Source: Gemmatimonadaceae bacterium
GTDB lineage: Bacteria > Gemmatimonadota > Gemmatimonadetes > Gemmatimonadales > Gemmatimonadaceae
Direction: 5' to 3'
Assembly (NCBI GenBank): GCA_013697785.1
Contig: JACCWE010000151.1
Coordinates: 1 to 54,788, forward strand
Length of the DNA stretch: 54,788 nucleotides
Numbering within the stretch: position 1 is the stretch's first letter; each line of letters starts with the position of its first letter. The position numbers and the translations under genes are program-made. Shown here piece by piece: positions 1-54,788 of the stretch. The notes beneath the pieces are model-generated. The model saw only the letters and a list, made by a program, of their open reading frames with translations, made no database searches and had not been told where the DNA came from.

Positions 1-2021
1 GCGTGTTCCTGCCGACGCGCGCCGCGGTGGAAGACGTCGCGGGCTTCGTGCAGCGCAGATATCCGCGCATCAACGCGGCGTTCTATCACGGCGGCGAGCC
101 CATTCGCGTCATCCGTCCCTTTCTCGAAGGCGACGTGAAGAAGCCGTATCTGCTGAGCATGACGGCGGCGGGGCAGAGTGCGCTCAACGTGCACGGGCTC
201 GATACCGTCGTGATCGAGGACATGCGCTTCACGAATCTCATCGAGGGCGGGAAGAACGTGCTCTCTCGAGTGCACCTGGGCGCGAACGAGATTTTACAGA
301 TGGCGGGGCGCGTGCACGGGCGCGTCGCTGGCGGACGCGTATTCATCCTCAGCGATCGCGACATCCGCTTCAAATCGCTGCGTCCGACCGAGCCTGAGTT
401 CCAGCTCGCAGGCGACTCCGAGCGCGTTGCGCTCACCTGCGCCGGACTTGGCGTCCGCGCCGATGAGCTCGAGCTGCCGGTGCCGCTCGATGTCACGTCG
501 TATCGCAACGCGGTTCACACGCTCGAGTCGCGCGGCATCATCGAGAACGGGCGGCTCTCGCAGTACGGCGCGGCGGTCGAGGCGCTCCCTGTCGATCGCG
601 CGTGGGCCGAGCTGCTCGTACACGCGAGCGAGGAGCTCGTGCCATACGTCTCGATCATCGCCTCGATCGAGTCGCTCCACAGGATGACGCGCGAGGAGCG
701 CGACCTGCGCGGGCTGCTCGTTCCCGGCAGCGACAATCTCACGGCGTACAATCTCTTCGCCGATGCGCACGCAGCGTATGGCTACAAGGGCGACGTGTAC
801 GGCCTGCCGCGCTACCTGTTCGCCGAGGGAATCGAGGAGTGGGGCGAGGATCGTGGCGCGCTGGTCAAGACCGTCGAGGATGCAGCGCTCGGCATGGCGA
901 GCATCTATCGCAGTCTCGAGCTCGAGCTGCCGGACACGCTGCCGATCGCGGGTGAGCGCATTGCGCGCCAGTTCGCGGATCTCGTCGCACGCATCATGCC
1001 ATTCGATCTCGTGATCGAGGAGCGCACCGCGAGCGGCGAAGAGGCGCGCGTGTCGAAGACGAGCGTGTGCTCGAGCTACGGCGCGATCGCCGGCGAGCTG
1101 CGCTACTTCGCGGATCGCATGGGTATTCCGCGCGCGGCGATCGAGGGAACACAGATTCCGTACGACCTGATCAAACAGTACGCGGCGCACGAGCCGCCGG
1201 AGCTCGTTTTCGATGCGCATCGCAAGCGCTCGCAACTCGTGCTGCGGAGTCAGGTCACGTACTTCGGCTTCGAGCTCGGTCGCGAAGAGGAGCCGGTGGA
1301 GACTTTTCCGCCGGAGCTCGCGGTGGAGGCACGAGCGAAGATCGCAGAGTCGCTCGCCCGCTTCGAGGCGCGGCATCTGGCGGTGAAGCGCAATCGCGCC
1401 GCGATCGAGGAGATTCGCGATGTGTATCGGCGAAGCGGGGGGGAGACGCCGAGGCTGTCGCTGTCGGAGCTGACGGCGGTGTATGCGAAGATGCTCGAGA
1501 GCGCCGACTCCGTCGACGACTTCCGCGCCGCGCAGCTGAGCATCGATCCGGACACGATTGTGCCGGCCGCGGTGCGGAAGCGGTGGCTCGCGCTGCCGTC
1601 GACGACGACCGTGCGCGATCACGAGGTGCCGATCGAGTACGATGTGGAGGATGCCGGCGAAGGTGCGGGCGGGCGAGTGGGTATCGCGCGACTGCGGCTG
1701 CCGGAGAAGATGGCGCGCACGCTGCACGAGAGTGAGCTCCCGGTGCTCGATCGTCCGCTGCGCTTCGCGGTGCATCGAGGCGCGCGCGGGTCCCTGCGCG
1801 CTGCGACGCTGGACGAACTGCAGGAGTTGCTCGAGCGACCGTGGATGCCGGACGAGGTCGAGCGGGAGCCGCAGCGTGCGCGTGATGAGCGGCCGCCGCG
1901 GCATGGCGAGCGAAAGTTCGGCGGCTCGGCGAGGGGCGGAGGCGGTGGTGGTGGAGCAGGGAAGCGGGGCGGTGGGAAGCGCCGCGGTGGCGGCGGGCCG
2001 GGGCGGCGCCGACCGCGGTGA
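1..2021 (+). CDS. DEAH-box (HrpA/HrpB-like) helicase, C-terminal part
   Basis: The 5' end lies outside the window, so only the second half of a superfamily 2 helicase is visible, in frame from base 3. It would unwind RNA or DNA using ATP. Near residues 51-71 there is a motif V-like stretch (TAAGQSALNVHGLDTVVIE), and a motif VI-like QMAGRVHGR starts near residue 99; these match the C-terminal RecA lobe of DEAH helicases. A helical region follows (residues about 140-330) that resembles the HA2/winged-helix part of HrpA/HrpB. The last 40 residues are almost only Gly, Arg and Lys (RGG-like), a common RNA-binding tail. The Walker motifs would lie upstream of the window, so activity cannot be judged. 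The exact subfamily is uncertain. Confidence 0.75.
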   Translation, partial: VFLPTRAAVEDVAGFVQRRYPRINAAFYHGGEPIRVIRPFLEGDVKKPYLLSMTAAGQSALNVHGLDTVVIEDMRFTNLIEGGKNVLSRVHLGANEILQMAGRVHGRVAGGRVFILSDRDIRFKSLRPTEPEFQLAGDSERVALTCAGLGVRADELELPVPLDVTSYRNAVHTLESRGIIENGRLSQYGAAVEALPVDRAWAELLVHASEELVPYVSIIASIESLHRMTREERDLRGLLVPGSDNLTAYNLFADAHAAYGYKGDVYGLPRYLFAEGIEEWGEDRGALVKTVEDAALGMASIYRSLELELPDTLPIAGERIARQFADLVARIMPFDLVIEERTASGEEARVSKTSVCSSYGAIAGELRYFADRMGIPRAAIEGTQIPYDLIKQYAAHEPPELVFDAHRKRSQLVLRSQVTYFGFELGREEEPVETFPPELAVEARAKIAESLARFEARHLAVKRNRAAIEEIRDVYRRSGGETPRLSLSELTAVYAKMLESADSVDDFRAAQLSIDPDTIVPAAVRKRWLALPSTTTVRDHEVPIEYDVEDAGEGAGGRVGIARLRLPEKMARTLHESELPVLDRPLRFAVHRGARGSLRAATLDELQELLERPWMPDEVEREPQRARDERPPRHGERKFGGSARGGGGGGGAGKRGGGKRRGGGGPGRRRPR

Positions 2022-2046
2022 TGCAACGAGGCGAGGCGGCGATGCG

Positions 2047-2553
2047 CTACGCCGGAACCTCGTACTCCTCTTCCCGATATTTCACGAAGCCGCGCGCGAG
2101 GTAGTTCGGCAGCGCAACGGGTGAGTCGAGCGTGCATGTGTGCAGCCACACGCGCGACGGCTTCATCGCCCAGGCGGTGTCGGCCGCGAAAGAGAGGAGC
2201 TGTTTCCCGAGCCCTCTGCCGATGAAATCCCGCATCAAACCGAAATAGGTGATCTCGACGGAGTCGTCGTCGTGCTCACTCAGCTCGAAGAAGCCGCCCG
2301 GTACTCCGTGTCCGTAGAGCACCCAGACGGAGATCGTGGGGCGCGCGAGAACGGCGGCGAACTGTTCGTCCGCCCATGTCGTGCGCTCCATCCACCGATA
2401 GTCGCGTCCGACTTCCGTGTAGAGGTATCGCGCGAAGGAGATGGGGCAGGGATCGGCGCGCACGATTTGATAGCCATGAGCGAGCGGCGCTTTGCGCAGC
2501 GCACCGGGTGAGAGGAGCTGCACGTAGGAGCGAGTGACGCGGATGGTTTCCAT
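2047..2553 (-). CDS. GNAT-family N-acetyltransferase
   Basis: A 168-residue protein of typical GNAT length. It should transfer an acetyl group from acetyl-CoA to an unknown amine. The key signal is the acetyl-CoA pyrophosphate-binding loop, RDFIGRGLGKQLL, near residues 109-121. It follows beta strand 4 (SVEITYFGLM), and the C-terminal segment (PNYLARGFVKYREEEYE) matches the usual YxxxGF end of the fold. It is divergent from the TetR/sigma operon and shares a roughly 200-bp control region holding a TetR-like operator, so it may belong to that regulon. The substrate cannot be read from the sequence. Confidence 0.85.
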   Translation of the reverse strand: METIRVTRSYVQLLSPGALRKAPLAHGYQIVRADPCPISFARYLYTEVGRDYRWMERTTWADEQFAAVLARPTISVWVLYGHGVPGGFFELSEHDDDSVEITYFGLMRDFIGRGLGKQLLSFAADTAWAMKPSRVWLHTCTLDSPVALPNYLARGFVKYREEEYEVPA

Positions 2554-2641
2554 ATTGCGAACGAATGTAGTCCGAAACTACTCGCGTGACGATGCGTATG
2601 CCGTTGGGACTGACGGGTCAAGAGTTAGCGCTATGTAATAC

Positions 2642-2661
2642 CTACCCGAACGGTCAGGTAG
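2642..2661. promoter_or_regulatory. Imperfect 20-bp palindrome, putative TetR operator
   Basis: The sequence CTACCCGAACGGTCAGGTAG matches its own reverse complement at 16 of 20 positions, with perfect outer CTACC/GGTAG arms. It sits between the divergent GNAT and TetR genes. On the complementary strand it contains CTGACC, the same hexamer found in the second palindrome at 2731-2742. TetR regulators usually bind such palindromes next to their own gene. That this TetR binds here is an inference. Confidence 0.5.
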
Positions 2662-2720
2662 TTATTCGCCATACTCAAATCGATATAAGACAGCGAGTTA
2701 CGATGTAGTCAAACGTTTAC

Positions 2721-2749
2721 TTGACTTGTGGACTGACCAGTCTTAATAT
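2721..2749 (+). promoter_or_regulatory. Sigma70-type promoter with an operator in its spacer
   Basis: TTGACT (2721-2726) and TAATAT (2744-2749) are separated by exactly 17 bp and match the -35 and -10 consensus closely. The spacer holds the palindrome GACTGACCAGTC (2731-2742; arms GACTG/CAGTC around AC), which is well placed for a repressor to block RNA polymerase. Transcription would be expected to start around 2756-2757, at the ATG at 2757, giving a leaderless TetR mRNA. Confidence 0.55.
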
Positions 2750-2756
2750 GCAGCGT

Positions 2757-3371
2757 ATGAAAGACAGGCGCACTCAGATCGTGGAGGCTGCAACAGCTGT
2801 CATGCGGCGACAGGGCTTCGGTGACACTTCGATCGATGAGGTGATTCGCGAGTCCGGGCTGTGTGGCAAAGGCCATTTCTACCACTACTTCAAATCGAAG
2901 GAAGAGCTGGGATACGCCGTGCTCAAGCTCCAGTTCGACGATTTTGCGGAACGCGGATTAATGGCGCTTCGTGAGCCCACCGTAGAGCCGATCGAGCGCC
3001 TCACGCGCTTCATCGATGCCGTCATCTCGGCGCAGTCGCCCCACGGGTGCACCACCGGAACTCCCTGCGGGGCGCTCGCCACCGAAATGGCGTCGCAGCA
3101 CGAGGGATTCCGCCAGCTGGTCGATGCGCTGTTCCAACGTTGGGCGGATCAAATAGAAGCGGTGTTGTGGGAAGCGCGACCGAGACTGAGTGATGACGCG
3201 GACACCGCGCGTCTCGCGAGGTTCGTGGTCGCGACGCTGGAAGGCGCGTGGTTCATGTCACGCGTGAAGGGCGATGCGGCCAATGCGGCGGGTATCGCGA
3301 CGGAGCTAAAGCGGTCCGTGCTTTCGTACGCTCGGGAGCGCGAGCCGGCAGTGGTGGGGACAACTCAATGA
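2757..3371 (+). CDS. TetR/AcrR-family transcriptional regulator
   Basis: A 204-residue repressor with an N-terminal helix-turn-helix (residues 4-55; TSIDEVIRESGLCGKGHFYHYF is the recognition part) and a ligand-binding C-terminal domain. The segment GTPCGALATEM near residues 101-111 resembles the GCPxGxLAxE motif of TetR_C groups that sense reactive or acyl compounds. Cysteines are visible at 36, 98 and 104, so thiol-based sensing is possible but unproven. The ATG at 2757 is preferred because the ATG at 2748 lies inside the -10 box. The stop overlaps the ATG of the sigma gene (ATGA at 3368-3371), so the two are translationally coupled. A second palindrome lies upstream at 2642-2661. Confidence 0.9.
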   Translation: MKDRRTQIVEAATAVMRRQGFGDTSIDEVIRESGLCGKGHFYHYFKSKEELGYAVLKLQFDDFAERGLMALREPTVEPIERLTRFIDAVISAQSPHGCTTGTPCGALATEMASQHEGFRQLVDALFQRWADQIEAVLWEARPRLSDDADTARLARFVVATLEGAWFMSRVKGDAANAAGIATELKRSVLSYAREREPAVVGTTQ

Positions 3372-4018
3372 ACATGCAGCCCGTGGGGGAAGGAATGCCG
3401 ACGACTCTGGCGGCGCCAGTCGTAGCTGAGCAGGCACGCGTTGGTTCATCCGACGACCGGGTGAAGCGTCGCGCGCAATTCGAAGGCGAAGCGCTCACGC
3501 ATCTCGATGCGCTCTACAGCTTTGCGCTCAAGCTCACGCACGAGCGCGATGAAGCAGAAGACCTCGTCTCCGAGACGATGCTCCGCGCCTTCGACCGGTG
3601 GGAACAGTATCAGCTCGGAACGAACGTTCGTGCCTGGCTGTTCACGATTCTCTATCACGCGTTCGTGAGCCGGAAGCGGCGCATCGACGCGCGCGAAGTG
3701 CGCATCCCCGAGGATGAGGATGGCCGCGGCGCATACGAGATCGTCGGCGAGGCGGATCCCGAGGGCAAGTTCTACGACTCGTTCATGGACGACGAGATCA
3801 CGCGCGCGATCGACGCACTGCCGGAGGACTACCGGCTCGCCGTCGTCCTCAGCGACGTGCAAGGGCTGCGCTACGCCGAGATCGCCAACATCCTCGGCAT
3901 CCCCGAGGGCACGGTGAAGTCGCGTCTCTTCCGCGGCCGCCGGGTGTTGCAGAAGAAGCTCGCGGGCTACGCCGTAGAGATGGGGTACATCAAGGCGCGG
4001 CCGGCTATCGCGAGCTGA
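3368..4018 (+). CDS. RNA polymerase sigma factor, ECF family
   Basis: A 216-residue extracytoplasmic-function sigma factor that would direct RNA polymerase to a stress or envelope regulon. Region 2 spans residues about 46-105 (HERDEAEDLVSETMLRAF, then NVRAWLFTILYHAFVSRKRR) and region 4 residues about 143-195 (PEDYRLAVVLSDVQGLRYAEIA, then the helix-turn-helix GIPEGTVKSRLFRGR). It resembles the SigH/RpoE-like group. The start overlaps the TetR stop in ATGA, which argues against the longer reading that begins at 3248 inside TetR. No anti-sigma gene lies next to it. A strong terminator follows, so it closes the operon. Confidence 0.92.
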   Translation: MNMQPVGEGMPTTLAAPVVAEQARVGSSDDRVKRRAQFEGEALTHLDALYSFALKLTHERDEAEDLVSETMLRAFDRWEQYQLGTNVRAWLFTILYHAFVSRKRRIDAREVRIPEDEDGRGAYEIVGEADPEGKFYDSFMDDEITRAIDALPEDYRLAVVLSDVQGLRYAEIANILGIPEGTVKSRLFRGRRVLQKKLAGYAVEMGYIKARPAIAS

Positions 4019-4044
4019 TCGCCGAGCTCCGATACCGAACGTCG

Positions 4045-4079
4045 AAAGAGCGAGCGCGAATTCCGCGCTCGCTCTTTTT
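4045..4079 (+). terminator. Rho-independent terminator after the sigma gene
   Basis: A 13-bp perfect stem (AAGAGCGAGCGCG, loop AATTC, CGCGCTCGCTCTT) runs into TTTTT. It lies just after the sigma stop and ends the TetR-sigma operon before the beta-barrel gene. Confidence 0.85.
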
Positions 4080-4182
4080 GCCTTGGCGGCCGTGTGAGAC
4101 AGACTCGCCCCCGTCGTCGTTTCTGTGTGAACGCATCACGCCGGTTCCGCCGGCCGACTCCTTCACTCCACCCGGATATCCC

Positions 4183-4794
4183 ATGACCAACCGTCGCCTC
4201 GACTGGGCACTCACTCTCCGCTCGTGCGCAGCCGTCGCGCTGCTCTCGCCGCTCGCCCTCGCGCTCTCCAGCTCCAGCGCGAACGCGCAGCGCAAGCAGT
4301 CGATCCTCAGCATCGGCTTCGGCGGCGGCGCGATCGTCCCCGTCGGCGATACCAAGAATGATTTCAAGAGCGGCTACACCGGCCAGGGCTTTCTGCTCGT
4401 ACACCTCGGGCCGCTCCCCGCGCTCCGCTTCAACCTCTCCTTCCAGAAATTCGACTACAAGCAGGTGCTCGGACTTCCCGATTCGCACGCGAACATTCTC
4501 GCCGGAACAGGCGGCTTCCAGATCAATCTTCTCCCCGGACCCGTGCGTCCCTATCTGACCGCCGGCATCGGCGCCTTCGACGTGCGCAACGTCGCCGACA
4601 GTACGACCGGTGAGACCACGTCGAAGGTCCACTTCGGAATCGATGGCGGTGCCGGGGTCGCAGTCACGATCGGGCGCGTGAGCTTCTTCGGCGAGGGACG
4701 CGTGCAGAACGTCTACACGAACGACACGGGCGTCATCAATAAGAAGTCGATCACGCAGGTGCCCGTCAACTTCGGAATTCTGATCGGCCTCTAA
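4183..4794 (+). CDS. Outer-membrane beta-barrel protein, OmpA/OmpX-like
   Basis: A 203-residue exported protein. An N-terminal signal peptide (hydrophobic core AAVALLSPLALALS, cut near SANAQ) precedes alternating polar and hydrophobic strands rich in Gly and aromatic residues (GFGGGAIVPVGDT, LLVHLGPLPALRFNLSFQKF, FFGEGRVQNVYT), typical of a small eight-stranded barrel. It probably sits in the outer membrane. The ATG at 4183 is chosen because the signal peptide starts there; longer upstream readings run into the terminator. Its role is unknown, and it ends 2 bp before the CGNR stop on the other strand. Confidence 0.75.
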   Translation: MTNRRLDWALTLRSCAAVALLSPLALALSSSSANAQRKQSILSIGFGGGAIVPVGDTKNDFKSGYTGQGFLLVHLGPLPALRFNLSFQKFDYKQVLGLPDSHANILAGTGGFQINLLPGPVRPYLTAGIGAFDVRNVADSTTGETTSKVHFGIDGGAGVAVTIGRVSFFGEGRVQNVYTNDTGVINKKSITQVPVNFGILIGL

Positions 4795-4795
4795 C

Positions 4796-5449
4796 TCACG
4801 AGGCGCGCGCAGCCACCGCGCTCTCACTCACCCGTCTGCGGTGCCGCGCGGCCTTCGCGCGGTTGCCGCAGGTGGACATGTCGCACCAGCGTCGCCGTCC
4901 ATTCTTCGTGCTGTCGAAGAAGACGTGCAGGCATCGCGCATCCGCGCAGCGGCGCACGCGCACGAGCTCGTTGGTGACGAGCGCATCCGCCGCCGATTCG
5001 ACCACCGGAATCATCAACCCGGCGAACGCATCCCCCACCGGAACGAAGCTTCGCACGAAGCTCCCGTCCGCGCGCGCCTCGACTCTCCGCGTCCCCGCAC
5101 TTCGGCCGAGCACACGATTGATCTCGCCGAGCGCATTCACGCGCACCTCGACGGTCTGCGCCCCACGCTCGGCCAGCGCGCGCAACGAGGCGCGAATCCG
5201 CCGCGCATCAGCGAGCGACGCTGTCGCGCCAGCCGGCTGCTGCTGCGCGCGTCTCCGAATTCCGGCAGCGCGCTCACTGTCCAGAACCGAAGTTGCCTCG
5301 AGCCAGCGGATCAGCTGCTCGAAGTCGCGCAGCACGTCCACACGCGCCCCGCGCCGCACATCGTCGGTGTTGATGAAGTCCAGCCATAGACGCTCGCCGA
5401 CGAAGACGAACGGTGGCGCGTGCGGGGAAACGAAGGGTGCGTGAATCAT
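4796..5449 (-). CDS. CGNR zinc-finger protein (ABATE domain)
   Basis: A 217-residue probable DNA-binding regulator. Residues about 15-150 match the ABATE-type N-terminal domain (LWLDFINTDD; DARRIRASLRALAERG). Residues 168-197 form the treble-clef CGNR finger, with cysteines at 168, 173, 189 and 194 and the signature CDMSTCGNRAKAARHR. Such proteins are thought to be transcription factors or stress-linked proteins. No operator is evident, and it is convergent with the beta-barrel gene. The family call is firm; the target is unknown. Confidence 0.9.
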   Translation of the reverse strand: MIHAPFVSPHAPPFVFVGERLWLDFINTDDVRRGARVDVLRDFEQLIRWLEATSVLDSERAAGIRRRAQQQPAGATASLADARRIRASLRALAERGAQTVEVRVNALGEINRVLGRSAGTRRVEARADGSFVRSFVPVGDAFAGLMIPVVESAADALVTNELVRVRRCADARCLHVFFDSTKNGRRRWCDMSTCGNRAKAARHRRRVSESAVAARAS

Positions 5450-5520
5450 TCCCTGAATACGAAAAGGGAGACAATTCTATCCCGACTTTTCTCGCTCTGC
5501 AAGCGTGCCATTTCGCGCAC

Positions 5521-6606
5521 TCAACGCGGGCAGGACACCATCGCGACAGAATCTTTCTGCTCCGAACTTTCGGCGCTCGAGTGCAGCAGCTCCTGCTCCA
5601 TCTCGGCGAAAATTCGCACCGCATTTCGCCGCACGCGTGAGTTTCGTGACACCGGCCGGTCGCGGTCCGCGGGCGGAAGCTGCGCCAGCGCCTTGCTCAT
5701 CGAAATGTTTCGTGCGACATCGTCGCGCATCTTCGCGCGCAGCGACAGCGTCTCGCAGCGCGTTTCGCGAATGAGCTCGATCGGGTTTGCGGGAATACGT
5801 CCGTGTCCCGGCAGTATCGTCGCGGGCTTCAGCGCCTCGACGCGATCGAGCGCCGACAGCAGCCCGCCCGAGCTTCCGTCCACCACCATCGCAATACCAT
5901 CCTCTATGAGCAGATCGCCCGCGAACAATACTCGCGTATCAGGCAGCCAGATCACGAGGTCGCCCGGCGTGTGTGCAGTGCCCGGCACATCGATCACCAC
6001 TCGCGTGCCGCCGAGTATCAGCGTCGTATCGTGTGCGACCGCAATGCCGGGTGTGTCGGCGAAAGCGAAGCCCTGCATCTCGCGGAGGCCCAAAACGCCG
6101 GTCCACGCGCTGACCATCGCGTCGTCGCCGTCTTCCGCTGCGAGCGTGCGGCGATCGGGGTGCGCGATGATTTTTGCGCCGGCTCGCTTGAAGACGATGG
6201 CGCCGAAGGTGTGGTCGGGATGATGGTGCGTGAGGATCAGCCATCGAATCGGGAGCGGCGTGAGCGTGCGGATCGTGCGCAGCAACGCCTTCCCCTGAGC
6301 CGGACTCGCGAGCGCATCGATGACGACGACGCCTGTTTTCGTAATGACGAAGCCTGCGTTCGAGCGCCCCTCCGATCCTCGGCCCGTATCGCCGAGCACT
6401 GCGTAGACGTTGCGGCCGAGCTTGCGGGTGGGGAAGGCGCGAATCGTGTCGGGGCGCTCGCGCGGCTGGCGGCGGCGTAGCGCGGCGGCAGAGGTGGAGT
6501 CGAGAGTGAGGGAGGCGGGCGGAACGCGCTGGGCCGGCGCGGCGCCGGCGACGCAGGCGGCGAGGGCGAGCAATGTAATGGGGAGGGCGATCCGGGATCT
6601 CATCAT
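5521..6606 (-). CDS. Exported metallo-beta-lactamase-fold hydrolase
   Basis: A 361-residue protein with a signal peptide (ALPITLLALAACVAGAAPAQ; a lipobox-like LAAC is present, so it could be a lipoprotein). The metal-binding motif HHHPDH is seen near residue 130, followed by a downstream His (PGTAHTPGD), a bridging Asp (FAGDLLIED) and a final His (LPGHGRIP), so both zinc sites look complete. It resembles SoxH-like and quinoprotein-relay MBL proteins; SoxYZ lies 3 kb away. Beta-lactam or thiol-ester hydrolysis cannot be told apart from sequence. The last 60 residues form a charged extension. It is divergent from the plug-domain gene. Confidence 0.85.
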   Translation of the reverse strand: MMRSRIALPITLLALAACVAGAAPAQRVPPASLTLDSTSAAALRRRQPRERPDTIRAFPTRKLGRNVYAVLGDTGRGSEGRSNAGFVITKTGVVVIDALASPAQGKALLRTIRTLTPLPIRWLILTHHHPDHTFGAIVFKRAGAKIIAHPDRRTLAAEDGDDAMVSAWTGVLGLREMQGFAFADTPGIAVAHDTTLILGGTRVVIDVPGTAHTPGDLVIWLPDTRVLFAGDLLIEDGIAMVVDGSSGGLLSALDRVEALKPATILPGHGRIPANPIELIRETRCETLSLRAKMRDDVARNISMSKALAQLPPADRDRPVSRNSRVRRNAVRIFAEMEQELLHSSAESSEQKDSVAMVSCPR

Positions 6607-6741
6607 GGAATGATGACCGAACGGCGCGCCCGGCAGGAAGGGCTGGCTATGGCGAAAGTGCGGTACGTACGCAATGGTGTGCTTAGCTCGCTTCGCTTTC
6701 GATGCTCGAGTCGCGCGATCGAAACACTCTTACTGATCGTA

Positions 6742-8118
6742 ATGCCAACGACATTTTTTTGCGCTGTGCTATCTGCACTCACGATCCTCGGCGCGCTCGC
6801 GACCGTGCCCGCGCTTTCGCGCGCACAGACCGGTCGCGTCGACGGCGTCGTGTACGACAGCCTTCGCAAGCAGCCGCTCGCCGGAGCGATCGTGCAGGTC
6901 GCAAAGGCGCCGCCGGATCGCGGCGCCTACTCCGCCACCACGGACTCGCTGGGCCAATTCAGCATGACCGATGTGCGCGCCGGGCAATACGTGGCGGGCA
7001 TCATCGATCCCCTCCTCGACACACTCGGCGTTTCCGCCCCGTACGGATCGCTGACCATCACAGAGGGCGCCGATGCGCACCTGACGCTCGCCATTCCGTC
7101 GGCCGCGGGGCTCACGAGCGCGATCTGCGCGCCGGTGAAAGCGACACACGCTGCGAAGCGCGGCGACTCGACGGCGACACTCGTGGGGCACGTCTACGAT
7201 GCGCGAAGCCGAGCGCCCGTGGCCTCGACCACAATCGTGCTCGTCTGGCAGGTGCTCGCGTTCGATGGGCGAGGCGTGCGTCGCGTAACCCGGCAGCTCC
7301 ACGCAGTCACGAAAGACGACGGCTGGTTCGCACTCTGCGGCCTGGACGGCGGAGACTACCAGCTGCGTGCGGAGAACGGCGCCCGCAAGACAGGCTACCT
7401 CGACATCGCGCTCCAGCCGCACGAGATCACGCGCAGCTCGCTCCAGCTCGGCGCCGAATCGGGGATGGCGGCCAGGGTAACTGGAAAGGTCGCCGCCCAG
7501 GACGGGCGCGGGCTCGAGGGGGCGAAGGTGACCGTCGATGGCTCGTCGACTAGCGCGGTTACGGATGCGCGCGGCGTGTTCTCCCTGAGCGGGCTGCCGA
7601 GCGGGTCGCGCATGCTTGAAGCCCGCTCATTCGGTTACGACCCTACCCGTACGCCGATCGCCCCATCGGTCGACGAGCCGACCGAAGTGACGGTCGTGAT
7701 GGAAAAGCACGTGGAGACACTGAAAGAGGTAACGGTGTTCGGAAAAGAGAATCGGCACATGCACGACCTCTCAGGCTTCGCGGAGCGGAGCAGGCTGGGG
7801 TTTGGTCATTTCATCACCCCCGAGAAGATCGCGCAAACGACGTCGGCGAACATCTGCGACTTGCTGCGCGAAGTGCCGGGGCTGGGCGTGACCACCGACA
7901 GCAAGCTCGGATGCGACGCGTCCATTCGCGGCGTCGTGAGCCTGGATCTCTGCGGCCTCATGGTTTACCTCAACGGGCACAAGTTCACGGGCACGATGCG
8001 CGAATTCACGCAATCGATCTCCCCGCGCGACATCGCCGGGATCGAGGTGTACTCGCAGGCGACCGAGCCGCCGCAATTTCCGGGCGGATGCGGCAGTCTC
8101 GTCGTCTGGACCCGCTGA
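6742..8118 (+). CDS. CarboxypepD-reg repeats plus TonB-plug domain protein (copy 1)
   Basis: A 458-residue exported protein. After a signal peptide come three Ig-like carboxypeptidase-regulatory domains (near residues 30-115, 145-230 and 240-335; e.g. VTGKVAAQDGRGLEGAKVTVDG), then a plug-like domain (ICDLLREVPGLGVTTD to the end). A TonB-dependent receptor would continue into a 22-strand barrel, but this protein stops at GGCGSLVVWTR. It carries paired cysteines. The ATG at 6742 gives a clean signal peptide and matches the next copy; a start at 6610 would abut the divergent hydrolase start. Its job is unknown; binding to peptidoglycan, glycans or a receptor is possible. Confidence 0.8.
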   Translation: MPTTFFCAVLSALTILGALATVPALSRAQTGRVDGVVYDSLRKQPLAGAIVQVAKAPPDRGAYSATTDSLGQFSMTDVRAGQYVAGIIDPLLDTLGVSAPYGSLTITEGADAHLTLAIPSAAGLTSAICAPVKATHAAKRGDSTATLVGHVYDARSRAPVASTTIVLVWQVLAFDGRGVRRVTRQLHAVTKDDGWFALCGLDGGDYQLRAENGARKTGYLDIALQPHEITRSSLQLGAESGMAARVTGKVAAQDGRGLEGAKVTVDGSSTSAVTDARGVFSLSGLPSGSRMLEARSFGYDPTRTPIAPSVDEPTEVTVVMEKHVETLKEVTVFGKENRHMHDLSGFAERSRLGFGHFITPEKIAQTTSANICDLLREVPGLGVTTDSKLGCDASIRGVVSLDLCGLMVYLNGHKFTGTMREFTQSISPRDIAGIEVYSQATEPPQFPGGCGSLVVWTR

Positions 8119-8190
8119 AGCAATGATTCGGTAATCCCGCCTCGATTTGGATGCTGGCGGCGCCCGTCCCACCCGGTATTACTCCTCAGA

Positions 8191-9570
8191 ATGACAGTAA
8201 CCATGACGCTTGCCCGCGCCATCGCCGCACTCTTGCTCGCGCTCGCCTCCCTCACCGGCTGGGCGCCGCAATCGCGCGCGCAGACCGGTCGTGTCGACGG
8301 CGTGGTGTACGACAGCCTCCGTATGCAGCCGCTGGCCGGTGCGATCGTGCAGCTCGTGCAGCCGCCTCCCTCGCGCGACGCCTACTCGGCCACTACCGAC
8401 TCACTCGGCCGCTTCAGCATCTCGGGGATACGCGCCGGCAAGTACATCAGCGGCTTCCTCCACCCGCTACTCGACACGCTCGGCGTTCTCGCCGCGTACG
8501 GCTCGCTCACGATCGCAGATGATGACAACGCGCATCTATCGTTATCGATTCCCAGCGCGGCGAAGCTCACGAGCGCGATCTGCGGTCCGGCCAAGGCAGC
8601 ATCGGCAAAGGGTGCGGACTCGATCGGTACGGTGGTGGGTCACGCAACGGATGCGATGACCGGCGCGCCCGTACCGTCGGCGCTGATCTCGGTGAGTTGG
8701 CCGGTGCTCGCGGTCGACGCACGCGGCGTGCACCGCGAGACACGACAGCTGCACGCAAAGGCGAATGACGAGGGATGGTTCGCGCTCTGCGGCCTCGACG
8801 CCGGCGAGTTCCAGCTGCGCGCGGAAAGTGGAGCGCGCAACAGCGGCTACGTCGATCTCACTGTGCCACCACGCGAGCTCACGCGCGTCTCACTCGAGCT
8901 GGCCCCGGACTCGTCGTCGGGAGGGAAGCTCGCGGGGACGGTGACGACGAAGGACGGTCGCCCGCTCGAGGGAGCGCAAGTCGTCGTCGACGGGTCGACG
9001 ACGACTGCAAGCACCGACACACGCGGAAGCTTCTCCCTCGCCGCACTCCCGCTCGGCACCCGCATGATCGAGTCGCGGGCGCTCGGCTACGCGCCCACGC
9101 GCATCGCCATCACGCCGTCACGCGACGAGACGCAGACCATCACCATCGTCATGGACAAGCGGGTCGAGACGCTTCAGGAGGTGACCGTGTACGGCAAACG
9201 GAGCTCGCGCATGCGCGATTTGACCGGCTTCCTGGACCGCAGCAAGCGGGGCTTTGGTCACTTCGTGACGAGAGCGGAAATCGATGCGACGAATCCGCAG
9301 AGCGTCTGTGATCTGTTGCGCCGCATGCCGGGGGTGAACGTCGCGACAGACGCGGGAATCGGTTGCAGCGCTTCGATTCGAGGGATGCAGAGCCTGCGTA
9401 GCTGCGAGCCGACCGTCTACCTCGACAACATGCCCTTCATGGGCACCATGTCCGAATTCACCGCAATGGTACTTCCGCGCCAGATCATGGGGATCGAGCA
9501 GTACTCGAGCGCGACGGAGCCGATTCAGTTCCCGGGAGGGTGCGGCGCCATCGTTGTCTGGACTCGTTAG
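8191..9570 (+). CDS. CarboxypepD-reg repeats plus TonB-plug domain protein (copy 2)
   Basis: A 459-residue tandem paralog of the previous gene with the same order: signal peptide, three regulatory-like beta domains, then a barrel-less plug domain ending GGCGAIVVWTR. Long stretches are nearly identical (for example TGRVDGVVYDSLR and YSATTDSLG), so the pair arose by duplication and then diverged, most in the second domain and linker. Only 72 bp separate the copies and no terminator lies between, so they are probably cotranscribed. The gene overlaps the soxZ stop by 4 bp on the opposite strand. Confidence 0.8.
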   Translation: MTVTMTLARAIAALLLALASLTGWAPQSRAQTGRVDGVVYDSLRMQPLAGAIVQLVQPPPSRDAYSATTDSLGRFSISGIRAGKYISGFLHPLLDTLGVLAAYGSLTIADDDNAHLSLSIPSAAKLTSAICGPAKAASAKGADSIGTVVGHATDAMTGAPVPSALISVSWPVLAVDARGVHRETRQLHAKANDEGWFALCGLDAGEFQLRAESGARNSGYVDLTVPPRELTRVSLELAPDSSSGGKLAGTVTTKDGRPLEGAQVVVDGSTTTASTDTRGSFSLAALPLGTRMIESRALGYAPTRIAITPSRDETQTITIVMDKRVETLQEVTVYGKRSSRMRDLTGFLDRSKRGFGHFVTRAEIDATNPQSVCDLLRRMPGVNVATDAGIGCSASIRGMQSLRSCEPTVYLDNMPFMGTMSEFTAMVLPRQIMGIEQYSSATEPIQFPGGCGAIVVWTR

Positions 9571-9902
9571 GCCACGCCGAACTTGATGTCGGCGCTCTGT
9601 GTGTACACGCCGCCCTTGTTGTCCTTCCAGGTGATCGTCACGGGCGCTTCCTTGTCCGCGCGGAGCGAGAAGCCCACGAACGGATCACGGCTGATCCCGG
9701 AGCTCCACTCGAAATGCGCGACCTGCTCGCCGCCGTACGTGATCACCACGTCGTTCACGAAGTAAGCGGGGATCGGGATCCCGGCCTGATCGCGGCTCAT
9801 CCCCGTGAGCATCGGGTGCGAGAGCAGTGCGCGAATATTGATCACCGAGTCGCGCGTGATCTTCGTTGGGAGAATGATCTTTCCCTGGCCGACGTCGCTC
9901 AT
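9567..9902 (-). CDS. soxZ: SoxZ, sulfur-carrier complex subunit
   Basis: A 111-residue cytoplasm-made partner that binds SoxY and is exported with it as a heterodimer carrying sulfur intermediates during thiosulfate oxidation. It shows the SoxZ fold signatures RALLSHPMLTGMSRDQAGIP and FEWSSGISRDPFVGFSL. The ATG at 9902 overlaps the soxY stop (TGATG), which decides the start; a start at 9911 would lie inside soxY. No soxA, X, B or CD genes are seen in the window. It is convergent with the plug-protein gene. Confidence 0.88.
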   Translation of the reverse strand: MSDVGQGKIILPTKITRDSVINIRALLSHPMLTGMSRDQAGIPIPAYFVNDVVITYGGEQVAHFEWSSGISRDPFVGFSLRADKEAPVTITWKDNKGGVYTQSADIKFGVA

Positions 9903-10384
9903 CAGACGCACCCGTTGAGTGAGGTGTAGACGAAGCGCGACGTGGTCCAGAGCTCGCCCTTGCTCGTCTCCGCGATCACGCGCACGTGCGAGCTGCGCCT
10001 CATCTTGATGCGCGTGTCGAGTGTCGCGGCGCCGATCGCGGCGGTGAAGTTGAAGCCGGCGAGGTAGATGTCGGGGTTGTGGTCGACGACGATGTGAAAG
10101 CCCTTCACGAAGTTGTCGGCCGTCATCGGCAGGTCGCTCTCGATCAGCAGCGGCACCTCGCGGCTGTCGGGCGCGACATCGGGGACGTCGAGGGTGACGT
10201 GCCCCTCTCGGATCACGCGCGTGCCGAACTTTTCCCGGAGCACTTTCTTGACGTCGTCGTCCGGCTCATTGCCCGGACCGGCGAAGAGCGGGGCGGCAGC
10301 GGCGCCCGTGCTCGATGCGGCAAGCGCCGCGACGGCGAGTGCCGAGGACTTGAGGAAAGTGCGGCGGGACAGTGGATTGCGCAC
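9902..10384 (-). CDS. soxY: SoxY, sulfur-carrier protein
   Basis: A 160-residue periplasmic protein with a twin-arginine signal (SRRTFLKSSALAVAALAAS), which would export the SoxYZ dimer folded. In SoxY the sulfur is bound to a Cys on a flexible C-terminal arm, normally GGCGG. Here the protein ends LNGCV, so the Cys is kept but the surrounding glycines are mostly lost. The start is GTG at 10384. It overlaps soxZ (TGATG). The variant arm and the lack of other sox genes nearby suggest a different partner, such as a heterodisulfide or quinoprotein relay; this is an inference. Confidence 0.87.
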   Translation of the reverse strand: MRNPLSRRTFLKSSALAVAALAASSTGAAAAPLFAGPGNEPDDDVKKVLREKFGTRVIREGHVTLDVPDVAPDSREVPLLIESDLPMTADNFVKGFHIVVDHNPDIYLAGFNFTAAIGAATLDTRIKMRRSSHVRVIAETSKGELWTTSRFVYTSLNGCV

Positions 10385-10407
10385 GAGACACCGGAGGCTA
10401 CGGGACA

Positions 10408-10424
10408 GTTTAAATATAACGACC
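10408..10424 (-). promoter_or_regulatory. AT-rich segment upstream of soxY, possible promoter
   Basis: The 63-bp gap between the lipoprotein gene and soxY contains an unusually AT-rich patch. Its complement reads TTATATTTAAAC and could supply a -10 box. No clear -35 is visible, so this is a weak call. Confidence 0.25.
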
Positions 10425-10447
10425 GGATCGGCCGTGATTTGCTCGTT

Positions 10448-11134
10448 TTACTGCCTCGAACGGCTAGAAAGTGGTGGCGTGTAGGGAAGGGTGGACGACG
10501 TGTCCCGACTTACGCTCCGCCCGCAAACCGTCCCTCGCGTGTGGAGCGAAAAAGTGGCAGAGTCGGCAGTCGGAACGCCTTTATCCACTGCGAAATCGAT
10601 CGAGACGTTCACGGGACAGGTGCCCGAGCGGGACCCCGTCGAATACTGTACCGTTCCGACATTGGTCTGTGTCAGTGCCGAGTGCGAGCTGTCGATGGTG
10701 TCTCCATGGATGTTCGTGGAGTCCACAATGGTGACCGCCATCGTAGGCTTCGAAGTGAACGTCCACACATTCGAATGATTGTCCGTGGCCGCGCACTCGG
10801 CGAGCGTGTCAGTAAGTGTGATGACTCCATTGCCCACGGTGTCCGTCATGACCGATCCGATCGTAGCGATGCGCCCGCCCTTCGGGCAGGTGGCCGAGCC
10901 GGAAACCAGGAGCGCCTCCGCCATGACTCGGCGCGCGCTGAAAAGTTGGGACGAAGCGACGCGCGTGTTCGAATGCCCCAGTGACGTTCCAAGCACGAAC
11001 GACAACGCGGACGACATCGACTGGACTTGATCCGCAGTGAGATCACCGCCCGGCCCCGTGCTGGAGTCGCTGCAGGCGGCGCTGAGCGCGATCGAAACGA
11101 GAGCCACGAACGAAACGAACTTTCTCTGCGACAT
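10448..11134 (-). CDS. Putative lipoprotein, unknown family (copy B)
   Basis: A 228-residue predicted lipoprotein with signal peptide and lipobox (LSAAC, Cys near residue 21), a short Ser/Gly linker, then a domain with conserved cysteines in the contexts CPKGGR, SRSGTC and GTVCGR. It is a tandem paralog of the gene at 11175-11816 (shared CPxGGR, QY-TGS-SGTC and GTxCGRxVSxDT blocks). The folded part is rich in Thr and Ser. I do not recognise a family. It lies 40 bp after its paralog and 63 bp before soxY. Confidence 0.7.
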   Translation of the reverse strand: MSQRKFVSFVALVSIALSAACSDSSTGPGGDLTADQVQSMSSALSFVLGTSLGHSNTRVASSQLFSARRVMAEALLVSGSATCPKGGRIATIGSVMTDTVGNGVITLTDTLAECAATDNHSNVWTFTSKPTMAVTIVDSTNIHGDTIDSSHSALTQTNVGTVQYSTGSRSGTCPVNVSIDFAVDKGVPTADSATFSLHTRGTVCGRSVSRDTSSTLPYTPPLSSRSRQ

Positions 11135-11174
11135 GGTCGGTGGGGTTAGAGGAAGCAGGTCGTGCGTGTGTTCG

Positions 11175-11816
11175 TCAATCCGGCCAGCGATTTACGATGA
11201 GTGTGTCGCTGCTGACAGTGCGTCCACAGATCGTGCCGTTCGTGCGAATTCTGAGCGTCTGGGTGCGCGTATTTGCGGTGGCAAGAGTCAGATGGTCGGC
11301 AATGGAGATATTGATTGCGCACGATCCTTTCAAGCTTCCATTGGTGTATTGAATTCTTCCGATATCGGACTGCGTCGTCTCGAAGTCGATGGAATCAATC
11401 GCCTCGATGTCGATGGTCGACGTCACCGCTGAATCGGAGGTGAAGCGCCAGACCGCGCCGTCGCCATCGCGCATCCCGCAGTCGACGAGCGTGTCCCGAA
11501 CCTCGATGAATTGGCCCGATGGAGATTCCACGACGGTTCCAGTGACGCCCGTGCGGCCGCCCTCCGGGCACACGATTCCCCCGGAATACGGAAGCCAGTC
11601 GTCCGTCGCATGTCGCGCACCGGTTGGTGGACGCAGCGAGAAGAGAACCGGCGGACTCTCATAGGAATACTCGAGCAGTGCCGTCAACGCAGTGGACAGC
11701 GACACAACCTGCGATTGCGAGGGCTGCCCACTCGGTGGCGGCATGATGTCACTCGAGTCGCCGCCGCATGCAGCAACCAGCGCAATCACAAAAACAATGA
11801 TGCGACGGCGCATCAT
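11175..11816 (-). CDS. Putative lipoprotein, unknown family (copy A)
   Basis: A 213-residue lipoprotein: MMRRRIIVFVIALVAAC carries the lipobox Cys near residue 17, followed by a proline-rich linker and a beta-rich domain with CPEGGR, SLKGSC and GTICGR motifs shared with its neighbour. Three or more conserved cysteines suggest disulfides in the periplasm. The ATG at 11816 overlaps the stop of the DUF1272 gene (ATGA), which fixes the start and shows translational coupling. No function is recognised. Confidence 0.7.
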   Translation of the reverse strand: MMRRRIIVFVIALVAACGGDSSDIMPPPSGQPSQSQVVSLSTALTALLEYSYESPPVLFSLRPPTGARHATDDWLPYSGGIVCPEGGRTGVTGTVVESPSGQFIEVRDTLVDCGMRDGDGAVWRFTSDSAVTSTIDIEAIDSIDFETTQSDIGRIQYTNGSLKGSCAINISIADHLTLATANTRTQTLRIRTNGTICGRTVSSDTLIVNRWPD

Positions 11817-11986
11817 CGTCTTCTCGGGCGAGGCACCAGCTCGCCGTCGCAGTTGGGGCAGACGCTGCTCATTGATGTCGCGCACGGCTCGCAGAAGGTG
11901 CACTCGTACGAGCAAACGAACGCGCGCCCATTCGCCGCCGTCGCTGCATGACACTTCTCGCACTCACCACGCATCTCGAGCGCCAT
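11813..11986 (-). CDS. DUF1272 zinc-ribbon-like small protein
   Basis: A 57-residue Cys-rich protein starting MALEMRGECEKCHAA. Cysteines pair as CEKC, CSYECTFCEPC and CPNC, the pattern of the DUF1272 family, which probably binds zinc. A strong ribosome site (AGGAGGTT) lies just before the ATG at 11986. Its stop overlaps the following lipoprotein start in ATGA, so it is the second-last link of an operon from the ATP-grasp and monooxygenase genes. The family's role is unknown; a nucleic-acid or protein-binding ribbon is likely. Confidence 0.85.
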   Translation of the reverse strand: MALEMRGECEKCHAATAANGRAFVCSYECTFCEPCATSMSSVCPNCDGELVPRPRRR

Positions 11987-12030
11987 CGTGAACCTCCTGC
12001 TTCAACTCCCGTCGGCTGCGCGGGTCGCGA

Positions 12031-13065
12031 CTACGACACCAGCGGCATCACCTGCTCGGCGAAACGCTCCATCTCTTCGGCCTGCGGGCTGCATTGCAGC
12101 AGCAACAGGTCCACGCCCACAGCCTCGAATTCGCGCACGCGATCCGCGACCTGCTCCGGTGTGCCGACGAGCCCCGCACGCAGCCCGCGGTTCGAGACCG
12201 AGTAGTCCTCGAGCGACACCTGCTGCTCCAATTTGGTATTGGCGATCCAATCGCGGTAGTTGCCGTAGCCGGGCGTCCCTTCCGACACGTTGGTTATGCG
12301 CGCCAGTTCCTTCTTAACCTCTGCGTCGCTGTCGCGGACGATCGCGTACGCGGCCATTCCATACTGCATCGGCGGCTTGGCGAAGCCCTCGCGGCGTTGC
12401 TTCAGGTCCGCGACTTTCGGCGCTATTCGCTCAGGCGGATCGCCATGCATCACGTAGGCGTCGCAGTCGCGCGCTATCAGAGTCTTCGCGGCCTCGGACT
12501 CGCCGCCCGCCCAGACGGTCGGCCGCGTGCGCGCGCCGCGCGCGACGGGCTTGGGCTCGACAATCGTCTCATCGACCGTATAGTACTTGCCCTCGTGCGA
12601 GAGCTGATGGTCGCGCCATGCGCCATCGACGATGCCGAGCCATTCCTCGGTGCGCGCGTAGCGATCATCGTGCTCGTCGAAGCGCACGCCGAAGCGGCGC
12701 GCCTCATCCTTCCACCACGACGACACGAGATTGAGCGAGAGACGACCGCCCGAGATCTGATCGATGTTCGCGGCCTGCTTCGCGAAGATCGCGGGCAGAT
12801 GAAAGGTCGGACGCACCGCGACCATCAGCTCGAGCTTCGTGGTGACCGCAGCGAGTGCAGCGGCCGTCGACCACGCATCGAGCGATGGCGCGTCGATCCC
12901 CTTGATATCGTTGAGAAAGAGCTCGGCCACCAGCGTGAGGTCGTAGCCGAGCTCCTCGCTTCGGATCGCGAGCTTCTTCGTGTACTCCCAGCTCGCTTCC
13001 ATCTTCTCATCAGCGACGTTGCGCAGCCAGCCGCCGAACACCGGCATCCAGTAACCGTATCGCAT
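12031..13065 (-). CDS. LLM-class flavin-dependent monooxygenase (SsuD/SfnG-like)
   Basis: A 344-residue TIM-barrel luciferase-like oxidoreductase that would use FMNH2 and O2. Family marks include MRYGYWMPVFGG, LAAVTTKLELMVAVRP, FAKQAANIDQISGGRLSLNLVSSW and GTPEQVADRVREFEAVGVD. The closest relatives by eye are alkanesulfonate and dimethylsulfone monooxygenases, so a C-S bond substrate is plausible but not shown. The ATG at 13065 overlaps the ATP-grasp stop (TGATG), better than the GTG at 13068. The two enzymes are translationally coupled, and a shared pathway with the SoxYZ genes downstream is possible. Confidence 0.87.
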   Translation of the reverse strand: MRYGYWMPVFGGWLRNVADEKMEASWEYTKKLAIRSEELGYDLTLVAELFLNDIKGIDAPSLDAWSTAAALAAVTTKLELMVAVRPTFHLPAIFAKQAANIDQISGGRLSLNLVSSWWKDEARRFGVRFDEHDDRYARTEEWLGIVDGAWRDHQLSHEGKYYTVDETIVEPKPVARGARTRPTVWAGGESEAAKTLIARDCDAYVMHGDPPERIAPKVADLKQRREGFAKPPMQYGMAAYAIVRDSDAEVKKELARITNVSEGTPGYGNYRDWIANTKLEQQVSLEDYSVSNRGLRAGLVGTPEQVADRVREFEAVGVDLLLLQCSPQAEEMERFAEQVMPLVS

Positions 13066-14060
13066 CACGCGGCGCCGACGAGTGCACCGCGGAAGCCTGC
13101 GCGCTCCTCGAGATAGTCTGCGAGGCGCGCGAAGGGATCGAAGCCGACTACATTCGGCGCATCGGCGACGAAGTTCGAGAGCGCGTTCACATCATAGAAG
13201 TAGTGCTTGCCGTCGCGCGCGTCGACGAGATACTCGATGCCGCCGACGTCGAGCCCGATGCGCGCCGAGATCTTCTCGACCTGCGCGATGATCTCCTTCG
13301 ATGGTCGAGCGGCTTCGACACGCATTCCGTTCTTCGCAAGGTCGGTCGCGCACGCGCCGCGCACGAGCTCGCGGCCATCGGTGGTCTGGCAGACATCGGC
13401 GGGGCAAAGATTGAATGAGCCGAGATCGGGATAAACGTCGATCGCGTAGAGGAACTTGCCGCCGAGGACTTCGACGCGCGTGATGTGCGCATCGGTGAAC
13501 GGCGCCTGCTCCTGCACGAGCGCGACGTTGTCGATGCCGAGGTCGATCGTGCCGTCGGCTGCGGCCTTCGCGAGCGATTCCTCATCGTCGAAGCGCGTAA
13601 TCCCTGCGCCGCTGCCGCCGATGTTCGCCTTCACGAGCACGGGGAAGCGGAGCCCGCGCGCGGCGCGCGGTGCCATGCTCGCATGGTTGATCACGCGAGC
13701 GCGCGGGAACGGCAGTCCGAGCTCGCGGAGAATGTCGAGCTGCATCGCCTTCGAGATCTCCACGGTGTACGGCTGCGCGCCGTTCACGACCGGAACGCCG
13801 ATCCGATCGAGGTGGCGTAGCCAGTCGAGGGTATAGAAGGTCGCCTGCCCGTGTCCGCGGAGATATGCGGATGGCGATGTCCGATTGAACACCAGCGACC
13901 AGGGGACTGTCGTCTCGTAAGGATCGTACGTGTGCGCCGCGGCGTCGAGGCGCTCGTAGGGCACCGAGCGCCGATCGAGCTCGGCGAAGAGCGGGCGGAA
14001 CCAGTCCGGATGCTCGTGATAGATCGCGATCGGCTTGATCGCGCCATTGCGGTCGGACAT
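13065..14060 (-). CDS. ATP-grasp (RimK-like) ligase
   Basis: A 331-residue ATP-grasp enzyme, which would join a carboxylate to an amine or thiol through an acyl phosphate. The central domain shows the usual lysine and glycine loop (FPVLVKANIGGSGAGI, residues about 145-160), an acidic acceptor site (ALVQEQAPF) and the metal-binding end GGIEYLVDARDGKHYFYDVNAL. The ATG at 14060 leaves room for the divergent thioesterase promoter; a start at 14150 would not. The substrate is unknown. It heads a leftward operon with the flavin monooxygenase. Confidence 0.85.
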   Translation of the reverse strand: MSDRNGAIKPIAIYHEHPDWFRPLFAELDRRSVPYERLDAAAHTYDPYETTVPWSLVFNRTSPSAYLRGHGQATFYTLDWLRHLDRIGVPVVNGAQPYTVEISKAMQLDILRELGLPFPRARVINHASMAPRAARGLRFPVLVKANIGGSGAGITRFDDEESLAKAAADGTIDLGIDNVALVQEQAPFTDAHITRVEVLGGKFLYAIDVYPDLGSFNLCPADVCQTTDGRELVRGACATDLAKNGMRVEAARPSKEIIAQVEKISARIGLDVGGIEYLVDARDGKHYFYDVNALSNFVADAPNVVGFDPFARLADYLEERAGFRGALVGAA

Positions 14061-14160
14061 GAGGGGCGGCTCCGCGAGGGTAGTACGGCTCAAGGCTGCG
14101 GCGCTGGCGAAAGTTCCGCCGTCGCCACCGTGAATTCTCGCAGGCTGCAACAGCCGTGGG

Positions 14161-14166
14161 TAGATT
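14161..14166 (+). promoter_or_regulatory. TAGATT -10-like box before the thioesterase
   Basis: TAGATT ends 6 bp before the ATG at 14173, and no Shine-Dalgarno is visible between them. This fits a leaderless transcript, but no good -35 is seen. Confidence 0.3.
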
Positions 14167-14172
14167 CATCCC

Positions 14173-14619
14173 ATGACCGAAAAGGCCCCCTTCGTAACGA
14201 CCGATTACATCCGCTGGGAGGATATCGACCTCGCCGGCATCGCCCGCTACAGCGCATATACCCGCTTTCTCGACATCGCCGAGACGGACCTGTACCGCTC
14301 GCTTGGCACGCCGCTCAGCAAGCTGCACGCGCAGTACAAGCTGTGGCTGCCGAGGAAGGTGATGCACATCGAGTACTTCTCGCCGGCGAAGCTGGACGAC
14401 CAGGTCGTGATCGTCGCGTACTTCAGCAACATCGGCCGCACGTCGGTCACCATGAACGTCGATCTCTTCGGCGAGGATCGGACGACGCTGATAGCGGCGG
14501 CGCATCTCGTGCTCGTGTGCGTCGACGTCGAGCTGAAAAAACTTGCGCTACCGCCGGAGTTCAGAGCGCTGGTGGAACGGCATATTCTGACCACGGAGGA
14601 AGCGCGAGTCGCGATCTAG
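14173..14619 (+). CDS. Acyl-CoA thioesterase, hotdog fold (4HBT)
   Basis: A 148-residue hotdog protein of the YbgC/FadM type that would hydrolyse acyl-CoA or acyl-carrier thioesters. The family motif with the catalytic Asp is in RWEDIDLAGIARYSAYTRFLD near residues 14-34, followed by IEYFSPAKLDDQVVI and a central strand. The gene is divergent from the ATP-grasp operon. Its substrate chain length cannot be read. Confidence 0.85.
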   Translation: MTEKAPFVTTDYIRWEDIDLAGIARYSAYTRFLDIAETDLYRSLGTPLSKLHAQYKLWLPRKVMHIEYFSPAKLDDQVVIVAYFSNIGRTSVTMNVDLFGEDRTTLIAAAHLVLVCVDVELKKLALPPEFRALVERHILTTEEARVAI

Positions 14620-14662
14620 CGACGTTCCAAAGCGGTTGCCGCGCAGCTGTCGTCCGACAAGC

Positions 14663-15862
14663 TCAGTCTTCCGCTCGCTGGCGAGCCCGGCGGTCCGTTC
14701 GCGACGTCGCTCGCAGCGGCGCGGGCGGTGCCTTCGAATCGCGCGGGAGGCGAACGATGAATGATGTCCCCTCCTCGAACGATGACGTCACATCGATGAT
14801 TCCCGAGTGCGCCTTGACTATGCGATCCGCGATGAACAAGCCGAGCCCGAGATTGCTTGCGTCGTGTGACACCGGCGCGCCCGGCGTGAGCCGCTTGAAG
14901 GGACTGAAGATCCCGAAGAGCGCAGACGGCGGGATCACGGCTCCGAAGTTGTGTACGATCACGACGATCTCCTCGTCCTCACCGAGCAGCTGAACGCCGA
15001 TCGGGCTCCCGGCTGCACCGTGCTGCGCGGCATTGCTCAACAAATTCACGAACACCTGGCTCATCCTTGCACCGTCCCACACGCCCTCCGAGTCTCCCGT
15101 CGCGCGCATCTCGAATGTGCGACCCGGGAAAGCCGCCTCGACCTCGTCGACCGCATGACGGAGAGTTCTCGTGATATCGATCCGCGCCCGGACAATCGGT
15201 ACTCCGGACCCGAGCTGGCTGCGCGTGAAGTCCAACAGGTCGTCCGCCATCTCGTTCATGCGCCTCGCGCTGTGCGCAATGCGCTTCGTGAGGGTGAGAT
15301 TCGGCTCGATCAGCTCTCCGGTGTCGAGCATGAACTGTGACGACATGAGCACAGCGCCGAGCGGCGTGCGCAGGTCGTGGCCGAGAACGGCGAGGAACAT
15401 CTCCTTGGAGTGATCGAGATCGGTCGAGTAGCGAGTGATCGACTCGGCGATCGACTGGTCGATGGCTTCATTGAAGCGCACGACGTCATCGAGGTCCGCG
15501 CCCGTCAGAGTGCCACAGCTCTTGACCCAGAGACGCACGACGCTGGATCGCAACGCGCGATACTCGGAAACCATTTCGCCAATCGTAAATCCGCTCCATG
15601 CGCGAGCCGCGCCGTGCACCTCCGCAGCGGTGTCGGGATCGGCTGGTCTGCTGTCCGCATTTCCCTTCGCTTTCTCGGACTGCTCCAACGAGCTCTGCGG
15701 CGATCGGAGATCGATCACGATCGCCCTCAGCATCTCGGAAGCGTGGTCCCGGAGCGCAGCCTCGTCCATCAACTTCGCCGCGGGACCGCAGGACTTCGCA
15801 AAGGCGACCCACTCAATCAGAATGGGCTCGGAGCTCGTCTCGATGAATTCGGCTAGGCGCAC
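14663..15862 (-). CDS. Sensor histidine kinase
   Basis: A 399-residue cytoplasmic kinase. Residues about 1-145 form a helical input domain like the RsbRD/sensor-globin N-terminus. Then follow a HisKA domain with H-box FLAVLGHDLRTPLGA (phospho-acceptor His162) and a HATPase domain with the N-box FVNLLSNAAQHG and G-box NLGLGLFIADRIVKAHSG. It would pass phosphate to a response regulator. None is adjacent, so it is an orphan kinase. No membrane segment is visible. The start is GTG with a GGAG site 8 bp upstream. Confidence 0.87.
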   Translation of the reverse strand: MRLAEFIETSSEPILIEWVAFAKSCGPAAKLMDEAALRDHASEMLRAIVIDLRSPQSSLEQSEKAKGNADSRPADPDTAAEVHGAARAWSGFTIGEMVSEYRALRSSVVRLWVKSCGTLTGADLDDVVRFNEAIDQSIAESITRYSTDLDHSKEMFLAVLGHDLRTPLGAVLMSSQFMLDTGELIEPNLTLTKRIAHSARRMNEMADDLLDFTRSQLGSGVPIVRARIDITRTLRHAVDEVEAAFPGRTFEMRATGDSEGVWDGARMSQVFVNLLSNAAQHGAAGSPIGVQLLGEDEEIVVIVHNFGAVIPPSALFGIFSPFKRLTPGAPVSHDASNLGLGLFIADRIVKAHSGIIDVTSSFEEGTSFIVRLPRDSKAPPAPLRATSRTDRRARQRAED

Positions 15863-15909
15863 GGCACTCTCCAGTCGCTTCTACACGGACGTTCGCTCAT
15901 AAATAGTAC

Positions 15910-16416
15910 CTACCTTTCGCTTCGCGGACCTATGGCTCGCCGATACAGCTTCGCCATCCTCTCGTCGAACGCGCACGCGATGATGCGCTCGTATTCGCCC
16001 TCGTGCCTCCACATCGCGTGCACGGCGATGTCCGCCGCGCGGTCCGAAGGATAGCCGTAGACGCCCGCCGAGATTGCGGGGAACGCAATTGTTCGCACGT
16101 CGCCGGCAGAGCGCGCGCACGTGAAGCTCGCCTCGTAGGCCGCCTCGAGCAGCCCAGCCTCGCCGCGCGTGCCGCCGTGCCACACCGGACCCACCGCGTG
16201 AATGACGTACTTCGCGCGCAGCTCGAAGCCCGGAGTGATCACCGCCTCGCCCGTCCCGATCGGCCCCTTCGCGCGACTCGCCTGCACCAATTCCCGCCCC
16301 GCCGCCCGGTGAATCGCGCCGTCGACTCCGCCACCACCGCGCAGCTGCTCGTTCGCCGCATTGACGATCGCGTCGACGTCGAGAGTCGTAATATCCGCCA
16401 CCAGCACCTCGATCAC
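15910..16416 (-). CDS. Macro-domain protein (O-acetyl-ADP-ribose deacetylase-like)
   Basis: A 168-residue macro domain that binds ADP-ribose and may remove O-acetyl-ADP-ribose or mono-ADP-ribose. Motifs are the ADP-ribose loop [18 protein letters not shown] (residues about 20-37), [18 protein letters not shown], and the phosphate loop [12 protein letters not shown]. The start is GTG with AGGGG upstream. It sits 10 bp after the LD-carboxypeptidase gene on the same strand, so they are probably cotranscribed. Confidence 0.92.
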
Positions 16417-16426
16417 GCGATTCCCC

Positions 16427-17392
16427 TCACCCCGGCGCTCCCATCTCGCCGCCCGTCAACGCATCCTCGCGATACGTGATCCACCCCGTTGTCTCCTCGG
16501 CGACGAGCTCGACATCGGTCCCGATAGGGATCGTGAGATTCGGCATCTCGTGCCCCGCCGGAAAGTCCGTCAGCACCGGAACGTCGAGATCCGACAGCAG
16601 ATCCAGAAGAAAGTTCTCGAATTCATCTTCCTCCGACCGATCGATCGAGAGCTTCCCGATGATCACACCGCGCACCCTGCGCAGCAGCCCCGCCGCGCGC
16701 AGATGCACGAGTCGCTCGTCGAGCACGCTCATGGGATCGCGCGTCTCCTCGAGGAAGAGGATCGAATCCGTCGTGTCGACCTCGTACGGAGTGCCGATAG
16801 TCTGCTGGACGAGCGAGAGATTGCCGCCGATCAGCCGTCCCGTCGCGCGCCCGGGGCGCACCACGCGCGCGATGCCCTTGCCGATCTTCGTCGTTGGGCG
16901 CGGGGTCGTCAGCGCCATGAGCAGCGACGCCATCGTCGGGTCGCGCGTGCTCGGAATCAGATCGTCGACCGTCGGCCCGTGAAAGGTGCGGAGCCCCGAT
17001 CGCCGCATCATCCACAGATGGAGCGCCGTGATGTCCGAGTAGCCGACGAAAATCTTCGGATTGCGCCGAAAAACCTCGGGCTCGAGATACGGGAGCATCC
17101 GCACCGCGCCATAGCCACCAGTGCCGCCGATCACGGCCTTTACTTTTGGATCGAGCCACACGCCCATGAAGTTCTCGGCCCTGCGCTCATCCTCCAGTCG
17201 CTTGAAGCGCCGGCCGGTGGCGATCTCCGGATCGAGCACCACGCTGTACCCCGCATGCTCGAGCGCCTTCACTCCGCGCAGCAGCCACCCCGGCCTCGGC
17301 GCATACGACGGCGCGACGATCCCAATCGCATCGCCCTTCGCGATGGGCGCTGGGCGAAGGAGTGGTGCGGTATCCGGCGGGTCGGGCGTCAT
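16427..17392 (-). CDS. LD-carboxypeptidase (S66 family, LdcA/MccF-like)
   Basis: A 321-residue serine peptidase that would cut the L,D bond of tetrapeptide stems in peptidoglycan recycling, or inactivate microcin-like compounds. The nucleophile Ser is in [12 protein letters not shown], preceded by [14 protein letters not shown]; the downstream Glu and His are in [16 protein letters not shown] and [15 protein letters not shown]. The S66 family is known for a Ser-His-Glu triad, all visible here. The ATG at 17392 gives a start without the basic N-terminal extension of a longer reading. It is divergent from the M28 peptidase. Confidence 0.87.
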
Positions 17393-17553
17393 TTCCCCGA
17401 AATTTAAGCGGCGCTGCGAGAATCCGTGGTAGCTCGAGGCCCGTATGGACACCGTAAGCCGACTAATGCTGGCCTGGCGCACCCCGAGCCTATATGAGCT
17501 ATCTTCGCCGATCCCGCCTGCCGCCTCTCTCCGCCCTCGACGTCCAAGGCCTA

Positions 17554-19866
17554 ATGGCTGCACCGAGTCGAGTGTCCGCGCTGCTTCGCCTGTTGGCGCT
17601 GCTCGCGCTGGTGTGCGCGCTGGTCATCCGCACAGCGCGTCCGCCCGCACCGCTCGCGGCGACCGCGCCAGCGACGCTGTTCTCGGGCGAGCGGGCGATG
17701 GTGCACGTGAAGGAGATGGCGCAGCGTCCGCATCCGATTGGGAGCGCGGACGCGGCCCGCGTTCGCGCATATGTCCTCGCCGAGCTCGGCAAACTCGGTG
17801 TGCCCGCGGAAGTGCAGGAGGCGACCGGCGTCGGCACGCGATACCAGGCCGTTGGCCGAATTCACAATGTGATCGCACGGATGCCGGGCACCACGCCGGG
17901 CGGCCCCGTCGTCATGCTGATGGCGCACACCGACGGCGTGCCCGCAGGTCCCGCGGCAGGCGACGACGCTTCCGGATCGTCGGTGCTGCTCGAGACCCTT
18001 CGCGCGCTCCGCGCCGGACCGCCACTGAAGCACGACGTCATCGCGCTCTTCACCGACGGCGAGGAAGCCGGGCTGCTCGGCGCAGCGGCGTTCGTGCGCG
18101 AGCATCGCTGGGCGAAGGACGTCGCGGCGGCGCTCAACTTCGAGGCGCGCGGCACGACGGGACGAGCGTTCATGTTCGAAACCGGTGCCGGCAATCTCGA
18201 TCTCGCGCGAGTGCTGCGAACGGCGCCCGACGTCTCCGCCACGTCGCTGATGGTGACGGTGTATCGCACGCTTCCCAACGACACGGATCTCTCGGAGATC
18301 GCGCAGCTCGGGCAGCCCGCGCTCAACTTCGCGTTCGCCGATGGAGTCCAGCGCTACCACACGACGCAGGACAACGTCGCGCAGCTCAACCCCGGCAGCA
18401 TCCAGCACGAGGGTGCGCAGGCGCTGGCGATCACGCGCGCGCTCGCGAACGGCCCGCTGCCGCGGCCGAAGACCGGAGATGCAGTCTTCTTCGATTTTCC
18501 AGTGCTCGGCCTCGTGCTCTATCCGGAGAGTGCGGCCCGCCCGCTCGCCATCGTGAGCGCGGTCTTCGTCGTCATCGCGCTCATCGCGATTCGTCGTCGC
18601 GAGCGTCGCTGGATTCGCGACCTCATCCTCGGTTTCCTCGCGACGGTGATTGCAACGGCGCTGAGCGGCGGTGCGGTGTATCTGGCCGGCCTCGGGCTCA
18701 CCCGCTTGCATGCGACGCTGAGCGGCGCACCGGGCTACAGCGGCGTGTACGCACTCGCTATTGCGCTGCTCGCGATCACGATCACGGTGGGCTGCTGGGC
18801 ACTGATGCGTCGCTGGGGCAGCGCGCCGGGCACCTTTGCGGGCACGCTCGTGGTGTGGTCGGTGCTCACGCTGCTCGTAACATGGAAGGCGCCGGGCGCG
18901 AGCTTCCTCTTCGTGTGGCCGCTGCTCGCCGCGACGATCGCGGCTTTGCTCGCTGCGCGCCAGGACATGATCAGCGCCGTCGCACTCTGGACAGCAACGA
19001 TCGTCGCCGCCGCGTTGCTCGTGCCCGTGGTCTACAGCATCGGCCTCATTCTGCTCGGGCTCACGACGGGTGGTGGCGTTGTGATGGGCGTGCTGATACC
19101 ACTGCTCGCGCTGTTGCTCGCGCCGCACTTCGACGCCGTGACGCGCGAGCGGCGGTGGCGTGCGACGCTGACGCTGTTCGCTGCGACGATTCTGTGCTTC
19201 CTCATTGGCGCAGCCACCGTGCGACCAAGCCTCCGGCATCCGGTACCATCGCTGATCGCCTACGTGGCAGATGCGGATGCGGGCGATGCGTGGCTCGTCG
19301 CTCCCGCCTCGCTGGCCAAGGCCGGTTCGTGGGGCGCATCGGCGCTCGGCTCGACATCTCTGCTCATGAACCCAGCCGAAAAGCGTGCGGGCGGAGACCC
19401 TCCAGCCTGGCTCACCACTGTATTCGGGCAGGAGCTGCGCACGAGAGTGCGCTCGGCTCCGCGAATCCCGATCACCGCGCCGACTGCAACCATCACCGCG
19501 GATTCGACGACCGTGCGAGGCCGGACGCTCACGCTCAGAATCGTGTCCGCGTCGGGAACAGGCTATCTCGAGATCCGTGCGGCGGAAGGGAAGGTGCTCG
19601 CTGCGGCGGTGGACGGACGCGCGATCGACAGCTCGCGCTACCGCAGGGCCTTGACCAAGTGGGATCTCGAGTACGATGCGCCGCCGGACTCCGGCTTCGC
19701 GCTGGAGCTCACGATTCCGCGCGATACGAAGGCGACGCTCGAGCTGATCACCCACACCGCGGGAATCGGCGCCCTCCCTGGCATCGACCTGCCGAGTCGT
19801 CCGGACGACGTCGTTCCGGTGCAAAGCGGCGACGAAACGATGGTATACAGACGCCTCACTTTCTGA
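17554..19866 (+). CDS. M28 aminopeptidase with a multi-pass membrane domain
   Basis: A 770-residue protein resembling eukaryotic ER-metallopeptidase (ERMP1). One N-terminal membrane segment leads into an M28 peptidase domain (residues about 45-300). The zinc ligands are visible in MAHTDGVPAG (His), AGDDASGSS (Asp), FTDGEEAGLLG (Glu) and RYHTTQDN (His). About eight transmembrane helices follow (residues about 310-575), then a soluble C-terminal beta domain. It may cut peptides at the membrane. The start could also be 17494, which adds 20 residues; 17554 puts the first membrane helix at the end. Codon use looks like its neighbours'. Confidence 0.85.
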   Translation: MAAPSRVSALLRLLALLALVCALVIRTARPPAPLAATAPATLFSGERAMVHVKEMAQRPHPIGSADAARVRAYVLAELGKLGVPAEVQEATGVGTRYQAVGRIHNVIARMPGTTPGGPVVMLMAHTDGVPAGPAAGDDASGSSVLLETLRALRAGPPLKHDVIALFTDGEEAGLLGAAAFVREHRWAKDVAAALNFEARGTTGRAFMFETGAGNLDLARVLRTAPDVSATSLMVTVYRTLPNDTDLSEIAQLGQPALNFAFADGVQRYHTTQDNVAQLNPGSIQHEGAQALAITRALANGPLPRPKTGDAVFFDFPVLGLVLYPESAARPLAIVSAVFVVIALIAIRRRERRWIRDLILGFLATVIATALSGGAVYLAGLGLTRLHATLSGAPGYSGVYALAIALLAITITVGCWALMRRWGSAPGTFAGTLVVWSVLTLLVTWKAPGASFLFVWPLLAATIAALLAARQDMISAVALWTATIVAAALLVPVVYSIGLILLGLTTGGGVVMGVLIPLLALLLAPHFDAVTRERRWRATLTLFAATILCFLIGAATVRPSLRHPVPSLIAYVADADAGDAWLVAPASLAKAGSWGASALGSTSLLMNPAEKRAGGDPPAWLTTVFGQELRTRVRSAPRIPITAPTATITADSTTVRGRTLTLRIVSASGTGYLEIRAAEGKVLAAAVDGRAIDSSRYRRALTKWDLEYDAPPDSGFALELTIPRDTKATLELITHTAGIGALPGIDLPSRPDDVVPVQSGDETMVYRRLTF

Positions 19867-19897
19867 GCCGCGCGTTTCGCGTCCCCAAGCGAACGGC

Positions 19898-19903
19898 TAG
19901 ATT
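19898..19903 (+). promoter_or_regulatory. TAGATT -10-like box before ispH
   Basis: TAGATT lies 5 bp before the ispH ATG with no Shine-Dalgarno between them. The -35 region is not convincing. It resembles the box before the thioesterase gene. Confidence 0.3.
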
Positions 19904-19908
19904 GCAGC

Positions 19909-21120
19909 ATGGCCGCGAATGAGAGCGCGATGTACTTCCGGAAGGGGTTTGGTCTCAAGGCGGACGTCCAGGAGACGCTTGCCACAGACTACTCCGGACG
20001 GCTCGTAGATCTATTGCAGACACGGGGTTACGCCCTCACCGCGGGCGATACCACGGTCCGCCTGGCGCGCGAGTTCGGCTTCTGCTACGGGGTCGAGCGC
20101 GCGGTCGAATACGCCTACCAGACGCGCACGAAATTTCCCGACCGCCGCATCCTCCTCGTCGGCGAGATCATCCACAATCCGCACGTGAACGACCGGCTGC
20201 GCGAGATGGGGATCGAGATCCTGATCCCCGGCCCCGACGGCTTCGACTACTCGGCGATCACGCCCGAGGACGTCGTCATCCTCCCCGCGTTCGGCGTGCC
20301 GATGAAGGATTTCCAGACGCTGCGCGAATCCGGATGCGTAGTGGTCGACACGACGTGCGGCTCGGTGCTCAACGTGTGGAAGCGCGTCGAGGCATATGCG
20401 CGCGACGGCCTCACGTCGCTCATCCACGGCAAGCACTATCACGAGGAGACGCGCGCCACGGCGTCGCAGGCGGAGAAGCACATCGGTGCGCACTGGATCG
20501 TCGTGCGCGACATGACCGAGGCGAAGATGGTGTGCGAGTATATCGAGGGGCGCGGCGACCGCAACGAGTTTCTCGCCAAGTTCGCCCCCGCGGTGAGCGC
20601 CGGCTTCGATCCGGACTTCGAGCTGCGCCGCATCGGCGTTGCGAACCAGACGACGATGCTCGCACGTGAGTCGTTGGCGATCGGCGAGGAAGTCGGCGCT
20701 GCGATCGAGCGCGCGCGCGGAACCGAGGCGCGCGCGGTCGACTTCCGCTCCTTCGACACGATCTGCTCCGCGACGCAGGATAGACAGGATGCCGTGAAGG
20801 AGCTGCTGGCCGAGCCGCTGGATGTGATGGTCGTCGTGGGCGGGTACAACTCGAGCAACACGATCTCGCTCGCGGCGATCTGTGCCGAGCACGTGACGAC
20901 GTACCACATCGAGGACGCGGCGGCGATCGATCCGGGAGCGGGGACGATCCGCCATAAGCCGATTGGGTGCGCCGAGGAGATCAAGACGAGCTGGATGCCG
21001 GAGCACGGCGCCGTGCGGGTTGGGCTGACCGCTGGCGCGAGCACGCCGAACAATAAGATCGGCGACACCGTCGCGCGAGTATTCGCGACGCGGGGCATCG
21101 ATCCGGCCAGCATCGCGTGA
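19909..21120 (+). CDS. ispH: 4-hydroxy-3-methylbut-2-enyl diphosphate reductase (IspH)
   Basis: A 403-residue enzyme for the last step of the MEP pathway, reducing HMBPP to IPP and DMAPP. The three cysteines that bind the iron-sulfur cluster are at 59 (FGFCYGVERAV), 150 (DTTCGSV) and 286 (TICSATQDRQ). His ligands for diphosphate are seen in EIIHNP and HGKHYHEET. It is about 90 residues longer than the E. coli form and has an N-terminal extension and inserts like the cyanobacterial/plant type. It overlaps the next gene by GTGA, so the two are coupled. Confidence 0.95.
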   Translation: MAANESAMYFRKGFGLKADVQETLATDYSGRLVDLLQTRGYALTAGDTTVRLAREFGFCYGVERAVEYAYQTRTKFPDRRILLVGEIIHNPHVNDRLREMGIEILIPGPDGFDYSAITPEDVVILPAFGVPMKDFQTLRESGCVVVDTTCGSVLNVWKRVEAYARDGLTSLIHGKHYHEETRATASQAEKHIGAHWIVVRDMTEAKMVCEYIEGRGDRNEFLAKFAPAVSAGFDPDFELRRIGVANQTTMLARESLAIGEEVGAAIERARGTEARAVDFRSFDTICSATQDRQDAVKELLAEPLDVMVVVGGYNSSNTISLAAICAEHVTTYHIEDAAAIDPGAGTIRHKPIGCAEEIKTSWMPEHGAVRVGLTAGASTPNNKIGDTVARVFATRGIDPASIA

Positions 21121-22103
21121 CGACTGCTGCGCGTCCGCTCTTCGGCTCGGCCGAGCTTCGCGCGGGCACGACGAAAGTAGTCATCATACCCGCGCTGGGC
21201 GGGAAGATCGCGAGTATGGAGATGGCGGGGCGCGAGTGGCTGTGGACGAGCGACGTCATCGCGCACTCGGCGCCGATCGACGGCGCCTCCTACGTCGAGA
21301 CCGCGGACTCGGGTGGCTACGACGAATGCTTTCCGACGGTGGCGGCGTGCACGCTGCCGGCGATCTCGGGGCGCTACGCGGCGCTGTCACTGCCGAATGC
21401 GTACAGCGGCCTCGCGCTTCCCGATCACGGCGAGCTGTGGTCGCAGTCGACGACCTTCGAGCTCAAGACGCTCGAGGAAGGGACGTACGCGGTGTGCGGA
21501 TGGGTGGGGAAGCGGATGCCGTATCGCTTCGCGCGCGCGATTTACGTGACGGCGGATCGCGTGGAGATGCACTACGCGGTGACGAACGACGGGCTGGACC
21601 GACTGCCATTTTTATGGAGCGCGCATCCGCTGCTGCCGCTGACGAAGAACACGAAGCTCGAATTCCCGGAAGGCGCGCGCGTACGCGTATGGGCGCAGCA
21701 CGGCATCGAGCTGGGCGGCCCGGGGGCGGAGCATCGCTGGCCGCGCGCGGTGGCGGCGGGAAAGAATCACGACTTCCGCAATCCCGATTTGATCGCGCGG
21801 AAGTATGCCTGCAAGCTCTTTCTCGACATGGGCACGGGCCGCGCGGCGGTCGAGGACCAGAATGCGCGCCTCGAGGTTTCCTTCGACACGGCGAGCGTCA
21901 CGCACTTCGGCCTCTGGCTCAACCGTGGCGGCTGGTCCCCCTTCCCGCGCGCGAAGCCCTACTACAACCTCGCTTTCGAACCATGTATCGGCGCCCCGGA
22001 CTCCCTAACCGAATCCCTGGGCCAGTGGCGCAGCGCGAACTACCTGGAACCGGGCCAAACACGCGAATGGACACTCACGTGGCGCGGGACGAAGCTGTTG
22101 TAG
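21117..22103 (+). CDS. Aldose-1-epimerase-like (galactose mutarotase) protein
   Basis: A 328-residue beta-sandwich protein resembling aldose 1-epimerase and DUF4432-like mutarotases. It would interconvert sugar anomers or bind carbohydrate. Features are IIPALGGKIASMEMAGREWLW, ESGGYDECFPT-type and PDHGELWSQSTTFEL segments, and a C-terminal half with FLWSAHPLLPL (a His in the expected place). It starts at GTG and overlaps the ispH stop in GTGA. Which sugar, and why it pairs with IspH, is unclear. The gene ends just before the long palindrome. Confidence 0.75.
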   Translation: MTTAARPLFGSAELRAGTTKVVIIPALGGKIASMEMAGREWLWTSDVIAHSAPIDGASYVETADSGGYDECFPTVAACTLPAISGRYAALSLPNAYSGLALPDHGELWSQSTTFELKTLEEGTYAVCGWVGKRMPYRFARAIYVTADRVEMHYAVTNDGLDRLPFLWSAHPLLPLTKNTKLEFPEGARVRVWAQHGIELGGPGAEHRWPRAVAAGKNHDFRNPDLIARKYACKLFLDMGTGRAAVEDQNARLEVSFDTASVTHFGLWLNRGGWSPFPRAKPYYNLAFEPCIGAPDSLTESLGQWRSANYLEPGQTREWTLTWRGTKLL

Positions 22104-22130
22104 CATCCGCAGTTCGCCGTTTCCGTCTTT

Positions 22131-22258
22131 GTCCGTCTCATCCGTTTGTGTCCGTATCTCCCATTGTTAGTGTCCGACTCGGGCTGACGCGGGGTTGGCG
22201 AATGCGCCCAAGCAGACTCTAACAGCAGGAGATACGGACACAAACGGATGAGACGGAC
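22131..22258. repeat. 128-nt palindrome with 31-bp perfect arms
   Basis: Bases 22131-22161 and 22228-22258 are exact reverse complements (31 of 31). The pairing continues inward: GTTAG (22166-22170) with CTAAC (22219-22223), then GTC with GAC and GGGC (22181-22184) with GCCC (22206-22209). The result is a nearly full hairpin with a loop of about 21 nt. CCGT recurs every 9-10 bp on the left arm, like a protein-binding repeat. Several mismatches become G-U pairs if the complementary strand is transcribed. There is no T-run, so it is not a standard terminator. It lies 58 bp before the GxxExxY-type gene. Confidence 0.8.
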
Positions 22259-22318
22259 GCTAACTAATAAGACAATTCGATGATGTGATTGGGCGGATCG
22301 GGCCGACAATGTCGGATG

Positions 22319-22756
22319 ATGCAGAAACGCGAAAACGGGCTGTTCCAGGGCGCACTGACGCGCTCTGTCATCGGCGCCTTTTTTGATGTCCATCGTGATC
22401 TTGGATTCGGTTTTCGAGAATACGTGTGTGCGCTCGCGCTGGAACGCGAGCTAAAAGCCAGAGGGCATCGCGTCGACCGCGAGGTTGCGGTCGTGGTTTA
22501 CTATCGCGGAGAGCCGCTCGCGCTGCAGATGCTCGACATGATCGTCGATGCAAAGGTCGTGGTCGAGATGAAAGCGACCGACAGTCTGCATCCTGGCGCG
22601 AAGGGGCAACTCTTCAGTTACCTATGCACAACGAATCTCGAAGTGGGACTTCTGTTGCACTTCGGGCGTCAACCGAAGTTTTATCGCGTCATTTGCGAAA
22701 ATCGGTTCAAGCGACGCCTCGTCACGGCTTCAGCCCCCGGTCCACCGTTACCGTGA
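22319..22756 (+). CDS. GxxExxY-family PD-(D/E)XK protein (variant motif)
   Basis: A 145-residue protein of the GxxExxY family (PDDEXK_3), a small nuclease-like fold of unknown role. The signature region reads GFGFREYVCALALEREL, so the expected Tyr of GxxExxY is a Cys here. The nuclease-like core is DMIVDAKVVVEMKA, with Asp, Glu and Lys in the D-(D/E)XK order, then GQLFSYLCTTNLEVGLLLHFG. Start choice is between ATGs at 22316 and 22319. It follows the long palindrome, and its 3' end overlaps the LpxR-like gene on the other strand by 35 bp. Base composition near the palindrome is lower in GC than the flanks. Confidence 0.85.
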   Translation: MQKRENGLFQGALTRSVIGAFFDVHRDLGFGFREYVCALALERELKARGHRVDREVAVVVYYRGEPLALQMLDMIVDAKVVVEMKATDSLHPGAKGQLFSYLCTTNLEVGLLLHFGRQPKFYRVICENRFKRRLVTASAPGPPLP

Positions 22757-23771
22757 TCGTGCCGTAGGAGTGATTCGGAACCTCCTCCGTCTTGTACTCC
22801 TTGCCCGTGTGCGTGCCGCCGAAGGTGATTGTCAGCGAGTGGCGTCGGACCGCTATGCCGAAATCGTAGCTGTTTACCCAGGGAATGCGATCGACCGAGA
22901 AGGTCGTGTCGTTTTTCGCGTAGCTGCGGTCGAGCAGCTGATCGTACAGCGCCAGCGACTCGCGCACTCCGCCATACAGCCAGATGCCGAAGTCGCGCGG
23001 GCCCGCGCGCGCGCGAGCGCCTGGGCTCCACGGGTGCGCGAGATGGTAGCCTATCCGCGCCTCGAGCTCGCCGTACGCGCCCGTGCGCGCGTTTCCCAGC
23101 TGCGCGTTCCACGATGGCATGACGTCGAAGAAGTCGCGACCATCCTGCGCCGAGAACGCGAGTCGCAGATGATCCGTGTACGACACGCTCGCCGCGGGAA
23201 AGAGGCCGAGCTGATAGCGCCACCCCGGCGGATCGACCTGGCCGATGACGTGGTGAAAGCCCTTCTGCAGCGCCTCCGCCCCCGACTCGCGCCCAGTGAT
23301 TCCCGCGACGATGCCGAAGGATGTGAGCCGCTTTTCGGAGATGATGTTCGCCGTCACGTCAGCGTGCAGCCAGCCGGCGAAGGCGCGATCGCCCGGGATC
23401 GGCGCGGAGATCGTGCTGTCCTCCGGCGCGCCAACTTGCAGCTGCGATGCGCGATGGCTGAGCGGCTCCGGCGTATACATCTGCTGCGCGATCGCAAACT
23501 CCGTCGTGAGGCATCGCGCTCCGATCGCCTCGCGTCCGGTGCACGGCGCGGCCGAGCGAACGAACCGTCCCCAGAGCGGCGCCGTCGCGCGCGACAGCGA
23601 CACTCGAATCCCGTTCGTATACTCGCCGTCGGGACGCTGCTTTTGCGGGAGCCACACGTCGAGCGCGTCGTTCTCCACCTGTACCAGCGTGCCGGGCACA
23701 GCCTGCGCATGCGCCGATGCCGGAATGCAGGTGACCCATATCGCCACAGCCGCCAGTCGTATCGCCATCAT
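22722..23771 (-). CDS. LpxR-family lipid A deacylase
   Basis: A 349-residue outer-membrane protein (DUF2219/LpxR family) that in relatives removes a 3'-acyloxyacyl chain from lipid A. A signal peptide (VAIWVTCIPASAHAQ) is followed by the family marks VENDAL and YTNGIRVSLS (catalytic Asn-Asp and Thr-Asn), DRAFAGWLHADV, the proposed catalytic His in GFHHVIGQ, and a last strand GKEYKTEEVPNHSYGTITV. The start is set at 23771 (a second ATG is 23768). It implies an LPS-bearing outer membrane and possible lipid A tailoring. It converges on the GxxExxY gene. Confidence 0.85.
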   Translation of the reverse strand: MMAIRLAAVAIWVTCIPASAHAQAVPGTLVQVENDALDVWLPQKQRPDGEYTNGIRVSLSRATAPLWGRFVRSAAPCTGREAIGARCLTTEFAIAQQMYTPEPLSHRASQLQVGAPEDSTISAPIPGDRAFAGWLHADVTANIISEKRLTSFGIVAGITGRESGAEALQKGFHHVIGQVDPPGWRYQLGLFPAASVSYTDHLRLAFSAQDGRDFFDVMPSWNAQLGNARTGAYGELEARIGYHLAHPWSPGARARAGPRDFGIWLYGGVRESLALYDQLLDRSYAKNDTTFSVDRIPWVNSYDFGIAVRRHSLTITFGGTHTGKEYKTEEVPNHSYGTITVTVDRGLKP

Positions 23772-23838
23772 TGCGCGACGCGCACGATGCGACGACAGTT
23801 CGTGCGAACGGAACCCGACGGCTGAGGTGCGCCTGATC

Positions 23839-24210
23839 ATGTACTCTGTAGTGAACCGAAGTGCGCGTGGAGTGGCCCTCGCGCTCGTCGCCGCGCTGGC
23901 GACAGGCTGCCATCAACATCGCGCAGCCAATCCGACATCGCTCGCACCCGATATCGGAATCGAATCAGGCCCCCAGCCAGTTGCGCCGCTGTTGAGCCGC
24001 GGCGACAAGGTTCTCGTCGTTATCGATGGGGAGAAGCAGGGGTCGGGCACCTTCAATGGCGATCGCGTCGTCCTCGATCCCCCGCTCGATACCATCTCAC
24101 CCGCACGCATCGACTCGGCGCGGATCCGTGTCGGACCCGCGACGCGCGAAATGTACGGCGTGAGCTATCGGATGGTAGGCGTCCTGCTCGTGTGGCTGCG
24201 CCCCGATTGA
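23839..24210 (+). CDS. Putative small lipoprotein
   Basis: A 123-residue lipoprotein: signal ALALVAALATGC with the lipid Cys at about 24, then a polar domain with the segment GDKVLVVIDGEKQGSGTFNGDRVVLDPPLD. I do not recognise a family. The ATG at 23839 fits the signal peptide; longer readings extend into LpxR on the other strand. It is convergent with the small membrane protein gene, with 4 bp between. Confidence 0.65.
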   Translation: MYSVVNRSARGVALALVAALATGCHQHRAANPTSLAPDIGIESGPQPVAPLLSRGDKVLVVIDGEKQGSGTFNGDRVVLDPPLDTISPARIDSARIRVGPATREMYGVSYRMVGVLLVWLRPD

Positions 24211-24214
24211 GCGA

Positions 24215-24691
24215 TCAGCTCGTGCGTCCCTTTCGGCTCGCCCAGTCGCGACCATAGATCGACGACAGCGTCAGCGCGCCGGCGGCTGTCATGATCACAC
24301 CCGTCGCCCCGATCACGGTCGCGTAGAGCGGACCGTTCTCGAACAGCACGTTCGGCGGGAGGAAGAGCACGACGGCCATCGCCACCCAGCAGAGCGCGGT
24401 GCCGACCAGCCATACCGCGACGATCATCTGCGTACGATCCGACTCGACGTGGCGGCTCTTGCGGCGCGCCATCGTGAAGAGGAACGCGGCGGCTACGATC
24501 AACGCAACGACCGACACACCCTTCTGCGCCGTGGTGTTGACGCCGAGGAAGAAGAGGGCGCCGACGAGGCACGCGAGAACCGCGATCGTCAGCCCCTGAT
24601 AGGCACCGATCGTGACTCCCTTCTTGCGACGAAGGATCGTGTTCTCGTCCGCGTATGGATCGGGGCGCTTGCGCTCAGCAACCTGGCTCAT
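24215..24691 (-). CDS. Four-helix membrane protein, unknown function
   Basis: A 158-residue protein with four hydrophobic helices near residues 30-50, 57-77, 90-112 and 120-145, and a charged N-terminus (RKRPDPYADENTILRRKK). The ATG at 24691 has a GGAG site 8 bp upstream and is preferred over a GTG at 24700. No family is recognised. Confidence 0.65.
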   Translation of the reverse strand: MSQVAERKRPDPYADENTILRRKKGVTIGAYQGLTIAVLACLVGALFFLGVNTTAQKGVSVVALIVAAAFLFTMARRKSRHVESDRTQMIVAVWLVGTALCWVAMAVVLFLPPNVLFENGPLYATVIGATGVIMTAAGALTLSSIYGRDWASRKGRTS

Positions 24692-24870
24692 GCCGTTCAC
24701 TCCGGGCGTGGATGCATGTCGTGCCTATGGGGGTACCAGAGAGAGACGCGCGGGGCTGGCAGGCGGCAACGTCCGGGTTATGCACGTCTGGGCGCTATCG
24801 GGACCAGCCTCCCGACGCCACTTTTGATCTCGGCACCAACCGCCGCCGCACCTTCCGAGAGGACGCTTCA

Positions 24871-26949
24871 ATGCCCAACACCGCCCGCGCCGGACTTCTG
24901 CTGCTCGCCTCGCTGCTGGCTCGCGCCGCGCCGCTCGCCGCACAGGACAAGCAGCAGCAGCCCCTCACCATCGAGAGCTTCGAATCGGTGAAGGCGGTGT
25001 CGGATCCGCAGATAGCGCCGGGCGGGCAGTCGGTGCTCTTCTCGGTCCGGACGACGAATTTGGCGGCGAACAGCCGATCGTCGATGACGTACAAGGTCGC
25101 TGCAACCGGCGGCTCACCCGCCCCATTCCCGGATGCTTCGACGAGCGTCGGCGAGGCGCGCTGGTCGCCGGACGGAAAGCGCATCGCGTATATAGCGGGC
25201 GATCAGCTCTGGGTCGCGGATCAGACGGGCGGAGCTCGCAAGCAGCTGACCAATCTTTCGGGCAGCGCGACCGGCCCCGTGTGGTCGCCGAGTGGTGATC
25301 GCATCGCCTTCACGTCGCGAGTCTTTCCGGCGTGCTCCGATGACGAGTGCAACCTCTCGCGGATGAAGTCGGCAGCGTCGAATCCGGTAAAGGCGCACGT
25401 CGCCGCCGCGCTGATGTACCGCCACTGGAATGCGTGGGACGACGGCACCCGTGCACATCTCTTCGTCGTCGGCGCCGATGGCAATGGCCTCGTCGATCTC
25501 ACGCCGGGAGCAGTCTATGATGTGCCTCCCGGACCGTTCGGCGGGAGCGAAGGCTACGCGTGGGCGCCAGACGGAAAGGAGCTCGCGTACACCGCGAAGA
25601 ACTCCGGACGCGAGGACGCGTGGAGCACGGACAACAATCTCTACACGGTCCCCTCGAGCGGCGGTGCGTCGAACGTCATCACCGGCGCGAACAAGGGTGC
25701 CGATGAGAATCCCATCTACTCGCCCGACGGGAAGCTCATTCTCTACCACTCGCAGGCGCGCGCGGGCTTCGAGTCCGATCGCTGGCGCCTCATGTCGTAC
25801 GATCGCTCGAGCCACCAGTCGCGCGAGCTCCTCCCGAAGTGGGATCGGAACGCCGACAGCTACGCGTTCATGGGCGACGGACACAGTCTGCTCATCCAGA
25901 CAGTCGACGCGTCGCGCGAGAAATTCTATCGCTCCACCTTCTCCAACGGCGTCGCGAGCGCGCCGCAGCTCTTCCTCTCCGAGCGCAACAATTCCTCCGC
26001 GTCGCTCGATCACGCGGGGCGCACGATCGCGTGGGTGCAGGACGCATCCGATCGCCCCGCCGAAGTCTTCGCCGCCACACTCGGCGCCGGCGTCTCCGGG
26101 CTCAGGCAGCTCTCGCACGCGAACGACTCGCTCCTCGCGTCGCTCAAGGTGTATCCGGTCGAGGACTACTGGTTCAGGGGTGCCGGCGGGGACAGCGTTC
26201 AGGGGATGATCCTCCGTCCGCCCCAGTGGACTCCGGGAAAGAAATTTCCCGTGGTCCTCCTCATCCACGGCGGACCGCAGGTGCCGTGGCTCGATCAGTG
26301 GCATGGCCGCTGGAGCTATCAGATGTTCGCGTCGCAGGGCTACGGCATCGTGATCATCAATCCGCGCGGATCACCGGGCTACGGACAGAAGTTCGTCGAC
26401 GCGATTTCGAAGGACTGGGGCGGCGCCGTCTACTCCGACCTGATGCTCGGCCTCGATGCCGCGCTCGTGAAGGCGCCGTGGCTCGACGGGACGCGCATGA
26501 GCGCCGCCGGCGGATCGTATGGCGGATACATGGTCGACTGGATCGCGGGACACAGCGATCGCTTCAAGGCGTTGATCAGCCACGCGGGACCGTACAATCT
26601 CGAGAACATGTACGGCGCGACCGAGGAGCTCTGGTTCCCGACGTGGGAATACGGCGGCGCCTATTGGGACTCGACGGCGATGCAGCAGAACTACCGGAAG
26701 TGGTCGCCGCACCTCTACGCCAGGAACTTCAAGACGCCGACGCTCGTGACGGCAGGGGAGCTCGACTACCGAGTGCCGTATACCGAGGATCTCTCCTTCT
26801 TCAGCGCCCTTCAGCGGCAGAACGTGCCGTCGCGCCTCGTGGTCTTTCCCGACGAGGGGCACTGGGTACAGAAGCCGCAGAATCAGAAGCTCTGGTGGAG
26901 TGAGGTCGAGGGGTGGCTGGGCAAGTATCTGCAGCCTGCGGCCATGTAA
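24871..26949 (+). CDS. S9-family prolyl oligopeptidase-like peptidase
   Basis: A 692-residue exported serine peptidase. A signal peptide (LLLLASLLARAAPLAAQ) precedes a beta-propeller with TolB-like repeats (ARWSPDGKRIAYIA; PVWSPSGDRIAFTS) and a C-terminal alpha/beta hydrolase domain. The nucleophile is in GGSYGGYMVDW, the Asp in AGELDYRVPYTEDL and the His in PDEGHWVQ. Relatives are acylaminoacyl-peptidase and dipeptidyl-peptidase-like enzymes that degrade peptides in the periplasm. The ATG at 24871 has a GAGAGGA ribosome site. Confidence 0.92.
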   Translation: MPNTARAGLLLLASLLARAAPLAAQDKQQQPLTIESFESVKAVSDPQIAPGGQSVLFSVRTTNLAANSRSSMTYKVAATGGSPAPFPDASTSVGEARWSPDGKRIAYIAGDQLWVADQTGGARKQLTNLSGSATGPVWSPSGDRIAFTSRVFPACSDDECNLSRMKSAASNPVKAHVAAALMYRHWNAWDDGTRAHLFVVGADGNGLVDLTPGAVYDVPPGPFGGSEGYAWAPDGKELAYTAKNSGREDAWSTDNNLYTVPSSGGASNVITGANKGADENPIYSPDGKLILYHSQARAGFESDRWRLMSYDRSSHQSRELLPKWDRNADSYAFMGDGHSLLIQTVDASREKFYRSTFSNGVASAPQLFLSERNNSSASLDHAGRTIAWVQDASDRPAEVFAATLGAGVSGLRQLSHANDSLLASLKVYPVEDYWFRGAGGDSVQGMILRPPQWTPGKKFPVVLLIHGGPQVPWLDQWHGRWSYQMFASQGYGIVIINPRGSPGYGQKFVDAISKDWGGAVYSDLMLGLDAALVKAPWLDGTRMSAAGGSYGGYMVDWIAGHSDRFKALISHAGPYNLENMYGATEELWFPTWEYGGAYWDSTAMQQNYRKWSPHLYARNFKTPTLVTAGELDYRVPYTEDLSFFSALQRQNVPSRLVVFPDEGHWVQKPQNQKLWWSEVEGWLGKYLQPAAM

Positions 26950-27063
26950 CCCTCTCGCAATGACGCGCTCTTGCGGTTCGACTTCCCGCTCCTATTAATC
27001 AGCACCCCACGCCGAACGCGAATGCGCCCGGCAGTATTTGCTGAAAGGACCAGGAGGCTGGAC

Positions 27064-27642
27064 GTGAAGCGAATCGCCTTGATCGCCATTGTAGTCGTAC
27101 TGTGCGCTTGCGGCTCGAGCGGAGGAACACGCGCGACGACCGAATCGCCGGACATGCGGCAGTCGAACGGATTCACCAGGCTCGAGACGCCGAACGGTGG
27201 CTCGCTGATCATCGATTGGCAGCACGAGCACACCTATGAGGAGACGCAGCTGCTCGTCGGCGTCGACAAGGCGTGGGCAGCATTCCCGACGGTTTTCGGC
27301 GAGCTCGGAATTCAGCCGGGGATCGTCGATCAGAAGCAGCACGTCTTCGGCAACGCCGGCTTCAAGGTTCGAGGTTCGATCGGACGGCAGCGGCTCTCCA
27401 GATACGTCGACTGTGGAACTACGGCGGGGATGTCGAACGCGGACACGTACGACGTAATCGTACGGATCGTATCGCAGGTCGTGCCGGCGGATGCCGGTCT
27501 CGCATCGCTTCGCACGCAGGTCGAGGCCAGCGCGCATGCGTCGGCTATTTCAGGCTCGAACGTCCGCTGCGTCAGTACCGGTCAGCTGGAAGAGCGCGTC
27601 GCGCACATGATGTCCGAGCTCGCGGCCAAGCCAACCAACTAA
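27064..27642 (+). CDS. Putative exported lipoprotein, AFPTVFGELGI family (copy 1)
   Basis: A 192-residue protein with a lipobox (VVVLCAC; Cys near residue 15). The folded part has KAWAAFPTVFGELGIQPGIVDQKQHVFGN, RLSRYVDCGTTAGMSNADTYDV and a C-terminal QLEERVAHMMSELA helix. The same blocks recur in the next gene, so this is a tandem pair. The start is GTG at 27064 with AGGAGG 6 bp upstream. I do not recognise the family; the AFPTVFGELG block looks diagnostic. Confidence 0.7.
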   Translation: MKRIALIAIVVVLCACGSSGGTRATTESPDMRQSNGFTRLETPNGGSLIIDWQHEHTYEETQLLVGVDKAWAAFPTVFGELGIQPGIVDQKQHVFGNAGFKVRGSIGRQRLSRYVDCGTTAGMSNADTYDVIVRIVSQVVPADAGLASLRTQVEASAHASAISGSNVRCVSTGQLEERVAHMMSELAAKPTN

Positions 27643-27644
27643 CA

Positions 27645-28241
27645 ATGCGGACAGCTGTAGTCTGGCGCAGCGCGCGATGCCTCCCCGGCATCGCGCTGCT
27701 GCTCTGCAGCGCCGTCATCTCCGCGTCGGCGCAGGGAGGCGGCGTCGCTCCGACGGTCGCGCACGAGGAGGAGGTGACCCACATCGCCTTCGAGGGCTCA
27801 ACGATGGACATCGCGTGGACGCGTGACCGCGGTGTGTCCGAGCACAAGCTCCTTATCCCGGCGGATCAGGCGTATGCGGCTTTTCCCACGGTGTTCGGCG
27901 AGCTTGGCATCGATCCGAACATCATCTTCACGAAGGAGATGCTCTTCGGAAATGCCGGTGCGACGTACCGGCATACGATCGCAAAGGAGCGGCTCTCGCA
28001 CTTTTTCGACTGCGGGCAAATGCTCGGCGTTTCCACCGCGGATACCTACGAGATGTGGATCCGCATCATAGCGCAGGTCGTACCGGCCGACGGCGGGCTC
28101 TCGAAGGTACGAGTGGAGGTGCAGGCGAACGCCAAGGCGAGCGACAGGCCGGGTGGCAGCGTGCGATGCCAGAGCAACGGACGACTCGAGCAGCGCATGG
28201 CGAAGTTGCTACAGGAGGCGGCGGCCGGAAAAACGAAGTAG
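27645..28241 (+). CDS. Putative exported protein, AFPTVFGELGI family (copy 2)
   Basis: A 198-residue exported protein. Its signal peptide (GIALLLCSAVISASAQ) lacks a lipobox, unlike copy 1. It shares AYAAFPTVFGELGIDPNII, RLSHFFDCGQMLGVSTADTYEM, QVVPADGGLSKVRVEVQA and a final RLEQRMAKLLQ helix with copy 1. The genes lie 2 bp apart and must be cotranscribed. One is probably lipid-anchored and one soluble, so they may act as a pair. The role is unknown. Confidence 0.7.
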   Translation: MRTAVVWRSARCLPGIALLLCSAVISASAQGGGVAPTVAHEEEVTHIAFEGSTMDIAWTRDRGVSEHKLLIPADQAYAAFPTVFGELGIDPNIIFTKEMLFGNAGATYRHTIAKERLSHFFDCGQMLGVSTADTYEMWIRIIAQVVPADGGLSKVRVEVQANAKASDRPGGSVRCQSNGRLEQRMAKLLQEAAAGKTK

Positions 28242-28264
28242 CGGGCGGCCGCGCTGGCGCTCAG

Positions 28265-28813
28265 CTAGTCCGCACGAAAGCGCAGGAGCATTTCGCCGAT
28301 CTGGATCATGTCGCCGTCGTCGAGAAGGCGGGTGCGAGCGGACGAGTCGAGCTCCTGTCCGTTCACGAGCGTTGGATTGCTCGCAGAAAGATTGGTGATT
28401 CTCCAGCGGCCCTGCTCATATTGCATGCGCGCGTGGGTTCTGCTCACCGTCTCCGCCGGCAGCTTGATGTGACGATGACGCGGGCCCTCCGCTGCACCGA
28501 TGGTGATGTCGGCCGGTTCTCCCTTCAGCCGCATGAAGCGGATCGCCTCGCCCACGTTGCTGCCGACTTCGACCTCGAGATGACCAGGCAGAATCTGCAC
28601 CGCCTCCTTCGCGCTCGATGACGTGCCGTTCCGGTCGCGCCTGTCGCGGCCACCGGTCACCATCATCGGAGGGAGCGCGCCATGGCGATGACGGCGCGAC
28701 GCACGTTTGCGCGCGAAAAACACCCCGCTCGCGGCGACGGAGATGGTCGCGATGAGGAGTACAATGCTCACGGCGATCACCATGAGCGGATTATCGAGCA
28801 GCAGTTCCGGCAT
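28265..28813 (-). CDS. Membrane-anchored FHA-domain protein
   Basis: A 182-residue protein: one N-terminal membrane helix (LMVIAVSIVLLIATISVAAS), a basic linker, then a forkhead-associated domain (residues about 95-178) with the phosphothreonine-binding signature SRTHARM and NLSASNPTLVNGQEL. FHA domains bind phosphothreonine, so a Ser/Thr kinase elsewhere may regulate it. It is divergent from the A2M gene and convergent with the lipoprotein pair. Confidence 0.85.
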   Translation of the reverse strand: MPELLLDNPLMVIAVSIVLLIATISVAASGVFFARKRASRRHRHGALPPMMVTGGRDRRDRNGTSSSAKEAVQILPGHLEVEVGSNVGEAIRFMRLKGEPADITIGAAEGPRHRHIKLPAETVSRTHARMQYEQGRWRITNLSASNPTLVNGQELDSSARTRLLDDGDMIQIGEMLLRFRAD

Positions 28814-28968
28814 TCAGCCTGGCGATCAATGAAGTAGCGCACCGACACCTTCTGTTCCCCCTGTGCTTGCACATGATACACTTGCGCATCGATTCGGTAA
28901 GAAGATTTAACATTTCTTCGCGCCGAGTGCATAGGTTCGTTCCAGGGCACCCCCTCTAACTGCAACCC

Positions 28969-31900
28969 ATGCGCCTACTTAAAGCTGTTTTCGTAGTGGC
29001 TGGAGCGACCGCGTATCTCGCTGCGCCGCCCACCCCTTTGCGCGTTCTGCGAGCCACTCCCGCGGACACTGCCGGGCGCACCGCGAGCATCGAGATCACC
29101 TTCGATCGCCCCGTTGCCGGGTCGCTCGATCGATCCGTCGATCCTCGATCGATCGTCTCGGTGGCGCCAACCGTGCCCGGCCGCGTGGAATGGCGCGATC
29201 CGGTGACGATCGTGCTGACGCCCGCCGGCCTGTTGAGCCCTGCAACGCGCTATGTGGTTACGGTGGGCAAAGGCTTTCAGGCGATGGACGGCAGTCGGCT
29301 CGCCGCTCCGTACACCTTCTCCTTCCGTGTCCGCGCGCCGATGCTGGTCGCCGGCTCGCCTGCTGCGAAGAAGACGATCCCGCACTATCTCACTCCGACG
29401 TCGGGCTTTGCGCTCGTGTACGACGGCCCGGTGGATCTCGCGCAGCTCGCGTCGCGCGCCTACCTCGCGATGGATGCGTCCTGCGCGGGTGGCGCGCGCG
29501 CAATCAAGCTCGAGGCACGAGCGCAACGGCGGCTCGACAAAAACGATCCGTGGGACTATCACGACTACCGAAGCACGGCCGACTCGCTGCGCCGCGTCGT
29601 CTCCCTCGTCCCCGCGTTGCCGATGCCTCTCGCGTGCGGCGGCGCGATCGTCGCGCCCACCGAGCTCGCGCTGGATCGCCCGGCACTGTCGCGCTGGCGC
29701 TTCGAGACGCACGGCGCATTCAAGGTCGTCAAGGCCACCTGCGAGAGCGGGACCTTCTGTCCGACGGGTCCGATCGTCGTGCGCTTCGCAACGCCGGTGC
29801 GCGGCGCCGAAGTTCAACGCCACGTCAAGCTCGCGCCGGCAGTCGCCTTCGCCGTCGCGGACACGGCCGAGGAGTCCGACCGCTTCGTGCTCGACGCCCG
29901 GCTCAAGCCGCACGTCGCCTACGCCGTGATCGCCGACACGCTGATGCGCGACATCTTCGGACAGCCACTCACGGGAAATCCCGCGACGGGCTATCGCACC
30001 ACCGGCTACGAGCCGTCGATCGACTACGCCTACGGTCGGATCACCGTCGAGCGCGGCGGCTTCGGCACGCTCGCGATCGCACACGTCAATGTCGACACGC
30101 TCGTGGTCATCGCCGCACCAATTCCCGACTCTCTCGAGGGCGCCTTCATCCGCCGCTCCGAATGGAACCTCGGCGATCTCTGGACCAAGGTGCGCGCCGG
30201 CGCGCGCGAAACGCGTATCCCGATCGCGCTCGCGGCCGACAAGCCCGGCGTCACCGGCATCAAGATGCCCATGTCGCCCTCCGGCAAGCCGACGCTGTGG
30301 GCGGTGCAGGTCGAACGCTCGCTCCCCGACACCACGACGCAGCGCAACCCGACGATCGCCGTCGTCCAGGTCACGGACCTCGGCGTACATGCGAAGATCG
30401 GCGCGGAGAGCGGCGTCGTGTGGGTGACGGGAGCGAGCGACGGCAAGCCGCGCGCGGGCGCGACGGTGACGCTTTACGACTACACAGGCCAGGTCGCGGC
30501 GACTGCGACGACGGATGCGCAGGGGCTCGCATCGCTCTCGGGCTTTCACGGCAAGCCCGCGGCGGTGCGTGATACCGCGGCGGCCAATGAATCCGGGGAG
30601 GGCGAGTCGGATGAAGGCGGCACCGGAGGCGGATTTCAGCTGTTCGAGGGATACGTGGCCGCGTCGCTCGGATCCGATCGCGCGCTCGTCGGTGTGAGCG
30701 CGTACGATCCCGATCTCGATCCGTGGCGCTTCAACATCTCGCCGGCGTGGGGCGGCGATCGCGTCCCCGCAGCGGGCGCGCTGTTCACGGAGCGCGGCAT
30801 CTATCGCCCCGGCGATCTGCTCTACGCGAAAGCCATCGTGCGCACCGGACCGCTCGGCGCGCTCGCAGTGCCCGCGAAAGCCGATTCGATGCGCTGGCTC
30901 TTCACCACGCGCGATGGCGGCTCGCTGCTCGACTCCGTCGTCGCACTCTCCTCGTTCGGCACGGCTGACGTCTCGATACGCATTCCCACCAACGCGGCCA
31001 TCGGCAGCTACCCGGTGCAGATCCAGACCAAGCGCGGCGCGCAGTGGCTTCCCATCGGCGATGCGAGCTATCGCGTCGCGGAGTATCGCGCTCCGGAATT
31101 TCTCGTCGACGTGACCGGCAGCGATGCGCCGCGCTTTCCCGGCGACTCGATGCATGCAAACGTGCAGGCGCGCTATCTCTTCGGCGCGCCGATGGGACGC
31201 GCGAAGGTGACGTGGCAGGCGTGGCAGTCGCCGGCGTACGTCACCAACGACATCAAGGGCGCCGAGGGCTACTTCATCGGGGACAACGGCTGGTGGTGGG
31301 AGGACGAGGCGAACACGTCTTCGAGCAACGTGCAGCTCTTCGCGAACGGAACCGACACGCTCGATGCATCGGGTGCGCGAACACTCGCGGTCGAGCTCCC
31401 GGAGCCGAAGAAGGGGCGCGCGGTGCGCGTGTCGCTCGCCGCGAACGTCATGGATGTGAACCGGCAGACGTCCGGCGCGCGAACCTCGGTGCTCGTGCAC
31501 CCCGCGTCGTTCTACATCGGGGCGAAGGCGATCGGTTCGAGCTTCTTCTGGACCGCCGGGAAGCCGCAGCAGATCGGGATAATCGCGGTGAAGCCCGCGG
31601 GCGGCCGCGTGCGAGGCGTGCAGGTGCACGGCGTGGTCGCGCGACGTGAGTGGCACCAGGTGCATCGCGAGCGCGATGGCGTGGCCGAGACGGTCGGCGA
31701 GTGGGTCACGGACACGATTGCGAAATGCGACGTGACCACCGCCGATGATCCGGTGCCATGCTCGGTGACACCGGCCGCGGGCGGCACGTACACGGTGACG
31801 CTGCGCGCAACCGACGATCGGAAGCGCGATGCGACGACGACGTTCTATCGCTGGGCCACGGGCACCGACTGGGTGCCGTGGGATGACGAAAGCCGTCTCA

Positions 31901-34737
31901 AGGTCGATGTGATTGCCGACCGCACGAGCTACGTCGTCGGCGACACGGCCACGGTGCTCTTCGCGTCACCGTTCACGGACGCCGAGGCGTGGATCACCGT
32001 GGAGCGCGAAGGGCTGATCGAGCAGCGGAGAATGACGCTGACGTCGGGGTCGACGACGCTGAAGTTCCCGATCACGGAGGCGTTCGCACCGAACGCATTC
32101 GTCTCGATCTTCATCGCACGCGGCCGAAGCACGCCACCCGGGCATCTCGATGATCCGGGGCGTCCGACGATTCGCGTGGGCTACACCGAGCTGCGCGTGA
32201 CGCCCGAGGTGAAGCGGCTCGCCGTAGAAGTGACGCCGACGCGCGCAGAGCTGAGGCCGGGCGACAGCGCCAGCATTGCCGTGCGCGTGCGCGATGCGAA
32301 GGGGGCGGGGCAGCGGAGCGAAGTCACGCTGTGGGCCGTCGATGAGGGGGTGCTCGCGCTCACCGGTTACAAGACTCCGGATCCGATCGATCAGATCTAC
32401 CGCGCGCGGGGAATAGGAATGCGTCTCGCGAGCAACATGGCGAGCGTCGCGCCGCAGATTCCCGAGGGCGAGAAGGGTTTCGCGCCGGGCGGTGGAGGCG
32501 GCGCCGATCGCTCCGATGTGCTGCGCAGCCAGTTCAAGACCACTGCCTTCTTTCTGGGCTCCGTCGTCACGGATGCGGATGGTCGCGCGATCGCGACGGC
32601 GAAGCTTCCCGACAATCTCACGACGTTCAAGGTGATGGCCGTCGCGGTGACGGCGGGCGATCGCTATGGAAACGGCGAATCGAAGCTGCTCGTCACGCGC
32701 CAACTCGTCGCGCGCGCGGCGCTGCCGCGCTTCGTGCGCCCGGGCGACGCATTCACCGCGGGCGCCGTCGTGAATCAGCGCGCGGGCGGAACTCCGACCG
32801 TGCGCGTCGATGCCTCGGCCGCGGGCGGCGCGGAGCTTCGAGGCGACAAGAGCAAGAGCGCGACACTCGAAGCCGGACGCGGACGCGAGGTGCGCTTCTC
32901 CTTCCGCGCGACGCCCGCCGACACCGCGACCTTCCGCTTCGGCGCAACGAGCGGCAAGGACGCGGACGCGGTGCAGACCAGGGTTCCGGTGCGCGCGGAA
33001 TATCTGCCGCACTATCTCACCGTCGCTGGCGTACTGCGCGATTCGGGGAGCGCCGAGATGACGCTCGCCTCGGGACTCGATGCCGCTCGCTCGCGCGTCA
33101 CCTTCTCGCTCGGCGCCTCGCCCGTCGCGGTGCTGCGCGGGCTCGCCGATGGGCTCCGTGTCTATCCGTACGACTGCACGGAGCAGGTGACGAGCGCGGC
33201 GCTGCCGCTGCTGGCACTGCTCAACGCGAAGAGCGACACCACGCTCGTGCGCGCGCGGATGCAGCGCGATGTTACACGCGCGGTGGCGGTGATCAGTGCG
33301 CGGCAGCGCGCCGACGGCGGGATCGGGCTCTGGCACGCACGCGACTGGACGTCGCCGTGGCTCTCCGAGTACGCGGGAAGCTTCCTCGTCGCGGCGAAGC
33401 ACGCCGGCGTGACGGTGGATGACTCCGTGCTCGCGCGGCTCGCCGAATATCTGCGAAAGGATCTGAACACGGGCGCGACGTCGGCGCAGTTCACGCCCAT
33501 CGCCAGCTGGTACAACGATCGGCACACGCGACTCTCGGATCGCGTTGCATCGGTGGATTATCTGAGCCGCATTGGAAAGCCCGATGTCGCCGCCGAGCAT
33601 CAACTCGTCGCGCTCGCGGCGCAGCTGTGGTGGGAGGATCGGCTGCGGCTGGCCGAGGTGCTCGCGCGGCGCGGTGCGACGAAGGAAGCGACGACGCTGA
33701 TCGCTCCAGCTTGGGCGCTCGTGCATCTCGAGGGAACACGCGCGGTGCTGCCGCCGAGCGCGCGCCACGATTTCTATTTCGCATCGCAGGCGCGGCCGAT
33801 GGCACGGCTGCTGACGGCAACGCTCGCGGTGAATCCGACGCATCCGCTGATCGGTCCGATCGTGCAGGCGCTGCTCGAGCAGTCGCGCACGAGCGCGGGG
33901 CTGTGGAATACGCAGGACCAGGGCTCGACGGCGAGCGCGCTCGCGATGTTCGAGCAGCGGCAGCAGGGCGCGGCGGCGCGAGGGATTCGCGTGCGCGCGG
34001 CGGGGCGCACGATCATCGAGACGACGTTTAAGGGGACGGACTCGAGCGTGTCGCTGGCGGGGCTGGTCACAACGATCCCCGGCGGGGCGCAGAAGCTCAA
34101 GCTCGCGCTCGATGTGCCGAAGGGTGACGGCCTCGCCTACTACTATATCACCGTCACCGAGGTGCCGAAGACGGCGCCGGTAAGGCCGGAGGACACCGGC
34201 ATCCAGGTGGAGCGGTGGTACGAGAGCTACGACAAGCCCACGCCGCTCGTGAGTGTGGCGGAGGGTGAGCTCGTGCGCGTGCGGATGCGCGTGACGATCA
34301 AGTCGGAGCGGCACTTCCTCGTGCTCGACGATCCGCTGCCGGCGGGGCTCGAGGCAGTCGACCTCTCGCTGCGCACGGCGGCCGCGCTGCCCGGCCCCGG
34401 TGCCGCCTTCGGGACGAGCGGCGACGCCGACGATGACAGCGGCGGTGACAGCAGCGACGGCTCGTCGTACCGATGGGGGTACGGCACGTGGGACTCAGGG
34501 TGGTGGTCGCCGTGGGATCACAAGGAGATTCGCGATGATCGCGTGGTGTACGTCGCGACGTATCTGTGGCCCGGTGTGTACACCGCGAGCTATATCGCGC
34601 GCGCGACGACGCCGGGTGTCTTCATGCGGCCGCCGGCGCACGCCGAGGAGATGTACAATCCTGCGGTGAGCGGGCGGAGCGATGGCGGCGTGTTCACGGT
34701 GACGCCTCTGGCATCGAAGGGCGGAGGGTCGCGGTAG
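28969..34737 (+). CDS. Bacterial alpha-2-macroglobulin-like protein
   Basis: A 1922-residue giant periplasmic protease trap. The N-terminal part has a signal segment and Ig-like domains, then macroglobulin domains (ERGIYRPGDLLYAKAIVR near 30800). The bait/A2M region has TLWAVDEGVLALTGY and LPDNLTTFKVMAVAV. The thioester is intact as CTEQ (Cys at residue 1403) in a helical TED domain (KSDTTLVRARMQRDV and following). The C-terminal receptor-like domain carries VYVATYLWPGVYTASYIAR. In E. coli the equivalent (YfhM) works with PBP1C as envelope defence. Here the stop overlaps PBP1C by one base (TAGTG). No lipobox is visible, unlike the E. coli form. Confidence 0.92.
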   Translation: MRLLKAVFVVAGATAYLAAPPTPLRVLRATPADTAGRTASIEITFDRPVAGSLDRSVDPRSIVSVAPTVPGRVEWRDPVTIVLTPAGLLSPATRYVVTVGKGFQAMDGSRLAAPYTFSFRVRAPMLVAGSPAAKKTIPHYLTPTSGFALVYDGPVDLAQLASRAYLAMDASCAGGARAIKLEARAQRRLDKNDPWDYHDYRSTADSLRRVVSLVPALPMPLACGGAIVAPTELALDRPALSRWRFETHGAFKVVKATCESGTFCPTGPIVVRFATPVRGAEVQRHVKLAPAVAFAVADTAEESDRFVLDARLKPHVAYAVIADTLMRDIFGQPLTGNPATGYRTTGYEPSIDYAYGRITVERGGFGTLAIAHVNVDTLVVIAAPIPDSLEGAFIRRSEWNLGDLWTKVRAGARETRIPIALAADKPGVTGIKMPMSPSGKPTLWAVQVERSLPDTTTQRNPTIAVVQVTDLGVHAKIGAESGVVWVTGASDGKPRAGATVTLYDYTGQVAATATTDAQGLASLSGFHGKPAAVRDTAAANESGEGESDEGGTGGGFQLFEGYVAASLGSDRALVGVSAYDPDLDPWRFNISPAWGGDRVPAAGALFTERGIYRPGDLLYAKAIVRTGPLGALAVPAKADSMRWLFTTRDGGSLLDSVVALSSFGTADVSIRIPTNAAIGSYPVQIQTKRGAQWLPIGDASYRVAEYRAPEFLVDVTGSDAPRFPGDSMHANVQARYLFGAPMGRAKVTWQAWQSPAYVTNDIKGAEGYFIGDNGWWWEDEANTSSSNVQLFANGTDTLDASGARTLAVELPEPKKGRAVRVSLAANVMDVNRQTSGARTSVLVHPASFYIGAKAIGSSFFWTAGKPQQIGIIAVKPAGGRVRGVQVHGVVARREWHQVHRERDGVAETVGEWVTDTIAKCDVTTADDPVPCSVTPAAGGTYTVTLRATDDRKRDATTTFYRWATGTDWVPWDDESRLKVDVIADRTSYVVGDTATVLFASPFTDAEAWITVEREGLIEQRRMTLTSGSTTLKFPITEAFAPNAFVSIFIARGRSTPPGHLDDPGRPTIRVGYTELRVTPEVKRLAVEVTPTRAELRPGDSASIAVRVRDAKGAGQRSEVTLWAVDEGVLALTGYKTPDPIDQIYRARGIGMRLASNMASVAPQIPEGEKGFAPGGGGGADRSDVLRSQFKTTAFFLGSVVTDADGRAIATAKLPDNLTTFKVMAVAVTAGDRYGNGESKLLVTRQLVARAALPRFVRPGDAFTAGAVVNQRAGGTPTVRVDASAAGGAELRGDKSKSATLEAGRGREVRFSFRATPADTATFRFGATSGKDADAVQTRVPVRAEYLPHYLTVAGVLRDSGSAEMTLASGLDAARSRVTFSLGASPVAVLRGLADGLRVYPYDCTEQVTSAALPLLALLNAKSDTTLVRARMQRDVTRAVAVISARQRADGGIGLWHARDWTSPWLSEYAGSFLVAAKHAGVTVDDSVLARLAEYLRKDLNTGATSAQFTPIASWYNDRHTRLSDRVASVDYLSRIGKPDVAAEHQLVALAAQLWWEDRLRLAEVLARRGATKEATTLIAPAWALVHLEGTRAVLPPSARHDFYFASQARPMARLLTATLAVNPTHPLIGPIVQALLEQSRTSAGLWNTQDQGSTASALAMFEQRQQGAAARGIRVRAAGRTIIETTFKGTDSSVSLAGLVTTIPGGAQKLKLALDVPKGDGLAYYYITVTEVPKTAPVRPEDTGIQVERWYESYDKPTPLVSVAEGELVRVRMRVTIKSERHFLVLDDPLPAGLEAVDLSLRTAAALPGPGAAFGTSGDADDDSGGDSSDGSSYRWGYGTWDSGWWSPWDHKEIRDDRVVYVATYLWPGVYTASYIARATTPGVFMRPPAHAEEMYNPAVSGRSDGGVFTVTPLASKGGGSR

Positions 34738-37040
34738 TGATCGTCTCGCGCAGGGGCATCGCTCTGACGGTGCTCGGGGGCGTAGCGGTGTGCGCCGCCG
34801 CCACCGCCGCCTTCATCGCGTGGCCGCTCCCGCGCGCGCTCACTGCGCCGATCGCGCAGCCCGCGCTCACGCTCACCGATCGCGATGGCGTCGTGCTCAG
34901 GACGACGCGCGCCGCCGACGGAAGCCGCGCGCGCTGGATGCCGATCGGCGAGATGGACGCGAAGCTGATCGCGGCCTTCGTGGCGGTGGAGGATCGGCGC
35001 TACTTCTCGCACGGCGCCGTCGACTGGCGCGCAGTCGCCCGCGCCGCGTACCACGATGCGCGTGCGGGGCGCGTAGTTTCCGGCGCATCGACGATCGCGA
35101 TGCAGACGGCGCGTCTGCTCCATCCTACGCCGCGCATGATCCCGGGGAAGGTGGTCCAGGCGCTGTGGGCCCTTCGGCTCGGCGCGCATCTCTCGAAGCA
35201 GGAGATGCTCGAGCAGTATCTCAATCGCATCCAGCTCGGCCAGGGCGCAGTCGGCGTCGAGTCCGGCGCGTCGCTCTACTTCGGCGCAACGGCGCGAGAG
35301 GTGAGCGTCGGGCAGGCCGCGATGCTCGCGGGGCTCGCGCACGCGCCGTCGGCGGACAACCCGCTGGTCTCACCGCGTCGCGCGCAAGGCCGGCGCGCGC
35401 GTGCACTCGCGCGGATGCAGGGCGCGGGCGTGGCGAGCGCGCAGGATGTTGCGCTCGCGGCGGAGGAGCCCGTGCTCGCGGCGGCATCGGCGCAGCGCTT
35501 TCTCGCTCCACACTTCACTACACGCTTTCTCGCGGAGTACGGCGACGGCAGCGGTGGCGGCGCCGGCGAGGGCGACGCTGCGATTCGGACATCGCTCGAC
35601 TACGCGCTCGAGAACGATGTGGAGCTCGAGGTCAAGCGCACCGTGCTCGATCTGCGCGAGCGCGGAGTGGAGCAGGCGGCCGCCGTCGTGCTCGACAACC
35701 GAACGGGCGAGGTGCTCGCGTGGGTCGGCTCGCCGAATTTCTGGGCCGACACGTCAGGGCAGACCGACATGGTCATCTCGCCGCGCCAACCCGGCTCGGC
35801 GCTCAAGCCGTTCCTCTACGGCCTCGCCTTCGATCGCGGCTTCACTCCCGCATCGATCCTCGCCGACATTCCGCACACGTATCAGACGTCGACCGGACCG
35901 TATCACCCACGCAACTACGACCGCCGCTTCCACGGCCCTGTGCGCGCCCGCACTGCGCTCGGAAGCTCGTACAACATCCCGGCCATCGAGCTCGCCCAGC
36001 AGCTCGGCGCAGGGAGTCTGCTGCAGACGCTCCATCTCGCAGGCTTCGCATCGCTGCGCGAGAGCGCGGACTACTATGGTCTGGGCCTCGCACTCGGCAA
36101 CGGCGATGTCTCGCTTCTCGAGCTGGCGAACGGCTATCGCTCGCTCGCGAACGGTGGGGTGTGGATGCCGGTCACGATCGATGCACGCGTGACTCGAACC
36201 GAACGGCCGAGCAGGAGCGAGTCCCATCGCGTGATGACGCCGCTCGCCGCTGCGCTCGTCCTCGACATCCTCGCCGATCCCGTCGCGCGCGCGCCCGGCT
36301 TCGGTATCGAGAGCGCGCTCGAGTTTCCCTTTCCGGCCGCCGTGAAGACCGGCACGAGCCGGCACTTCACCGACAACTGGGCCGTCGCGACGACGGCGGC
36401 ATTCACCGTCGCGGTATGGGTCGGCAACTTCAACGGCCGCCCGATGGATGGCGTGAGCGGCGTGACCGGTGCGGGTCCGCTGATGCATCGCGTGGTGATG
36501 CACGCCGCGGAGCGCTACGAGCCGGGCGCGCTTCCGTCGCCGGCGAGCGTCGGTGCAGCACAGGCCGAGGTGTGCGCGCTCTCCGGGCTTCTCGTAGCGG
36601 ACGGATGCTCATCGCTCACGGAGTGGTTTGCGCCGGGCACCGCACCAACCGTCCACGACAACTGGCACAGGGGCGGCGGCGTGACGCTCCCCGCAGAGTA
36701 CGCGGAGTGGCGCAGCCAGGGCGGCGACGCGATGCTCGCAGCCGCGGGCGACAGCACGCTTCCCGCAACGCATGTGGCGTCATCGTCCGGGCGCGCGCCG
36801 AGCTTTCACATCAGCTCGCCGCGAAACGGCGATCGCTACGGAGTGCCGCCCGGCGTTGAAGCTCGCTTCGCCACCATCGCGCTGCGCGCCGAGGGCGCCG
36901 ATGCGCGCACGGTGCACTGGTTCGTCGACGGGAGGCCAACGAGCGCGAACCGCTTGGCGCTCGTCGCCGGCACCCACGTCATCCGCGCGAGTGCGTCCGG
37001 CGCGCAGAGCGACGAGGTCCGCGTCGCGGTCGAGCGCTGA
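34737..37040 (+). CDS. pbpC: Penicillin-binding protein 1C
   Basis: A 767-residue bifunctional peptidoglycan synthase anchored by one N-terminal helix. The GT51 glycosyltransferase motif is AFVAVEDRRYFSHGAVDW with SGASTIAMQTARLL. The transpeptidase has SxxK as PGSALKPF, SxN as GSSYN and KTG as VKTGTSRHF. A BiPBP_C tail follows (RGDRYG-type FVDGR, residues about 680-767). The GTG start overlaps the A2M stop by one base, so translation is coupled. A2M and PBP1C are a known pair, thought to protect and repair the wall together. Long-type PBP1C with no sign of decay. Confidence 0.94.
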   Translation: MIVSRRGIALTVLGGVAVCAAATAAFIAWPLPRALTAPIAQPALTLTDRDGVVLRTTRAADGSRARWMPIGEMDAKLIAAFVAVEDRRYFSHGAVDWRAVARAAYHDARAGRVVSGASTIAMQTARLLHPTPRMIPGKVVQALWALRLGAHLSKQEMLEQYLNRIQLGQGAVGVESGASLYFGATAREVSVGQAAMLAGLAHAPSADNPLVSPRRAQGRRARALARMQGAGVASAQDVALAAEEPVLAAASAQRFLAPHFTTRFLAEYGDGSGGGAGEGDAAIRTSLDYALENDVELEVKRTVLDLRERGVEQAAAVVLDNRTGEVLAWVGSPNFWADTSGQTDMVISPRQPGSALKPFLYGLAFDRGFTPASILADIPHTYQTSTGPYHPRNYDRRFHGPVRARTALGSSYNIPAIELAQQLGAGSLLQTLHLAGFASLRESADYYGLGLALGNGDVSLLELANGYRSLANGGVWMPVTIDARVTRTERPSRSESHRVMTPLAAALVLDILADPVARAPGFGIESALEFPFPAAVKTGTSRHFTDNWAVATTAAFTVAVWVGNFNGRPMDGVSGVTGAGPLMHRVVMHAAERYEPGALPSPASVGAAQAEVCALSGLLVADGCSSLTEWFAPGTAPTVHDNWHRGGGVTLPAEYAEWRSQGGDAMLAAAGDSTLPATHVASSSGRAPSFHISSPRNGDRYGVPPGVEARFATIALRAEGADARTVHWFVDGRPTSANRLALVAGTHVIRASASGAQSDEVRVAVER

Positions 37041-37134
37041 GGGCCGAGCGAGCTCTCTGGCACAGTCAGCCCCATTCGGGCGTTGATCCTCGAGGCGGGC
37101 TATCTTTCGGAATCTCGAGGAACAGGCGGAAAGC

Positions 37135-38976
37135 GTGGCGGAGGAGAAGCGAAAGACCGACTACAACAACGCGTGGGCCGAAGCGCGTGAGCTCATTTGG
37201 GCGCACCGGAAGAAGCTCGCGCTCGGCTTCCCGCTGATGATCATCAATCAGCTCGCGGGCTTCGTACTTCCCGCGAGCGCGAAATTCCTGATCGACGATG
37301 TCATCGGCAAGCACCGCGTGGGGCTTCTGTATCCACTTGCCGCGGCCGCGGGCATCGCGACGCTGGTTCAGGGCGCGACGTCGTTCGGACTGGCTCAGGT
37401 CATGAGCATCGCCGCGCAGCGCGCGATCGCCGATATGCGCAAGAAGCTCCAGGCGCACCTCCTCCGCCTCCCCGTCAGCTACTTCGATTCCACGCAGAGC
37501 GGGATCCTCATCTCCCGCGTGATGAACGACGCCGAGGGAATTCGCAATCTCGTCGGCACGGGACTCGTGCAGCTGGTGGGCGGGATCGTCACCGCGATCG
37601 TCGCGCTCGCCGTGCTCTTCTACCTCAACTGGCAGATGACGACGATCACACTCGTCGTCCTGCTCTCGTTCGGCGGTGTCATGGCGGTGGCGTTCAAGCG
37701 GCTGCGCCCGATCTTTCGCAAGCGAGGTGCGATCACCGCCGAGGTCACCGGACGGCTCGCGCAGGCGATGGGCGGGGTGCGCATCGTGAAGACGTACGTG
37801 GCCGAGCGGCGCGAGGAGAAGACGTTTGCCGTCGGCATCCACGGACTTTTCCGCAACATCGCCTCGACGCTCACGGGCATCTCTCTCGTTACCGCGTTCT
37901 CGACGCTGATCATCGGTATCGTCGGCATCATCATGTTCATCATGGGCGGGAATGCCGTCCTCGATGGCAGGATGACGCTTGGAGATCTCATCACCTACGG
38001 TATTTTCGTAGGGCTGCTGGCAGCGCCCGTAATCCAGATCGCTTCGATCGGAACGCAGATCAGCGAGGCGTTCGCCGGGCTCGACCGCATCCGCGAGATC
38101 CGCCGGATGGCCACCGAAGACGAGAACGACAACGTGCACAGCGAGGTGCCGACGCTCGTCGGTGACGTGCGCTTCGATCACATCTGGTTCGAGTACAAGC
38201 CCGAGACGCCGGTGCTTCGCGATGTGAGCTTCCACGCATCTGCGGGGTCGACGACGGCGCTGGTTGGCTCGAGCGGCTCGGGGAAGAGCACGCTCATCAG
38301 CCTGATCATGGCCTTCAATCATCCGCAGAAGGGCACGATCACCATCGACAATCGCCCGCTCGAATCGCTCAAGCTCCGGCAGTACCGCTCGCACCTCGGC
38401 GTCGTATTGCAGGACAACTTTCTCTTCGACGGTACGGTCGGCGAAAACATCGCATTCTCGAAGCCGGGCGCCACGGCGGATGAGATCCGTGAGGCGAGCA
38501 AGATCGCACACTGCGACGAGTTCATTTCCGAGTTCGAGCTCGGCTACGAGACGATCGTCGGCGAGCGCGGCGTGCGCCTCTCCGGCGGGCAGCGGCAGCG
38601 CGTCGCGATCGCGCGCGCGATCCTCGCCGACCCGAAGATCCTCATCCTCGACGAGGCGACCTCGAGTCTCGACAGCGAGAGCGAGGCGCTCATCCGCGAC
38701 GGGCTCCGCTCGCTGCGCACGGGGCGCACGACGTTCGTGATCGCGCACCGCCTCTCGACGATCGCCAGCGCGAATCAGATTCTCGTGCTCGAGAACGGAG
38801 AGATCGTGGAGCGGGGAACGCAGCCGGAGCTGCTACGTTTGGGCGGGCGCTACAAGCAGCTCTACGACACGCAGTATCGCGCCGAGCAGGACGAGTTCAT
38901 CAATCCGGGCGAGGACTTCACGCCCGTGGCGAAAGATGCCGTGAAGGTGGCGGCGCGATCCGACCGCTCACTCTGA
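37135..38976 (+). CDS. ABC transporter, MsbA/ABCB-type exporter
   Basis: A 613-residue half-transporter with six helices (residues about 35-330) fused to an ATPase domain. Walker A is VGSSGSGKSTLISL, the signature is VRLSGGQRQRVAIAR, Walker B is ILILDEATSSLDSE, and the H-loop is VIAHRLST. Such exporters move lipids, drugs or peptides outwards as homodimers. The start is GTG. The substrate is not evident; context near PBP1C and A2M would fit an envelope role, but that is only positional. Confidence 0.93.
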   Translation: MAEEKRKTDYNNAWAEARELIWAHRKKLALGFPLMIINQLAGFVLPASAKFLIDDVIGKHRVGLLYPLAAAAGIATLVQGATSFGLAQVMSIAAQRAIADMRKKLQAHLLRLPVSYFDSTQSGILISRVMNDAEGIRNLVGTGLVQLVGGIVTAIVALAVLFYLNWQMTTITLVVLLSFGGVMAVAFKRLRPIFRKRGAITAEVTGRLAQAMGGVRIVKTYVAERREEKTFAVGIHGLFRNIASTLTGISLVTAFSTLIIGIVGIIMFIMGGNAVLDGRMTLGDLITYGIFVGLLAAPVIQIASIGTQISEAFAGLDRIREIRRMATEDENDNVHSEVPTLVGDVRFDHIWFEYKPETPVLRDVSFHASAGSTTALVGSSGSGKSTLISLIMAFNHPQKGTITIDNRPLESLKLRQYRSHLGVVLQDNFLFDGTVGENIAFSKPGATADEIREASKIAHCDEFISEFELGYETIVGERGVRLSGGQRQRVAIARAILADPKILILDEATSSLDSESEALIRDGLRSLRTGRTTFVIAHRLSTIASANQILVLENGEIVERGTQPELLRLGGRYKQLYDTQYRAEQDEFINPGEDFTPVAKDAVKVAARSDRSL

Positions 38977-39031
38977 GCGAGATGCCGCGCACCTCGCACG
39001 GCATTCACGATACCAGCAACACTCCGGCGGA

Positions 39032-39580
39032 ATGAAAAACCAATATTTCGTGGTTCGCAGCTCCGGTGTTCACGGCAAGGGCGCCTTCGCGCTGAAGGAT
39101 ATTCGCAAGGGCACGCGGCTGGTCGAGTACATCGGCGAGAATCTCTCGGCCGAGGAATCCGACAAGCGCTACGATGACGAGGGAGTGAAGAACCATCACA
39201 CCTTCCTGTTCTCGGTGGACAAGCGGAAGGTCATCGACGCGACGTTCGGCGGGAACGAGTCACGCTTCATCAACCACTCGTGCGACCCGAACTGCGAGGC
39301 GATCATCGAGAGTCGCCGCGTGTACATCGAGGCGGCGCGCACGATCAGGAAGGGCGAAGAGCTCGCGTACGACTACAACTACGAGCGCACGCCGAAGACG
39401 ACGAAGGCGGACGAGAAGCTGTACAAGTGTCTCTGCGGCTCGCCCGAGTGCCGAGGCACGATCCTCTCGGCCAAGGTGACGATGCCGAAAAAGAAGGCGG
39501 CGGGCTCCGGGAAAAAGAAGTCCGCCGCCAAAAAGAAGAAATCGGTTTCCAAAAAGAAGAAGACGGGTCGCGGGCGCTAG
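39032..39580 (+). CDS. SET-domain lysine methyltransferase with lysine-rich tail
   Basis: A 182-residue protein with a full SET domain: GVHGKGAFALKDIRKGTR, the cofactor and catalytic motif FINHSCDPNCEAII, the catalytic Tyr segment GEELAYDYNYE and a post-SET zinc-binding YKCLCGSPECRG. It would use S-adenosylmethionine to methylate lysines. The last 32 residues are mostly Lys with Ala, Ser and Gly (MPKKKAAGSGKKKSAAK onward), like the tail of histone H1 or chlamydial Hc1. That tail could bind DNA or be its own substrate. Known bacterial SET proteins act on histone-like proteins or host targets. Confidence 0.88.
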   Translation: MKNQYFVVRSSGVHGKGAFALKDIRKGTRLVEYIGENLSAEESDKRYDDEGVKNHHTFLFSVDKRKVIDATFGGNESRFINHSCDPNCEAIIESRRVYIEAARTIRKGEELAYDYNYERTPKTTKADEKLYKCLCGSPECRGTILSAKVTMPKKKAAGSGKKKSAAKKKKSVSKKKKTGRGR

Positions 39581-39596
39581 CTCGCGATCGAGTTCG

Positions 39597-39992
39597 TCAG
39601 TTCGAGTCACCCACGAGCCGCGCGTACACCGCGCCGCGCGTGCGACCATCCTTGAGCGTGTAGTCGTACTCACCCTGCGACACACTGCTCTCGCGCACCA
39701 TGAGCACGTCCCCCGGCCGCCACGTATTCACTGCTGGGCGATCGGGGAGATAGACCTCCCAGATCGATCCGTCCGCGAGCACCACGTGCGATCCCTCGTT
39801 GATCACGCGCGTGACGCGATGCGCGTTGAAGACGCTCGGAGTCTCGCTGCGCCAATGCGCGGAGTCCGCGGCGCTGCGCGGCGCGGGCGCGCTCGCATCC
39901 GCTTCCTGCGCCGCTGCGCGCTGTGAGAACGTCGCGCTCGCGATCACGAGCACCGCGACGATCACCGATGAACATCCTGCGCGCGTACGCAT
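39597..39992 (-). CDS. Exported protein, unknown function
   Basis: A 131-residue protein with a signal peptide (IVAVLVIASATFSQRAAAQ) and a compact domain (VTRVINEGSHVVLADGSIWEVY, WRPGDVLMVRES). The ATG at 39992 has a GGAGG site. I do not recognise a family. It is convergent with the SET gene. Confidence 0.65.
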   Translation of the reverse strand: MRTRAGCSSVIVAVLVIASATFSQRAAAQEADASAPAPRSAADSAHWRSETPSVFNAHRVTRVINEGSHVVLADGSIWEVYLPDRPAVNTWRPGDVLMVRESSVSQGEYDYTLKDGRTRGAVYARLVGDSN

Positions 39993-40221
39993 GGCAAATA
40001 CCCTCCACTGGGTGGCCGTCATGAGGTTCGGTTTCGCTTGATTAAGATCGAATCACACATGTAAAAAAGTGTCGTAGCGCACGGTTAAACAATCTCTTAA
40101 GGCGTGATATTAAAGGCGCAGCGGGGTACGCATCTTGACAAGTATTCGCTCAACACCGTGGTTTAAGTGACCGGGAACGACAGCTGACTTGTAACGTCCC
40201 GATGCATATGCGAAGGTGCTG

Positions 40222-40779
40222 ATGTCCTTCATTTCCAGGCTCACGTTCCGGGCAGTCGTTGCAGTCGCCATTCTCGTGGTGCCTGCAACGAAAGCGTACG
40301 CGCAGGGCGAGTGCCAGTGCGCCGCGCCGGGCGGAGACAGCAGAAGCATCGCGAGCGCGATCGGCGGTGGGCTATTCGCCGGACTTATCGCGGCTGTGAT
40401 CCCGTTCCATCACGCAGGTGCGCTCGCATCCGCGCCTCCCGGTGCCGGCGCGCCGTCCGCGCTCACGACGATGTCCGACTCCACCGACATCGCGCCAGGC
40501 GACTCCACGCGCCCCCGTGAACTTGCGTCGCTCGCCGCCGCTCCGAACACCGCCGGCGCTCCGCCCGCAGGCGGCGCGGGCGCGCCGATCTCGCGCACGT
40601 CCAATGGTGAAGCCGGTGTCCCAATGCCGTCGGTCACGCCGCGCGAGGCTGCGGCAGATGGAATGATCGCGCCGAAGACCGCGACCATCCTTCCCGCGCT
40701 CGCCATGCTCGGCGTCGGAACGATGCTGCTCGGAATCTTCTTTCTGCGAGTTCGCCGACCGCGTCTCCGCTCGAGGTGA
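40222..40779 (+). CDS. Exported protein with a sorting-like C-terminal anchor
   Basis: A 185-residue protein. A signal peptide (VAVAILVVPATKAYAQ) is followed by a short CQCAAP motif, a Gly/Ala/His-containing hydrophobic stretch, a long Ala/Pro/Thr/Ser-rich disordered region, and a C-terminus of PKTATILPALAMLGVG, a hydrophobic helix and RVRRPRLRSR. This tripartite end resembles cell-surface sorting signals (LPxTG-like or PEP-CTERM-like). I cannot name the sorting enzyme. The ATG at 40222 has AAGGTG upstream; GTG at 40216 is possible. Confidence 0.6.
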   Translation: MSFISRLTFRAVVAVAILVVPATKAYAQGECQCAAPGGDSRSIASAIGGGLFAGLIAAVIPFHHAGALASAPPGAGAPSALTTMSDSTDIAPGDSTRPRELASLAAAPNTAGAPPAGGAGAPISRTSNGEAGVPMPSVTPREAAADGMIAPKTATILPALAMLGVGTMLLGIFFLRVRRPRLRSR

Positions 40780-40792
40780 TAGAGCGAAGATG

Positions 40793-40824
40793 AAAAAAAG
40801 CGAGGCCCGAAATCCGGGCCCCGC
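40793..40824 (-). terminator. Terminator for the DUF4384-like gene
   Basis: On the complementary strand a GC-rich stem (GGCCCG/CGGGCC, 5-nt loop, extended by GCG/CGC) is followed by seven Ts. It ends transcription coming leftward from the gene at 40845-42233. Confidence 0.75.
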
Positions 40825-40844
40825 GATTCCTTTGTGTCGGAGCG

Positions 40845-42233
40845 TTAGGGGCGCCGACCTCCGCCCCCACCACCGCCTCCACCGCGACGTCCGCCACCGC
40901 CACCGCCACCGCCACCGCCACCGCCACCGCCACCTTGGTGCGACGACTCCTGCGAGCGCTCTGGAGCACGCGACCGGCCTTCTGAACGCGGCTCGGCGCG
41001 TGGCTGCGAGCGTGGCTCGGCGCGTGGCTGCGAGCGCGGCTCCGCCCGCGGTTCCGACCGCTCGACTCGCGTTGGGCGTGAGTCACCGCCCGAGCGCTCG
41101 ACACGCGTGGGTGCTCCCTCGGAGCGCGGCGCCGGATTCACGCGATTGATGTCGGCCGCCGGACGCGTGTTGTCATTGATACGCGCCCTGAAGCCTGGGT
41201 AGTCGCCCGACGCTTCGCGACGGCCGTAGCGATCGGCCGGCGAGCTGTTGCCGCGCGCTGCACCACGCTGGGTGTTGAAGCGCGAGACGCCGTAGAGCGG
41301 CGAGACACCGCGCGCTGTCGTCACGCGATTGACGTAGCCGATCGAGCTGCCGCCGAAGGCGCCGCGGCTGCCGACGGTGTAACCGCCGCCGGGGCCGAGG
41401 ATGATCGGCTTGTGGTTGTAGCTCCAGCCGTGACCGACCTGATAGCCGTAGCCGGTGGATCCGTATCCATGGCCGTGCCCGCCACCGTAGTAGCCGCCAC
41501 CGTAGTAGCCGCCACCGTAATAGCCGGTGCCGAAGCCGAAGCCATAACGCGAATATCCATGGCCATAGCCCCACGGATTGCCGAAGCCGATGCCGATGGA
41601 GAAGTACGAGGGCGACGGATAGTAGCCGTCACACCACGGATCCCACGAGCCGTAGAAGCAGCCGTAGCTTCCCGAAACCGGACCTGCGTACACCCGATTG
41701 TTCGAGGCGTACGCCGCTTCCGCCGTGTACGTCGCGACGTCGTAGTCGAAGTGCGCGCCGTCGGCCATCTGCTCGACGATGTTCGTCATCGCCGCTTCCG
41801 GATCGTTCGCGGAGGCGGAATCGCTGGCGAGCCGCGTGTAGTCCCAGTGACTATTGCGAACGAAGTCGTCCGCATGGAACGGGTCGATCGAGACGGCGGC
41901 ATACACGGTGCCGCTGCCGGATTCCGTGATCTGAAACGCATCACGATCGCCGCGCCCGCGGATCTCGTAGTCCTGCCCCGCCTTCATGAAATTGTCGTCG
42001 CCCGGATCGACGGGAAACAACACGCGCACGCGGCCATCGGCGTCCGTGTGGAGCACGACGACGTAGCCGTCATCGCGCACACGGACCGTCACACGGGCAC
42101 GATCGCCTCGGTTGTATGTCTGGTGATTGAGCGTGACTCTGACTGCGGCGTCTGCATTCGTCGCGGCCGGCGCCGGTGCCGGCGCCACTGTGGTCACTGC
42201 AGCAAAAACGAGCGGAAGTATGGCCGAAATCAT
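40845..42233 (-). CDS. DUF4384-like exported protein with low-complexity tail
   Basis: A 462-residue protein. Residues about 25-130 form a DUF4384-like domain (VRVTLNHQTYNRGDRARVTVRV; DGRVRVLFPVDPGDDNF), then a region with cysteines (YGCFYGSWDPWCDGYY), a Gly/Tyr-rich part with YYGGG repeats, an Arg/Pro/Ser tail with repeats RSQPRAEP, and a long glycine run ending in GRRP. The tail is encoded by CCGCCA and 24-bp tandem repeats. A strong GGAGGA site and a TATACC-like -10 precede the start. It may be a surface or matrix protein; the role is unknown. Confidence 0.75.
   Translation of the reverse strand: MISAILPLVFAAVTTVAPAPAPAATNADAAVRVTLNHQTYNRGDRARVTVRVRDDGYVVVLHTDADGRVRVLFPVDPGDDNFMKAGQDYEIRGRGDRDAFQITESGSGTVYAAVSIDPFHADDFVRNSHWDYTRLASDSASANDPEAAMTNIVEQMADGAHFDYDVATYTAEAAYASNNRVYAGPVSGSYGCFYGSWDPWCDGYYPSPSYFSIGIGFGNPWGYGHGYSRYGFGFGTGYYGGGYYGGGYYGGGHGHGYGSTGYGYQVGHGWSYNHKPIILGPGGGYTVGSRGAFGGSSIGYVNRVTTARGVSPLYGVSRFNTQRGAARGNSSPADRYGRREASGDYPGFRARINDNTRPAADINRVNPAPRSEGAPTRVERSGGDSRPTRVERSEPRAEPRSQPRAEPRSQPRAEPRSEGRSRAPERSQESSHQGGGGGGGGGGGGGGGRRGGGGGGGGGRRP
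40891..40934. repeat. CCGCCA microsatellite, about 7 copies
   Basis: A 44-nt run of CCGCCA encodes part of the polyglycine tail on the other strand. Such tracts slip easily, so tail length may vary between strains. Confidence 0.85.
40991..41062. repeat. 24-bp tandem repeat in the DUF4384-like gene
   Basis: Units 40991-41014 and 41015-41038 differ at one base; 41039-41062 is a diverged third copy. They encode the eight-residue repeat RSQPRAEP on the complementary strand. Confidence 0.8.
41479..41525. repeat. 15-bp tandem repeat encoding YYGGG
   Basis: Three near-identical copies of a unit like CCGCCACCGTAGTAG lie in tandem. On the complementary strand they encode YYGGG repeats. Confidence 0.75.
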
Positions 42234-42498
42234 GGATCCTCCTCTAGCATCCCGAATCCGAGTTCCGCTGATTCAGCGGCGATTCCCGATTCGCTGCGGT
42301 ATACTTAGGCGATCTTTGTGCCCACTTCTAAATGCTTGATATATATACGCTTTGCTTCGCGAGACCGTTGAAAATGTCACCCTTCGCGGACAATAGGTGT
42401 ACGGCCCGGGGGACAGCTTTTCGAGATCGCGCTCCACACCGTCGAAACACCCTGCAGCGCCGGTTCTGCCTGGCGAACGACTTGCATTTTCCCTGCCC

Positions 42499-43110
42499 AT
42501 GACCGCCTCACGAATTTTCCTTCTCTCACCGGCCTTTTGCGGCGGTCAGCGCGCGAAGCTGCTCTTCAATCCGAACGCGGCCTTCCCGCTCGCGGTTCGT
42601 CTGCGCGCCGGTGGCGTGCCGATCGGCGAGCTGTTTGCCTTCCTGAGCGGTCTCTACTTCCGCGGCAAGCTCGCCTATGCTCGAGCATTCATCAAAGCTC
42701 CGCGCGGTGCGCCCGGGCTCCTCGTCATCACGCCTACCCGCGGTCTCGTCGATCCCGATACGCTACTGACGCTCGACGACATGCGCGAGTTCGCCGAGGT
42801 GAATATCGCGACGCAGTCCGACCGATTCATCGAGCCACTCGCGCGCGACGCCCGGGAGCTCGCCGCCGCCTCACGCACCGCTCCGGCCATTCTGCTCGGC
42901 AGCATCGCCACGGACAAGTACGTCGGCACACTCGCGGCGGCGTTCGGCGATCGGCTGCGCTTCCCCGAGGAATTCGTGGGGCGCGGCGACATGAGTCGCG
43001 GCGGGCTGCTGCTCCGGAGCGTGCGCGAGAGCTCCGAGCTCACGTACATCCCTGTTTCGGGAGCGACGCGACACGGCGCGCGGCCGCCGAAGCTCGTGCC
43101 GGTGCGATGA
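42499..43110 (+). CDS. Unknown protein coupled to LigD-type genes
   Basis: A 203-residue protein without a signal peptide. It has conserved-looking blocks: RIFLLSPAFCGGQRAKLL, GGVPIGELFAFLSGLYFRG, LLVITPTRGLVDPDTLL, PAILLGSIATDKYVGTLA and FVGRGDMSRGGLLLRSV. I do not recognise a family, and the fold is not evident. Its stop overlaps the ATG of the LigD polymerase gene (ATGA at 43107-43110), and that gene overlaps the ligase, so all three are made together. This suggests a role in non-homologous end joining. The ATG at 42499 is preferred to an earlier start that would add a low-quality extension. Confidence 0.7.
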   Translation: MTASRIFLLSPAFCGGQRAKLLFNPNAAFPLAVRLRAGGVPIGELFAFLSGLYFRGKLAYARAFIKAPRGAPGLLVITPTRGLVDPDTLLTLDDMREFAEVNIATQSDRFIEPLARDARELAAASRTAPAILLGSIATDKYVGTLAAAFGDRLRFPEEFVGRGDMSRGGLLLRSVRESSELTYIPVSGATRHGARPPKLVPVR

Positions 43111-44078
43111 TGGCAAGCACCGCGAAGAAGAAGTCGTCCGCGCGAGCGAAAGGCGCGAGCGTCGTGATCCCCGAGGACGTGCGCGATGCCGTAGTGGAAG
43201 CCGACGGCCACGCAGTTTCGCTCACCAATCTCGGGAAGCTCTTCTGGCCGAAGCTCGGCATCACGAAGGGCGATCTTCTTCGATATTACGCCGCGGTCGC
43301 GCCGGTGCTTCTTCCGCATCTGCACGATCGCGCGATGGTGATGAAGCGCTACCCAAACGGCGCCACCGGGAAGTGGTTCTTCATGAAGCGCGCGCCGTCG
43401 CCGCGCCCCGACTGGATCGAGACGTGTGCGATCGAGCACGGATCGGGGAGTATCATCGACTTCCCGATGGTGCAGGACCTCGCGTCACTGCTCTGGGTGG
43501 TCAACCTCGGCTGCATCGATCTCAATCAGTGGTACGCGCGCTGCGACGATGTGAATCGCCCGGACTATCTGCACTTCGATCTGGATCCGGTGGTGGGCGC
43601 GAGCTTCGCGCGCGTGCGCGACAGTGCGCTTCTCGTTCGGGAGGCGCTCGAGGCACTCGGCATGACCGTGTTCGCAAAGACGACGGGATCGAGCGGCATC
43701 CACCTCTACGTGCCGATCGTGCGCGGTCCGCTGCAGAAGGAGGTGTGGACTTTCGCGAAGGAGTTCGCGCGCGTGATGGAGTCGCGCGCGCCGAAGCTCG
43801 TCACGGCGGAATATCGAATCGCGCTGCGGCCGCGCGGGCGCGTGCTCGTCGACTACAACCAGAACGCGTGGGGGCGAACGCTCGCCTCGATCTACTCGCC
43901 GCGTCCAACGCCAAAGGCCGCGGTGTCGACGCCCGTGACCTGGGCTGAGATCGAGAAGGGGATCGAGATCGACGACTTCCGCATCGACAACGTCCCCGCG
44001 CGCGTGAAGAAGCTGGGCGATCTCTGGAAGCCGCTGCTCGCAACCCGCGGGCGCTTCAAGCTGGAGAGTGTGTTGTGA
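43107..44078 (+). CDS. ligD: LigD-type primase-polymerase
   Basis: A 323-residue archaeo-eukaryotic primase-type polymerase, as in the polymerase domain of LigD, that fills and edits ends in non-homologous end joining. The catalytic aspartates are 158 and 160 in YLHFDLDPV. Other family marks are LFWPKLGITKGDLLRYY, HDRAMVMKRYPNG, GSGIHLYVPI and VLVDYNQNAWGRTLASIYSPRP. Here it is a separate gene, with a Lys-rich start (STAKKKSSARAKGAS). It overlaps the unknown gene (ATGA) and the ligase (GTGA). No Ku gene is in the window. Confidence 0.92.
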   Translation: MMASTAKKKSSARAKGASVVIPEDVRDAVVEADGHAVSLTNLGKLFWPKLGITKGDLLRYYAAVAPVLLPHLHDRAMVMKRYPNGATGKWFFMKRAPSPRPDWIETCAIEHGSGSIIDFPMVQDLASLLWVVNLGCIDLNQWYARCDDVNRPDYLHFDLDPVVGASFARVRDSALLVREALEALGMTVFAKTTGSSGIHLYVPIVRGPLQKEVWTFAKEFARVMESRAPKLVTAEYRIALRPRGRVLVDYNQNAWGRTLASIYSPRPTPKAAVSTPVTWAEIEKGIEIDDFRIDNVPARVKKLGDLWKPLLATRGRFKLESVL

Positions 44079-45184
44079 CTCTTCCGATTCCGCGCAGCTA
44101 TGCGCCGATGGAGGCGCTCCAGGTTGGCGAGCTCCCACTTGGCGAGCAGTGGCAGTACGAGCCCAAGTGGGATGGCTTTCGCTGCATCGCCTTTCGCGAC
44201 GGCGACAAGGTCGACCTCATGTCGAAGTCGGGGAAGCCGCTCGGGCGCTACTTCCCCGACGTCATGGAGGCGGTGAAGGCGATCAAAGCGGATCGCTTCG
44301 TCATCGATGGCGAGATCGTCATCCCCGTCGGCAAGCTGCTGTCGTTCGATGAGCTGCTGCTGCGGATCCATCCCGCCGCGAGCCGCGTGAAGAAGTTGGC
44401 CGACGAGCATCCGGCGATGCTGATCGTGTTCGATCTGCTCGTCGACGACAAGGGCGCATCGCTCGTGAAGGAGCCGCTCGCGAGTCGGCGCGACGCGCTC
44501 GAGGAGTTTGCGGTGCGCAATCTCGCCGGGGCGGGCGCGATACGACTATCGCCGGCGACGACGGCCGAGCGTACGGTGAAGCGGTGGTACGCGTCGGTGG
44601 GCTCGGCGCTCGATGGCGTCATCGCGAAGCGGCGCGACCTACCGTATCAGAGCGGTGAGCGCACCGGCATGCAGAAGCTGAAGCAGAAGCGAACGGCGGA
44701 TTGCGTGGTCGGCGGTTTTCGCTACGCGTCGAAGGGCTCATCCATGGGATCGCTGCTGCTCGGACTCTACGACGAGGACGGTCTGTTGAATCACGTCGGA
44801 TTCTGCTCGGCGTTCTCGGTGGCGGAGCGGGCGGAGCTCACGCCGAAGCTCGAGGCGCTGAAGGGGAAGCCGGGCTTCACGGGGCAGGCACCGGGCGGGC
44901 CGAGCAGGTGGAGTACGGAGCGGACGGGCGAGTGGGAGCCGCTGAAGACCAAGCTCGTGGTGGAGGTGGAGTACGACCACTTCACGGGCGGGCGCTTCCG
45001 GCATGGCACCGGCTTCCTGAGATGGCGACCGGACAAGTCGCCGAAGCAGTGCACGATGAAGCAGGTCCAGCGCGAGGCGGCGTCGTCGCTGCTGCTGTTA
45101 GGCGCGGCCACACGCTCGGCGGGCAAAAAGAAGGAAGCGGGCGCGGCTGTGAAGAAGAAACGTGCGTCGCATAGAAAAGGATAG
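44075..45184 (+). CDS. ATP-dependent DNA ligase (LigC/LigD-type)
   Basis: A 369-residue ligase that seals nicks through an enzyme-AMP intermediate. The nucleotidyl lysine is Lys31 in QYEPKWDGFRC (KxDG). Later motifs are FVIDGEIVIP, LIVFDLL, LDGVIAKRRDLPYQSG and KLKQKRTADCVV. An OB-fold domain follows, then a Lys-rich tail (AGKKKEAGAAVKKKRASHRKG). Its GTG start overlaps the polymerase stop, giving a split version of LigD. The length suits a ligase without fused nuclease or polymerase domains. Confidence 0.93.
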   Translation: MTLPIPRSYAPMEALQVGELPLGEQWQYEPKWDGFRCIAFRDGDKVDLMSKSGKPLGRYFPDVMEAVKAIKADRFVIDGEIVIPVGKLLSFDELLLRIHPAASRVKKLADEHPAMLIVFDLLVDDKGASLVKEPLASRRDALEEFAVRNLAGAGAIRLSPATTAERTVKRWYASVGSALDGVIAKRRDLPYQSGERTGMQKLKQKRTADCVVGGFRYASKGSSMGSLLLGLYDEDGLLNHVGFCSAFSVAERAELTPKLEALKGKPGFTGQAPGGPSRWSTERTGEWEPLKTKLVVEVEYDHFTGGRFRHGTGFLRWRPDKSPKQCTMKQVQREAASSLLLLGAATRSAGKKKEAGAAVKKKRASHRKG

Positions 45185-45240
45185 CGGGCCGAACGGTATG
45201 TGTCTTGCCTCCCCCTAGAGCATCACGACCAGAGGATTCC

Positions 45241-46050
45241 ATGAAGCGTTCGTACGTATTGATTGCGCTCTGCGCCGCGGCTGTGGGATGCGCCGTGTCG
45301 ACGCAGCAGGAAGTGCAGATGGGACAGCAGTACTCGACGCAGCTCAACTCGACGCTTCCCGTCGTTACCGATCCGGCAATTCAGTCCTACATCAACCAAC
45401 TCGGTGACTCGATCGCGAAGCTCACCGGGCGCGCCGATCTGGACTGGAAGTTTTTCGTGGTGAACACGGATGTGGTGAACGCGTTCGCGCTTCCTGGCGG
45501 CTACATCTACGTCAATCGTGGCGTGATAGAGCGTGCGACGGCGATGGACGAGCTCGCGGGGGTGATGGGGCACGAGATTGGGCACGTTGTAAAGCGGCAC
45601 TCCGTGAAGCAGATGCAGACACAGCAAGGTGCGAACGTCGGCATCGCACTCACGTGCGTGCTCACGCACGTATGCGACAGCCAGGCATCGCAGGCGGCGA
45701 TTCAGGTTGGCGGCGCCGCGGTGTTCGCGAAGTTCAGCCGGCAGGACGAGAAGGAGGCAGACGAGGAGGGCTTCAAGAACGTGATCCGCGCCGGGATCAG
45801 TCCGAACGGGCTCGTCTCGTTCTTCCAGAAGCTGATGTCGCTGGAGAAGGGCGGGGGCTCGGCGGTGGACGCGTGGTTCAGCGATCATCCGCTGACCGAG
45901 GACCGCATCGCGGACATCCAGAAGCTGATCGACTCGAAGGATCCGGCGATGCTGCGAACGCTGACGCAGGACAGTCCTGCCTTCCATCAATTCAAGGATC
46001 GCGTACACGCCCTGCCCCCGGGTCCGAAACCCAAGGCAGCGACGCCGTAG
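45241..46050 (+). CDS. M48-family metalloprotease, lipoprotein
   Basis: A 269-residue exported zinc protease like BepA or YcaL, which help outer-membrane protein quality control. The lipobox puts the lipid on Cys17 (ALCAAAVGC). The zinc site is HEIGH (His111, Glu112, His115) with a third ligand near Glu172 (RQDEKEADEEGF). Residues DLDWKFFVVNTDVVNAFALPGGYIYV are typical. No membrane helices follow. It has an AGAGGA ribosome site before the ATG at 45241 and is convergent with the next gene. Confidence 0.93.
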   Translation: MKRSYVLIALCAAAVGCAVSTQQEVQMGQQYSTQLNSTLPVVTDPAIQSYINQLGDSIAKLTGRADLDWKFFVVNTDVVNAFALPGGYIYVNRGVIERATAMDELAGVMGHEIGHVVKRHSVKQMQTQQGANVGIALTCVLTHVCDSQASQAAIQVGGAAVFAKFSRQDEKEADEEGFKNVIRAGISPNGLVSFFQKLMSLEKGGGSAVDAWFSDHPLTEDRIADIQKLIDSKDPAMLRTLTQDSPAFHQFKDRVHALPPGPKPKAATP

Positions 46051-46053
46051 AGG

Positions 46054-46557
46054 CTATCGCGCGGGGATCGCTGTGTAGACCACGCGCATTGCGCAACTGT
46101 CCGACGCCGTGCGCGCGCGGTAGCGAAGGGTGAGCGCCGCAGGGTGGTTGCCCGCAAGCTCGACCGGAGAGGCGACCACCGGGACGTTCGTGAGGTCGTT
46201 CCAATTCGCGCCGCCGTCGGTGGACCACTGGACGAGCGTGCGCGCCGCGCTGTCATCGCTCGGGAGCGTCTTCGCGACGCACGGCGTGATCTCGGCGATC
46301 GTGATCGCGTGGGACAGGTCGCCTTCGGAGGAGATGCTCGCCTCCGCGTCGGCCTCCGTCCATCCATTCGTGCCCGAGGCAGCGGGGAAGCGCACGCTGG
46401 CGATCACGGGCTCGGTCGTCGCGAAGAGGCCCCAGCGAACGTGCGTGCGCACGACGGGACCTTCGGGTGCACTCGCGTTCGTCGACGCTGGTTCGGCGGT
46501 GGAGATCACTGCGAATGCGGCGATGGCCGCGACGGCGTAGGGCAGAAAGGGCGGCAT
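46054..46557 (-). CDS. Exported protein, unknown function
   Basis: A 167-residue protein with a signal peptide (YAVAAIAAFAVIS) and a beta-rich domain (LVQWSTDGGANWNDLTNVPVV; LTLRYRARTASDSCAMRVVY). A fibronectin or sialidase-like fold is possible but not assured. The ATG at 46557 is preferred over an upstream TTG. It ends 3 bp from the M48 gene. Confidence 0.6.
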   Translation of the reverse strand: MPPFLPYAVAAIAAFAVISTAEPASTNASAPEGPVVRTHVRWGLFATTEPVIASVRFPAASGTNGWTEADAEASISSEGDLSHAITIAEITPCVAKTLPSDDSAARTLVQWSTDGGANWNDLTNVPVVASPVELAGNHPAALTLRYRARTASDSCAMRVVYTAIPAR

Positions 46558-46751
46558 CTTTCGTTGCAACGTGACGAATGACTGACGATTGCTAGCCTCA
46601 AGAGACGCAGGACGTTTGAAAAGGAAACTGTCTTGCTATCGCTTGCGCACGCGCGCATTAATCGGCTGCAACAGTCGCATCTTTCTCGTGTAGCAATCGT
46701 CGATGGCTCAGTGGTTGCATTTTAGTGTTGCACCTCAAGCGGGGTCGGGAA

Positions 46752-47162
46752 ATGCGACGTAGCGGCGACGGGAATTCGCGCGGGCTCGTGATGCGAGGTG
46801 CAGTGGCGGTGGGAGCGCTGGCTCTCGTCGCCGTCTCGACGTCGTGCGCGATGATGCACGGTGCACGCGCCGGCCGGCCGGGGCTCCAAGTCGTCGTGGG
46901 CAATGACGTTCGACCGGCTCGTGATGTCGTCGTTTTTCTCGAACGGCCGAACGGCGTCCGGCTTCGTCTCGGGTCGGTTCAATCAGACTCGACTCGCACG
47001 CTGACCTATCCGTCGCACCTGGATCAAGGCGAGTATCAGCTGGTCGCGCTCGACGATGCGGGCGTCACGGTCGTCTCGCAGCGAGTGTCGCTATCGTCGA
47101 ACGAGCAGCGTGTGGTGTGGCGGCCCGGCGCCCGAAACGCGACAACCGGCATCCTCCGCTAG
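46752..47162 (+). CDS. Putative small lipoprotein
   Basis: A 136-residue protein whose signal peptide ends in a lipobox (LVAVSTSC). The mature part reads LQVVVGNDVRPARDVVVFLERPNG and ends WRPGARNATTGILR. The start may also be 46791. No family is recognised. A terminator-like hairpin follows. Confidence 0.6.
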   Translation: MRRSGDGNSRGLVMRGAVAVGALALVAVSTSCAMMHGARAGRPGLQVVVGNDVRPARDVVVFLERPNGVRLRLGSVQSDSTRTLTYPSHLDQGEYQLVALDDAGVTVVSQRVSLSSNEQRVVWRPGARNATTGILR

Positions 47163-47168
47163 TTCGAA

Positions 47169-47189
47169 AACGGCCCTTCGGGGCCTTTT
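47169..47189 (+). terminator. Terminator after the small lipoprotein gene
   Basis: A GGCCC stem, TTCG tetraloop and GGGCC are followed by TTTT. It separates the lipoprotein from the radical-SAM gene. Confidence 0.65.
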
Positions 47190-47257
47190 ATCGCCTATTG
47201 ATCTTCGGGTTTTGTTCGGGTATTCTTGGACCTCCATCCGACCAGGAGCTCACCCTG

Positions 47258-48532
47258 ATGCGCACCCCGAATCTCGAAGCGAAGCTCGAGCTCCTCATGT
47301 CCCTCGCGGGCGACGACAAGGAGGGGCTGCCCACCAGGCAGTTGCCGCCAAGGCTGCGCCATGCGAACGACGTGGGTGCGCTGAGGCCGCTGAACCTTCG
47401 CCCGGTGCGCATCGGCAGCAACGGACCGCGCACGACGCTCATGCGGATCCTGATGACGAACGCGTGCAGCTTCAATTGCCACTACTGCCCGATGCGCCGA
47501 GACCGGGACATGCCGCGCACGCTGCTCAAGCCGGCGGAGCTGGTGCGAATCTTTCTCGCGGCGGTCGAGCGCGAGTGGTGCACGGGGCTCTTTCTGACGA
47601 CGGGAATTCCCGGGCGCCCCGTAAAGGTGATGGACGATCTCATCGAGGTGCTGACGCTGCTGCGTGTGAATCATCGCTTCGCCGGATACATCCATGTGAA
47701 GATGGTACCCGGTGCGGAGGTCGCGCAGATCGAGCGGCTCACGGCGCTGGCGACGCGCGTGTCCATGAATCTCGAGGCGCCGTGCGGCGACACGCTCGTG
47801 CGGATCGCGCCGGAAAAGAATCTGGGACACGCGCTCGTGCAGCTCGATCGCGTGCGGAAGCAGGTGAACGAGCGTCGCAACGAGGAGCGCGAGGGGCGTC
47901 CGCGCGACCTGCTGCTTCCCGGCGGCACTGCCGGCATGACGATGCAGTTCGTCGTTGGCGCGACGCCGGACACCGATCGCACGATCATGAATCGCATCAC
48001 CGATCTGTACGCGGGCCGCGGTATTCATCACACGCACTTCGCGGCGTTCAGGCCGATCCGCAACACACCGCTCGAGAATGTGCGCGCGACGCCTGCGGTG
48101 CGCGAGCAGCGGCTTTATCAAACCGACTATCTGCTTCGCGACTACGGCTTTGCGCCGAACGAGGTCGTGTACGATGCCGACGGGAATCTCCCGCTGGCGA
48201 ACGACCCGAAGACGTCGTGGGCGCTCGCGCATCCGGAGCACTTTCCCATGGAGATTCGCACCGCGTCGCGCGGGCAGCTCATTCGCGTGCCGGGAATCGG
48301 CCCTGCGAGCGCCCGGCGCATCGTAACAGAGCGGATGACGACGCAGCTCCGCGGGCTCGCCGATCTACGTGCGATGGGAGTCGTCACGACGCGCGCAGCC
48401 GGTTTCCTCACCCTCGGGGGCAAGCGACTACAGAGCGTGCGCTGGTCGGAGCAGCTCGGCTTCTGGCGGCCGGAGGACGAGGCCGGCGCATACCATATTC
48501 AGTACGAGGTAAGCCCGGGCACTTTCCGGTAG
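47258..48532 (+). CDS. Radical-SAM protein with C-terminal helix-hairpin-helix
   Basis: A 424-residue protein of the putative DNA modification/repair radical-SAM group. The 4Fe-4S motif CSFNCHYC (Cys 70, 74 and 77) binds S-adenosylmethionine. A TIM-barrel core follows (FRPIRNTPLENV), and residues about 340-375 form a helix-hairpin-helix (VPGIGPASARRIVTERM) likely to bind DNA. The family is often next to a uracil-DNA-glycosylase-like or TIGR03915-type partner, which I do not see here. The ATG at 47258 has AGGAG about 9 bp upstream. Confidence 0.88.
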   Translation: MRTPNLEAKLELLMSLAGDDKEGLPTRQLPPRLRHANDVGALRPLNLRPVRIGSNGPRTTLMRILMTNACSFNCHYCPMRRDRDMPRTLLKPAELVRIFLAAVEREWCTGLFLTTGIPGRPVKVMDDLIEVLTLLRVNHRFAGYIHVKMVPGAEVAQIERLTALATRVSMNLEAPCGDTLVRIAPEKNLGHALVQLDRVRKQVNERRNEEREGRPRDLLLPGGTAGMTMQFVVGATPDTDRTIMNRITDLYAGRGIHHTHFAAFRPIRNTPLENVRATPAVREQRLYQTDYLLRDYGFAPNEVVYDADGNLPLANDPKTSWALAHPEHFPMEIRTASRGQLIRVPGIGPASARRIVTERMTTQLRGLADLRAMGVVTTRAAGFLTLGGKRLQSVRWSEQLGFWRPEDEAGAYHIQYEVSPGTFR

Positions 48533-48575
48533 CAATTCGCGCCGGCGCTCGTTGCGCGGGAGGCGTACTGGCCAT

Positions 48576-48581
48576 TAGCCT
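48576..48581 (+). promoter_or_regulatory. TAGCCT -10-like box before the DPP4-like gene
   Basis: TAGCCT lies 6 bp before the ATG at 48588, with TTGCGC 18 bp upstream as a possible -35. No Shine-Dalgarno is visible, so a leaderless transcript is possible. Confidence 0.3.
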
Positions 48582-48587
48582 CGCTGC

Positions 48588-50888
48588 ATGCCAATTCGCA
48601 CACGATTTTCTCACGGCGCGATCGTCGCGTGCCTCGCGCTCGCGCTCGCGTCACCTCACGAGTCCCGGGCGCAGGCGGACTCCGCTTCGACGCTGACACT
48701 CGACCGCATCTTCAACACCAACGAGTTTGCGGCGCACAGAACGTCGTCGCTGCGGTGGACGGCGGACGGGAAGGGCTACACGACGCTCGAGCGATCGGCG
48801 AGCGGGCGTGATACCCGGGATCTCGTGCGCTACGATGTGGCAACGGCGAAGCGCGAGGTGATCGTCGCGGGTGAGCGGCTGATCACGCCGGAAGGGGAGC
48901 CGATCGAAGTGCAGAGCTACCAGTTCTCGGCGGACGGAAAGTGGCTGCTCGTCTTCACCAACGGCCAGCGCGTGTGGCGGCAGGAGACGCGCGGCGACTT
49001 CTACGTCATCAACGTCGCGGGCGGTGCACCACGCAAGCTCGGTGGCAAATCGATCGCGCCGTCGTCGCTGATGTTCGCGAAGTTCTCGCCGGACGGCGGG
49101 CGGGTCGCGTATGTGCGCGCGAACAATCTGTACGTCGAGGAGGTGGCGAACGGCGCAATCACGCCGCTCACGTCGGACGGATCGCACACGATCATCAACG
49201 GGACGTTCGACTGGGTCTACGAGGAAGAGCTCAATCTGCGCGACGGCTTTCGCTGGAGTCCGGATGGCAAGCGCATCGCGTACTGGCAGCTCGATGATTC
49301 GGGAGTCGGCGACTTTCTCCTGATCGACGACACCGACTCGCTCTACTCGTTCACGATACCGGTGCAGTATCCGAAGGCGGGCACCACGAACTCGTCGGGG
49401 CGCGTCGGCGTCGTGAGCGCGGCAGGGGGCGCGACGCAGTGGATCGCGGTGCCGGGCGCGCCGCGCGATTTCTACATCGCGCGGCTCGACTGGGCGGCGA
49501 GCTCCGACGAGGTAGTACTGCAGCAGCTCGACCGACGCCAGCACACGCTACGGGTGATGCTCGGCGACGCGCGCACGGGTGTCGCGCGCACCGTGCTGAC
49601 GGAGCACGACAGCACGTGGGTGGATGTCGTCGACGATGTCAGATGGGTGGATGGCGGGAAGCGCTTCACGTGGGTGAGCGAGCGCGACGGATGGCGGAAG
49701 CTGTACAGTGTCTCGCGTGACGGCTCGTCGATTCGCGCGCTCACGACCGGCGCGTTCGATCTTCAGAATCCGGGCTCGGCGTTCGGCGCTCCGTTCGTCG
49801 TCGGCGTCGACAGTGCGGCTGGATGGATCTACTTCACGGCGTCGCCGGATGCGCCGACGCAGCTCTATCTCTATCGTTCGCGACTGGACGGAGCGAGCAA
49901 GGCCGAGCGAGTGACGCCGGCGGCGCAGACGGGGATGCACCAGTATCAGGTGGCGCCCGGCGGACAGTTCGCACTGCACACGTACTCGACGTTCACGACG
50001 CCGCCCGTGTACGAGATCGTGCGGCTGCCGAGCCATGCGGTGGTGCGGACGCTGGTGAACAATGCCGAGCTGCGCGCGAAGCTCGCGACGCTGGCGCGGG
50101 GGAAGGTGCAATTCGTGCGCGTCCCGACGCGCGACGGGACGCTGCTCGATGCGTGGGTGATGACGCCGCCGAACTTCGACGCGACGAAGAAGTACCCGGT
50201 GTTGTTCAACGTCTACGGCGAGCCCGCGGGGCAGACCGTGACGGACGAGTGGCCCGGCGGCGACTACCTATGGCACCTGATGCTGACGCAGCAGGGATAC
50301 GTGGTCGCGAGCATCGACAATCGCGGCACGCCGGCGCCGCGCGGGCGCGCGTGGCGGCGGAGCATCTATGGCGCGATCGGTGTGCTCTCGAGCGCGGATC
50401 AGGCGGAAGGTGTGCGCGCGCTCGCGAAGAAGCTTCCGTACATCGACTCGACGCGTGTGGGCGTGTGGGGATGGAGCGGCGGCGGATCGACGACGCTCAA
50501 TCTGATGTTCAGATCGCCCGACCTGTACAAGGTGGGAATGTCGGTGGCGCCGGTGCCGGACGAGCGGCTCTACGACACGATCTACCAGGAGCGCTACATG
50601 GGGCTGCCGCAGGAGAATGCGGACGGTTACAAGCGCGGCTCGCCGCTCACGTATGCCGCGAATCTGCGTGGCGATCTATTGGTGGTGCATGGAACGGGAG
50701 ACGACAACGTGCACTATCAGGGGACGGAGCGGCTCGTGAACGCGCTCGTCGCTGCGAACCGCCCGTTCACGATGATGGCGTACCCGAACCGCTCGCACTG
50801 CATCTGCGAAGGCGAGGGGACGAGGCTGCATCTCTATACGCTGCTGACCACGTATCTCGAGCAGCACCTGCCGGCGGGCGCGAAATAA
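48588..50888 (+). CDS. DPP4-like S9 serine peptidase
   Basis: A 766-residue exported dipeptidyl peptidase. A signal peptide (VACLALALASPHESRAQ) is followed by an eight-bladed propeller with the substrate-grasping FDWVYEEEL (double Glu) and the catalytic domain: Ser in WGWSGGGSTTLN, Asp in VHGTGDDNVHYQ and His in YPNRSHCICEGEG. It would remove dipeptides with Pro or Ala at position 2. Promoter-like boxes lie just before the start; a hairpin follows the stop. Confidence 0.93.
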   Translation: MPIRTRFSHGAIVACLALALASPHESRAQADSASTLTLDRIFNTNEFAAHRTSSLRWTADGKGYTTLERSASGRDTRDLVRYDVATAKREVIVAGERLITPEGEPIEVQSYQFSADGKWLLVFTNGQRVWRQETRGDFYVINVAGGAPRKLGGKSIAPSSLMFAKFSPDGGRVAYVRANNLYVEEVANGAITPLTSDGSHTIINGTFDWVYEEELNLRDGFRWSPDGKRIAYWQLDDSGVGDFLLIDDTDSLYSFTIPVQYPKAGTTNSSGRVGVVSAAGGATQWIAVPGAPRDFYIARLDWAASSDEVVLQQLDRRQHTLRVMLGDARTGVARTVLTEHDSTWVDVVDDVRWVDGGKRFTWVSERDGWRKLYSVSRDGSSIRALTTGAFDLQNPGSAFGAPFVVGVDSAAGWIYFTASPDAPTQLYLYRSRLDGASKAERVTPAAQTGMHQYQVAPGGQFALHTYSTFTTPPVYEIVRLPSHAVVRTLVNNAELRAKLATLARGKVQFVRVPTRDGTLLDAWVMTPPNFDATKKYPVLFNVYGEPAGQTVTDEWPGGDYLWHLMLTQQGYVVASIDNRGTPAPRGRAWRRSIYGAIGVLSSADQAEGVRALAKKLPYIDSTRVGVWGWSGGGSTTLNLMFRSPDLYKVGMSVAPVPDERLYDTIYQERYMGLPQENADGYKRGSPLTYAANLRGDLLVVHGTGDDNVHYQGTERLVNALVAANRPFTMMAYPNRSHCICEGEGTRLHLYTLLTTYLEQHLPAGAK

Positions 50889-50925
50889 AAAACGGGGACC
50901 GGGCATCGAAACGCCCGGTCCCCGA
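50889..50925 (-). terminator. Terminator for the sugar dehydrogenase gene
   Basis: A perfect 12-bp stem (50893-50904 with 50913-50924) and an 8-nt loop are followed, on the complementary strand, by TTTTTT. It ends leftward transcription and may also slow the opposite gene. Confidence 0.75.
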
Positions 50926-50945
50926 ATTCTCTTGAATTCAAGATA

Positions 50946-52316
50946 TTATTTTTCGTCGCCCTTGTAAGTGACGCGCCAGATGCGCCCGTGTACGTCGTCG
51001 GTGATGAAGAGCGAGCCGTCCGGTGCCACAGCGAGTCCGGTCGGGCGAAATTTCGCGGTGGTCGGCTGCGGCGTCGGTGTGCCAGCGAAGCCGTTCGCGA
51101 AGGTCTCGTAGTCGTTGCCGTGCGGCTTGCCGTCGGCGAACGGGACGAAGACGACGCGATAGCCTTCCTGCGGCTCGGGCGCGCGATTCCATGATCCGTG
51201 AAAGGCAACGAAGGCGCCGCCCTTGTATTTCGCGGGGAATTGGGAGCCGTTGTAGAAGGTGAGCGCGTTCGGCGCCCAGTGCGCGGGGAAATAGACCACC
51301 GGCTCGATCTTCTTGTCGCAATCCCCGATCGCCTTGCCGCCATCGCCGCCGTACTCCGGTGCGAGCACGAGCTTTTTCTGTGTGGAGTCGAAGTAGCATT
51401 TGGGCCAGCCGTAGTCGCCGCCCTTCACGATCCTGAGAAGCTCCTCCGCCGGAAGATCGGCGCCCTGCTGCAGTGTGTAGAGCCCCGCCCAGTTGTCGCC
51501 GAGCTGATCGCGTCCGTGCTGCGTGGAGTAGAGCTGCCCCGAGGCGTCGAACGCGATGCCGACCGCGTTGCGAATGCCCGTGGCGTAGCGGCCCGCCGGA
51601 GAGAATGTCTGCCCCGTCTTGTTCGCATCGTAGCTCCAGACTCCGCCGCGCGTATCGAGCTCGGTGCACGGATTGATGCCGGGACTCTTGAGCGTGCGGT
51701 TCTTCACCTGGCACGAGTTGGTCCTCGAGCCGACATCGACGAAGAGCTGGCCCGTGCTGTCGATCGCGAACGGATGCATCGGGTGATCGCCTCCGAGCGG
51801 AAGCCCGCTGACGACGGTCGATGGCGCGCCGGCGGGAACGAAGGAGGAGTCCATCGCGTACTTCACGATCTTGTCCTTCGTCTCGACGAAGAGCGCGCCC
51901 TTGTACAAGGCGATGCCTGTGCCACCGGCGCCGCCGTTGGCGAGCGAGTCGCCGAAGCGCTTGATCATGTCCGCATGGCCATCGTGCTTCGTGTCGCGGA
52001 GCGCAACGATGAACGGCGCCGCTGGCGTGCTGCCGTCGGGGAAGTATTTGCCGCTCCACGTGTTCGCGTACGCGTCACCATTCGCCGCGAAGACGAGATG
52101 ACGGACGTGACCGAGCGAGTCGGCGAAGATGGTGGCGCAGAAGCCGGGCGGAAGGGTGAGTCCTCCGTTGTCGCCGGCGCAGGCGGCCGCTGAGGCGACT
52201 GCGCCCTTGGCGGTAGAGTCGGCGGCGGCGGGCTTGTTGCCTTTCGCACACGCGATGGCAAAAAGCACGGCTCCGACCGTGAGTGTTCGGGCAATGCTGG
52301 TGGTGGACTGCTGCAT
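50946..52316 (-). CDS. PQQ-type sugar dehydrogenase, beta-propeller lipoprotein
   Basis: A 456-residue exported protein of the glucose/sorbosone dehydrogenase family. The lipobox is AIACAKG. Propeller repeats include FAANGDAYANTW, TGIALYKGALFV and FHGSWNRAPEPQEGYRVVFVPF, and the last blade reads FRPTGLAVAPDGSLFITDD. Related enzymes use PQQ and Ca2+ to oxidise sugars in the periplasm. PQQ binding is not proven here, and the substrate is unknown. A GGAG site precedes the ATG at 52316. It lies 41 bp after the other propeller gene. Confidence 0.85.
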   Translation of the reverse strand: MQQSTTSIARTLTVGAVLFAIACAKGNKPAAADSTAKGAVASAAACAGDNGGLTLPPGFCATIFADSLGHVRHLVFAANGDAYANTWSGKYFPDGSTPAAPFIVALRDTKHDGHADMIKRFGDSLANGGAGGTGIALYKGALFVETKDKIVKYAMDSSFVPAGAPSTVVSGLPLGGDHPMHPFAIDSTGQLFVDVGSRTNSCQVKNRTLKSPGINPCTELDTRGGVWSYDANKTGQTFSPAGRYATGIRNAVGIAFDASGQLYSTQHGRDQLGDNWAGLYTLQQGADLPAEELLRIVKGGDYGWPKCYFDSTQKKLVLAPEYGGDGGKAIGDCDKKIEPVVYFPAHWAPNALTFYNGSQFPAKYKGGAFVAFHGSWNRAPEPQEGYRVVFVPFADGKPHGNDYETFANGFAGTPTPQPTTAKFRPTGLAVAPDGSLFITDDVHGRIWRVTYKGDEK

Positions 52317-52357
52317 GATGCGGCTACTCCATAACTGTGTGTGGTGCGAGCGGACGC

Positions 52358-53308
52358 CTACTTCGCAGGCCATTCCCAGAGCTCGAACTTGTTGGCGACC
52401 ATGGAGACGATGCCGACGCGCGAGTGCCCTGCGTCCATGCTGACATCCGCGGGCTGATAGCCGAGCTTCGTAATGCGCGGAACGAGCTTCGGACCTTCGA
52501 GCGTCGCAACGCTCGAGTCGTTCCAGCTGGTGATGAGGATCTGTCCGTTCGCTTCGGCTTCGGCGCCGTCGAACATACTCTTGCCCGGTGCAACATCCTT
52601 CGGTCCGGGATCGCCGACCGCCCACGACTGCACGGAAGGACCGCCGAACGGCGCGAGCACGAAGCGCTTGCCGCGACGGTCGTACGTGATGCCGTCCGGA
52701 GAAGAAAGAAGCGCGGAAGAGACTGCGACGCTGACGCTGTGATCCTTGCGCGCGACCTTGAGGATGCGGTCGGGCCCCGTGTGATTGAGCTTGCTGTCGG
52801 CGCCCACCTGGATCCCCGTATCGGTGATGTAGAAGTCACCGGTCGAGTCGATTGCGAGATCGTTGAGGAAGAGCGCCTTTACCGGCGAGAGGTCGATGGT
52901 GATGTAGGGCTTTCCCGTCTTCGTGTCGAAGCCGCGCAGCTTGTCGACGTCGAGCACCCAGAGCGTGTCGCCCTCGACGCGCGAGCCCATTGGTGCATCG
53001 AGCTGCACGCCGTCGCGGCCGCCCTGAATGAAATGCAACGAGTCCACCACACCATCGGCCGTGATGCGTGCGATGAAGCCGTTGCCATCCTTGATACCGA
53101 GCGTGCCGTTGGCGTTGCTCACGAAGTAGACGTTGTTCGTGGCATCGAAGGAGAGCGCTTCCGGCGCGGAGAGGCCGTCGACGACGGCGATGCGCTGCGG
53201 CGCGGTAGCGGCGGCCTTCTCTGCGTTGTCGGCCTTCGGGGTGCACGCGCTCGGGAGAGCGATCAGCGCGAAAGTGAGAGCGAGGAGCGATGATTTGGGA
53301 CGGGTCAT
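52358..53308 (-). CDS. SMP-30/gluconolactonase-like propeller lipoprotein
   Basis: A 316-residue lipoprotein (lipobox ALPSACTP) with a six-bladed propeller resembling SMP-30 and NHL proteins (VYFVSNANGTLGIKDGNGFI, ALFLNDLAIDSTGDFYITD, LLSSPDGITYDRRGKRFVLAP). It may be a lactonase or a sugar-binding partner of the adjacent dehydrogenase. GGAG lies 8 bp before its ATG. The pair and the aldo/keto reductase upstream form a leftward cluster. Confidence 0.75.
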   Translation of the reverse strand: MTRPKSSLLALTFALIALPSACTPKADNAEKAAATAPQRIAVVDGLSAPEALSFDATNNVYFVSNANGTLGIKDGNGFIARITADGVVDSLHFIQGGRDGVQLDAPMGSRVEGDTLWVLDVDKLRGFDTKTGKPYITIDLSPVKALFLNDLAIDSTGDFYITDTGIQVGADSKLNHTGPDRILKVARKDHSVSVAVSSALLSSPDGITYDRRGKRFVLAPFGGPSVQSWAVGDPGPKDVAPGKSMFDGAEAEANGQILITSWNDSSVATLEGPKLVPRITKLGYQPADVSMDAGHSRVGIVSMVANKFELWEWPAK

Positions 53309-53372
53309 TCGACGATCTCCGGACTGGTGGATGTACGTGGTGCAGTGCGTGAGACTGTTGGTGCGAGGTTGG

Positions 53373-54365
53373 TCAGCGGCCGATCATCTTCATCGATTCC
53401 GCGGGGTAGCGGTCGCCCGCTGCCGCGCCCTTCGGCGCAACCTCATCGATGCGGGCGAGATCCTGCGGTGTGAGCGTGACGTTGATCGCGCCTACGTTCT
53501 CCTCGAGAAACTCGCGGCGCTTGGTTCCCGGAATCGGCACCATGTCGTTGCCCTGCGCCATCACCCAGGCGAGGGCCAGCTGCGACGGGGTGCATCCCTT
53601 CTCGGCCGCGAGCGCCTGAATGTGCTTCACGAGCTCGAGATTCTTCGCGAAGTTTTCGCCCTGAAAGCGCGGTGACGAACGTCGGAAGTCATCGGAGCGG
53701 AAGTCCTCGATGCTCTTATACGCGCCGGTGAGAAAGCCGCGGCCGAGAGGAGAGTAGGGGACGAAGCCGATGCCGAGGGCGCGACAGGCGGGGATGATCT
53801 CGTCTTCGGGCTCACGGCTCCAGAGCGAGTACTCCGTCTGCAACGCGGAGATCGGATGCACCGCATACGCGCGGCGCAGTGTCTCGGGGCCCGCCTCGGA
53901 GAGCCCTATGTATTTGATCTTCCCTTCGCTCACGAGCTTCGCGAGCTCGCCGACGGTGTCCTCGATCGGCGTGTTGATGTCGACGCGATGCTGGTAGTAG
54001 AGGTCGATCGTGTCGATGTCGAGCCGCTTGAGGGAGCCTTCGACCGAGGCCCGCACATATTCGGGGCGGCCGTTGATGCCGCGCTTGAGTGGATCGTTGG
54101 CATCGCGGACGATGCCGAATTTGGTGGCGATGACGTACTTGTCGCGGTTGCCCTTGATCGCCTTGCCGACGAGCTGCTCGTTGGTGTGCGGGCCATACAT
54201 GTCGGCGGTGTCGAGGAAGTTGACTCCGAGCTCGAGCGCGCGGTGGATCGTGGCGACAGACTCGCCCTGATCACTGCGATCGCCGTAGAAGTCCGACATC
54301 CCCATGCAGCCGAGTCCCATGGCGGATGTGTCGAGTCCCTGCGTACCGAGCTTCCGATGCTGCAT
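53373..54365 (-). CDS. Aldo/keto reductase
   Basis: A 330-residue NADPH-dependent TIM-barrel reductase. It has the expected catalytic residues: Asp and Tyr in [10 protein letters not shown], Lys in VIATKFG and His in LYYQHRVD. The cofactor loop [17 protein letters not shown] is seen near residue 270. It is similar to quinone-stress AKRs such as YhdN. It is 64 bp upstream of the SMP-30-like gene on the same strand. Confidence 0.93.
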
Positions 54366-54401
54366 TCGTTACCGTTGGCGAGCGTGAATGGGAACACAAA
54401 C

Positions 54402-54435
54402 GTGCGCCCGAAGCCAGGAGCGGCTTCGGGCACAC
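54402..54435 (-). terminator. Hairpin after the PfpI gene
   Basis: GCCCGAAGCC (54406-54415) pairs with GGCTTCGGGC (54422-54431), extended by GTG/CAC; the loop is AGGAGC. On the complementary strand it is followed by GTTTGTGTT, a weak T-tract, so termination may be partial. Confidence 0.5.
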
Positions 54436-54460
54436 GAGGTCGTTGCGGGCTGGAGCTCGA

Positions 54461-54788
54461 TCAAGATACGGCGCTCGCCTGTGCCGAGGCGCGTTGTGCT
54501 TCGTGGAAGCCTTCGGCGAACTCCTCGATCATCTTCTTGTTGAAGGCGGGGATGTCGCCGGGGTTGCGGCTCGTGACGAGACCGTGATCGGTGACGACTT
54601 CGCTGTCGGTCCAATTGGCGCCGGCGTTCTCGAGGTCGGTGTGCAGCGAGGGCCACGAGGTGACGTTGCGGCCGTCGACGACATCGGCTTCGATGAGGAG
54701 CCAGGGTCCGTGACAGATGGCGGCGACCGGCTTTCCGGCTTCGAAGAAGGCGCGGACGAAGTCGACGGCGGCGGGGACGGTGCGGAGC
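54461..54788 (-). CDS. PfpI/DJ-1-family protein, C-terminal part
   Basis: Only the last 108 residues are in the window; the start lies to the right. They show the family's catalytic Cys in AAICHGPWLLIEADVV, then NVTSWPSLHTDLENAGANW and VVTDHGLVTSRNPGDIPAF. Such proteins act as glyoxalases, deglycases or proteases under stress. It sits upstream of the aldo/keto reductase on the same strand, with a hairpin between. Confidence 0.9.
   Translation of the reverse strand, partial: LRTVPAAVDFVRAFFEAGKPVAAICHGPWLLIEADVVDGRNVTSWPSLHTDLENAGANWTDSEVVTDHGLVTSRNPGDIPAFNKKMIEEFAEGFHEAQRASAQASAVS

Follow-up and report, generated by a model that had tools for sequence, protein, structure and literature searches.

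A box-array palindrome and its GxxExxY nuclease gene in Gemmatimonadaceae: a candidate small mobile DNA element

What kind of element does a long intergenic palindrome form with the small nuclease-like gene beside it? The question is raised by a locus of a Gemmatimonadaceae bacterium (contig JACCWE010000151.1; the window, i.e. the whole stretch analysed, comprises 54,788 nucleotides). The insertion interval is bounded on the left by the stop codon of a conserved gene with no Pfam match (21117-22103, + strand), presumably aldose-epimerase-like, and on the right by the convergent gene of an LpxR outer-membrane protein (PF09982; 22722-23840, - strand). The first-pass annotation had suggested a DNA or RNA element that is moved or cut by the encoded protein. 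The DNA part of this suggestion is the best remaining reading, and the RNA part is not borne out: we favour, with a probability of roughly 0.6, a small mobile DNA element whose ends are inverted box arrays, whose Cas4-fold nuclease acts on these arrays, and which has non-autonomous copies.

The inverted arms of 31 bp are perfect, as first described (22131-22161 pairing with 22228-22258), and constitute the first part of longer arms of 44 nt each (22131-22174 and 22215-22258), which are complementary at 40 of 44 positions (91%) and enclose a loop of 40 nt (22175-22214); the loops of congeneric palindromes are longer and variable. The 128-nt hairpin is likewise present, with folding energies of -88.2 (+ strand) and -97.5 kcal/mol (- strand) and z-scores of -10 and -14, respectively, and none of 200 dinucleotide shuffles folds as well. 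Including its outermost box, the left arm (22122-22174) contains four TCCGT boxes starting at 22122, 22132, 22141 and 22151, followed by CATTGTTAGTGTC. The right arm is an inverted copy with three ACGGA boxes (22234, 22244 and 22253); the spacing is 9-10 bp on both sides. A search with the ill-chosen repeat pattern CCGTYTCATCCGTTTTTTGTCCG returned no matches. The GTTAG...CTAAC portion of the arms prompted us to consider an integron attC site, which was dismissed because the core-base order, judged by eye, does not fit.

Downstream of the palindrome lies an intact small PD-(D/E)XK gene of the GxxExxY family (PDDEXK_3; 22316-22756, + strand), which starts at ATG 22316 or 22319. Its 3' end and that of the convergent LpxR gene overlap. 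The product reaches 97.6 bits against TIGR04256 (curated cut-off 35) and 100.2 bits against PF13366 (curated cut-off 22), far above the family cut-offs, with a motif GFREYVC (GxxExxC) that has the Cys in place of Tyr noticed at first pass. This Cys is private to the window copy, Tyr being present in 4/4 congeners. The E/D/ExK/Q core is intact: E34, D73, E83, K85 and Q97 are invariant in an alignment of 39 GxxExxY proteins with the window protein placed first, and the same 39 proteins possess no invariant or nearly invariant Cys. An AlphaFold2 model (pLDDT 90.8) has SSO0001 (4ic1), which we take to be a Cas4 nuclease, as its top structural match in the PDB (VIA Z 9.8 with an rmsd of 8.3 across 115 residues; Foldseek E 4e-4). 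Foldseek additionally lists the alkaline exonuclease LHK-Exo, Hjc scores Z 7.1, and a PDB search by sequence gave no match. Fold core and catalytic residues are shared with Cas4/RecB-type nucleases and archaeal Hjc resolvases; in contrast to Fe-S Cas4, GxxExxY proteins have no invariant cysteines and stand alone, with about 145 aa. The predicted Cas4-like fold as such points to no specific activity. Genes of the genus show dN/dS of 0.10-0.27 with synonymous sites near saturation (dS 0.7-1.7), so the protein is under purifying selection, and the palindromes of the genus still pair with themselves though their sequences differ from one another. A role in anti-phage defence was discarded, the sole PADLOC match (DpdE, E 6e-4, 17.5 bits) being weak.

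Palindrome and gene were proposed to belong together, and the wider comparison bears this out as one recurrent unit. Using one inverted-repeat test at fixed thresholds, we scored 62 GxxExxY genes from the order Gemmatimonadales together with 30 S23 genes and 30 PIN genes, antisense frames having been excluded from the seed alignment before counting. Arrays beside or around the gene (score of at least 16) occur in 49/62 GxxExxY, 26/30 S23 and 4/30 PIN loci (GxxExxY versus PIN, p 2e-9), whereas 13 of the 62 GxxExxY genes are without arms by this test. Arms spanning the gene are found in 25/62, 25/30 and 0/30 loci, respectively; thresholds for spanning arms and hairpins were chosen once the first 62 loci had been seen, and the same code then scored the S23, PIN and 80-locus sets. 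With a score of 18, 23/63 GxxExxY loci compare with 0/126 shifted controls. Across about 20 bacterial and archaeal phyla, mirrored arrays flank 57/80 GxxExxY loci but 1/135 shifted controls (p 5e-32), typically as TTCACCACAGAGACACAGAGACACAGAG...gene...mirror. These are compact units with a median length of 476 bp, in which the arms abut the ORF; boxes are short (7-12 nt), and the arm period, where detectable, is about 8-10 nt for GxxExxY and 7-8 nt for S23. The link between palindrome and GxxExxY gene is real and general. REP/BIME or bidirectional-terminator repeats that adjoin GxxExxY genes by chance might be suspected from gene-less copies behind stop codons and from an unrelated terminator-like hairpin in a congener at the window's site, but as a general account they are refuted by the PIN comparison and the set of about 20 phyla, and box sequence, furthermore, follows the protein subfamily; we give this account a negligible probability.

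At the syntenic site, palindrome and gene are both missing from two congeners (G001 and G002), G003 shows two palindromes without the gene, and G004 combines palindrome and GxxExxY gene. G002 shows there another hairpin, AGGTTGCTGAAAAA...TTTTTTTTCAGCAACCT, which resembles a bidirectional terminator (locus L130, about 1430-1500). GxxExxY genes of these four genomes, here and elsewhere, are preceded by a palindrome or by the right half of one, and the start codon often falls within the last box or next to it. Both arms of the window copy stand together upstream of the gene, whereas arms flank the gene in most other elements, and a right-hand array beyond the gene is absent. This absence and the Cys at a nearly invariant Tyr suggest that the window copy may be decaying. 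Several GxxExxY genes are split over two frames or truncated (L119, L124, L125 and other fragments of G020 and G059), as expected of decaying genes of mobile elements.

The window genome (3.8 Mb) possesses two GxxExxY genes and, spread over six contigs, about seven further CCGT-box arrays that lack the gene; a gapped test shows part of them to be clear palindromes, the others are more decayed, and several sit behind stop codons. Genome G019, a relative also with two GxxExxY genes, contains the palindrome that lies beside one of them in at least 40 dispersed copies of 82-100% identity, and 1 of the 27 copies fetched adjoins a GxxExxY gene. No copy of this palindrome was detected in G000 (the window genome), G017, G018 or G020, the last being Gemmatirosa kalamazoonensis of the same family, and G024 has three short partial matches. 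A repeat family away from the gene, which the first-pass annotation had named as a refuting outcome if unlinked to GxxExxY genes, is thus seen in part. Its boxes, however, recur within each genome in a copy that has GxxExxY beside it, and the gene-less copies therefore look like non-autonomous derivatives and not like evidence against the link. The G019 palindrome (L275-L304) is 118 nt long, has CGGAT boxes and is nested inside a longer mosaic, which has CGGCGCGCCGGACCCC...GGGGTCCGGCGCGCCG on the outside and in some copies also TGTCATCCTGTC flanks.

Occupied and empty sites are also found in other phyla. In Bacteroides finegoldii, TTCACCACAGAGGACGCAGAGGACACGGAG-ORF-mirror lies between radA and a FAD gene; the corresponding interval of Parabacteroides distasonis measures about 13 bp. 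In Sphingomonas parapaucimobilis an element lies between fabD and fabG, a site at which S. paeninsulae has none. The junctions are inexact, since the organisms compared belong to different genera or species. Alignment of the 27 G019 copies for a target-site duplication left copy ends blurred by nested flanking repeats. The mobile-element reading is weakened in that neither a target-site duplication nor an exact close-strain junction directly attests to movement. Carriage by phages or plasmids was dropped as an explanation, with GxxExxY found in 0 of 50,697 phage records, one viral contig and 8 of 72,556 plasmid records.

The same distribution could arise by homing, the palindromes being an older repeat and target which GxxExxY cuts, and repair then copying the gene into them, in the manner of a homing endonuclease gene. 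Gene-less palindromes outnumber gene-bearing ones, G003 has them where the window genome and G004 have a gene beside one, and the position of start codons at the last box in the genus would suit such insertion. However, the tight flanking of the gene on both sides in most elements of other phyla fits a unit as well, and the spread of the palindromes themselves is left without explanation. We regard homing as a live but unlikely rival, and the window palindrome is probably the end structure of a small, putatively mobile DNA element with the GxxExxY nuclease as its sole gene.

The CCGT boxes had been likened to a protein-binding array, and their behaviour agrees with this, boxes being conserved and spacers free. 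In the broad set, 53/58 elements carry at least two CRCRRAG boxes, as do 7/16 GPG-type elements of the order, against 0/33 in the other subfamilies. Box and protein distances are correlated in each of two sets (Mantel r 0.30, p 0.001), a co-variation that could partly be the joint descent of one DNA unit. Boxes track the protein subfamily and not the host. The arms are element-specific partly by construction, since elements were picked by their own arm score.

Selection on RNA structure had been suspected from mismatches that become G-U pairs in a lower-strand transcript. Of the four arm mismatches in the window, two are G-U on the lower strand, one is G-U on the upper strand and one is a transversion, which leaves the argument weak. 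An RNA element like the intervening sequences of 23S rRNA, in which the arms would pair in the transcript, RNase III would excise the element and the RNA hairpin would be under selection, has a precedent in Coxiella (PMC4990558) and would suit the very stable window hairpin. Arm mismatches on the gene-sense strand, however, show no excess of G-U over A-C (116:120 for GxxExxY, 35:37 for S23), and the copies in G019 conserve their CGGAT boxes while the innermost spacers pair no better within a copy (0.31) than between copies (0.40). An Rfam search gave no match. With boxes conserved, spacers unpaired and G-U equal to A-C, the selected feature is the inverted set of phased DNA boxes and not a hairpin RNA, and an RNA element is very improbable. 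Inverted phased boxes are what a DNA-binding protein would need.

In Gemmatimonadales, 25/30 genes of S23 (four-helix-bundle) proteins (L133-L162) likewise lie between inverted arrays, with units of 7-8 nt (AGAGTTG, GGAGTCA, GACGGGC and others), a class parallel to the GxxExxY elements; the S23 gene of the window genome is located elsewhere and not at the window locus. S23 proteins are not known to be nucleases, and their presence in the same architecture means that catalysis may not be what moves the elements. This parallel keeps alive a reading in which GxxExxY, like S23, only binds the arrays, copying is done by host replication or repair or by a reverse transcriptase in trans, and the nuclease has another role. 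The catalytic residues invariant in all 39 GxxExxY proteins argue against it, and we consider it a live rival too, though somewhat less likely than homing.

Under the favoured reading of a mobile DNA element, the ends would be inverted arrays of three to five short boxes (TCCGT in the window) about one helical turn apart, and the sole gene would encode a single-domain nuclease of the PD-(D/E)XK (Cas4/RecB-like) fold. Most likely this protein would bind the box arrays and cut DNA at them or at a cruciform which they can extrude. The cut might start a copy or excision event to be completed by host repair, and gene-less palindromes would be non-autonomous derivatives served in trans. More tentatively, and with the odds somewhat against it, GxxExxY and S23 elements may form one unrecognised superfamily of one-gene mobile DNA of about 0.5 kb, lacking transposase, recombinase and reverse transcriptase. 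Its members would be defined by inverted arrays whose helically phased box diverges along with the protein, and they would be moved via host repair, GxxExxY elements by their Cas4-fold nuclease, which stands alone, and S23 elements by a binding protein.

Among known systems, REPIN/RAYT also ties one gene to palindromes, with many intergenic gene-less copies, often behind genes, that are served in trans (PMC3116915, PMC3733652). The dispersed gene-less copies (about 7 in the window genome, at least 40 in G019) resemble these, but the enzyme is a PD-(D/E)XK nuclease instead of a Y1 tyrosine transposase, and a phased short box, different from one element to the next, makes up the arrays at the ends. 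A RAYT/IS200 element was rejected for the window genome, in which Y1_Tnp (PF01797) has no match. In the intervening sequence of Coxiella, which RNase III cuts, a terminal stem of 28 bp encloses an S23 ORF (PMC4990558). Such intervening sequences share a single small ORF between complementary termini with the present elements, and S23 genes of Gemmatimonadales have the same inverted-array ends; the window element, in contrast, is intergenic between two protein genes and not in an rRNA helix, encodes GxxExxY instead of S23, and has no sign of RNA-level selection. MITEs and insertion sequences are similar in their inverted ends, dispersed non-autonomous copies and empty sites, but here a transposase is absent, termini differ between elements and no target-site duplication is established. 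Xanthomonas, Nostoc and Beggiatoaceae have intergenic arrays built of 7-nt units, part of which form inverted pairs (PMC4692102, PMC4679880). The S23-type arrays have similar units. The passages drawn on here name no gene associated with those repeats, whereas the present arrays go together with S23 and GxxExxY genes.

In the open-access literature the array sequences searched for were not found, and GxxExxY is named for a misassigned cas4-adjacent gene; on this basis the pairing of GxxExxY with mirrored arrays seems undescribed. GxxExxY and S23 are common annotations without function, and both are tied to one genomic architecture, GxxExxY across about 20 phyla and S23 in one order. Each protein has its own box array as a testable substrate. 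The elements may be a source of many short tandem or palindromic intergenic repeats, and they suggest a nuclease-only route by which mobile elements could spread.

Two further features were observed. In Gemmatirosa kalamazoonensis (NZ_CP007129.1, L108), inverted similarity extends over about 290 nt around the GxxExxY gene and reaches the apparent 3' ends of two convergent homologous genes. The window also contains a gene of 1922 aa for a bacterial alpha-2-macroglobulin (28969-34737, + strand).
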